A program made the translations under genes and the position numbers. A stretch of DNA of 37,819 nucleotides from the NCBI GenBank assembly GCA_026398285.1, contig JAPLTI010000183.1, forward strand, positions 1 to 37,819. The letters run 5' to 3'. Numbering within the stretch: the first letter of the stretch is position 1; each line of letters starts with the position of its first letter. A model generated the notes under the pieces. It saw only the letters and a program-made list of their open reading frames with translations. It was not told the DNA's origin and made no database searches. Shown here in pieces: positions 1-37,819 of the stretch. The stretch is from Verrucomicrobiota bacterium. GTDB taxonomy: Bacteria > Verrucomicrobiota > Verrucomicrobiia > Chthoniobacterales > Terrimicrobiaceae.

Positions 1-757
1 CGACTTGTCCGACGATGGGATTTTTTCAAACCAAGAGTCGATTTGCGTGGGTTTGACAAAGCAGTCATTGCCCGCCGCAAGAACCAGTGTCGGCGCATGG
101 ATGCCCGCAGCCAACGAGGCGCTATCTGCAATGAGATCCCCCAGTTCGACCAGGAAGCGCAGACTGAAGCCGCGGATATGATGTGGTTTTTCACTGAGGG
201 AATCTTGATACGCGCGATCCCTCGTCAACGGCGGGGCGATGGATTTTCCATTCACGAACCGGCTTGGCGTGAGCCTGAGGCCTGGCGTAACGGTTGCCAT
301 GCGGCGTAAAACCCAGCGCACAGTTCCAGGCACCGGCCGCCGCAAGCCCACCACAGGAACGGATAAAATCACACCATCCACCGCATGGCGGGAGTCACCG
401 CTTTTTCTCGACCACCCCGCGTAGCCTGCGGCGAGGAGCGAGCCCATGCTCTCGCCCATGAGAAACACCGGTCGCCCCTCATGGGACTTTCGCAGAGCGG
501 CGACAAAGGCGGCGATGTCCAGCATCTGCTTTTCAAACTCCAGCGCCGCCCCGCGCCGCGCGGCGATGTGGTCACTGCCCTGCCCGCGCAGATCGAGCGC
601 GTGAAACGCATACCCTGGAATCCGCGCAGGGAGCGGATGAAATTGCTCACCCGAGCCATTCATTCCGTGCACGCAAGCGACCACCGCCCGGCAGTCTGCG
701 GTCGGCCAGGAGTGCGCGCTGCGCGGCTCCCGGTCATGCGTGGTCCATGAAAATCTC
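1..757 (-). CDS. alpha/beta hydrolase (serine aminopeptidase S33 / monoacylglycerol lipase-like), C-terminus outside the window
   Basis: Open reverse-strand frame from ATG at 757 off the window edge: MRFSWTTHDREPRSAHSWPTADCRAVVACVHGMNGSGEQFHPLPARIPGYAFHALDLRGQGSDH...FLMGESMGSLLAAGYAG; contains the G-E-S-M-G nucleophile elbow. Absent from the ORF track, presumably because it runs off the edge. Confidence 0.85.
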
Positions 758-793
758 ATTGCCAATTCAGCGCGCAGTAATAAATCCGAAGGC

Positions 794-1306
794 ATGATCC
801 GCCTTGCAGCCCTTGTTTTTCTTTTCCAGACGCTTTCCGCATTTGCCGCTCAACTTGATCTCGCCGTGGTGCAATTTCCAGAAGTAAAAACCGCTGCCGA
901 ACTCAACACAGCGCTCGCCGGCGTGAACCTTGCCGAAATAACAAACGCCGACCGCACCGTCACCAGCGTGCGGTATCTCCAAGGCGGCATGGTTCTCTTT
1001 AGCCAATCCATTCCATCCACCGCCACGCTGAGTTCCTCGACACGCCTTGGGAACTCCCGCGCGGATGTGACAGGCACCTTGAAAAACAATTCACTCCAAG
1101 TGGAAATCCGCCTCACCGAGGGTGTCGATGCCGGTCTGCGGCGCTTTACCAGCCGCACCCACGCCGGCTCCGCTCCGCTTCCCGCCGGAGCGCCCCGAGT
1201 CATCGCCATGCGCATCATCACGGGAAGAACAAAATCCGTCACCAAAGGGAGTGCCGAGGTGAAGGAATCCGTATCCTGCCATGTAGTCCTCGCGCAGCTG
1301 CGCTGA
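794..1306 (+). CDS. hypothetical secreted protein
   Basis: ORF in the 740 frame; internal ATG at 794 gives a signal-peptide-like N-terminus MIRLAALVFLFQTLSAFAAQ. Confidence 0.6.
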   Translation: MIRLAALVFLFQTLSAFAAQLDLAVVQFPEVKTAAELNTALAGVNLAEITNADRTVTSVRYLQGGMVLFSQSIPSTATLSSSTRLGNSRADVTGTLKNNSLQVEIRLTEGVDAGLRRFTSRTHAGSAPLPAGAPRVIAMRIITGRTKSVTKGSAEVKESVSCHVVLAQLR

Positions 1307-1312
1307 GCCGCC

Positions 1313-2380
1313 TCAGAACCAGCGCTTGCGTTTAAAGAAGACCAACATCCCGCCCGAAATCGCCGCGCAGAGCGCCCAGAAGAAAACATAGCCGAAGGGC
1401 CAGGAAAGCTCCGGCATGTTCGCTGGAAACTCGGTCTTGAAATTCATCCCGTAAACGCCGGCCAAAAATGTGAGGGGAATGAACAAAACCGAAACGATGG
1501 TCAGCACGCGGATGATTTCATTTGTGCGGAATCCCACGCTCGAAAGGTAGAGATCCATCAAGCCCGCGCTGAGATCACGGTAGCTTTCGATGATGTCGAT
1601 GATCTGCGTAACATGGTCATAGCAGTCGCGCACATACACCTGCGTGGCCCGTGTCACGAGTCCCGAGTCGTCGCGCATGAGCGTGCTGAAAATTTCCCGG
1701 TGCGGCCAGGCCGCGCGTCGCAGCGCCAGAAGAAGCCGCTTCGCCTCGTAGAGTTTCCTCAGGCTGCTGCGAACCGGCTTTTCCAATAACTCCTCCTCGA
1801 CCTCTTCGATGCTGTCGCCGACGGATTCCAGAACGGGAAAAATCTGATCCACGGTCGCGTCCAGAAGGGCATACGCGAGGTAGTCGGGCTTCATGCGGCG
1901 GGCATACCCGCGGCCTGATTTCAATCGGGTCCGCACCGATTCGAACACATCGTGCCCAACATCCTCCTGGATCGTGATCAAAAACGATTCCCCCAAAAAC
2001 AAGCTCACCTGCTCGAAGCACAATTCGTCGCCTTCCTGAAAATAAACCATCTCGCTCACGATGAAGAAGTGGTTTTCAAAAGGCTCGATCTTGGGCCGCT
2101 GCGCCGTGTTCAAGACATCCTCCACCGCCAGCGCATGCAGACCAAAACGCTCGGCCACCCGCTCCAGCAGCGGCACATCGCCCAGTCCCTCGATGTCGAT
2201 CCAGTTTACTTTCGAGGGATCGTATTTCGCCATGAGCGAGTCCCAGTCCGTGAATTCCTCGTCCAGCAGCGAGTCGGCATCGTATTGGATCAACCGCATT
2301 TTTGCCGGCCCCGACGCTCCCGGCGGTGCGTTCAATGTTCCAGGAGGGGTTCCAGACGGCTTGTAGCAAAAACGAATCAT
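1313..2380 (-). CDS. corA: CorA-family magnesium/cobalt transporter
   Basis: C-terminal two-TM region with the YGMNF signature (FLAGVYGMNFKTEFP); overall CorA-like sequence. Start chosen at MIRFCYK (upstream starts possible). Confidence 0.9.
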   Translation of the reverse strand: MIRFCYKPSGTPPGTLNAPPGASGPAKMRLIQYDADSLLDEEFTDWDSLMAKYDPSKVNWIDIEGLGDVPLLERVAERFGLHALAVEDVLNTAQRPKIEPFENHFFIVSEMVYFQEGDELCFEQVSLFLGESFLITIQEDVGHDVFESVRTRLKSGRGYARRMKPDYLAYALLDATVDQIFPVLESVGDSIEEVEEELLEKPVRSSLRKLYEAKRLLLALRRAAWPHREIFSTLMRDDSGLVTRATQVYVRDCYDHVTQIIDIIESYRDLSAGLMDLYLSSVGFRTNEIIRVLTIVSVLFIPLTFLAGVYGMNFKTEFPANMPELSWPFGYVFFWALCAAISGGMLVFFKRKRWF

Positions 2381-2632
2381 GACGACTCGCGCTACATCAA
2401 AAGCGCCGCCAATGACACGCTCTTTTTCGTGACAAAAAAGCATTTCTATTTGGAATGACTCGCGTTTCGTCTTGAAAACACGCTTCCTCGTGGGTATTTC
2501 ACCCCACAGGATATAGCTTGCATCGGGTTCCGGACTAGACGATTGAGAGATGTGCGAACTCAAACAAAAGACCGACTTTCGAGCATTACTTTTGGGTTGA
2601 GTTTTTTACAAGGAAACTAAATAACTATTCAT

Positions 2633-2923
2633 ATGATCAACGACCAAAAAATGGATCAGCGCATCACAGTGCGGCTGACAGACGACGAACTCAACGCAGC
2701 CGAGCGAGCAGCGATCGCTGAAGGCGACCGGAAAATAAGCACCCTTATTAGACGCGCGCTTTTGGTTTTTTTGCGCGATCGGGGTTACACAAATATCGGC
2801 GCCGCTCAATTTGCTCCTGGGTATCTGAACCCGAACGCGCACATTCCGCAGCCGGTCACACAGGCTCAGCCGCAATATGGAGCCGCCGCTCCACAATACG
2901 GTCAGCCAAACACGCTCTCGTAA
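2633..2923 (+). CDS. small ribbon-helix-helix-like protein with Q/P/Y-rich C-terminal tail
   Basis: MDQRITVRLTDDELNAAERAAIAEGDRKISTLIRRALLVFLRDRG resembles RHH/CopG DNA-binding domains; tail PQPVTQAQPQYGAAAPQYGQPNTLS is low complexity. Confidence 0.6.
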   Translation: MINDQKMDQRITVRLTDDELNAAERAAIAEGDRKISTLIRRALLVFLRDRGYTNIGAAQFAPGYLNPNAHIPQPVTQAQPQYGAAAPQYGQPNTLS

Positions 2924-2992
2924 AAAATTACAGCGACTGAGCCGCAGAGCGAATCGCTTTCGCTTTTGCGGTCGGTTGATTAAGCTCGCGGC

Positions 2993-4172
2993 ATGATTGC
3001 CATTGTAGGAGGCGGGCTTGCTGGGTTGGCGTGTGCGCTGGAGCTGCACCGCGTTGGCAGAGAATTTGTGCTTTTCGAGGCGGCACCCGTTTTGGGTGGC
3101 CGCCAGCGCACATCGCACAAGGACGGGTTCATACTGGATCACGGCTTTCAGGTCGTGCTGAGTTCTTATGATGCGGTTGCATCCGTTTGCGACATGGCTT
3201 CTTTGCAACCCCGTTGGTTTGAATCCGGTGCCTTGTTGCACGACGGGCGACGCCTCACGCATCTGGCGAGTCCGTTTGAAAATCCGGTCGCCGCGCTGAT
3301 TTCGCAGGCTTTTTCCATTCCAGACAAACTCCGCTTGGCGAGGCTGGGAGCGGAATTGCTGCTCACTACAACGGAAAAACTCACCGCCCGTTGCGCCGCG
3401 CTGGAGGATGTCTCCACGCGCGTCTTTTTGAAGCAACGCGGATTCTCGGAGTCATTTTTCTCCCGCTTCGCTCAACCCTTTTTTGGCGGCGTGTTGCTCG
3501 ACAACGACCTCTCAACGAGCGCCGGGCTTTTTCTCTATTACCTGAAAAAATTCCTCGTCGGCCGCGCTTGGATTCCCGCCGGCGGCATCCAGTCGCTTCC
3601 CGAGGCCCTTGGCTCGCAGTTGCCATCCACCGCGCTTCTCCTCAACACGCGCGTTGCCGGCATCTTCCACGACCCTCACGGCCTCGTTCTGGAAAACGGT
3701 GACACCCTGCGTGCCGATAAAATCATCCTCGCGCTTGATGAACCGTCTCTTTGCCAACTCCTCCGTCTGCCGGCCCCACCGCCTGCGCGCGGTGTTTCCG
3801 GAGAGCGCTCACCGCCGTGTGCGCCACTTTGTTCAAATCACAAACATCGCCCGCGAGTTCGCGCCATCCGGTTGGCATTTGATCTCCGCCACCGTCCTTG
3901 AGGGCGCTGGCCTCTCCCCGGCGCAACTTGCCGACGAGGCCGCGCGCGAGATTGCTAGTGTTTTTCCTCACGCGGCAGGCGCGCTCGAGCATTTGGAAAC
4001 AATCCATGTGCCCTATGCGGTTCCCAGCCAGCCGCCCGGCTTTGCTGGAAGGAATGCCTTCCCCGATCTTCCTGAAAATGTCTATGCTTGTGGCGACTGG
4101 GAGCGTGGAGCCAGCATACAGGCGGCTTTGCGATCCGGCATTGAAACAGCAAAACGCGTCCTTTGTGGTTGA
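2993..4172 (+). pseudogene. NAD(P)/FAD-dependent oxidoreductase (amine oxidase / phytoene desaturase-like), frameshifted
   Basis: N-terminal MIAIVGGGLAGLACALELHRVGREFVLFEAAPVLGGRQRT in frame 2 (ORF 2993..3901); C-terminal ITNIAREFAPSGWHLISATVL...YACGDWERGASIQAALRSGIETAKRVL in frame 0 (ORF 3609..4172). The switch is around 3775-3815. Confidence 0.8.
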
Positions 4173-4178
4173 TCTGAA

Positions 4179-5090
4179 ATGAAACTTTCCCTTTCCACCT
4201 GCTGGAATTCTTGGCGGCATTCGGATGGCCGCAGCATGGTGGAGGAAATACTCTCCCTCGGCTTCGACTCGCTGGAGCTGAGCCACGGCATACGCTCCTC
4301 GCAACTCGAAGGCGTGCTGCAGGCCCGCGAGCGCCGGAAGTTCAAGGTCTCCAGTGTTCACAATTTCCTGCCTATGCCGGTGGAGGTTCTCACCGATTCG
4401 CCGGATTGCTACGAGTTCACATCCCACCGCCCCAAAGACCGTGACCGCGCCCTGCGGCTCACCCTTTCCACTATCGACTGGGCTGAAAAACTCGGCGCCC
4501 CTTTTGTCGTGGTGCACACCGGCCGCATCCGCTCCCTCAAGCTCACCGCCCCGCTGCGCAAGATGGTGGAGCAGGGAAAAATTTACTCCCGCGAATTCAT
4601 CAAACGAAAACTCGATGCGGTCCAGGCGCGCGAAAAAGTCGCGGACATGCACAATGCGCGGGTCTTGGAACTCCTCGGCGAAGCTGTATCCCATGCCGGC
4701 AAGCGCGGGGTGAAGCTCGGCATCGAAAACCGCGAGTATTACGAAGCCGTCCCCTCCGAGCGCGATTTTACCGATTTTCTTCAGCGCCTCGATGCCGCGC
4801 ACACCGGTTATTGGCATGACTTCGGCCACGCCCAGATCAAGCACAACCTGGGTCTCATCGACCATGCCCAGCATTTGGAAAAGATGGCTCCCCGCCTGCT
4901 CGGATGCCATATCCACGACACGCGCCCGCCTTTCCGCGACCACTGCCCGCCTTTCACCGGCGAGACACCATTCGACCAACTCGTTCCTCTTCTACCTAAA
5001 AAATGCGCCACCGTTTTGGAAATGTCCCCGCGCACAGAAGCGGCTGACATTGTGAAGGCCGTTGAGGAGTGGAATAAAAAATTCAAATAA
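4179..5090 (+). CDS. sugar phosphate isomerase/epimerase (xylose isomerase-like TIM barrel)
   Basis: MKLSLSTCWNSWRHSDGRSMVEEILSLGFDSLELSHG...GIENREYYEAVPSERDF...HDFGHAQIKHNLGL...GCHIHDTRPPFRDHCPPFTG: AP endonuclease 2-like metal-ligand pattern. Confidence 0.8.
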   Translation: MKLSLSTCWNSWRHSDGRSMVEEILSLGFDSLELSHGIRSSQLEGVLQARERRKFKVSSVHNFLPMPVEVLTDSPDCYEFTSHRPKDRDRALRLTLSTIDWAEKLGAPFVVVHTGRIRSLKLTAPLRKMVEQGKIYSREFIKRKLDAVQAREKVADMHNARVLELLGEAVSHAGKRGVKLGIENREYYEAVPSERDFTDFLQRLDAAHTGYWHDFGHAQIKHNLGLIDHAQHLEKMAPRLLGCHIHDTRPPFRDHCPPFTGETPFDQLVPLLPKKCATVLEMSPRTEAADIVKAVEEWNKKFK

Positions 5091-5093
5091 TTC

Positions 5094-6137
5094 ATGAAAC
5101 GGCACCTTCTCACGGCCATCCAGGTCATCATTACCATCGGCCTTCTCTGGTGGATTTTTCGCAACCCCGAGCAAAACCAAAAACTCCTCGCCGCGCTGGA
5201 TGCCGCCAATAACTGGTGGCTCGTGCCAGGCTTGGCCGCGCTCGGCGGCGGACTCCTCCTGCAAGCCAAACGCTGGCTCCTCCTCCTGGAAGTGCAGGGC
5301 ATTGTCATTTCCTACTGGCGGAGCCTGCGGATCCTCCTGATCGGAATGTTTTTCAACCTCTTCCTGCTGGGATCAACCGGCGGCGACATCATCAAAATTT
5401 TTCTCATCATGCGCGAGGCCCCGGATAAAAAAGCCGGTGCGCTCCTGAGTGTTTTCATCGACCGCGTCGTAGGCGTGCTCGCGCTGGCACTCGTTTCCTC
5501 TGTTGTCATCATCCTGCGTTGGGACGATCTCATGAAGCATGAGGTGACCCGCTACGGCGTCTTCACCGCCGCCGTCATTTTGGGAGGATCGATCGGCTTC
5601 ATCCTCGTGGCATGGCTCACCGGGCGTCTCGACCTCGCCACCAAGCTGCCGCACTGGCTCCCGGCGCGCGACAAGATCGCCGAGGCCGCTGGCGCGTTCG
5701 TGCAATATGCCCGCGCAGGAAAATCCGTCGGCTTGGCATTCCTGCTGTCTATTCCCGCACACATTCTCATGTTCTCGACATTCTGGTTCGGTGCCAAAGC
5801 CTTCGCCGCCGGGCTGAACCTGCTGAGTATTTATTGCGTGATGCCAATCGTAGCGACCGTCACGGCCCTACCCATCAGCGTCGGAGGAGCTGGCCTCCGC
5901 GAGGGCCTCTTCATCAAAATCCTCGGTGCGCTTTACGCAACTCCCGAGCCAATCGCCACACTCGTCTCCCTCTCCGGATTCATGATGCAGGTCTTCTGGA
6001 GTCTCATCGGCGGCGCCATTTACCTCGCCTACCGCTCAACCGAACACACCTCCCTCGCTGAAATGGAAAAATCCGTCGACGACCTCGAAAAGCGCGTCGA
6101 GCACAATATCGAAGCCGGCCGCTCACCCGAGGCATGA
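5094..6137 (+). CDS. flippase-like / lysylphosphatidylglycerol synthase TM-region family (UPF0104) membrane protein
   Basis: Multi-TM protein with conserved LLIGMFFNLFLLGSTGGDIIKIFLIMR and PISVGGAGLREG motifs typical of the family. Confidence 0.85.
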   Translation: MKRHLLTAIQVIITIGLLWWIFRNPEQNQKLLAALDAANNWWLVPGLAALGGGLLLQAKRWLLLLEVQGIVISYWRSLRILLIGMFFNLFLLGSTGGDIIKIFLIMREAPDKKAGALLSVFIDRVVGVLALALVSSVVIILRWDDLMKHEVTRYGVFTAAVILGGSIGFILVAWLTGRLDLATKLPHWLPARDKIAEAAGAFVQYARAGKSVGLAFLLSIPAHILMFSTFWFGAKAFAAGLNLLSIYCVMPIVATVTALPISVGGAGLREGLFIKILGALYATPEPIATLVSLSGFMMQVFWSLIGGAIYLAYRSTEHTSLAEMEKSVDDLEKRVEHNIEAGRSPEA

Positions 6138-6826
6138 GGCCAAAAATCCACGCCCACTTTGCCATGACGGCGGATGGCAAGATCAGCACAAAAAACCTCA
6201 CCCCATCGCAGTTCACATCCCCCGCCGACAAAGCGCGCATCGGCGAAATCCGTGCACACCACGACGCCATCCTCGTCGGACGCGGCACTGTGGCTGCCGA
6301 CACCATGTCGATGCGCCTCTCGAGTGAAAAACTCCGCGCCGCCCGCATCAAGCAAGGCCGCCCGCCCGAGCCGCTGCGCGTCGTCATCAGCAACGCTGGG
6401 AAAATTGATCCCTCGTGGAAAATCTTCCAGCACACCGGCTCGCCAATAGTCATCCTGTCCACCACGCGAATGCCGCAAAAGCTCCGCGCCACCCTCGCCC
6501 CGCTCTGTGACCTTCACCTTTACGAATCCCCTACCGTTCCCCTCCCCGCCGCCTTTGCAATGCTTCGCGCCGAGTATGGGGTGAAATCCCTCGTCTGCGA
6601 AGGCGGTGGCGCCCTCCTGCGCTCACTCGCCGCCGACGACCTCCTCGACGAAATCCACCTCACGCTGGCCCCCGTCCTCTTCGGTGGAGCCGCCGCACCC
6701 ACGCTCACCGGCCTGCCCGGTGATTTTCTGCCGAAGCCGCTCGAGTTCCGATTGGCAAAAATGGAACCCCTCGGCGACGAGTGCCTCCTCCGTTTCAAAA
6801 AGAAAAGACATCAGGCGAAAAGTTGA
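6134..6826 (+). CDS. RibD C-terminal domain (dihydrofolate reductase-like fold) reductase
   Basis: MRPKIHAHFAMTADGKISTK...GEIRAHHDAILVGRGTVAADTMSMRL...SLVCEGGGALLRSLAADDLLDEIHLTLAPVLFGG: RibD_C signature; start overlaps the upstream stop (ATGA). Confidence 0.88.
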   Translation: MRPKIHAHFAMTADGKISTKNLTPSQFTSPADKARIGEIRAHHDAILVGRGTVAADTMSMRLSSEKLRAARIKQGRPPEPLRVVISNAGKIDPSWKIFQHTGSPIVILSTTRMPQKLRATLAPLCDLHLYESPTVPLPAAFAMLRAEYGVKSLVCEGGGALLRSLAADDLLDEIHLTLAPVLFGGAAAPTLTGLPGDFLPKPLEFRLAKMEPLGDECLLRFKKKRHQAKS

Positions 6827-6857
6827 CCTCCATTCACGCCGCACATAGCGTATCAAC

Positions 6858-7520
6858 ATGAAGACTCGATTCATCTGCACCCTCCTTGCATGTCTGACTT
6901 TGCTGGCCACCGCTGCCAGCGCCCAACTCCTGATTTACAATCTTTCCCTCGATAAAACCGGCCGCAGCGTGAACTACACCTTCTTCGACAGCGGATACCT
7001 AGTAGTCGATCTCGAAGCATCCACATTTTCATCCGTGATCGTGCTTACAGACCCGAACACCTTCACCTATTACCAAACCGCCGGACTTGTTACCGGCAGC
7101 TATTCCACGATGCTCGACTACTCCGGTTACAATCACGCCGTGTTGTTTGGAACCTCCTCAGGGACCGATAACGCCGCCCTGCAAGTCATCGGAGGTATCG
7201 AATCGAACCGCAACATCGGAGGCGACCAGCGTGCGAATCTGGCCAGAAAGCTACGGGGCTACTTCCTCGCAAGCGGTCCTCAAGTAGATGCAAGCACAGG
7301 CAATAGCACGACATCCAACAGCACTACGACCTCATTTCAATATGGCTACGCAGGTTCCAGCGAGGCCGCGGCCACCTACGATTCAAATCTCACCAGGCAG
7401 GCGAACAACCAAGGTCTTGACAGCGCCGGCGCGCTGGATCTCATCGGCCAGATCCTCGCCAACCGAGGCGTTCCCGGTTACACCCCGACGCCGACGCCTA
7501 CTCCCACGCCGACGCCCTGA
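6858..7520 (+). CDS. hypothetical secreted protein with terminal (TP)n tract
   Basis: Signal peptide MKTRFICTLLACLTLLATAASAQ; C-terminus YTPTPTPTPTPTP directly before the stop. Confidence 0.7.
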   Translation: MKTRFICTLLACLTLLATAASAQLLIYNLSLDKTGRSVNYTFFDSGYLVVDLEASTFSSVIVLTDPNTFTYYQTAGLVTGSYSTMLDYSGYNHAVLFGTSSGTDNAALQVIGGIESNRNIGGDQRANLARKLRGYFLASGPQVDASTGNSTTSNSTTTSFQYGYAGSSEAAATYDSNLTRQANNQGLDSAGALDLIGQILANRGVPGYTPTPTPTPTPTP

Positions 7521-7672
7521 GTTCTCCCCGTTCGGGAGACCACACACATATTCTCTCAGCACCCTGATTTATTTCTAAATCCGGGGAGAGAATTGCCGAT
7601 ATCTTACCTTGGCAGGCGCAAACCCGCGCGAGCCCGAAAGCGGAACGGAATCCGCAAAACAAGACAAAGGAT

Positions 7673-8371
7673 ATGTCGTTCATCATCAAATCTAACGCTT
7701 CTTCCGCATTTGCCGCACGCGGACTGCAGGAGAGGCACGCCCACGACCGGCGCACCGAGCACCGGCCGAACCTTGCCTCACGTCATCAGGGAGCGCTCAG
7801 CGATTCCTGCGACCTGACGCATTCCAGCAAATCGGCCACCGCCATTCGCGAAGCGGGAGATTTTCAAGCACGCCTCAACGAATCCCTTTCCTTTCTCCAG
7901 ACGCAGGACTCCGCGCTCGGACAAATCCAGAATTTGTTTGTGAACGCCCCCGAGCAGCAGGATTTCCTGGATATTTTTGAATCCCTCTCTGGCGAAAAAT
8001 TCAATGGTGTCGACCTGTTCACTCACGACGGCGAGGAGCAGCCTCTCTTCGTGCAGGCTCCGGAAATCGCAGACACGGTATGCATCCACCGGCCGCTCAT
8101 GAGCGCGGAAAGCCCTGCGACCTCTCTACACGAAGCCGTTCTCGCCGCACGCGAGGAAAATCAAAAGGAGCAAGCCAAGCTCCGCGAGATCTCGGTTTCC
8201 ACAGCAAAAATCCAGACCTGCCCCGACATGGCAGTTGAAAAAATTTCCACAGCCCAATCTGCGAAGGAAACCATGGCTCGCTCCCAAAAATATGTCCTCT
8301 CCGATGCCGCCACGGCTCTCTCCGGACAGGCGAACTCGGCTCACGAGGCCGTCCTGAGACTCTTTGCCTAA
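7673..8371 (+). CDS. flagellin-like small protein (degenerate D0/D1)
   Basis: N-terminal half ...LNESLSFLQTQDSALGQIQNLF...FESLSGEKFNGVDLF and C-terminus ETMARSQKYVLSDAATALSGQANSAHEAVLRLFA resemble the flagellin N- and C-terminal helical regions (cf. [30 protein letters not shown]). Confidence 0.7.
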   Translation: MSFIIKSNASSAFAARGLQERHAHDRRTEHRPNLASRHQGALSDSCDLTHSSKSATAIREAGDFQARLNESLSFLQTQDSALGQIQNLFVNAPEQQDFLDIFESLSGEKFNGVDLFTHDGEEQPLFVQAPEIADTVCIHRPLMSAESPATSLHEAVLAAREENQKEQAKLREISVSTAKIQTCPDMAVEKISTAQSAKETMARSQKYVLSDAATALSGQANSAHEAVLRLFA

Positions 8372-8443
8372 CAGGGCATGCAGGCAGGCTACCTTCCGCC
8401 GTGGCTCTCCGGCATATCGGTGCGATCCGCCTGATTTCATGGG

Positions 8444-8854
8444 GTGAAAAAAGGCGTTCGAAATCCCTCCCTATGGATTGCGACCGGCGGTGCCTTGGGC
8501 GCGCTGGCGCGGCATGGGATCGACCTCGCAGCGACTTGGTTGCTCCATCCTGGTGCAGGATTTCCCTGGGGCACATTGACCGTGAATCTGGCTGGCGCAT
8601 TCTTCCTCGGCTGGATTCTGGCGCGAGCTGAAACGGGCGGAGCGAATAGCGAATGGCTGCGCTGCTTTGCGGGAATCGGCTTCTGCGGAGCGTTCACGAC
8701 TTTTTCCACGGTGAATCTCCAGATGCTCGAAATGATGCGCTCAGGCTCGTTGGCGCAAGCTGTGCTTTATTTTGCCGTCAGTTTTGTATGCGGAATAGCC
8801 GTGGTCTGGGCGGGCGCAAGGCTAGGTGTGGAAAAGCGGGTGGCCCGGCCATGA
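8444..8854 (+). CDS. crcB: CrcB/FluC fluoride exporter subunit 1
   Basis: GGALGALARHGIDL...FPWGTLTVNLAGAFFLGW...GFCGAFTTFSTVNLQ: GTLxVNxxGxFxLG and GFCGxxTTFST motifs. Confidence 0.92.
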   Translation: MKKGVRNPSLWIATGGALGALARHGIDLAATWLLHPGAGFPWGTLTVNLAGAFFLGWILARAETGGANSEWLRCFAGIGFCGAFTTFSTVNLQMLEMMRSGSLAQAVLYFAVSFVCGIAVVWAGARLGVEKRVARP

Positions 8855-9243
8855 TCGAAATTCTGCTCATTGCCTTGCTGGGTTCCATCGGCGCGCTTGT
8901 GCGCTATCACCTCGGAGGCTTTGTCCACACAAGCGCAAACCGCGCGCTGGCATCCGAAGCAGAATTTCCTTTCGGGACGCTTTTTGTGAACGCGCTTGGT
9001 TCGCTTGTTCTGGGCCTGATCGCCGGGCTTTGTTCACGAGAAATGATTCCACAAATTTTCTATGTCGCCATTGGCGTGGGCTTCTGCGGATCACTCACCA
9101 CGTTTTCCACGCTGGCAGTCGATCTGCAGCGCTTTCTTCGCGACGGGCGGTTTTCTTTTTTTGCGCTCTACCTTGTCGCCTCGGCTGCGAGCGGTCTCGG
9201 TGCCACGGCGCTCGGCTTGGCAGTGGCCCAGATTGTCCGCTAA
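8851..9243 (+). CDS. crcB: CrcB/FluC fluoride exporter subunit 2
   Basis: MIEILLIALLGSIGALVRYHLGG...FPFGTLFVNALGSLVLGLIAG...GFCGSLTTFSTLAVD; ATGA overlap with the first crcB. Confidence 0.92.
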   Translation: MIEILLIALLGSIGALVRYHLGGFVHTSANRALASEAEFPFGTLFVNALGSLVLGLIAGLCSREMIPQIFYVAIGVGFCGSLTTFSTLAVDLQRFLRDGRFSFFALYLVASAASGLGATALGLAVAQIVR

Positions 9244-9364
9244 AGCCGGTTTTTAGGTGACGCAGGGAGGAGAAAAATTGTCGGACGATGGCGCAGATTG
9301 CACTTCATTTTTCGAGCAAATAGCTTGCATTTTTTTTCAAAAAAACCTATCACAGCGGGCTCTT

Positions 9365-9685
9365 ATGCCAAACCTTACCAAAAATAATCTCGTCAAACAA
9401 ATCAGCGAAAAAACCGGCCTCACTCAACAGGAGGTTTTCAGCGTGGTTCAATTGACACTCGAAGGAATCACCGAGGGGCTCGCCACGGGAAACAATGTGG
9501 AACTTCGCAACTTTGGTGTTTTTGAAGTCCGCCTCACCAAAAAACGCATCGGACGCAATCCTAAAAAGCCTCTGGAAACAGTGGACATTCCTCCGCGCGC
9601 CATCGTCAAATTCACAGCTGGAAAAATCATGCGCCAGCGTGTGCTCCTTCGCACCGAAGAGTTGCACCGCGCAAAAGCGGCTTAA
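9365..9685 (+). CDS. HU/IHF-family DNA-binding protein
   Basis: MPNLTKNNLVKQISEKTGLTQQEVFSVVQLTLEGITEGLATGNNVELRNFGVFEVRLTKKRIGRNPKKPLETVDIPPRAIVKFTAGKIMRQRV: HU/IHF signature with RNFGxFxxxxxxxRxGRNPxT-type arm. Confidence 0.93.
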   Translation: MPNLTKNNLVKQISEKTGLTQQEVFSVVQLTLEGITEGLATGNNVELRNFGVFEVRLTKKRIGRNPKKPLETVDIPPRAIVKFTAGKIMRQRVLLRTEELHRAKAA

Positions 9686-9724
9686 TACTGAGCATTCGGT
9701 AGAAATCGACATTCAAAAACTGTT

Positions 9725-9748
9725 AGGGCCCTCAAACTGGAGGGCCCT
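9725..9748 (+). terminator. hairpin terminator downstream of the HU/IHF gene
   Basis: Perfect 9-bp stem AGGGCCCTC (9725-9733), loop aaactg, GAGGGCCCT (9740-9748); 40 nt after the HU stop codon. U-tract is weak (ATTAGTATAG). Confidence 0.65.
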
Positions 9749-9894
9749 ATTAGTATAGTCCGATATGCTTGGCAGTTTTGGAGTTTTGAAAACTGTCGAT
9801 GCGCCAAGACCCATAAACGGCTCGTTCCAGTCGATGATCGCCGGATACACAACTCGCGCTGACGCACAGGGTAGCGAGACTTGAAGTTTGGATA

Positions 9895-11523
9895 TCAGAC
9901 CCGGCGAATCCAACTGTAGGGTATGGCTCCGTGCGAAAGCATCCAGTCGTTGAATTTCTTCAACGGCCAGCCGGCTTCCATGACGAAGTGGCGGTGAAGT
10001 TTTTCGACCTCGAGACGCCCGAGGAGATAACTCATCGGAACCGTCGGGCTTGAGGTATACCAATTGACATCGGCTGCCGCGCGAGCGGCTGTGAAGCCCA
10101 CGCCGTTTTGGAGACGCTTCGCCGCTGCCGCATAGCTGAGCGTGCCATCATGCAAACCGCAATCGATCACGATGCGGTGCGCGCGCCAGAGGGCGTCGTG
10201 AAGTTGGATCAGTTCCGCGCCGGGAATGTCTACAAGACTGTGCTCCACAGCGAGCTTCTCGCACCACATCGTCCAGCCTTCATAGAAAATGGAGTGCGCG
10301 AAAAGGCGGCGCAGGCGGCTGGCGTGTTGGAACTGAACAACGAATTGCAAGTGGTGACCTGGATAGGCTTCGTGAACGGTGGTGAGCTCCAAGCCGTGGT
10401 GCTGACGGATTTCGGCGAGTTTTTTCTCCGGATGCCCTTGGTCCAGACTCAGATCGTTCACCCAGAAGATGCCGGTTTGGTCGCGTGAAAACGGCTCCGG
10501 CGCGCTGTAGGCGGCGGTTGGAAATTGGTGCTTCAGAAAAGGCGGCACAGGAAGAACCTTCAGGTTGTCGCCCTTTGGAACTGTGACGAGGCCGAGCTTC
10601 CCGAGACGGGCTTTGATGTCTGATGTGGCCTGGCGGTAAACGTCGAGCAGAGGAAGCTCGGGAGTCCATCCGGCGGCAGCGCGGTCAATGATCTCGCGCG
10701 CGGATTTGCGCCCGTGACGCCTCGCAGCGCGTTCGAGAAGGAATTCATGGCGCTGGATCTGGTATTCCCCGAGTGCGCGGGCTTCGGGAAGCGAGAGGTC
10801 GAGGCCGAGTTGCTCGCGGATGAGAAATTCGAACCGCTCGCGGCCTATGGAGAAACCACCTTTGGGCCCGGACTTTTTCTGGGCGATGCCAGCGGCGTAT
10901 TCCTCGAACGCCTTGGCGGCGGCATTCAGAGTCGAGGCGAGTGGCTTGGGTTTGCTGGAAAGGCTGCAAAGTTCCTGCTCCAAGCCGTGCAGAAATTCGA
11001 CAGCTCCTGCGCAGGATTGGACGCCGAGCGAGGTCCAGAGCGGATCGGGGGCATCCACACACTCGAGGCCGGCCCGCAAGTAGGCAGGGATTTTTTTCAG
11101 CCGGGATTCGATGGCGGGCAGCGCTTGGCGGAGCTTGCCGGAGTTTCGCACCACGAGTTCGAAAATCGCATCGATCGCGGAATTCGAGTGCGTCTGCGGA
11201 TTTGTGCGCCAGCGGAGGAAATCACGCTCGGAAAGCAAATCCGTGCGGAGTCTCGCAAGCAACCCCCGCCGGTCGAGCCAGTCGTCGCCATGGAAAGCCG
11301 CTTCGGGCAAGGCCTCCACCGCAACCAGTGTTCGCTCAAGAAGGGCGATATGTTTTCGGTGGATTTCTGGCGTGTTGCGGCTCAGCAGGGAATCGTATTG
11401 GTGAAATCCAAGCTTGCTGGCCTGCTCAGGAAAAAGTTCGCAGGATTCCTCCAACCACTTTTTAGCGAGGGATACGAAGTTGGCGCGGATTTTGGCCTCA
11501 GTGGGGTCTACTTTTTGGGGCAT
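9895..11523 (-). CDS. DUF885 family protein (putative metallopeptidase-like)
   Basis: Start MPQKVDPTEAKIRANFVSLAKKWLEESCELFPEQASKLGFHQYD; HEAYPGHHLQF signature typical of DUF885. Confidence 0.87.
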   Translation of the reverse strand: MPQKVDPTEAKIRANFVSLAKKWLEESCELFPEQASKLGFHQYDSLLSRNTPEIHRKHIALLERTLVAVEALPEAAFHGDDWLDRRGLLARLRTDLLSERDFLRWRTNPQTHSNSAIDAIFELVVRNSGKLRQALPAIESRLKKIPAYLRAGLECVDAPDPLWTSLGVQSCAGAVEFLHGLEQELCSLSSKPKPLASTLNAAAKAFEEYAAGIAQKKSGPKGGFSIGRERFEFLIREQLGLDLSLPEARALGEYQIQRHEFLLERAARRHGRKSAREIIDRAAAGWTPELPLLDVYRQATSDIKARLGKLGLVTVPKGDNLKVLPVPPFLKHQFPTAAYSAPEPFSRDQTGIFWVNDLSLDQGHPEKKLAEIRQHHGLELTTVHEAYPGHHLQFVVQFQHASRLRRLFAHSIFYEGWTMWCEKLAVEHSLVDIPGAELIQLHDALWRAHRIVIDCGLHDGTLSYAAAAKRLQNGVGFTAARAAADVNWYTSSPTVPMSYLLGRLEVEKLHRHFVMEAGWPLKKFNDWMLSHGAIPYSWIRRV

Positions 11524-11528
11524 GGTCT

Positions 11529-12899
11529 TCAATCGGATTTGCGGCTTGAAAAGTAGCGTTTGGATTCGGCTGCGACCACACCGCTCAACAAGAGCAGTGC
11601 AACGAGGTTGGGAATCGCCATGAGGCCATTCATCATGTCCGAGAAATTCCACACCGCGTCACTTTTCCAGACACAGCCTACAAATACGGCCGCGACCCAC
11701 AGCCAGCGGTAGGGAGTGATCGCTTTGACTCCGGCGAGGTATTCCACCGCTTTCTCGCCATAGTAGGACCAGCCGAGAATCGTGGAGAAAACGAAAGTCA
11801 GAAGGCCTCCGACGAGAATGATGTCGCCTAAAATCCCAACCCGGTGGAAGGCCGCATCGCACAGGGCAGCTTTGCTAAGACCCCCGGTCTGCCAATCCCC
11901 AGAAGAAACAATCACCAGGCCTGTGAGAGCGCAGACGACGACTGTGTCCCAGAAAGTGCCAGTGCTGGAGACAAGCGCCTGGCGCACGGGATCGCGAGTG
12001 CGCGCGGCGGCGGCGACGATCGGTGCGCTGCCGAGTCCGGATTCGTTCGAGAATAGCCCTCGGGCTATTCCATAACGCATGGCCTCGGCGATGCCCGCGC
12101 CGACGAATCCTCCCACGGCAGCCTGGCCGGTAAATGCGCTTGTGACGATGAGATGCAGCGCGCCGCCGAGTTTGTCCCAGTTCAAGCCCAGCATGATGAG
12201 GCACCCAAGGATGTAAAACCCCGCCATGAATGGAACAAGGATGGTGCAAAATTTCGAGATGGAGCTGATTCCTCCCAGGATGACCGCCGCTGTGATGGCG
12301 GTGAGCAAAATGCCGACGCCAATTTTCAAATTCGCATCCGAGACCGCAAACGGGAGGATTTCTTTTTTGGCAACAATCATGTCCGCGATGGCATTTGATT
12401 GAACCATGTTTCCAATGCCGAAAGCGGCGATAGCCGTGAAGATCGCAAACAAAACTCCAGCCCAACGCGCCTTGAGGCCTTTTTCCAAAACATACATCGG
12501 GCCACCGGACATCTGGCCGCGATCATTGGTGACGCGGTATTTCACCGAAAGCAGAGCCTCCGCATACTTTGTAGCGATGCCGAAAACCCCCGTGAGCCAC
12601 ATCCAGAGCACCGCTCCGGGGCCGCCCATAAGCACCGCGCCAGCCACGCCGTAGATATTCCCTGTTCCAATCGTCGCCGCAAGCGCAGTGACCAGCGCGC
12701 CAAATTGGCTAATGTCGCCCGGCGAGTCGGCATCCTTGGTCACCGACAACTTGATGGCATGCCCGAGATATCGCTGCATGAATCCCGTGCGGATGGTCAG
12801 GAAAAGATGTGTGCCGAAGAGAAGAGCGATGAGCCATGGCCCCCAAACCAATGATGCCGCCTGTTCCGTGAGTTTGTTGAGTGTCTCCATGGACGCCAT
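11529..12899 (-). CDS. alanine/glycine:cation symporter (AGCS) family transporter
   Basis: GDISQFGALVTALAATIGTGNIYGVAGAVLMGGPGAVLWMWLTGVFGIATKYAE...YGIARGLFSNESGLGSAPIVAAAART: AGCS signatures. Confidence 0.93.
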   Translation of the reverse strand: MASMETLNKLTEQAASLVWGPWLIALLFGTHLFLTIRTGFMQRYLGHAIKLSVTKDADSPGDISQFGALVTALAATIGTGNIYGVAGAVLMGGPGAVLWMWLTGVFGIATKYAEALLSVKYRVTNDRGQMSGGPMYVLEKGLKARWAGVLFAIFTAIAAFGIGNMVQSNAIADMIVAKKEILPFAVSDANLKIGVGILLTAITAAVILGGISSISKFCTILVPFMAGFYILGCLIMLGLNWDKLGGALHLIVTSAFTGQAAVGGFVGAGIAEAMRYGIARGLFSNESGLGSAPIVAAAARTRDPVRQALVSSTGTFWDTVVVCALTGLVIVSSGDWQTGGLSKAALCDAAFHRVGILGDIILVGGLLTFVFSTILGWSYYGEKAVEYLAGVKAITPYRWLWVAAVFVGCVWKSDAVWNFSDMMNGLMAIPNLVALLLLSGVVAAESKRYFSSRKSD

Positions 12900-13047
12900 G
12901 AAAATCCCACAACCCACACGCTGCAAGGAATCAAATCGTTCATGGCTCAGGAACACGGACGTCCCTGTCGACAATTTGTCCTTACAAAAAATTCGGTTGA
13001 GACAAAGGCGTGCTTGAAGACAAAAAAGGCAAAGCTATTTTTTAAGT

Positions 13048-13245
13048 ATGTCCACAGTTCAAGAAATCGAGACGGCAGCCGACCTTCTGCCTATTGAACA
13101 GAAAGAGGGACTTTTGCGTTTCCTTGCAATCAGGTTAAGAAAAGACCGCGCACAAGCGCAAACTCGCCTTTACTCCCAAGAGGAACTTTCTTCCATGCTC
13201 GCCGAGGACGAAGCCGACGGTGAACGCTTTCGGAAAGGCCATTGA
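13048..13245 (+). CDS. putative antitoxin of a type II TA module
   Basis: 65-aa MSTVQEIETAADLLPIEQKEGLLRFLAIRLRKDRAQAQTRLYSQEELSSMLAEDEADGERFRKGH, immediately upstream of and overlapping a PIN-domain ORF. Confidence 0.7.
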   Translation: MSTVQEIETAADLLPIEQKEGLLRFLAIRLRKDRAQAQTRLYSQEELSSMLAEDEADGERFRKGH

Positions 13246-13664
13246 GAATCTTTGTCGACAGCTGCGTGGCACTCGCCGCCTGCCTCTCTAAAACGGGGGC
13301 ATCGCGACTGATCTTCGAACTCGCCGCTGCGCAGGAATGGGAGTTGGTTGTTTCCCGCTGGGTGCTGCGGGAGATGCGCGAGAATCTGGCGGATTTGCCT
13401 CTTTCCGCAACCCGCGTCTGGCTTGACCTCAAGAACCAACTCGTGGTCGAGGATGACGAACTGACTTTTGATTGGCCTCTGCTTTTTCATACCACCAAAG
13501 ACAAACCAGTCCTTTGCACCGCGCTCGCGTGCGCTGATGTGCTTCTTACGCTCGATCGCCGAGATTTTGGATCCCTCCTTGGCCAGTCGGTCTACGATCT
13601 CCGCGTGCTTACCCCCGGAGCGTTTCTCCATGCGGAAAGACAAGCGGGGCGCCTGCAAGAATGA
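13242..13664 (+). CDS. PIN-domain toxin (VapC-like)
   Basis: MRIFVDSCVALAACL...ADVLLTLDRRDFGSLLGQSVYDLRVLTPGAFL; acidic PIN-type pattern. TTG start overlaps the antitoxin stop (TTGA). Confidence 0.78.
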   Translation: MRIFVDSCVALAACLSKTGASRLIFELAAAQEWELVVSRWVLREMRENLADLPLSATRVWLDLKNQLVVEDDELTFDWPLLFHTTKDKPVLCTALACADVLLTLDRRDFGSLLGQSVYDLRVLTPGAFLHAERQAGRLQE

Positions 13665-13672
13665 AGAGGCAT

Positions 13673-14737
13673 TCAGGAGCCGTGTAGCGTGTTTAAAAGT
13701 GCCAACGTCTCGTTCGCGTTGCGCTCGATGGAAAAGACCTCGGCAAGCTTGAGACAGGCTGGACGCGCTTCTGAGCGGCGGGCGGGATTTCTCCAAGACT
13801 CAAGCGACTCGGCCAGCGCGAGGGCATCCCCCGGCGGGACGATGCTCCCATGGATGCCAGGCGTGAGGATTTCGGAAAAGCCGTTGGCGTGGGTGGTAAT
13901 CACCGGCAGACCTGCGGCGAGCGCTTCCAGGCAGGCGTTGGAGAAGGGGTCATACCATGTCGGCAGCGTCATAACATCCGCCGCCGCAAAGAGTGCGGCG
14001 ATATCCGAAACGGGGCCGAGAAAGCGGGCTTTTGTGCTGCGATAGAGATCCGCCGGCCCACGGCCCGCGACGAGCAGCGTGGCGTCATCGACCATTTCCA
14101 TCGCTTTGATGGCTGTCGAAAGACCCTTCCGTTCCCAGCCAGTGCCGAGAAAAAGAACGCAGAATGTGTCGGGATCGATGCCGAAACGCCGGCGTGCCTC
14201 GTCGCGCGGTGGAAGGCTGGCGAAGGGCTGAATGCCATTGTAAACGACACGCACGCGGTCTTGCGGGAAGGAAAAGCGCGAAAGGATTTCATCACGGATC
14301 ATCTGCGAGTTCGCAATGACGAGGCGGGTGTTTGCGGGATCAAAAACACGGCTCTCGAGGTCAAGAATCGCGGCATGCTTGCGGTTCAGCCAGCGGGTGG
14401 CCTTTTTCCAAAAAGGCTCGAACGCATCACGCCGCGCGAGCCATGCGGAATGCACGCCATCACCCGCGCGGTAAACATCGCAGCCGGGAACGCGCTCCAT
14501 GCTGAAGTGGATATCGCATCCGGTGCGAGTGGCGTGAAAGGCCGTGGCGAATTCCTGAGGCGACTTGCCGGGCAGGCGGAGGATGTCTCCAAACGGCCAG
14601 CGCTCGGCGGGCCAGTCGGATGTTGTGATGAGGGTGGTCTCTTGACCCGAGCTGCGGAGCGCGGAGGCCAAGCGGATGAGGTAGGCTTCCGCACCTCCCG
14701 TGCTCGAATGCCCGCGGCGAACGAAGCCGATTTTCAT
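13673..14737 (-). CDS. family 4 glycosyltransferase, WaaG-like (LPS core)
   Basis: MKIGFVRRGHSSTGGAEAYLIRLASAL...FSMERVPGCDVYRAGDGVHSAWL...VVYNGIQPF...FVLFLGTGWERKGLSTAIKAM...DVMTLPTWYDPFSNACLEALAAGLPVITT. Confidence 0.9.
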   Translation of the reverse strand: MKIGFVRRGHSSTGGAEAYLIRLASALRSSGQETTLITTSDWPAERWPFGDILRLPGKSPQEFATAFHATRTGCDIHFSMERVPGCDVYRAGDGVHSAWLARRDAFEPFWKKATRWLNRKHAAILDLESRVFDPANTRLVIANSQMIRDEILSRFSFPQDRVRVVYNGIQPFASLPPRDEARRRFGIDPDTFCVLFLGTGWERKGLSTAIKAMEMVDDATLLVAGRGPADLYRSTKARFLGPVSDIAALFAAADVMTLPTWYDPFSNACLEALAAGLPVITTHANGFSEILTPGIHGSIVPPGDALALAESLESWRNPARRSEARPACLKLAEVFSIERNANETLALLNTLHGS

Positions 14738-15753
14738 CAGCCGCGTGTGCTTGGATGCTCGTTTTCCGGCTTGGGTGGACGCCCGAGCAGGCAGGATATG
14801 GATTCGCGCGGAGGCTTGCCCTCATGGAGAACGGCACAGACCTCGGCCGTGATCGGGGCGTCGATGCCGAGGCGCTTCGCGCACTCGGACGCGCTCAACG
14901 CTGTCGGCACGCCTTCGGCAACAGTTTTGAGCGAGGAGATGATATCCACCGGTTTTTCCCCGCGACCGAGCCGCTCGCCGAACTGCCGATTCCGACTTTG
15001 CTTGCTGAAGCAGGTGACCATGAGATCGCCCGCTCCGCTGAGGCCGAAGAAGGTTTCGCGACGACCACCCATGGCGATGCCAAGGCGGGTCATCTCGGCA
15101 AGCGAGCGGGTCACAAGCGCCGCTTTGGCATTGTCGCCCATGCCGAAGCCGTCGCATACACCGGCAGCGATGGCGTAGATGTTTTTCAACGCGCCGCCGA
15201 GCTGGATGCCAGTGATGTCATCACTCGTATAAGCGCGGAATGACTTGGACGAAAAAACGCGCTGAAGTGGCTCGAGCAAATCGGCGTGCCCGGATCCGAT
15301 CACGCTGGCTGCGGGAATTTGGCGGGCGATTTCCGGAGCGAGGTTCGGGCCGGAAAGCACTGCCAAGCGGCATTGAGGAAGGAACTCCCCGAGAACCTGG
15401 CTCATGAGAAGACCGGTGCCGGATTCAATGCCCTTCGTGCAGGAAACAACCGCTGTGCCCGTCGGCAGATTCAAGGCCGCGAGGGACCGAGCGGTTTCCC
15501 TCATCACCTTTGAAGGAACGACGACCACGATGAGGTCTGAGTCGGCGAGGGCATCCTGTTGCGATGTGGCGTGGATGTTTTCCGGGAGGTTGATATCAGG
15601 CAGGTAGTGGGAGTTCGCGTGACGGGAATTGATGTCCTCTGCGACGACGGGGTTGTGCGCCCAGATCGTGACAGGCAAGCCATGCTCGGAGATGAGGAGC
15701 GCGAGTGCCGTGCCCCAGCTGCCACCGCCGATGATGCTGATTTTTTTAAACAT
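14737..15753 (-). CDS. gpsA: NAD(P)H-dependent glycerol-3-phosphate dehydrogenase
   Basis: IIGGGSWGTALALLISEHG...VVSCTKGIESGTGLLMSQVL...LSGPNLAPEIARQIPAA...GGALKNIYAIAAGVCDGFGMGDNAKAALVTRSLAEMTRLG. Confidence 0.96.
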   Translation of the reverse strand: MFKKISIIGGGSWGTALALLISEHGLPVTIWAHNPVVAEDINSRHANSHYLPDINLPENIHATSQQDALADSDLIVVVVPSKVMRETARSLAALNLPTGTAVVSCTKGIESGTGLLMSQVLGEFLPQCRLAVLSGPNLAPEIARQIPAASVIGSGHADLLEPLQRVFSSKSFRAYTSDDITGIQLGGALKNIYAIAAGVCDGFGMGDNAKAALVTRSLAEMTRLGIAMGGRRETFFGLSGAGDLMVTCFSKQSRNRQFGERLGRGEKPVDIISSLKTVAEGVPTALSASECAKRLGIDAPITAEVCAVLHEGKPPRESISCLLGRPPKPENEHPSTRG

Positions 15754-15756
15754 GGT

Positions 15757-16407
15757 TCAGGCGGAGGGGCGGGATTTCTTTTCGAACCGCTTTTCCGTTC
15801 CAGACAGGAGGCGTGAGATATTGGATTTGTGGCGCCAGATGGCGAGCAGGCACATGATGCCGGCGATGCTCGTGCGCAAAGCATCTCCCTGCCCAAGCGC
15901 CCACATACCGGCAGCTCCCGTGGGCAGCGCGACGGCGGCTCCAAGCGAAGCGACCGAGACATAGCGCGTCGTGTAGAAAAGTGTAAGCCACACAAAAAGT
16001 CCAAAGGCGAAAACCGGCGGGGGAAACAGCGCCAGCATGATGCCAGCGGCCGTGGCAATGCCCTTGCCGCCTTGGAAGCGCAGCCAGACCGGATAAGTGT
16101 GGCCGATCATGGCAAAGATCGCTCCCACGACGCCCGAGTTGATCACCACGGATTGCGGCGCCCCATACGCTTTCAAGGCGATCAGGAACCCAACCATCAC
16201 AGCGAGCCAGCCTTTGAAGGCATCCAGCGCAAACACGGTGTAGCCCCACTTTTTTCCAAGGATGCGCAACGCATTCGTCGCGCCGGTGCTGCCGCTGCCT
16301 TGCGTGCGCAGATCGACGCCTTGCATCCGCCCGGCAAGGAATCCCCATGGAATCGATCCAAGCAGATAGGCTTGAAGGGCGGCGATGAGGTAAAGAGTCA
16401 CGCGCAA
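15757..16407 (-). CDS. plsY: glycerol-3-phosphate acyltransferase PlsY
   Basis: AYLLGSIPWGFLAGRMQGVDLRTQGSGSTGATNALRILGKKWG...FQGGKGIATAAGIML: PlsY motifs. Confidence 0.95.
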   Translation of the reverse strand: MRVTLYLIAALQAYLLGSIPWGFLAGRMQGVDLRTQGSGSTGATNALRILGKKWGYTVFALDAFKGWLAVMVGFLIALKAYGAPQSVVINSGVVGAIFAMIGHTYPVWLRFQGGKGIATAAGIMLALFPPPVFAFGLFVWLTLFYTTRYVSVASLGAAVALPTGAAGMWALGQGDALRTSIAGIMCLLAIWRHKSNISRLLSGTEKRFEKKSRPSA

Positions 16408-16466
16408 AGGTAATCCCCGTTGCAGCCCTCCGTCTCAAGAAAAATCCTGCGCCCGCCCTGACGATG

Positions 16467-16483
16467 GCCTTTTCGGAAAAGGC
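16467..16483. other. perfect hairpin in the divergent plsY / kinase-like intergenic region
   Basis: GCCTTTT-CGG-AAAAGGC inverted repeat, 7-bp stem, 3-nt loop. Confidence 0.5.
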
Positions 16484-16549
16484 TCGGGGTTTCGAAAGGA
16501 ATGTGCCAATTTGGAAGGCCGATCGAACTCGCATCTCCACTGGATATTC

Positions 16550-16933
16550 ATGCAACAGGTCAAAGACACACTCCGCGCCACCGTGCGCATTGGCTACGAC
16601 GGCAAGGTCTATAAACAATTTCGCGGGCCAAAGGCCGAAGAGCGATTTGCGAATGAGGTGAAAGTGCTTCGCTACCTCGAAAAGCGCGCGTGCCCGTTTG
16701 TGCCACGACTCGTTGAGAGCGATGCGGAGGAGCTGAGAATAGTGACGACCAATTGCGGAACGCGCGTTGACCACCTAGACGACGCCCGCTGCCGCGAGTT
16801 GTTCGCCGAACTCGAGCCCTACGGCGTCCGGCACGACGACGCCGACATACGGAATGTCACCTACCGCCAGTCCGACGGCCGATTTTGCCTCATCGATTTT
16901 GAATTTGCGACAATCTTGGAGCCGGAGCAATGA
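16550..16933 (+). CDS. minimal protein kinase-like protein (~128 aa)
   Basis: N-lobe-like VRIGYDGKVYKQFRGPKAEERFANEVKVLRYLEK and catalytic-loop-like GVRHDDADIRNVTYRQSDGRFCLIDFEFA (HxDxxxxN ... DFE). Confidence 0.7.
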   Translation: MQQVKDTLRATVRIGYDGKVYKQFRGPKAEERFANEVKVLRYLEKRACPFVPRLVESDAEELRIVTTNCGTRVDHLDDARCRELFAELEPYGVRHDDADIRNVTYRQSDGRFCLIDFEFATILEPEQ

Positions 16934-17751
16934 GCGACATTCCCTCCCCGATCAAAAGCCTTCTATGGTCCGGCCACACGGACTGCGGGAAGGTCCGTAA
17001 AAACAACGAGGATTCTTTCCTCGGCCTGATCGTCGATGCACAAGGGGCCCAATGGCTCGGAAAGATAGGCGAGGCCGAAGTCGCCAAATCCGATTTTGTT
17101 TTTGCCGTGAGCGATGGAATGGGGGGCGCGAAGGCCGGGGAGTTCGCCAGCAAGATAGCCGTGGAAAAAATCACGAAAATCCTACCAACGGTTTTCGCAC
17201 AAGGAGCTTCGGGCATTTCCAGCGGATTCCGCGATGTGCTTCAGGAGGTCTTTGTCGAAATCCACCGCGCGCTGCTCTATCTCGGCTCCTGCTACGAAGA
17301 GTGTCGTGGCATGGGTGCCACGCTGAGTCTGTGCTGGTTCACTCCGGGGTGGATGTATTTCGCCCATATCGGCGACAGCCGCATTTACTTCCTTCCGGCG
17401 GCCGGCGGCATGAAGCAGATCACCAACGACGACACCTATGTCGGCTGGCTTTTTCGAAACGGCCAAATCAACGAGCGCGAGGCGAAAAACCATCCCCAGC
17501 GAAATGTCCTGCAAAAAGTTCTCGGCGCAGATCCGCAACAGATCGAACCCCAGACCGGCGCCGTGGGACTCGAGCCGGGCGACCGGTTTCTGCTCTGCAC
17601 GGATGGCGTCACCGATGGCCTCTTCGACAGCCGCATAGAAGATATCCTGCGCAACACCTCCCGTGAGGCGGCGCCGGCTCTCGTTCGCGAGGCAATCGCA
17701 GCCTCCGGCCGGGACAATGCGACTGCGCTTGTGGTCGATATTGTCGGGTAG
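16930..17751 (+). CDS. PP2C-family serine/threonine phosphatase
   Basis: SGHTDCGKVRKNNEDSFLG...FAVSDGMGGAKAGEFAS...GMGATLSLCWF...HIGDSRIYFL...LCTDGVTDGL...GRDNATALVVD; ATGA overlap with the kinase-like ORF. Confidence 0.94.
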   Translation: MSDIPSPIKSLLWSGHTDCGKVRKNNEDSFLGLIVDAQGAQWLGKIGEAEVAKSDFVFAVSDGMGGAKAGEFASKIAVEKITKILPTVFAQGASGISSGFRDVLQEVFVEIHRALLYLGSCYEECRGMGATLSLCWFTPGWMYFAHIGDSRIYFLPAAGGMKQITNDDTYVGWLFRNGQINEREAKNHPQRNVLQKVLGADPQQIEPQTGAVGLEPGDRFLLCTDGVTDGLFDSRIEDILRNTSREAAPALVREAIAASGRDNATALVVDIVG

Positions 17752-17805
17752 TCTCTTTTGAAAACTTGGCGCATCGGCTTTTGCGGTGCTACTCTGGGTC
17801 TTTCC

Positions 17806-19467
17806 ATGCAACAGCCGCCTGTCACCAAATACCGGCCCTTTCCGCAGGTCGATCTTCCCGACCGCCAGTGGCCGAACCGCACTCTGAGCTCCGCTCCCGT
17901 TTGGTGCAGCGTAGATCTTCGCGATGGCAACCAGGCGCTTGCGCAACCGATGAGCGTGGAGGAGAAGCTCGAGTATTTTCAAATGCTCGTCGGCATCGGC
18001 TTCAAGGAAATCGAAATTGGTTTTCCCTCCGCATCGCAGATCGAATTCGATTTCTGCCGCCGCCTCATCGAGGAGAACCTGATCCCGTCTGATGTCTCGA
18101 TTCAAATCCTCTGTCAGTGCCGCGAGGATCTCATCGTGCGCTCGCTCGAGGCTCTGCGCGGCGCGCGCAGCATTATTTTTCACCTCTACAACTCGACCTC
18201 GCCGAAGCAACGCGAGTATGTCTTCAACTCGACCCGCGAGCAGATCGTCTCCATCGCCACGCATGCGGTTTCGTTTTTAAAGGAGAAAATGCAGCCGCTC
18301 GTCGCCGAGGGCTCGCGCATCCGTCTCGAATACTCACCCGAGAGCTTCACGAGCACGGAACTCGATTTCGCCCTGCAGATTTGCGAGGCCGTGACCGATG
18401 TCTGGCAGCCGACACCGGAAAACAAAATCATCCTCAACCTCCCGGCCACGGTCGAATACGCGACGCCGAATATCCACGCCGACCAGATCGAGTGGATGTC
18501 CCGCCATCTGACCCGCCGCGATCTCACAACGCTTTCGCTCCACACGCACAACGACCGCGGCACCGGCACGGCCGCCACGGAATTGGGCCTCCTCGCAGGA
18601 GCCGACCGCGTGGAAGGCACGCTCTTTGGAGTCGGTGAACGCACCGGCAACCTCGATATCGTCACCGTCGCGCTGAATCTCTACACGCACGGCATTCATC
18701 CCCACCTCGACCTCAGCCGACTCAACGCGATCCGCGATGTTTACGAGCGCTGCACCCGCATGGAGGTGCATCCCCGCCATCCCTACGCCGGTGATCTCGC
18801 CTTCACGGCATTCAGCGGCTCGCATCAGGATGCCATTAAAAAATCATGGTCGCGCCAAGTAGAAGGCAAGCCGTGGGATACTCTCTACATTCCAATCGAC
18901 CCTGCCGATATCGGCCGCAGCTACAAGGCAATCATCCGCATCAATTCCCAGTCCGGCAAAGGCGGCGTCGCTTACATCCTCGAAACGGAATTCGGCTACC
19001 AGCTTCCCAAGTCTCTCCAAAAAGAACTCGGCCGCATCGTCAATGCCGTCTCGGATGAAAAAGGCACCGAACTCGAAGCCGAGGAAATCCACGGGCTTTT
19101 CCTGAAAACCTATGTCCTGCGTGATAGCGCCGTGAGCCTGCGCGAATTCCGGGCCATCGAGCGCGGTGAGCAGGTCACAATCGAAGCTGACCTCGTCCTC
19201 CAAGGGCAACCTGTCACAGTCCGCGGTTCCGGCAACGGCCCGATCGCGGCATTCGTCGCCGCCCTCGGCCAAACAAACCTCCCGCCTTTCGAAATCCAAA
19301 GCTATTCCGAGCACTCGCTCGGCGCCGGAGCCGATGCCCGCGCCGTGAGCTACATCGAAATCAAAACCGCCGCCGCCCACACCTATTTTGGCGTGGGAAG
19401 CGATACCAACATCGAACTCGCCTCCATCCACGCGATCATCAGCGCCCTGAACCGGGCCACCCTATAA
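17806..19467 (+). CDS. leuA: 2-isopropylmalate synthase
   Basis: [54 protein letters not shown]...[44 protein letters not shown]-terminal LeuA regulatory-like domain. Start chosen at [12 protein letters not shown]. Confidence 0.96.
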
Positions 19468-19474
19468 CAAGTCC

Positions 19475-20521
19475 ATGAAAACCCTCGTCACTGGCTCCTC
19501 CGGCCTTATCGGTTCCGAAGTCTCGATTTTTTTCGCCCGCCAGGGCTGTTCCATCCACGGGGTGGACAACAACCAACGCGCTGCATTTTTTGGACCCCAA
19601 GGCGACACGCGTTGGAATCAAAAACGCCTCGCCGATCTCATCCCAGGCTTCACCCACCACGAAATCGACATCCGTGACCGGCAAGGCGTTCTCGACCTCG
19701 TTGCAAAGATCAAACCCGACATCATCATCCACACCGCCGCGCAGCCCTCGCACGACCGCGCAGCTGCGATTCCTTTTGACGACTTCGACACCAACGCCGT
19801 CGGCACACTGAACCTCCTCGAAGCTGCCCGCCAGGCCTGCCCCGAGTCGCCGTTCGTCCACATGTCCACGAACAAAGTTTACGGCGACCGGCCAAATACC
19901 ATCCCGCTCCGCGAACTCGACACGCGCTGGGATTACGACGATCTGGCTTATGAACACGGCATCGCCGAATCCTTCTCGATCGACCAATCGAAACACTCCC
20001 TCTTCGGCGCATCCAAAGTGGCGGCGGATGTCATGGTGCAAGAATACGGACGCTATTTCGACATGCCCACCTGCTGCCTGCGCGGCGGCTGCCTCACCGG
20101 CCCGAACCACTCCGGCGTGGAACTCCACGGCTTCCTCAGCTACCTCGTGAAATGCAATCTTGAAGGCCGCGAATACAAGGTTTTCGGCTACAAAGGCAAG
20201 CAGGTGCGCGACAACATCCACAGCGAGGATGTGGCCCGCTTCATGTGGGAATTCTGCAAAGCCCCGCGCATCGCGGAGGTCTACAACCTGGGCGGTGGAA
20301 AACAAAATTCCTGCTCGATCCTCGAAGCCTTCCAAATCGCCGAATCCTTCACCGGAAAGAAACAAGCCTTCACCTATGTGGACCAAAACCGCATCGGCGA
20401 CCACATCTGCTACTACAGCGACCTCCGGAAAATGAAATCCCACTACCCGGCGTGGGACATCACCATCAGCCTCACCGAAACCATCAGCCAAATCGTCGAA
20501 GCCTGGAAGACACGCGGGTAA
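19475..20521 (+). CDS. NAD-dependent epimerase, CDP-paratose 2-epimerase-like
   Basis: [52 protein letters not shown]...[12 protein letters not shown]...[12 protein letters not shown]...[27 protein letters not shown]. Confidence 0.88.
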
Positions 20522-20666
20522 CACCCTTTCCATGCGCCAATACCGTCATGCGGCATGGCGGGACAAGTTCTAGGTATCACGCCCGCCTAAAGCGTCCTGG
20601 ACAGAGCGCCCGATTAAAAATGCAGCCGACTTGCTTTCAAACGACGGACGCTCTATATAGATTGCT

Positions 20667-20915
20667 ATGGCAATTACATATTCCGTCACAGAAGCTCAAG
20701 CTGGCCTCCCCTCTATTCTGCGCGAAGCGGAAGAGCAGCCAGTAATTATAACCCGTCGGGATAAGGCGGTGGGTTACCTTCTTTCTCCAGAAAGATTTGA
20801 GGCGATGCTGGAGACGATGGAAATCATGTCGAATCCTTTGGCCATGCAGGCAATACGGGATCACAAATCCGGGAAAACGAAATTCATGCCGCTTGATGTC
20901 CTTGATGAGAAATAA
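20667..20915 (+). CDS. Phd/YefM-type antitoxin
   Basis: MAITYSVTEAQAGLPSILREAEEQPVIITRRDKAVGYLLSPERFEAMLETME. Confidence 0.88.
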   Translation: MAITYSVTEAQAGLPSILREAEEQPVIITRRDKAVGYLLSPERFEAMLETMEIMSNPLAMQAIRDHKSGKTKFMPLDVLDEK

Positions 20916-21211
20916 TGAAGGTCAACATCTCCGATCAGGTTCGCAACTTTATTCTTTGCCTCGCTCCCGAACCTAGAAAGCGCCTAAGAGAGGCATTGCG
21001 CATGCTCGAGAGTGAGAAGGGTGACATCAAAGCACTTGAAAACGATCTCTCCGGTTATTTTCGGCTTCGAGTTCGCGCTTACCGAGTTATTTTCGGCTAT
21101 CGTGCTATGGAAGACTCCGGTGTTGCCGAGATAGAGTGCGTCTTTTGCGAACGCCGATCGATCGTTTATGAGGCTTTCGCTGCCTTGAGTGCCAGACTGC
21201 AAGGTCGGTAG
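20915..21211 (+). CDS. RelE/ParE-type toxin
   Basis: MKVNISDQVRNFILCLAPEPRKRLREALRMLESEKGDIKALENDLSGYFRLRVRAYRVIFGY; 1-nt overlap with the antitoxin (taATG). Confidence 0.88.
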   Translation: MKVNISDQVRNFILCLAPEPRKRLREALRMLESEKGDIKALENDLSGYFRLRVRAYRVIFGYRAMEDSGVAEIECVFCERRSIVYEAFAALSARLQGR

Positions 21212-21266
21212 GACCGGCCGTTTTTAATTCTCTCCCCTCCACGAACCGCTAAAACCCCATCACCAC

Positions 21267-22349
21267 ATGAAAATCCTCCTCACCGGCATTTGCGGCTTCG
21301 CCGGATCTGTGATCACACGCACTCTGCTGGAGCATCGATCCGGTCTCCAGATCCTCGGCCTCGACAATCTTTCGCGCAAAGGCAGCGAGACGAATCTCGA
21401 GCCGCTTCGCGCGCTGGGCTGCGACATCCGCATCGGCGATGTGCGAGACCGGACAGCGCTTGAAAGCCTCCCGCCGTGTGACTGGATCATCGATTGCGCC
21501 GCGAATCCCAGTGTGCTTGCCGGGGTGGATGGGTCCTCGAGCCGCGATCTGGTAGATCAGAACCTCTACGGCACCGTTAATCTCCTAGAGCTCTGCAAAA
21601 CATGGAAAGCCGGGTTCACACTGCTCTCCACCAGCCGCGTCTATTCGATCGCTGCGCTGGCAGGATTGCCGATGGAAAAAACGCCGACCCGCTTCGAGTT
21701 ACCATCCACCGCATCAGGTCCCGGCTGGTCGCGCGGCGGAATCACCGAGCAATTCTCCACAGCGCCACCGGTCAGTCTCTACGGCAGCACGAAGCTCTGC
21801 TCCGAATGGCTCGCACTCGAATACGGCGACGCCTACGGCTTCCCCGTCTGGATCAATCGCTGCGGTGTCCTCGCCGGCGCTGGGCAATTTGGCAAAGCCG
21901 ACCAGGGCATTTTCTCCTTTTGGATTCACTCCTGGCGCGCTGGGCGTCCGCTGAAATACATCGGCTTCGGCGGCTCGGGGCTCCAAGTCCGCGACTGCCT
22001 GCATCCGAGGGATATCGTCCCGCTCCTCCTCAAGCAGATCGATTTTCGCGGCACGGAAAAACCCCGCACCGTCAACCTCGCCGGCGGTCACGAAAACTCC
22101 ATGTCCTTGCGCGAACTTTCCGCCTGGTGCGCGGATAAAATCGGCCCCGCTCTCGCCATCAACGACCCGAATCACACTTCCAGCGACCAATCCAGCCGCC
22201 CCTTCGACATTCCGTGGGCCATCCTCGATCTCGCCCTCGCCCGCGAAGCATGGGGATGGAAACCCGCCACCACCCTGCCTCAAATCCTCGAGGAAATCCG
22301 TTCGCACGCGGAATCAAACCCCGACTGGCTCGATCTCGTCACCGGCTGA
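21267..22349 (+). CDS. NAD-dependent epimerase/dehydratase, CDP-paratose 2-epimerase-like
   Basis: MKILLTGICGFAGSVITRTLLEHRSGLQILGLDNLSRKGSETNLEPL...STSRVYSI...YGSTKLCSEWLALEYGDAYGFPVWINRCGVLAGAGQFGKADQGIFSFWIHSW. Confidence 0.88.
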   Translation: MKILLTGICGFAGSVITRTLLEHRSGLQILGLDNLSRKGSETNLEPLRALGCDIRIGDVRDRTALESLPPCDWIIDCAANPSVLAGVDGSSSRDLVDQNLYGTVNLLELCKTWKAGFTLLSTSRVYSIAALAGLPMEKTPTRFELPSTASGPGWSRGGITEQFSTAPPVSLYGSTKLCSEWLALEYGDAYGFPVWINRCGVLAGAGQFGKADQGIFSFWIHSWRAGRPLKYIGFGGSGLQVRDCLHPRDIVPLLLKQIDFRGTEKPRTVNLAGGHENSMSLRELSAWCADKIGPALAINDPNHTSSDQSSRPFDIPWAILDLALAREAWGWKPATTLPQILEEIRSHAESNPDWLDLVTG

Positions 22350-22397
22350 AGCCAGAGTGGATTGACTAAAAGTTGATCTTAAAATGGACACGGGAGT

Positions 22398-23105
22398 GTG
22401 ATTGGATATCGCCCGATGTCTTCGCCCTCTTCCATCCGCTCGCCGCTGGCGGCCTATGTGACGCCGTTTTTCGTGTTCATGGGCGGATTGATATTGGTCT
22501 CTCTCGTCAAAAATCCCACTGCCGATTCGCTCTGGTTGCGGAGTCCGGAGTATTGGATTTATCCGCTTCAGACGGCGCTCTGCGCAGGCGTATTGGTTTT
22601 TTACTGGCGTCAATATGACTTTGGAAAACGCGGAGGGACAGGCTTGGCGTTGGCTGCCGGGATGGTGGTGCTGGGTCTCTGGATCGCTCCGCAGGCTTTT
22701 CTGGGCGTAGCGGCGCGGGTGGATGGATTTGATCCCTCGGTGTTCGGTGAGGGTTCCGCGCTTTACTGGATGACTGTCGCCGCGCGCTTTGCGCGATTGG
22801 TCATTATTGTTCCTTTGGTGGAGGAAATTTTTTGGCGTGGGTTTTTGATGCGGTATTTGATTCGAGAGGATTTCACCTCGCTGCCGGTGGGCACATTTCA
22901 ATGGAAATCCTTCGCCGCAGTGGCGGTGTGTTTTATGCTGGTTCACGGTATGGCGGATTGGCCGGCGGCCCTGCTCTGCGGGGTGATCTACAATTTTGTG
23001 GCTGTGCGGACGGGCAGTCTCGGCGCCTGCGTGCTCTCACACGGGGTGACAAACCTCGGTCTCGGCCTTTACATTATGACAACGAGGCAGTGGGGATTCT
23101 GGTAA
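22398..23105 (+). CDS. CPBP family intramembrane protease (CAAX protease-related)
   Basis: Multi-TM; VPLVEEIFWRGFLMRYLI (EExxxR), HGMADWPAALLCGVIYNFVAVRTGSLGACVLSHGVTNLGLG. Confidence 0.85.
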   Translation: MIGYRPMSSPSSIRSPLAAYVTPFFVFMGGLILVSLVKNPTADSLWLRSPEYWIYPLQTALCAGVLVFYWRQYDFGKRGGTGLALAAGMVVLGLWIAPQAFLGVAARVDGFDPSVFGEGSALYWMTVAARFARLVIIVPLVEEIFWRGFLMRYLIREDFTSLPVGTFQWKSFAAVAVCFMLVHGMADWPAALLCGVIYNFVAVRTGSLGACVLSHGVTNLGLGLYIMTTRQWGFW

Positions 23106-23109
23106 TTTT

Positions 23110-24732
23110 ATGAAAATCGGTTTGGCTCAGATTAATTCGACGGTGGGCGATTTGGCGGGAAATTCTCGCCGGATTGTGGAGGCATGCCGATCGCTGGAGT
23201 CTCAAGGCGCGGATGTCATTCTCACGCCGGAATTAGTCCTCACCGGCTACCCGCCGCAGGATTTACTTTTCCAGTCCGACTTTGTGCCGATGAGCCTGCA
23301 GGCTCTTGAGGAAATCCACCGCGAAGTGGGGTCAGCGGCTTGGATTGTTGGCTGTGTGCAAAAAAATCCCTCCTCGTTGGGACGGCCATTTTTCAATGCG
23401 GCAGCTGTGCTGGAGCGTGGATGCGCGATTCGCTGGGTTCATAAGACACTCCTGCCCACCTATGATGTCTTCAATGAGTCACGGTATTTTGAACCCTGTC
23501 AAAAACAGGAGCCGGTCGAAATTCGTGGCACGATTTTCGGTATTACTATTTGCGAGGACATCTGGACCCCGGAGTATCTACCGCGCCCGTTGTATTCGTG
23601 TGATCCGGTGGAAACCCTTTGTGCCGCTGGAGCCACGGCGATTCTGAATCTGAGCGCATCGCCTTTTCAACTCGGGAAACCACAGCTCAGGGAGGCCATG
23701 ATCAAAAATCAGGCTCTCCGACATGGTGTCCCCTTTTATTACTGTAACGCCATCGGTGGAAACGATGAGCTGGTGTTCGATGGTCATTCGCTTGCAGTCG
23801 GCGCGGATGGGGAAATCCAAATACGGCTTCCCGGTTTTGAAGAATCTGCTCAAATCGCATCCGATCGATTAATTGAAAAGGAATCTAGCGACCTCGAGGA
23901 CTTGCGCCGCGCCTTGGTGCTCGGCGTGCGAGACTATGCCGAGAAATGCGGCTTCAAGTCAGCCGTGCTGGGATTGAGCGGTGGCATAGACAGTGCCGTT
24001 GTAGCCTGCCTAGCCGTAGAAGCCTTGGGAGCAAATAAGGTGACCGGTGTCGCGATGCCGTCGCCATTTTCCTCCTCACACAGCGTCGAAGACGCTTTCG
24101 CCCTTGCCAAGAATCTTGGCATCGAGTGCCTGAAAATCCCGATTGGCGAAAGTTTCGAAGTTTTTAAAAACCAGATGCGTCCTGTTTTTGGCGACCGACC
24201 GGAGGATGCCACAGAAGAAAACATGCAAGCGCGTCTTCGCGGCCTCACGCTGATGTCTCTCTCAAACAAATTCGGCCATCTTTTGCTCACAACTGGTAAT
24301 AAAAGTGAACTCGCCGTGGGTTATTGCACACTTTACGGCGATATGGCCGGGGGGCTCGCTGCCATATCGGATGTGCCAAAGACTCTCGTTTACCAACTGG
24401 CAGAGCATTTGAACCGCGACAGAGAAATCATCCCTCGCCGCACGATCGACAAACCGCCAAGCGCAGAACTCCGTCCCGATCAGAAAGACCAGGATACACT
24501 ACCGCCTTACGATGTCCTCGATGCCATTCTCAAACTCTATATCGAAGAAAATCGCGGTGTCGGCGAAATCGTGGCCGCAGGCTTCGATGCCGAAACCGTG
24601 CGGTGGGTGACGCGCAAGGTGGATTTCAACGAATACAAACGCGAACAAGCCGCTCCCGGTCTCAAGATCACCAGCCGTGCATTCGGCATGGGACGGCGCA
24701 TGCCAATCGCCCAAAGATTTTTCTCAAAATGA
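23110..24732 (+). CDS. nadE: glutamine-dependent NAD+ synthetase
   Basis: Nitrilase-like N-terminus MKIGLAQINSTVGDLAGN...TPELVLTGYPPQDLL and synthetase SAVLGLSGGIDSAVVACLAVEALG...LLLTTGNKSELAVGYCTLYGDMAGGLAAISDVPKT. Confidence 0.97.
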   Translation: MKIGLAQINSTVGDLAGNSRRIVEACRSLESQGADVILTPELVLTGYPPQDLLFQSDFVPMSLQALEEIHREVGSAAWIVGCVQKNPSSLGRPFFNAAAVLERGCAIRWVHKTLLPTYDVFNESRYFEPCQKQEPVEIRGTIFGITICEDIWTPEYLPRPLYSCDPVETLCAAGATAILNLSASPFQLGKPQLREAMIKNQALRHGVPFYYCNAIGGNDELVFDGHSLAVGADGEIQIRLPGFEESAQIASDRLIEKESSDLEDLRRALVLGVRDYAEKCGFKSAVLGLSGGIDSAVVACLAVEALGANKVTGVAMPSPFSSSHSVEDAFALAKNLGIECLKIPIGESFEVFKNQMRPVFGDRPEDATEENMQARLRGLTLMSLSNKFGHLLLTTGNKSELAVGYCTLYGDMAGGLAAISDVPKTLVYQLAEHLNRDREIIPRRTIDKPPSAELRPDQKDQDTLPPYDVLDAILKLYIEENRGVGEIVAAGFDAETVRWVTRKVDFNEYKREQAAPGLKITSRAFGMGRRMPIAQRFFSK

Positions 24733-25084
24733 ACGCCTCATGGACATTTCCCAAAGTGTCAACAGTGTGTGAACAACTTGTGAATCCATGCCAGCAAAGT
24801 TTAACAACTCGCCGAAAATCCAGAGTTTTTCAGAGCCATTATTTTTCACTCACAGCTTCTTCACAGAGTCAAAAACGCGTGGAACACCCACTGGGAGCCT
24901 GAGGAACACACTTCTTCATGGTTGTTCACAACATTAAGAAGAAGAAGTTTCCTGAAAAATAATTTCTTTATTATTAAAGGATGTGAACAACCTCTCAGCG
25001 GATGGCATTTCAGACTGGTGAACACACTTTGCACTTGCTACCCAACCTGCTAAAAATCCGCACCAACCATTCATTTTAACCATC
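24733..25084. other. non-coding AT-rich intergenic region with clustered TTGTTCACA/TGTGAACAA 9-mers (candidate oriC-like or operator region)
   Basis: Exact 9-mers at 24768-24776 (TGTGAACAA), 24922-24930 (TTGTTCACA), 24982-24990 (TGTGAACAA); near-matches at 24857-24865 (TTCTTCACA) and 25016-25026 (TGGTGAACACA); AT-rich stretch at ~24931-24980. Confidence 0.5.
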
Positions 25085-25920
<836 letters not shown>

Positions 25921-25992
25921 AATGTGGATTTCATACCACCACCACGAGCGGTGCAACTTAAGACTTAATTCTTAAAACTTCAAACTTCTTTC

Positions 25993-26880
25993 ATGCACAT
26001 CCTCGACATTCTCAAACCCGGAAAACCGACCGTATCGTTCGAGTTTTTCCCACCGAAGACCGCCGAGGCACAGCATGCTCTCTACGACACAATCCGCGAG
26101 CTGGAAAAAATCCACCCGAACTTTGTCAGCGTGACCTACGGTGCAGGCGGTTCTACTCGTGAACTCACGCACGATCTAGTTCTGCGCCTGAAGACCACCA
26201 CGACGCTGGATCCTGTGCCGCATCTGACTTGCGTTGGTCATACCCGCGAAGAGATCACAGCCATCCTCGAGCGCTACGCCGCCGCCGGTGTGAGCAATAT
26301 TCTCGCCCTTCGAGGCGATCCCCCACGCGACAAACCCGACTACAACCATGCGGGGGATACATTTCCGCAAGCGGTAGATCTTGTGCGTTTCGTCAAAAGT
26401 TTTAGCGGACATCCCGACCCGCGCGGCTTTGGCATCGGTGTGGCCGGTTTTCCAGAAGGCCACCCTGCCACGCCAAATCGCCTGTTGGAAATGGACTACC
26501 TCAAGGCCAAGGTGGACGCCGGAGCGGATTACATCTGCACCCAACTTTTCTTCGATAACCACGATTTCTATGACTTCCGCGAACGGTGCGCTCTGGCCGG
26601 CATTCATGTGCCGATCATTGCTGGCATCATGCCAGTGACCAGCCAGTCCTCGATGCGCCGAATGGCCGAGCTCGCAGGCGGTGCCCGTTTTCCTGGGCGT
26701 CTTCTCAAGGCCTTGCAACGCGCTGGCGACTCCAGTGAAGCATTCCGGCAGATCGGCCTGCACTACGCCACAGAGCAATGCGCCGACCTCCTCAACCAAG
26801 GCGTTGCCGGAATCCACCTCTACACGCTCAACCAATCCACCGCCACGCGCGAAATCTGCCAGCGGCTTGGAATTCTTTAG
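25993..26880 (+). CDS. metF: methylenetetrahydrofolate reductase
   Basis: VSFEFFPPKTAEAQHALYDTIRELEKIHPNFVSVTYGAGGSTRELTHDLVLRLK...HLTCVGHTREEI...ILALRGDPPRD...GVAGFPEGHP...DAGADYICTQLFFDN...PIIAGIMPV. Confidence 0.96.
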   Translation: MHILDILKPGKPTVSFEFFPPKTAEAQHALYDTIRELEKIHPNFVSVTYGAGGSTRELTHDLVLRLKTTTTLDPVPHLTCVGHTREEITAILERYAAAGVSNILALRGDPPRDKPDYNHAGDTFPQAVDLVRFVKSFSGHPDPRGFGIGVAGFPEGHPATPNRLLEMDYLKAKVDAGADYICTQLFFDNHDFYDFRERCALAGIHVPIIAGIMPVTSQSSMRRMAELAGGARFPGRLLKALQRAGDSSEAFRQIGLHYATEQCADLLNQGVAGIHLYTLNQSTATREICQRLGIL

Positions 26881-26891
26881 ACCATCCGCCA

Positions 26892-27146
26892 ATGGCTGAA
26901 ACTCCGGACGCCATCGCAAAAAAAGAGGCCAAGCTCCTTGGCATCCTTGCCTCCGACATTCTCGAGCTCGGGCCGGATTTCAAATGCACCGACGACCTCT
27001 TTGAAGCGGGCTTGGATTCCATGGCGATCATGCGCCTCCTCATCCATGTTGAAACCGCCTTCGGATGCCGCCTACCTGTGTCGCAAGTGAACCGTGAGAA
27101 TTTCTCCACAGTGCAAAAAATAGCCGCCCTTATTCCGGCTGAGTAA
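26892..27146 (+). CDS. acyl carrier protein-like
   Basis: MAETPDAIAKKEAKLLGILASDILELGPDFKCTDDLFEAGLDSMAIMRLLIHVETAFGCRLPVSQVNRENFSTVQKIAALI; DS-x-x phosphopantetheine site (LDSMAIMRL). Confidence 0.88.
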   Translation: MAETPDAIAKKEAKLLGILASDILELGPDFKCTDDLFEAGLDSMAIMRLLIHVETAFGCRLPVSQVNRENFSTVQKIAALIPAE

Positions 27147-27155
27147 CTCCGTGCT

Positions 27156-28367
27156 GTGAGTTCCCCGGAAAAAATCGACATTCTTGTCGTAGGTGGAGGC
27201 ACGGCAGGGATCGCCGCCGCTGTGTCAGCCGCACGGGCCGGGGCAAGGACGCTGCTCGTGGAACGGCGAAACGCCCTCGGAGGCATGGCTTCCAATGCCC
27301 TCGTGCACACGCTCTGCGGACTTTACCTGCTGCGAAATGACGACGCCCAACCTTTGGCCTACGCCAATGAGGGCTTCCCCCGCGAGTTTGCCGAGAGTCT
27401 CATCCGAGCAGGAGGCGCCTCAGGGCCGGTGCGAATGGGAAAACTCGACGTCCTCCCACACCAACCCGCCGCCCTCGCCGCCGTGGCGGATGACATCACT
27501 CGCCAAACTCCAAACCTCACCGTTCTTCTCCACACAGATCTCACAGACATCGACTCCGCCTCGGGTCAAATCCAAGCCGCGCATCTGCAGTCGCGAGGCC
27601 ATGTCTTTGAAGTCGAGATGAACTCGCTCATCGATGCCTCGGGGGATGCCGAAGCCTGCGCTCTTGCAGGAGCCGCTTTTGAGTGTGCGCCAGCGGATCG
27701 ACTTCAACGGCCGGCCTATATTTTTGGAATCGGTGGCGCACATGAAACCGCTCTGGCTGGTGATGCCCGCCTCAGGCTTGCCCACCTCATCAGCGGCGCC
27801 GTGGCATCAAACCAGCTTTCCGCCGAAGCTCTGGGCGTGGCATTCCGCCACGGTCTGAGCCAAAACGAAATTTGGGCGACAATCGATCTGCAGGCTGATC
27901 CCTACGACCCCTGTTCGCCGGAGTGCCTTACTCGCGTGGAGGACTGCGGACGCCGCGTTTCATTTGAAATCATCCGCTATCTGCGAGCTCATGCCGAGGG
28001 TTTTGAAAACGCGCGTATCACCTGCACGCCCGCGCAGGCAGGCATTCGTGAGAGCCGACGCCTGAGCGGGCTGGCCTGCCTCACGGAGGAGGACATCCTC
28101 CAAGGCAGGCAGGTTGAAAACCCCGCCGCGCTCGCCTGTTGGCCATGGGAACTGCGCGAGAATGCCAAGGGGCCGCGCTTCCGGTTTCCCGAGGAGAACC
28201 GTCCTGCTGGCATCTCGCTCGATTGCCTGCGCTCGCGAACCTTTGAGAATCTCTTCGTCGCCGGACGCTGCATCTCCTGCACCCACGAGGCCCAGGCATC
28301 GATCCGCGTTACCGGCACATGCCTCGCAACAGGCGAGGCGGCAGGGAGAGCGGCAGCCGCATTTTGA
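27156..28367 (+). CDS. FAD-dependent oxidoreductase (FAD_oxidored-like)
   Basis: GTG start; IDILVVGGGTAGIAAAVSAARAGARTLLVERRNALGGMASNALVHTLCGLY...LFVAGRCISCTHEAQASIRVTGTCLATGEAAGRAAA: Rossmann GxGxxG-like motif and C-terminal FAD motif. Confidence 0.87.
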   Translation: MSSPEKIDILVVGGGTAGIAAAVSAARAGARTLLVERRNALGGMASNALVHTLCGLYLLRNDDAQPLAYANEGFPREFAESLIRAGGASGPVRMGKLDVLPHQPAALAAVADDITRQTPNLTVLLHTDLTDIDSASGQIQAAHLQSRGHVFEVEMNSLIDASGDAEACALAGAAFECAPADRLQRPAYIFGIGGAHETALAGDARLRLAHLISGAVASNQLSAEALGVAFRHGLSQNEIWATIDLQADPYDPCSPECLTRVEDCGRRVSFEIIRYLRAHAEGFENARITCTPAQAGIRESRRLSGLACLTEEDILQGRQVENPAALACWPWELRENAKGPRFRFPEENRPAGISLDCLRSRTFENLFVAGRCISCTHEAQASIRVTGTCLATGEAAGRAAAAF

Positions 28368-28368
28368 G

Positions 28369-29733
28369 ATGAATATCGCCGAGGAAATTTTTAAAAATGC
28401 CGATCCCAACGCGGTGGCCGTTTTCCACGATGGGCAAGAAACAACCTACGCCGCTCTCGATGAAAAAAGCGCCAGGCTCGCTCGGCAACTCCGCCCGCTG
28501 ATCGAGTCCCTGCCTTGCCCACGAGTCGGTCTCCAATGTGCCGATGGGGTGGATTACATCGCACACGCACTCGGCATCCTGCGGGCCGGTGGGTGCTTCG
28601 TCCCCATCGCTCCCGAGCTTTCCGTGCCAGAGCGCCAGCGGTTGATTGAGGAGGTTCACCTTGATGTCATCGTAAAGCAAACCGAGGTCGGCGGGGTGCT
28701 TCTTGAATCACCAGCCCATGCGTCTCCTCCGCCCGAGTGGATCAAACCGCTTGCGGAAATACGCCCCGCCTTCATTCGATTCACCTCCGGCACCACTGGC
28801 CATGCCAAGGGCATCACCCTTTCCCATCAAACCCTGCTGGATCGCATCACGGCTGCAAACGAGGGTCTCGGCATCACGCCTGCCGACCGCATCCTCTGGG
28901 TGCTTCCAATGTCACACCACTTCGCTGTCTCGATCATGCTCTACCTCTGGAATGGAGCTGGCATTGTTCTGCCGCTTTCGAGCCTGCCAGGTGATCTTCT
29001 CGAAGCTTCGAAGCGCACCTGCGCTACAGTCCTCTACGCGGCACCTTTTCATTACGAGATGCTCTCCGGCTGTGACGGCGACGCCGATGTTCACTGGCGA
29101 CTGGCTGTCTCAACCACGGCGGCTTTGGCTCCATCCACCGCAGAGAAAATTTCCCAAAGGTTCGGTATTTTTCCATCCCAAGCACTCGGCATCATTGAAG
29201 TCGGCCTCCCCTGCCTGAATTCTCCCGCGCCCGATCTGCGCCCAGCATCGATCGGTCTTCCTCAGCCTTCGTTTCAAGCCAAGCTCAAGGATTCGCAGCT
29301 TCTTCTGCGAGGCCCCGGTTGCCTCGATGCTTATCTCTCTCCCTGGCAACCACGCTCTGAAATCCTTGATGAGGAGGGGTGGTTTGCCACTGGCGATATC
29401 GCTGAAATCGACGCGGAGGGGTTTATCACCCTCCTGGGCCGCACCAGCACGGCTATTTCGATTGGCGGAATGAAGTTCTTCCCCGATGAGGTCGAGGCCG
29501 TTCTCAACACGCATCCGGCTGTGGAACTCAGCCGCGTCTTCGCCCGCTTGCACCCGGATTTCGGCATGGTTCCGATCGCGGAGGTTGTCATTGCCGCTGG
29601 CGTCGAAGCCCCTCCCCACCTCGATCTGCTCAAGCTTTGCCGCTGCGAAATGTCCGCCCACAAAGTCCCCGTCGAAATTCATTTTGTGAACGACATCCCG
29701 CAGACCCCAAGCGGTAAAATCAAACGCCAATGA
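28369..29733 (+). CDS. AMP-dependent synthetase/ligase (ANL superfamily)
   Basis: A3-like FTSGTTGHAKGITLSH; EEGWFATGDIAEIDAEGFITLLGRTSTAISIGGMKFFPDEVE; terminal PQTPSGKIKRQ. Confidence 0.92.
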   Translation: MNIAEEIFKNADPNAVAVFHDGQETTYAALDEKSARLARQLRPLIESLPCPRVGLQCADGVDYIAHALGILRAGGCFVPIAPELSVPERQRLIEEVHLDVIVKQTEVGGVLLESPAHASPPPEWIKPLAEIRPAFIRFTSGTTGHAKGITLSHQTLLDRITAANEGLGITPADRILWVLPMSHHFAVSIMLYLWNGAGIVLPLSSLPGDLLEASKRTCATVLYAAPFHYEMLSGCDGDADVHWRLAVSTTAALAPSTAEKISQRFGIFPSQALGIIEVGLPCLNSPAPDLRPASIGLPQPSFQAKLKDSQLLLRGPGCLDAYLSPWQPRSEILDEEGWFATGDIAEIDAEGFITLLGRTSTAISIGGMKFFPDEVEAVLNTHPAVELSRVFARLHPDFGMVPIAEVVIAAGVEAPPHLDLLKLCRCEMSAHKVPVEIHFVNDIPQTPSGKIKRQ

Positions 29734-30374
29734 AACGCCTCAGTCTTCTTTTTTTGCTCCTCCTCGCTGCGCCCCTTCGCGCAGAGGATACCCAGACAAT
29801 CCTGCGCGATTGGATTTCTAAACAAGTCGCCATCCGCTCGCTGCGGGCCGATTTCATCCAGACCCGCCGGCTGCCCGCTCTTCGTATTCCGCTGAAAAAA
29901 TCCGGCACCGTCTGGTTCGGCACCGAGGGGCGCTTCCGCTGGCAAGACGGTGATCCAGCCGACTTGCTCGTGCTCAAGTCGCCGAATGACTTTCTCGTGA
30001 TTGAACCGAAAAAATCCCTCGCCCGCAGGTTCAGCGCATCATCCGCCGCTGCCCGTGCCATGCAGGAGCTCCCCATGCCCATCGCCATCTCGCTCGATGA
30101 GTTCCAGCGCCGATTCGAGGTCGTTTCCCTCAAGGAGGACGGCGCTCGCATGGACCTTCGTCTCACCCCCAAGGACCCGCGACTCGCCGAGGGTCTCAAG
30201 TCGCTTCGCATCCTCTTCGATCCAGCCAGCGGCGCTGTCTCCCTCTTTGAAATGACCTTCCGCGACGGCAGCGAGGTTTCGACCGAATTCACCCGCATCG
30301 AGCGGAATCCCACACTCCCCGCTGAGCTTTTCCAACACGATCTCCGGGATTTCAAAATCGAAGACCAATCGTGA
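29730..30374 (+). CDS. LolA-like outer-membrane lipoprotein carrier protein
   Basis: Signal peptide MKRLSLLFLLLLAAPLRA; IRSLRADFIQTRRLPALRIPLKKSGTVWFGTEGRFRWQDGDP...LVIEP: LolA-type pattern; ATGA overlap with the ligase. Confidence 0.78.
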   Translation: MKRLSLLFLLLLAAPLRAEDTQTILRDWISKQVAIRSLRADFIQTRRLPALRIPLKKSGTVWFGTEGRFRWQDGDPADLLVLKSPNDFLVIEPKKSLARRFSASSAAARAMQELPMPIAISLDEFQRRFEVVSLKEDGARMDLRLTPKDPRLAEGLKSLRILFDPASGAVSLFEMTFRDGSEVSTEFTRIERNPTLPAELFQHDLRDFKIEDQS

Positions 30375-30470
30375 AACATGCCGCCCTCTTCCAAAGTTTT
30401 TATTCGCAGAGCAAGAAATCCTGTGCTGACATGAGGCGTCAGCTTTCAAAGATGAATTCATTCTACTTCA

Positions 30471-32216
30471 ATGAGTAATCTTCCGATGCCTGTGGCAGCG
30501 CGGCTGTGGAGCTACGTTCGCCGCTACAAAGGTCTGCTGGGAATCTCGGCGCTGGGCAACCTCATCACGGTGACCATCGCTTCTATGGCGCCGCTTTTTG
30601 TGAAGCTGGTCATTGATGAAGCCATCCCCGGGCGGAATGTGCCGTTCCTTGCCGGAATTGTGCTCGTATTTCTGGCCTTCGAAGCCATTCGCTATTTTGT
30701 CGGCTACGGACATCACTACCTCCTCTACTATGCCGGCCAGCGCGTGGTTTTCGACATCCGCCGCGCCCTTTTCCACCACTTGCAGATGCTGCACCTCTCG
30801 TTTTACGAAACCCAGCGCACAGCGAGCCTGGTGAACCGCGTCGTCCACGATGCCGCCGCCGTGCAGCAATTCATCACCACAGCGCTCTCGACGGTGTCGA
30901 ACAGTCTCGTCTCCCTCGCTTTGGCGACGACGATCATGTTTTTCCTGAACTGGAAAATGGCCCTCTTCTGCACAGCAAGCCTGCCCCTTTATTTTTCTGT
31001 CGTGCATCTTTATCGGCGAGGCCTCCACACCCGCTCGCACGATGTGCAGGAGCGCCAGTCCGCTCTGGCTGGGACGCTGGGTGAGACATTCAGCGGCATC
31101 AAGGTGGTGAAATGTTTTGCCCAGGAGGACCACGAGCGCAGGCGCTTCCTCCAGCGAATCCGCGAAAACCTCCCGCATGAACTGGAACTCACCCTCATGG
31201 GAGTCCGCATGTGGCTCCTCCTGGCTGGAATCTTTGCCGTTGTCTACGGATCTGTGCTCCTCTGGGGCGGCACCAGCGTGATGTATGGCACCATGTCGCT
31301 CGGCTCATTTGTGGCTTTCACAAGCTACCTCATGATGCTCTACGGCCCACTGCAAAACCTCTCCAACCTCATCCAAATCGCCACCAGCGCCCGCACAGGA
31401 TTCGAGCGCATTCTCAGCCTCCACGACATCCGCCCTCACATCACGGAGATCGCGAATCCCATCTCTCTTCCCAACCTGCGCGGCGCGGTGGATTTCGACC
31501 ACATCGCCTTTTCCTATGATCGCGGCATCGCAATAAACGACTTCAGTCTCAGCGTTCCAGCCGGCGAGATCGTCGCGCTGGTCGGTCCAAGCGGGAGTGG
31601 AAAATCAACGCTCATCAGCCTGCTCACCCGTTTCTATGATCCTTCGGCAGGAGTCATCCGCATCGATGGCCATGATCTGCGAACGCTCGATTACGACCTC
31701 TACCGCCAACAAATCGGCATCGTCCTCCAGGACAACTTTCTTTTCTCGGGTTCGATTGATGAAAACATCCGCTACGGGCGGCCCGATGCGACCGAGGACG
31801 AAGTGTGCCGCGCCGCCGAGTTGGCGAATGCGTGGGAATTCATCGCCAAAATGGAAGGCGGCCTCAAAGCCCAAGTGGGACAAGGCGGCGCCACGCTCTC
31901 CGGCGGCCAACGCCAGCGCATCGCCATCGCCCGCTGCCTGCTCAAAGATCCACGGATTTTGATTTTCGACGAAGCCACCAGCGCGCTCGATAACGAAAGT
32001 GAAGCGCTCGTTCAGCAGTCGCTCGACACCTTGATGGAAGGCCGCACGGTTTTCATTGTAGCTCACCGTCTGAGCACGATTCGCCGCGCCAATCGGATCG
32101 TTGTGATGGAATCAGGCCGTCTCGCCCAGCTGGGCACGCATCAAGAACTCATGGCGGTGGATGGCCCTTATCGCAATCTCCAGAAGCTCTCCGTCGTCCA
32201 CGAAGCTGCGGCCTGA
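30471..32216 (+). CDS. ABC transporter, ABCB/MsbA-like permease-ATPase fusion
   Basis: N-terminal TM domain plus VALVGPSGSGKSTLISLLTRFYDPSAGVIRIDGHDL...VGQGGATLSGGQRQRIAIARCLLKDPRILIFDEATSALDNESE. Confidence 0.95.
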   Translation: MSNLPMPVAARLWSYVRRYKGLLGISALGNLITVTIASMAPLFVKLVIDEAIPGRNVPFLAGIVLVFLAFEAIRYFVGYGHHYLLYYAGQRVVFDIRRALFHHLQMLHLSFYETQRTASLVNRVVHDAAAVQQFITTALSTVSNSLVSLALATTIMFFLNWKMALFCTASLPLYFSVVHLYRRGLHTRSHDVQERQSALAGTLGETFSGIKVVKCFAQEDHERRRFLQRIRENLPHELELTLMGVRMWLLLAGIFAVVYGSVLLWGGTSVMYGTMSLGSFVAFTSYLMMLYGPLQNLSNLIQIATSARTGFERILSLHDIRPHITEIANPISLPNLRGAVDFDHIAFSYDRGIAINDFSLSVPAGEIVALVGPSGSGKSTLISLLTRFYDPSAGVIRIDGHDLRTLDYDLYRQQIGIVLQDNFLFSGSIDENIRYGRPDATEDEVCRAAELANAWEFIAKMEGGLKAQVGQGGATLSGGQRQRIAIARCLLKDPRILIFDEATSALDNESEALVQQSLDTLMEGRTVFIVAHRLSTIRRANRIVVMESGRLAQLGTHQELMAVDGPYRNLQKLSVVHEAAA

Positions 32217-32227
32217 AGCCTATTTCC

Positions 32228-33328
32228 ATGTCTGCATTTCCCGCATCCATACAAACGAGCCTTCGTCGTATGAGCCGCCTCATTTTTGCGGCTGCATTTC
32301 TTGCCATACCATTGATAGCCGCCACGGCACTGCTTCTGCCGGTGGATGAAAAAGTCCCCGCCACAGGCGTTGTGCGGGCGCAGGAGGACGTGCATGTTTT
32401 TTCGCCTCAGGATGGACTCCTCGCCGGCATCCGCTCCCCGGAGGGCAGCAATGTCAAAAAAGGAGATGTTCTCTTTGAACTCGATTCCATCTTGCATGCC
32501 CAGCGACTCGCATCGGCCGAGGCCTCACTCGCCGAAGCCCAGGCCACATTTCATCTCAGGGAGGCCCAACTTCAAAAGACGAGCGGGCTCCCCTTGCCAA
32601 AGGAATTCTGGCATGTGCCTGAGGAACTCAAGCAGGCCAATGAGCGTCTGGCCCTCGCAGAGAGAGAGTGCGCCCGCTACGAAACCCTTTCTAGGACAGG
32701 CGGGGCGAGCCGTCAGGACTACGACCGCACCCTTGCGCAGCGAGAGGTCGCCCGAGGTGAAGTGGAGAAAATCCAGGAAAAGCTCGATGTCCTCAGCCGT
32801 GGCTACCGCGAGCAGGTCATCGCCGAAGCCGAGGCTGAAACCGCCGCCGCAAAAGCCGTCGTGAGCCGGTGGAAGGTCAAGAGGGACAACGCCTCCGCCT
32901 TGGTCGAACGCTGCTTCATCCGCGCCTCCGAGGACGGCACGGTCACCCTTGTGCAAAAACGCCGCCCTGGTATGCCCGTCACCGCAGGTGAGAAGCTGGC
33001 CCACATCTCCCGAGGCCCCGCCAACCGCGTGAAAATCTTCCTCGCCGAAGAAAAAATCATCCGCGTCGCCCCCGGCCAGCAAGTCATCATGCGTCCGCTC
33101 TCCATCCCCTGGTTCAAATACGGCCATGCCCACGGCACGCTGCGAAACGTATCCACCGAACCCTCCTTGCCCGATGGAAACCAAACTGGCCCTCAACGCT
33201 ACGAGGCCACAGTCGATATCACCGATTCCCCCGTCCCTCTAGCTCTTGGCTCAACCGTCGATGCCGACGTCATCCTACGCCGCCGCCCCCTCTGGCAGCT
33301 CCTCCTTCCAGCCGTCCTCGATCGTTGA
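32228..33328 (+). CDS. HlyD/RND-type periplasmic adaptor
   Basis: Single N-terminal TM, VPATGVVRAQEDVHVFSPQDGLLAGIRSPEGSNVKKGDVLFELDS (lipoyl-like), coiled coil, second half-lipoyl VERCFIRASEDGTVTLVQKRRPGMPVTAGEKLAHI. Confidence 0.85.
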   Translation: MSAFPASIQTSLRRMSRLIFAAAFLAIPLIAATALLLPVDEKVPATGVVRAQEDVHVFSPQDGLLAGIRSPEGSNVKKGDVLFELDSILHAQRLASAEASLAEAQATFHLREAQLQKTSGLPLPKEFWHVPEELKQANERLALAERECARYETLSRTGGASRQDYDRTLAQREVARGEVEKIQEKLDVLSRGYREQVIAEAEAETAAAKAVVSRWKVKRDNASALVERCFIRASEDGTVTLVQKRRPGMPVTAGEKLAHISRGPANRVKIFLAEEKIIRVAPGQQVIMRPLSIPWFKYGHAHGTLRNVSTEPSLPDGNQTGPQRYEATVDITDSPVPLALGSTVDADVILRRRPLWQLLLPAVLDR

Positions 33329-33334
33329 GCTTTC

Positions 33335-33396
33335 TGTAGCGGCGGTCTGCGACCGCCGATGGCCAAAGATTCGGCGCTCATAGAGACGCCGCTACA
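33335..33396. repeat. compound palindromic element (REP-like) between convergent genes
   Basis: Outer arms TGTAGCGGCG (33335-33344) / CGCCGCTACA (33387-33396); inner hairpin CGGCGGTC-tgc-GACCGCCG (33340-33358); second hairpin CGGCG (33372-33376) / CGCCG (33387-33391). Confidence 0.8.
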
Positions 33397-33410
33397 AATG
33401 AAACCGAGCG

Positions 33411-34718
33411 CTATTTCTGCTTCCCCGCCTGACGCTCTGCGGCGATTTCATGGAGGTGTTTTTGGAAGGATGGGAATTTCTGCAGGATTTCACCCAGCGT
33501 TGTTCGGTTCAGCGTGTAGAGATCGACATAATCCACTGCGCGGACACAGGCGTTGCGCGGTTGATTCATGAGCAGGGCTGTTTCCCCGAAATAACTTCCC
33601 GGCGAGAGCGTGGCGAAGACCGTGTTGCCATCGCTGGAGACGACCTCCACATGACCAGTGCTGATAAAATACATGCTGTCGCCGACATCGCCTGTGCGAA
33701 AAACATAATCACCTGGAGTGAATATGGCTGGCTTGAGGTGCATGAGTAATTCCTCCACCAATGCATCACCCGCGCCCTCAAAAATAGGCACTTTTTCCAG
33801 CATCGATTTATTCGTAAAAATCGAAACCTTGAGCTTGAGCGAATCCGGTAAATCAGCCAGCACATGGGCCTCGCTGTATCCACGGCGTGATTCCCAGAGG
33901 TAGTCGTAGTAACTGCGAATCTGCTTCTGAAGATCGAGCGGGATTTTTCGGAATCGCATGAATGTATTAATTTCATCCATTTGCTCCGAAAACTTTTTCC
34001 GCGCTGAGTCCAAATTCGCAATCAAACTCGCAAAAATAGCGATGACATAGCCATAAAGTCCGGCGCCGATGACCTCCACCGAAATGGTAAAAATCGTCTG
34101 CATCGGCGTGACAGGTGTCACATCGCCATAGCCGATGGTCGCAATCGTCGTGACCGCCCAGTAGAAGCTTCGCAGGTAAAGTAGCCCCTTTTCGGAAGTC
34201 CACTCGGGGCCGATATTTCCAGCACCAAGAGCAATCCATGCACATGTCGCAAAGTGGGCGAAAAGCGTGACCCAGAAGCCGAGGAAAATCATCCGCAGCA
34301 CGCTGGCGTTCATGACATTTTCCTTCGCCAGCTTCTGCATGAAGCTCGCGATGTGAGCCAACCTCAGCAATCGCAGCAGCCGGACTCCTTCCCAAGCTGG
34401 GCCAAAAATAGCCCATGGAAAAATCGATAACAGGTCCAGAATAAACCAACCCTTCAGATAATGAATCGCGATGCCCTTCCGCGAGTTCACAAGCTGCCCA
34501 TTCACATGCACGGGCGTGATAAAATTCAACACCATGTCCGCACAGAAAAAGGCGGTGGTGATTAATTCCACAGCCAGCAGCACGCCCGTGAGCGGAATTT
34601 GCAAAGCCAATCGAAGCGTGGTTTCTACTGCCGCCACCACCGTCACGAACAAAATAAAAGCATCCCACACCTGCTTAGGCCGGCCATCCGGATTGATAGT
34701 GAGTGATTCTGTTTTCAT
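33411..34718 (-). CDS. voltage-gated-like K+ channel with C-linker and cyclic-nucleotide-binding domain
   Basis: S4-like WEGVRLLRLLRLAHIASFMQK, selectivity filter TTIATIGYGDVTP, C-linker, and CNBD PGDYVFRTGDVGDSMYFISTGHVEVVSSDGNTVFATLSPGSYFGETALLMNQPRNACVRAV. Confidence 0.93.
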   Translation of the reverse strand: MKTESLTINPDGRPKQVWDAFILFVTVVAAVETTLRLALQIPLTGVLLAVELITTAFFCADMVLNFITPVHVNGQLVNSRKGIAIHYLKGWFILDLLSIFPWAIFGPAWEGVRLLRLLRLAHIASFMQKLAKENVMNASVLRMIFLGFWVTLFAHFATCAWIALGAGNIGPEWTSEKGLLYLRSFYWAVTTIATIGYGDVTPVTPMQTIFTISVEVIGAGLYGYVIAIFASLIANLDSARKKFSEQMDEINTFMRFRKIPLDLQKQIRSYYDYLWESRRGYSEAHVLADLPDSLKLKVSIFTNKSMLEKVPIFEGAGDALVEELLMHLKPAIFTPGDYVFRTGDVGDSMYFISTGHVEVVSSDGNTVFATLSPGSYFGETALLMNQPRNACVRAVDYVDLYTLNRTTLGEILQKFPSFQKHLHEIAAERQAGKQK

Positions 34719-34874
34719 AAAAAGCTGCGCAGGAATTCAACCCGAGCTGTGGGGCCTCCGTTCCGAATCTCCTGCAGATCAAGCAAGCGAACTCCAGCGC
34801 GCCTTGTAGTGAAAAAGTCGAAAGCGCTCAAGTATTGGTTTGCGAGCCGCCCAGCGCGCCGCTCGCTACTGGCT

Positions 34875-35810
34875 TTAAAGCGAGGAGGTTTTTAAAAAAT
34901 TCAGTATCACTTGCTCGGCGGAAGCGGCGGCTTCGGGAACGAGGCCGTGTTGCATATGGAAGCCGTGCGGCATTTTCTCGCCGATATGGAGTTGCACCGG
35001 GGCACCTGCGCTGCGGGCCCGCTTCGCAAAATCGACCCCATCGTCACAGAGGGTGTCATCTTCTCCCACGATCACAAGGGTTTGAGGTAGACTCCGCAGA
35101 TCGCCATGGGCCGGACTCGCGCATGGATCCGTCCAAAGCTCTTGATCCGGGGCATAAATGGCGCGCTGGAAGGCGAGAAGTTCGAGGCCATTGTAGGGAT
35201 GATCCTTCCCAGAGCGTCTCATGGAGGCGTGTTTTTCGAGTTCGAGGTCCAATACGCCACAGTTCAGCATCAATTTGTTGGGAAGGTGTTTGCCCTGGCT
35301 ACAGCAGAAAAACCAGAGTGCGGCAGCTAAATTGGCACCCGCCGAGTCACCACCCACCGTGATCTCGCCAGCGAACATTTTTTTCATGGCGAGAAAAACG
35401 CCGACGCAATCATGCAAAGCGCAGGGGTATCTATCCTCCGGAGCCAGCCGGTAATGAACGGCTGCCACCGTCTGCCCAGATAAAGCCGCTATGCGTTTGG
35501 CCCAGCCGATGTGTTTTCCTGCAGCGGGCGCAATCCATCCGCCACCATGCAAATACACAAAAGCATGGGGCGATTCTTCCGGTGGCGTGCAAAGTGTCAC
35601 CCGCACATCGATCCCGGCATCAAGCGAAGGTAGGCAGATGTCCGAGGCTTCGACCTCAGGGAAATCGTTCAGGCTGGGATGGTCTTTCTTTCCCCACAAT
35701 TCGCGAATCTCCGCCACCCAGCGATCGCGCATGGGAACTCCCGGCACCAGCTGGCGATACAAATCCGCCGCCGGCCCACTCAGCATCTCTTTCGTGAGCG
35801 CGTTTCTCAT
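34875..35810 (-). CDS. alpha/beta hydrolase (HSL/esterase family)
   Basis: HAFVYLHGGGWIAP oxyanion motif, GGDSAGANLAAAL nucleophile elbow; start overlaps the upstream stop by 4 nt. Confidence 0.9.
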   Translation of the reverse strand: MRNALTKEMLSGPAADLYRQLVPGVPMRDRWVAEIRELWGKKDHPSLNDFPEVEASDICLPSLDAGIDVRVTLCTPPEESPHAFVYLHGGGWIAPAAGKHIGWAKRIAALSGQTVAAVHYRLAPEDRYPCALHDCVGVFLAMKKMFAGEITVGGDSAGANLAAALWFFCCSQGKHLPNKLMLNCGVLDLELEKHASMRRSGKDHPYNGLELLAFQRAIYAPDQELWTDPCASPAHGDLRSLPQTLVIVGEDDTLCDDGVDFAKRARSAGAPVQLHIGEKMPHGFHMQHGLVPEAAASAEQVILNFLKTSSL

Positions 35811-36424
35811 CGTGCTGCCATCTTCGCGGAATTCACTTCGTCCATCGCCGCCTGCAATTGATCCAAGCGCTGCTCCCTCGGACCCCACAACTCCACCAGG
35901 AGCGGACCATTCCTTTCCGGCAAAACCTGAAACCGGCCCTCGCGATATATTTGTTTGAAAATGGCATCCACTTCATCGCGATAAGCATGATCGACGGGCC
36001 GGATGCCATCCGCTTCCATCTCGACAGGCCAGGCGTCGGATTTCGGCACAAATGCCAGAATGTCCAAATGATCCAGCGATTCCCGCACGGCAGGAACCAT
36101 CGACTCCACAAAAACCTCGTCGATATCCGTGCTGCCTTGGTCCGCCGTGTATTGGGAATAAGCGATATAATCCACCGGCGCGCGGTCAAAAATCACATCA
36201 TCCGTCCATTCGCCATACCGATGAATCCGACTGATGTTGTAATACATCTGAATGCCGTTGTGCAGCTTCGTGGAGGCATCACGGAAGAGAATTTCATACG
36301 GTCCATAAAGCCCCAGCGCACGGTAAGGCTCCTCCTCGCGAAGGAACACAGGATTTTTTGTAACCCACTCGTTGACAACAGTCGATTTCCCCAAGGAATG
36401 GGATCCTGATATGGCGATGCGCAT
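35807..36424 (-). CDS. P-loop ATPase/kinase (AAA_28 / NadR-like)
   Basis: MRIAISGSHSLGKSTVVNEW Walker A; DDVIFDRAPVDYIAYSQY Walker B-like. Confidence 0.75.
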   Translation of the reverse strand: MRIAISGSHSLGKSTVVNEWVTKNPVFLREEEPYRALGLYGPYEILFRDASTKLHNGIQMYYNISRIHRYGEWTDDVIFDRAPVDYIAYSQYTADQGSTDIDEVFVESMVPAVRESLDHLDILAFVPKSDAWPVEMEADGIRPVDHAYRDEVDAIFKQIYREGRFQVLPERNGPLLVELWGPREQRLDQLQAAMDEVNSAKMAAR

Positions 36425-36473
36425 GGTCGAATTTGTTTGCCATAGCCTGCACCTTCAAAACCGATTGGAAATG

Positions 36474-36524
36474 AAAAACTCGCCTCCGGCAGCGAACGAC
36501 TGCGCCGCCAGAGGGGCGATTTTT
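36474..36524. terminator. hairpin terminator (bidirectional form), mainly serving the 36535-36915 gene on the minus strand
   Basis: Imperfect GC-rich stem CGCCTCCGGCAGCG / CGCCGCCAGAGGGGCG (with GU wobbles on the minus-strand RNA), flanked by AAAAA on the left and TTTTT on the right. Confidence 0.6.
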
Positions 36525-36534
36525 CAGATGCGGA

Positions 36535-36915
36535 CTATTTCAACTTGGCAAGAAACATGCACGATTCGCCTTTGGCGTTGACGATATCCATTTTGAGTTC
36601 AGGTCCGCCGCTCTTCCCTGTCGGATTTTTCCAGACGACTTTGTAATGCTTGTGACAATCCTTGCACTCGATCATCGCCCCCTCGGCGCACAATTGCTTG
36701 GCGTGTTTCTCGTCTTTCACATCAATGATCGTAATGGTGTCCGACGCCTTGCACACGAGGACGAGTTGGGATTTCGGGCCGAGCTTCTCGACATCGGATT
36801 TTTTGTCGATGATTTCCAAAGCCGGTCCGCCTTTCCATGCTGGAAGCGCCATGGCGGATGACATGAAGAGCGCGCATAGGGATGCTGTGAGGGTGAGAGA
36901 TTTTAGGGTTTTCAT
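36535..36915 (-). CDS. hypothetical secreted protein with CxxCH motif
   Basis: Signal peptide MKTLKSLTLTASLCALFMSSAMALPAWKGG; CAEGAMIECKDCHKHYKVVWKNP. Confidence 0.7.
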   Translation of the reverse strand: MKTLKSLTLTASLCALFMSSAMALPAWKGGPALEIIDKKSDVEKLGPKSQLVLVCKASDTITIIDVKDEKHAKQLCAEGAMIECKDCHKHYKVVWKNPTGKSGGPELKMDIVNAKGESCMFLAKLK

Positions 36916-37080
36916 TGTGTTGGTTTCTGCGCCGCAAACATCGGCACGCGGCCCTACGTCCGCCAATGGGGTCTTTCCCGCAGACTGCGCCAGAGCTGCG
37001 GTTCCGGTTCTCCTCAAATGAATCCTATCGATGGGCGATCACCCCATTTCGAAGCGGGTCGAGCCATCCGATCTTGGGCT

Positions 37081-37515
37081 ATGAAAATTTCGATCCTTCT
37101 GCTGTCTGGCGGGCTTGCCGGAACCATGGCTATGACACTTTTCCTCTTGCTCCCCCGCTGGCTGGGCCGCGTTCATGTGGATGTCATACAAGCCGGAGGA
37201 TCATTGGTTGTCGGCTCGGGCAAGCCGTTCGCGTTTCCAGTCGGATTGGCCATCCACATCGCGATGGGTATCGGCTTCGCATTCGTCTACTCCGCATTTC
37301 TGAGTCTCTCCTCGCTGCCATTTAACGCCCTCACCGGCTTGCTGCTCGGCAGCATCCACGGCGTCATAGCCATGTTGCTGGTCTCGATTTTGATCATGGA
37401 ACACCACCCTGAGCCCCGATACCACGACCGAGGCCCCTCCACCGGCCTCGCCCAACTCGGAGCCCACATGCTCTACGGAACTATCGTCGGCTCGGTCGTG
37501 GCTTTGTTGCGTTAG
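37081..37515 (+). CDS. hypothetical integral membrane protein
   Basis: MKISILLLSGGLAGTMAMTLFLLLPRW...; about four predicted hydrophobic segments. Confidence 0.65.
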   Translation: MKISILLLSGGLAGTMAMTLFLLLPRWLGRVHVDVIQAGGSLVVGSGKPFAFPVGLAIHIAMGIGFAFVYSAFLSLSSLPFNALTGLLLGSIHGVIAMLLVSILIMEHHPEPRYHDRGPSTGLAQLGAHMLYGTIVGSVVALLR

Positions 37516-37819
37516 CCAATCGCTCCGCCCCCCGCGCGGCAGCGCGCTCGTTCTCTTGGAGGGACATCCTCAGGCATGTCCCATTTCTCTCGATCAGCTT
37601 CGCAACCTCATCGATGACCAACCTCACCTTGCGTGACGGCAACGCTCCCTTGAGACGCCGCTGCGCGGCTGAATAATGGTGTTGCCCGTCATGATAATCA
37701 CGGGGGATTTTTTCAAGATAATCAGCGAGGATGAGGGCTGATTTTGCGTGGTCTGGGCGAGGGTTGCTTTCAAATTGAGAGCGGGGATCAGCAGCAAAGA
37801 GGCGGGCTGGGCCGGAGGT
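37484..37819 (-). CDS. open reverse-strand frame running off the window edge, hypothetical protein (partial)
   Basis: Stop-free minus-strand frame ...SALILADYLEKIPRDYHDGQHHYSAAQRRLKGALPSRKVRLVIDEVAKLIERNGTCLRMSLQENERAAARGAERLANATKPRPSRR; N-terminus outside the window; overlaps the end of the + strand membrane-protein gene. Confidence 0.4.
37561..37582. repeat. palindromic element
   Basis: GGGACAT-CCTCAGG-C-ATGTCCC: 7-bp outer arms and an internal CCTNAGG palindrome. Confidence 0.6.

Follow-up and report, generated by a model that had tools for sequence, protein, structure and literature searches.

GlnE is the bifunctional modifier of the glutamine synthetase GSI, carrying out both its adenylylation and its de-adenylylation, and AceK is the IDH kinase/phosphatase. 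For the type II glutamine synthetase (GSII) of bacteria, no covalent regulation was found in the literature searched; in a bacterium that has both GSI and GSII, adenylylation was found on GSI only (PMC10100968). In cyanobacteria, the PII protein is phosphorylated at Ser49 and the PP2C-type enzyme PphA is the phosphatase, while the PII kinase was long elusive, with SpkB as a candidate (PMC10651672, PMC4285133). For bacterial PP2C domains, a survey published in 2025 mentions fusions with Pkinase, and its text contains no Verrucomicrobiota or APH term (PMC12088040).

The window, that is the whole stretch of 37,819 nucleotides of verrucomicrobial DNA that was analysed, encodes a small kinase-like protein immediately upstream of a PP2C phosphatase. 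The initial annotation had reported this small ORF, its VYK, NEVKVL, HDDADIRN and DFE motifs, the 4-nt overlap with the phosphatase start and the lack of most of a C-lobe, and each of these points was borne out. The features of the locus are as follows.

16550..16933, + strand: mini-kinase gene, encoding a stand-alone kinase-like protein of 127 aa followed by TGA (from the ORF, its orthologs and the predicted fold)
16613..16615, + strand: codon of Lys22, the beta3 Lys of VYK, invariant in 106/106 members
16655..16657, + strand: codon of Glu36, the alphaC Glu of NEVKVL, invariant in 106/106 members and lying in predicted helix 29-45
16832..16855, + strand: catalytic loop HDDADIRN, with H95, D97 and N102 invariant
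16895..16903, + strand: DFE, metal-binding, with D116 and E118 invariant; the chain stops 9 residues further on
16930..16933, + strand: ATGA in which the stop codon of the kinase gene overlaps the start codon of PP2C (from the ORF positions)
16930..17751, + strand: PP2C-type protein phosphatase of 273 aa, with all five metal-binding Asp motifs present

An alternative upstream TTG start would add 13 residues to the mini-kinase; conservation among the orthologs begins at the ATG at 16550. The neighbouring genes in the window are plsY and gpsA, which are divergent, and leuA downstream. Elsewhere in the window, two overlapping small genes at 20667-21211 resemble a toxin-antitoxin pair of the Phd/YefM-RelE type, and two others at 13048-13664 resemble an antitoxin with a PIN-domain toxin.

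Full-length orthologs of the mini-kinase were found in 24 of the 26 genomes of the window genome's family. Across the phylum it was detected in 78 of 388 sampled genomes, all 78 of them from the window genome's class, and at least 80 named genomes carry it, nearly all titled Verrucomicrobiota. Four records titled Proteobacteria or Bacteroidetes (L059, L066, L078 and L098) contain a verrucomicrobial kinase locus, in L066 together with GSII, and are probably mislabelled metagenome bins. Plasmid and phage homologs were searched for and none was found. Orthologs across the class are 50-97% identical and ~125-160 aa long unless the frame continues into PP2C, and in an alignment of 106 diverse members Lys22, Glu36, His95, Asp97, Arg101, Asn102, Asp116 and Glu118 are identical in every one. 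A match in genome G231, from another class of the phylum, was rejected as an ortholog since it is a different kinase: here a kinase-like domain with HRDMNRKN and DFEWA is fused behind a methyltransferase-like domain (L133:3136-4503).

A protein this short might be taken for a truncated remnant of a larger kinase or for a chance ORF, and its length is the sole point in favour of that idea. A longer parent was looked for among the orthologs, and all of them proved either equally short or fused to PP2C; because none is a longer stand-alone kinase, the mini-kinase is not a truncated copy of one. With full-length orthologs conserved across the class and invariant active-site residues, the idea of a remnant or chance ORF is already refuted and its probability is close to nil. 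The mini-kinase is a real, short family.

Structure prediction, which the initial annotation had proposed as a check on its kinase-like reading, gave a confident, kinase-like AlphaFold2 model from the 106-row alignment (pLDDT 94.1, pTM 0.87). Of the two outcomes that the initial annotation had named as refuting its reading, a fold unlike that of a kinase and orthologs pointing to a truncated longer kinase, neither was obtained, and its interpretation is supported. The predicted elements are strands at 2-6, 10-14 and 19-24, the alphaC helix at 29-45, strands at 54-58 and 63-67 and one helix at 78-86, after which come the catalytic loop, a pair of short strands and DFE. The best solved structures found with Foldseek were ArkI, then Kae1-Bud32 and Rio2, with an E-value of 8e-7 and a TM-score by query of 0.69 for ArkI (8yv5). 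All the hallmark residues of the protein-kinase-like superfamily are present, namely the beta3 Lys, the alphaC Glu, the Asp and Asn of the catalytic loop and the Asp of DFG. Two features normally regarded as essential to a kinase are missing. There is no glycine-rich or P-loop between beta1 and beta2, its place between strands 2-6 and 10-14 being taken by the glycine-free turn T7-L8-R9, in which R9 is nearly invariant and next to which K5 is invariant. Past DFE, the activation segment and the later helices from alphaF onward are absent. Because both the glycine-rich loop and the alphaF, substrate-binding C-lobe are lacking, it is doubtful that the mini-kinase is active on its own, even though the protein looks like a working kinase in its sequence and model.

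Of the Pfam families, APH (PF01636) alone scores above its cut-off, and all 106 members match its profile; the small window protein scores 28 bits against a gathering threshold of 23.2, in a partial match of residues 82-122, the part with the catalytic loop, to profile positions 156-199 of 239. The Kdo/WaaP profile matches more weakly than APH and below its cut-off, and the Bud32 profile TIGR03724 reaches 18.1 bits, below its cut-off of 125. When the mini-kinase profile was compared with CDC7 and CK2, the catalytic loops aligned with marginal E-values. That APH alone passes the Pfam cut-off, and that the nearest fold is the tRNA 2'-kinase ArkI, could be taken to mean that the substrate is RNA or a small molecule, with the kinase's link to GSII (see below) reflecting shared nitrogen physiology only. 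The mini-kinase is, however, without the C-terminal lobe of ArkI, which is believed to bind tRNA through its basic surface (PMC9095486), and the phosphatase that accompanies it, or is fused to it, belongs to a family that acts on phosphoproteins. We consider such a substrate quite improbable.

The phosphatase is a constant companion of the mini-kinase. The window phosphatase scores 69.1 bits against the PP2C family PF13672 (cut-off 24) and 192.9 bits against the Stp1/IreP model NF033484, below the equivalog cut-off of 230, and the five metal-binding Asp positions are invariant in 58/58 sequences. A check of how well the pair is conserved placed PP2C beside the kinase nearly everywhere: at 79 of the 80 loci from named genomes, the remaining one being truncated at the edge of its contig, and at 52 of another 55. 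The 80 include L099 and eleven loci stored in reverse orientation. At 17 loci the two form a single fusion protein of ~400 aa, of which one (L068) was modelled with a pLDDT of 94.5 and a pTM of 0.82. Mapped onto the kinase tree, fusion changes state ~7 times, and well-supported branches force at least three of these changes. The family, its residues, its fold and its coupling or fusion to PP2C are computed results.

The initial annotation had left two interpretations of the pair standing side by side, a writer with its eraser or a pseudokinase that regulates the phosphatase. The near-universal pairing and the 17 fusions favour the first of these. In its regulatory form, the second would make the mini-kinase a dead or ATP-sensing subunit of PP2C, with the real kinase a Hanks-type enzyme encoded elsewhere; the missing C-lobe, activation segment and glycine-rich loop would agree with this, and fusion to PP2C would suit a regulatory domain. 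Pseudokinases typically lose at least one catalytic residue, whereas here the Lys, the alphaC Glu, the Asp of HxD, the Asn and the DFG Asp are invariant in 106/106 members. Because every catalytic residue is invariant the pseudokinase reading is disfavoured, and we regard a purely regulatory subunit as unlikely.

The distribution of GSII closely follows that of the kinase. GSII was called at E < 1e-100 in the same 388 phylum genomes that had been searched for the kinase, and was found in 86 of them, including 78/78 of the mini-kinase genomes. All eight genomes with GSII only lie outside the class, seven with 57-62% identity and one reduced genome with 72%, and GSII was not found in any of the listed kinase-lacking genomes of the class. 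The commonest neighbour of the kinase is a divergent GSII gene 120-420 nt upstream, and in 63/78 genomes GSII lies within 4 kb, mostly divergent. The co-occurrence statistic is inflated by this arrangement because neighbouring genes can be lost in a single deletion. In the remaining 15 genomes, however, GSII and kinase are unlinked, the window genome among them with its GSII on another contig, and at three loci (L169, L170 and L175) the kinase has moved beside mgtE while PP2C is still divergent to GSII. We take these unlinked genomes, and the cases in which the kinase has been relocated, as an argument that the set is held together by selection.

The intergenic regions add a regulatory context. 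A strong sigma-54 promoter faces GSII in 48 of 84 of them, where 0.07 were expected, at 67-133 nt before the GSII start (for example around 6204-6219 in L162), and one also precedes the window genome's own GSII; in none of the 84 does a sigma-54 promoter face the kinase. Few GSII residues track the kinase and none of these is obviously phosphorylatable, so that no specific phosphosite can be named. A conserved upstream + strand gene cluster (cluster 3) was rejected, being an antisense reading of GSII. In family f8 (L148:877-2271, L150:2419-3855, L155:2656-4056 and L169:9064-10431) the kinase directly follows mgtE, which encodes a Mg2+ transporter with CBS domains, and is not beside GSII.

A second candidate target was suggested by the other side of the locus, where AmtB and/or PII lie convergent to the pair, downstream of it, in 15 loci. 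By analogy with cyanobacteria, the pair would be the kinase and phosphatase of PII (GlnB/GlnK) acting on Ser49 of the T-loop. In the 14 loci where PII itself is convergent, Ser49 is kept in 14/14 and the T-loop reads YRGSEYTVDF in 13/14, and the solved PP2C closest by sequence to the window phosphatase is tPphA. The likeness to tPphA was rejected as a specific clue, since PstP and Stp1 lead the structure search and fit as well as PphA. An identical T-loop is also found in genomes of the class that lack the kinase, most of which encode PII, and the pair is linked to PII much less often than to GSII. Moreover, a GlnD-like uridylyltransferase occurs in 35/35 kinase genomes tested, 34 of them over the curated cut-off, so that PII already has a modifier. 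The assignment as a PII Ser49 kinase was therefore rejected on the T-loop and GlnD evidence, and we hold it improbable; PII is the weaker target because Ser49 does not discriminate and because GSII tracks the kinase and PII does not.

GlnE, the classical modifier of glutamine synthetase, occurs in 14 genomes of the class within the phylum draw, 11 of which lack the kinase, and thus in only 3/78 kinase genomes, all three from family f15. Among the genomes tested, those with GlnE had a GSI above the cut-off, as did one further f15 genome, G188. Both synthetase types were seen together only in f15, where GSI lies beside GSII in G152 and G188, G152 being a genome with GlnE as well as the kinase. 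From the distributions of GlnE with GSI and of the kinase with GSII, the class uses either GSI and GlnE or GSII and the mini-kinase/PP2C pair, as near-exclusive alternatives. In the manner of GlnE, the mini-kinase tracks one type of glutamine synthetase (GSII in 78/78) and replaces the system that serves the other (GlnE in 3/78). Neither set is present in Akkermansia-like genomes and a few others, which, judging from long weak glutamine synthetase matches, appear to rely on a large GSIII. Both the co-occurrence with GSII and the near-exclusion with GlnE are computed observations.

The model that best accounts for these results is one in which writer and eraser together phosphorylate GSII reversibly, with the C-lobe probably contributed by a partner. 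The kinase, as a member of the protein-kinase-like superfamily cut down to its N-lobe, a single helix of the C-lobe, the catalytic loop and the two strands equivalent to DFG, would bind ATP and phosphorylate its target, and PP2C would remove the phosphate. The most likely target would be GSII, whose gene is usually divergent beside the pair, and its activity would be set according to nitrogen status. Phosphotransfer, the substrate and the direction of control are inferred, as is the source of the missing C-lobe, which would probably be PP2C or the GSII oligomer. The fusions would constitute a single bifunctional protein, as GlnE does for GSI. Taken as a whole, this model stands at about an even chance, leaning slightly towards being correct. 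Against it, GSII exists outside the class without the kinase, and at some loci the kinase lies next to mgtE, in another kind of context. Since, within the class, the sampled genomes that carry the kinase are the very ones that have GSII, the pair is probably a previously undescribed on/off switch for nitrogen assimilation. The stronger proposal, that no active member of the protein-kinase-like superfamily is smaller than this half kinase, which would work only with or on a partner, and that it forms with PP2C a dedicated reversible switch for GSII by phosphorylation, is tentative and on balance somewhat doubtful.

If correct, the model would provide a covalent control of a bacterial glutamine synthetase distinct from adenylylation by GlnE, filling the gap in GSII regulation. 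An active kinase of 127 aa with neither glycine loop nor C-lobe would also redefine how small a kinase fold can be and raise the question of what supplies the missing half. The genes are short, conserved and readily expressed, so the questions of the substrate and the missing half can be tested directly.

The kinase fold and the phosphatase are each of a known kind. What appears new is a kinase of half the usual size, the fact that it is fused to PP2C and its association with GSII; none of the three was found in the literature searched, which covered open-access journal papers. The mini-kinase shares with ArkI, Bud32 and RIO the fold of the N-lobe, catalytic loop and DFG-equivalent, together with the catalytic residues. 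However, ArkI has ~216 aa, with a P-loop at 31-38 and a C-lobe running to residue 216 (PMC9095486), whereas in the mini-kinase a turn of three residues replaces the P-loop and the chain stops after DFE; where it has nine residues left, ArkI continues for ~65 (PMC9095486). The APH profile is matched by all members, but the mini-kinase has no antibiotic or small-molecule context. With all its metal ligands, the window phosphatase is an ordinary PP2C like Stp1, PphA and PstP, and differs from them in being coupled or fused to a half-size kinase. The closest parallel in logic is with GlnE and AceK, in which writer and eraser also occur together, sometimes in one polypeptide, and are dedicated to one branch-point enzyme. 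Their chemistry and folds differ from those of the pair, and GlnE goes with GSI whereas the pair goes with GSII.
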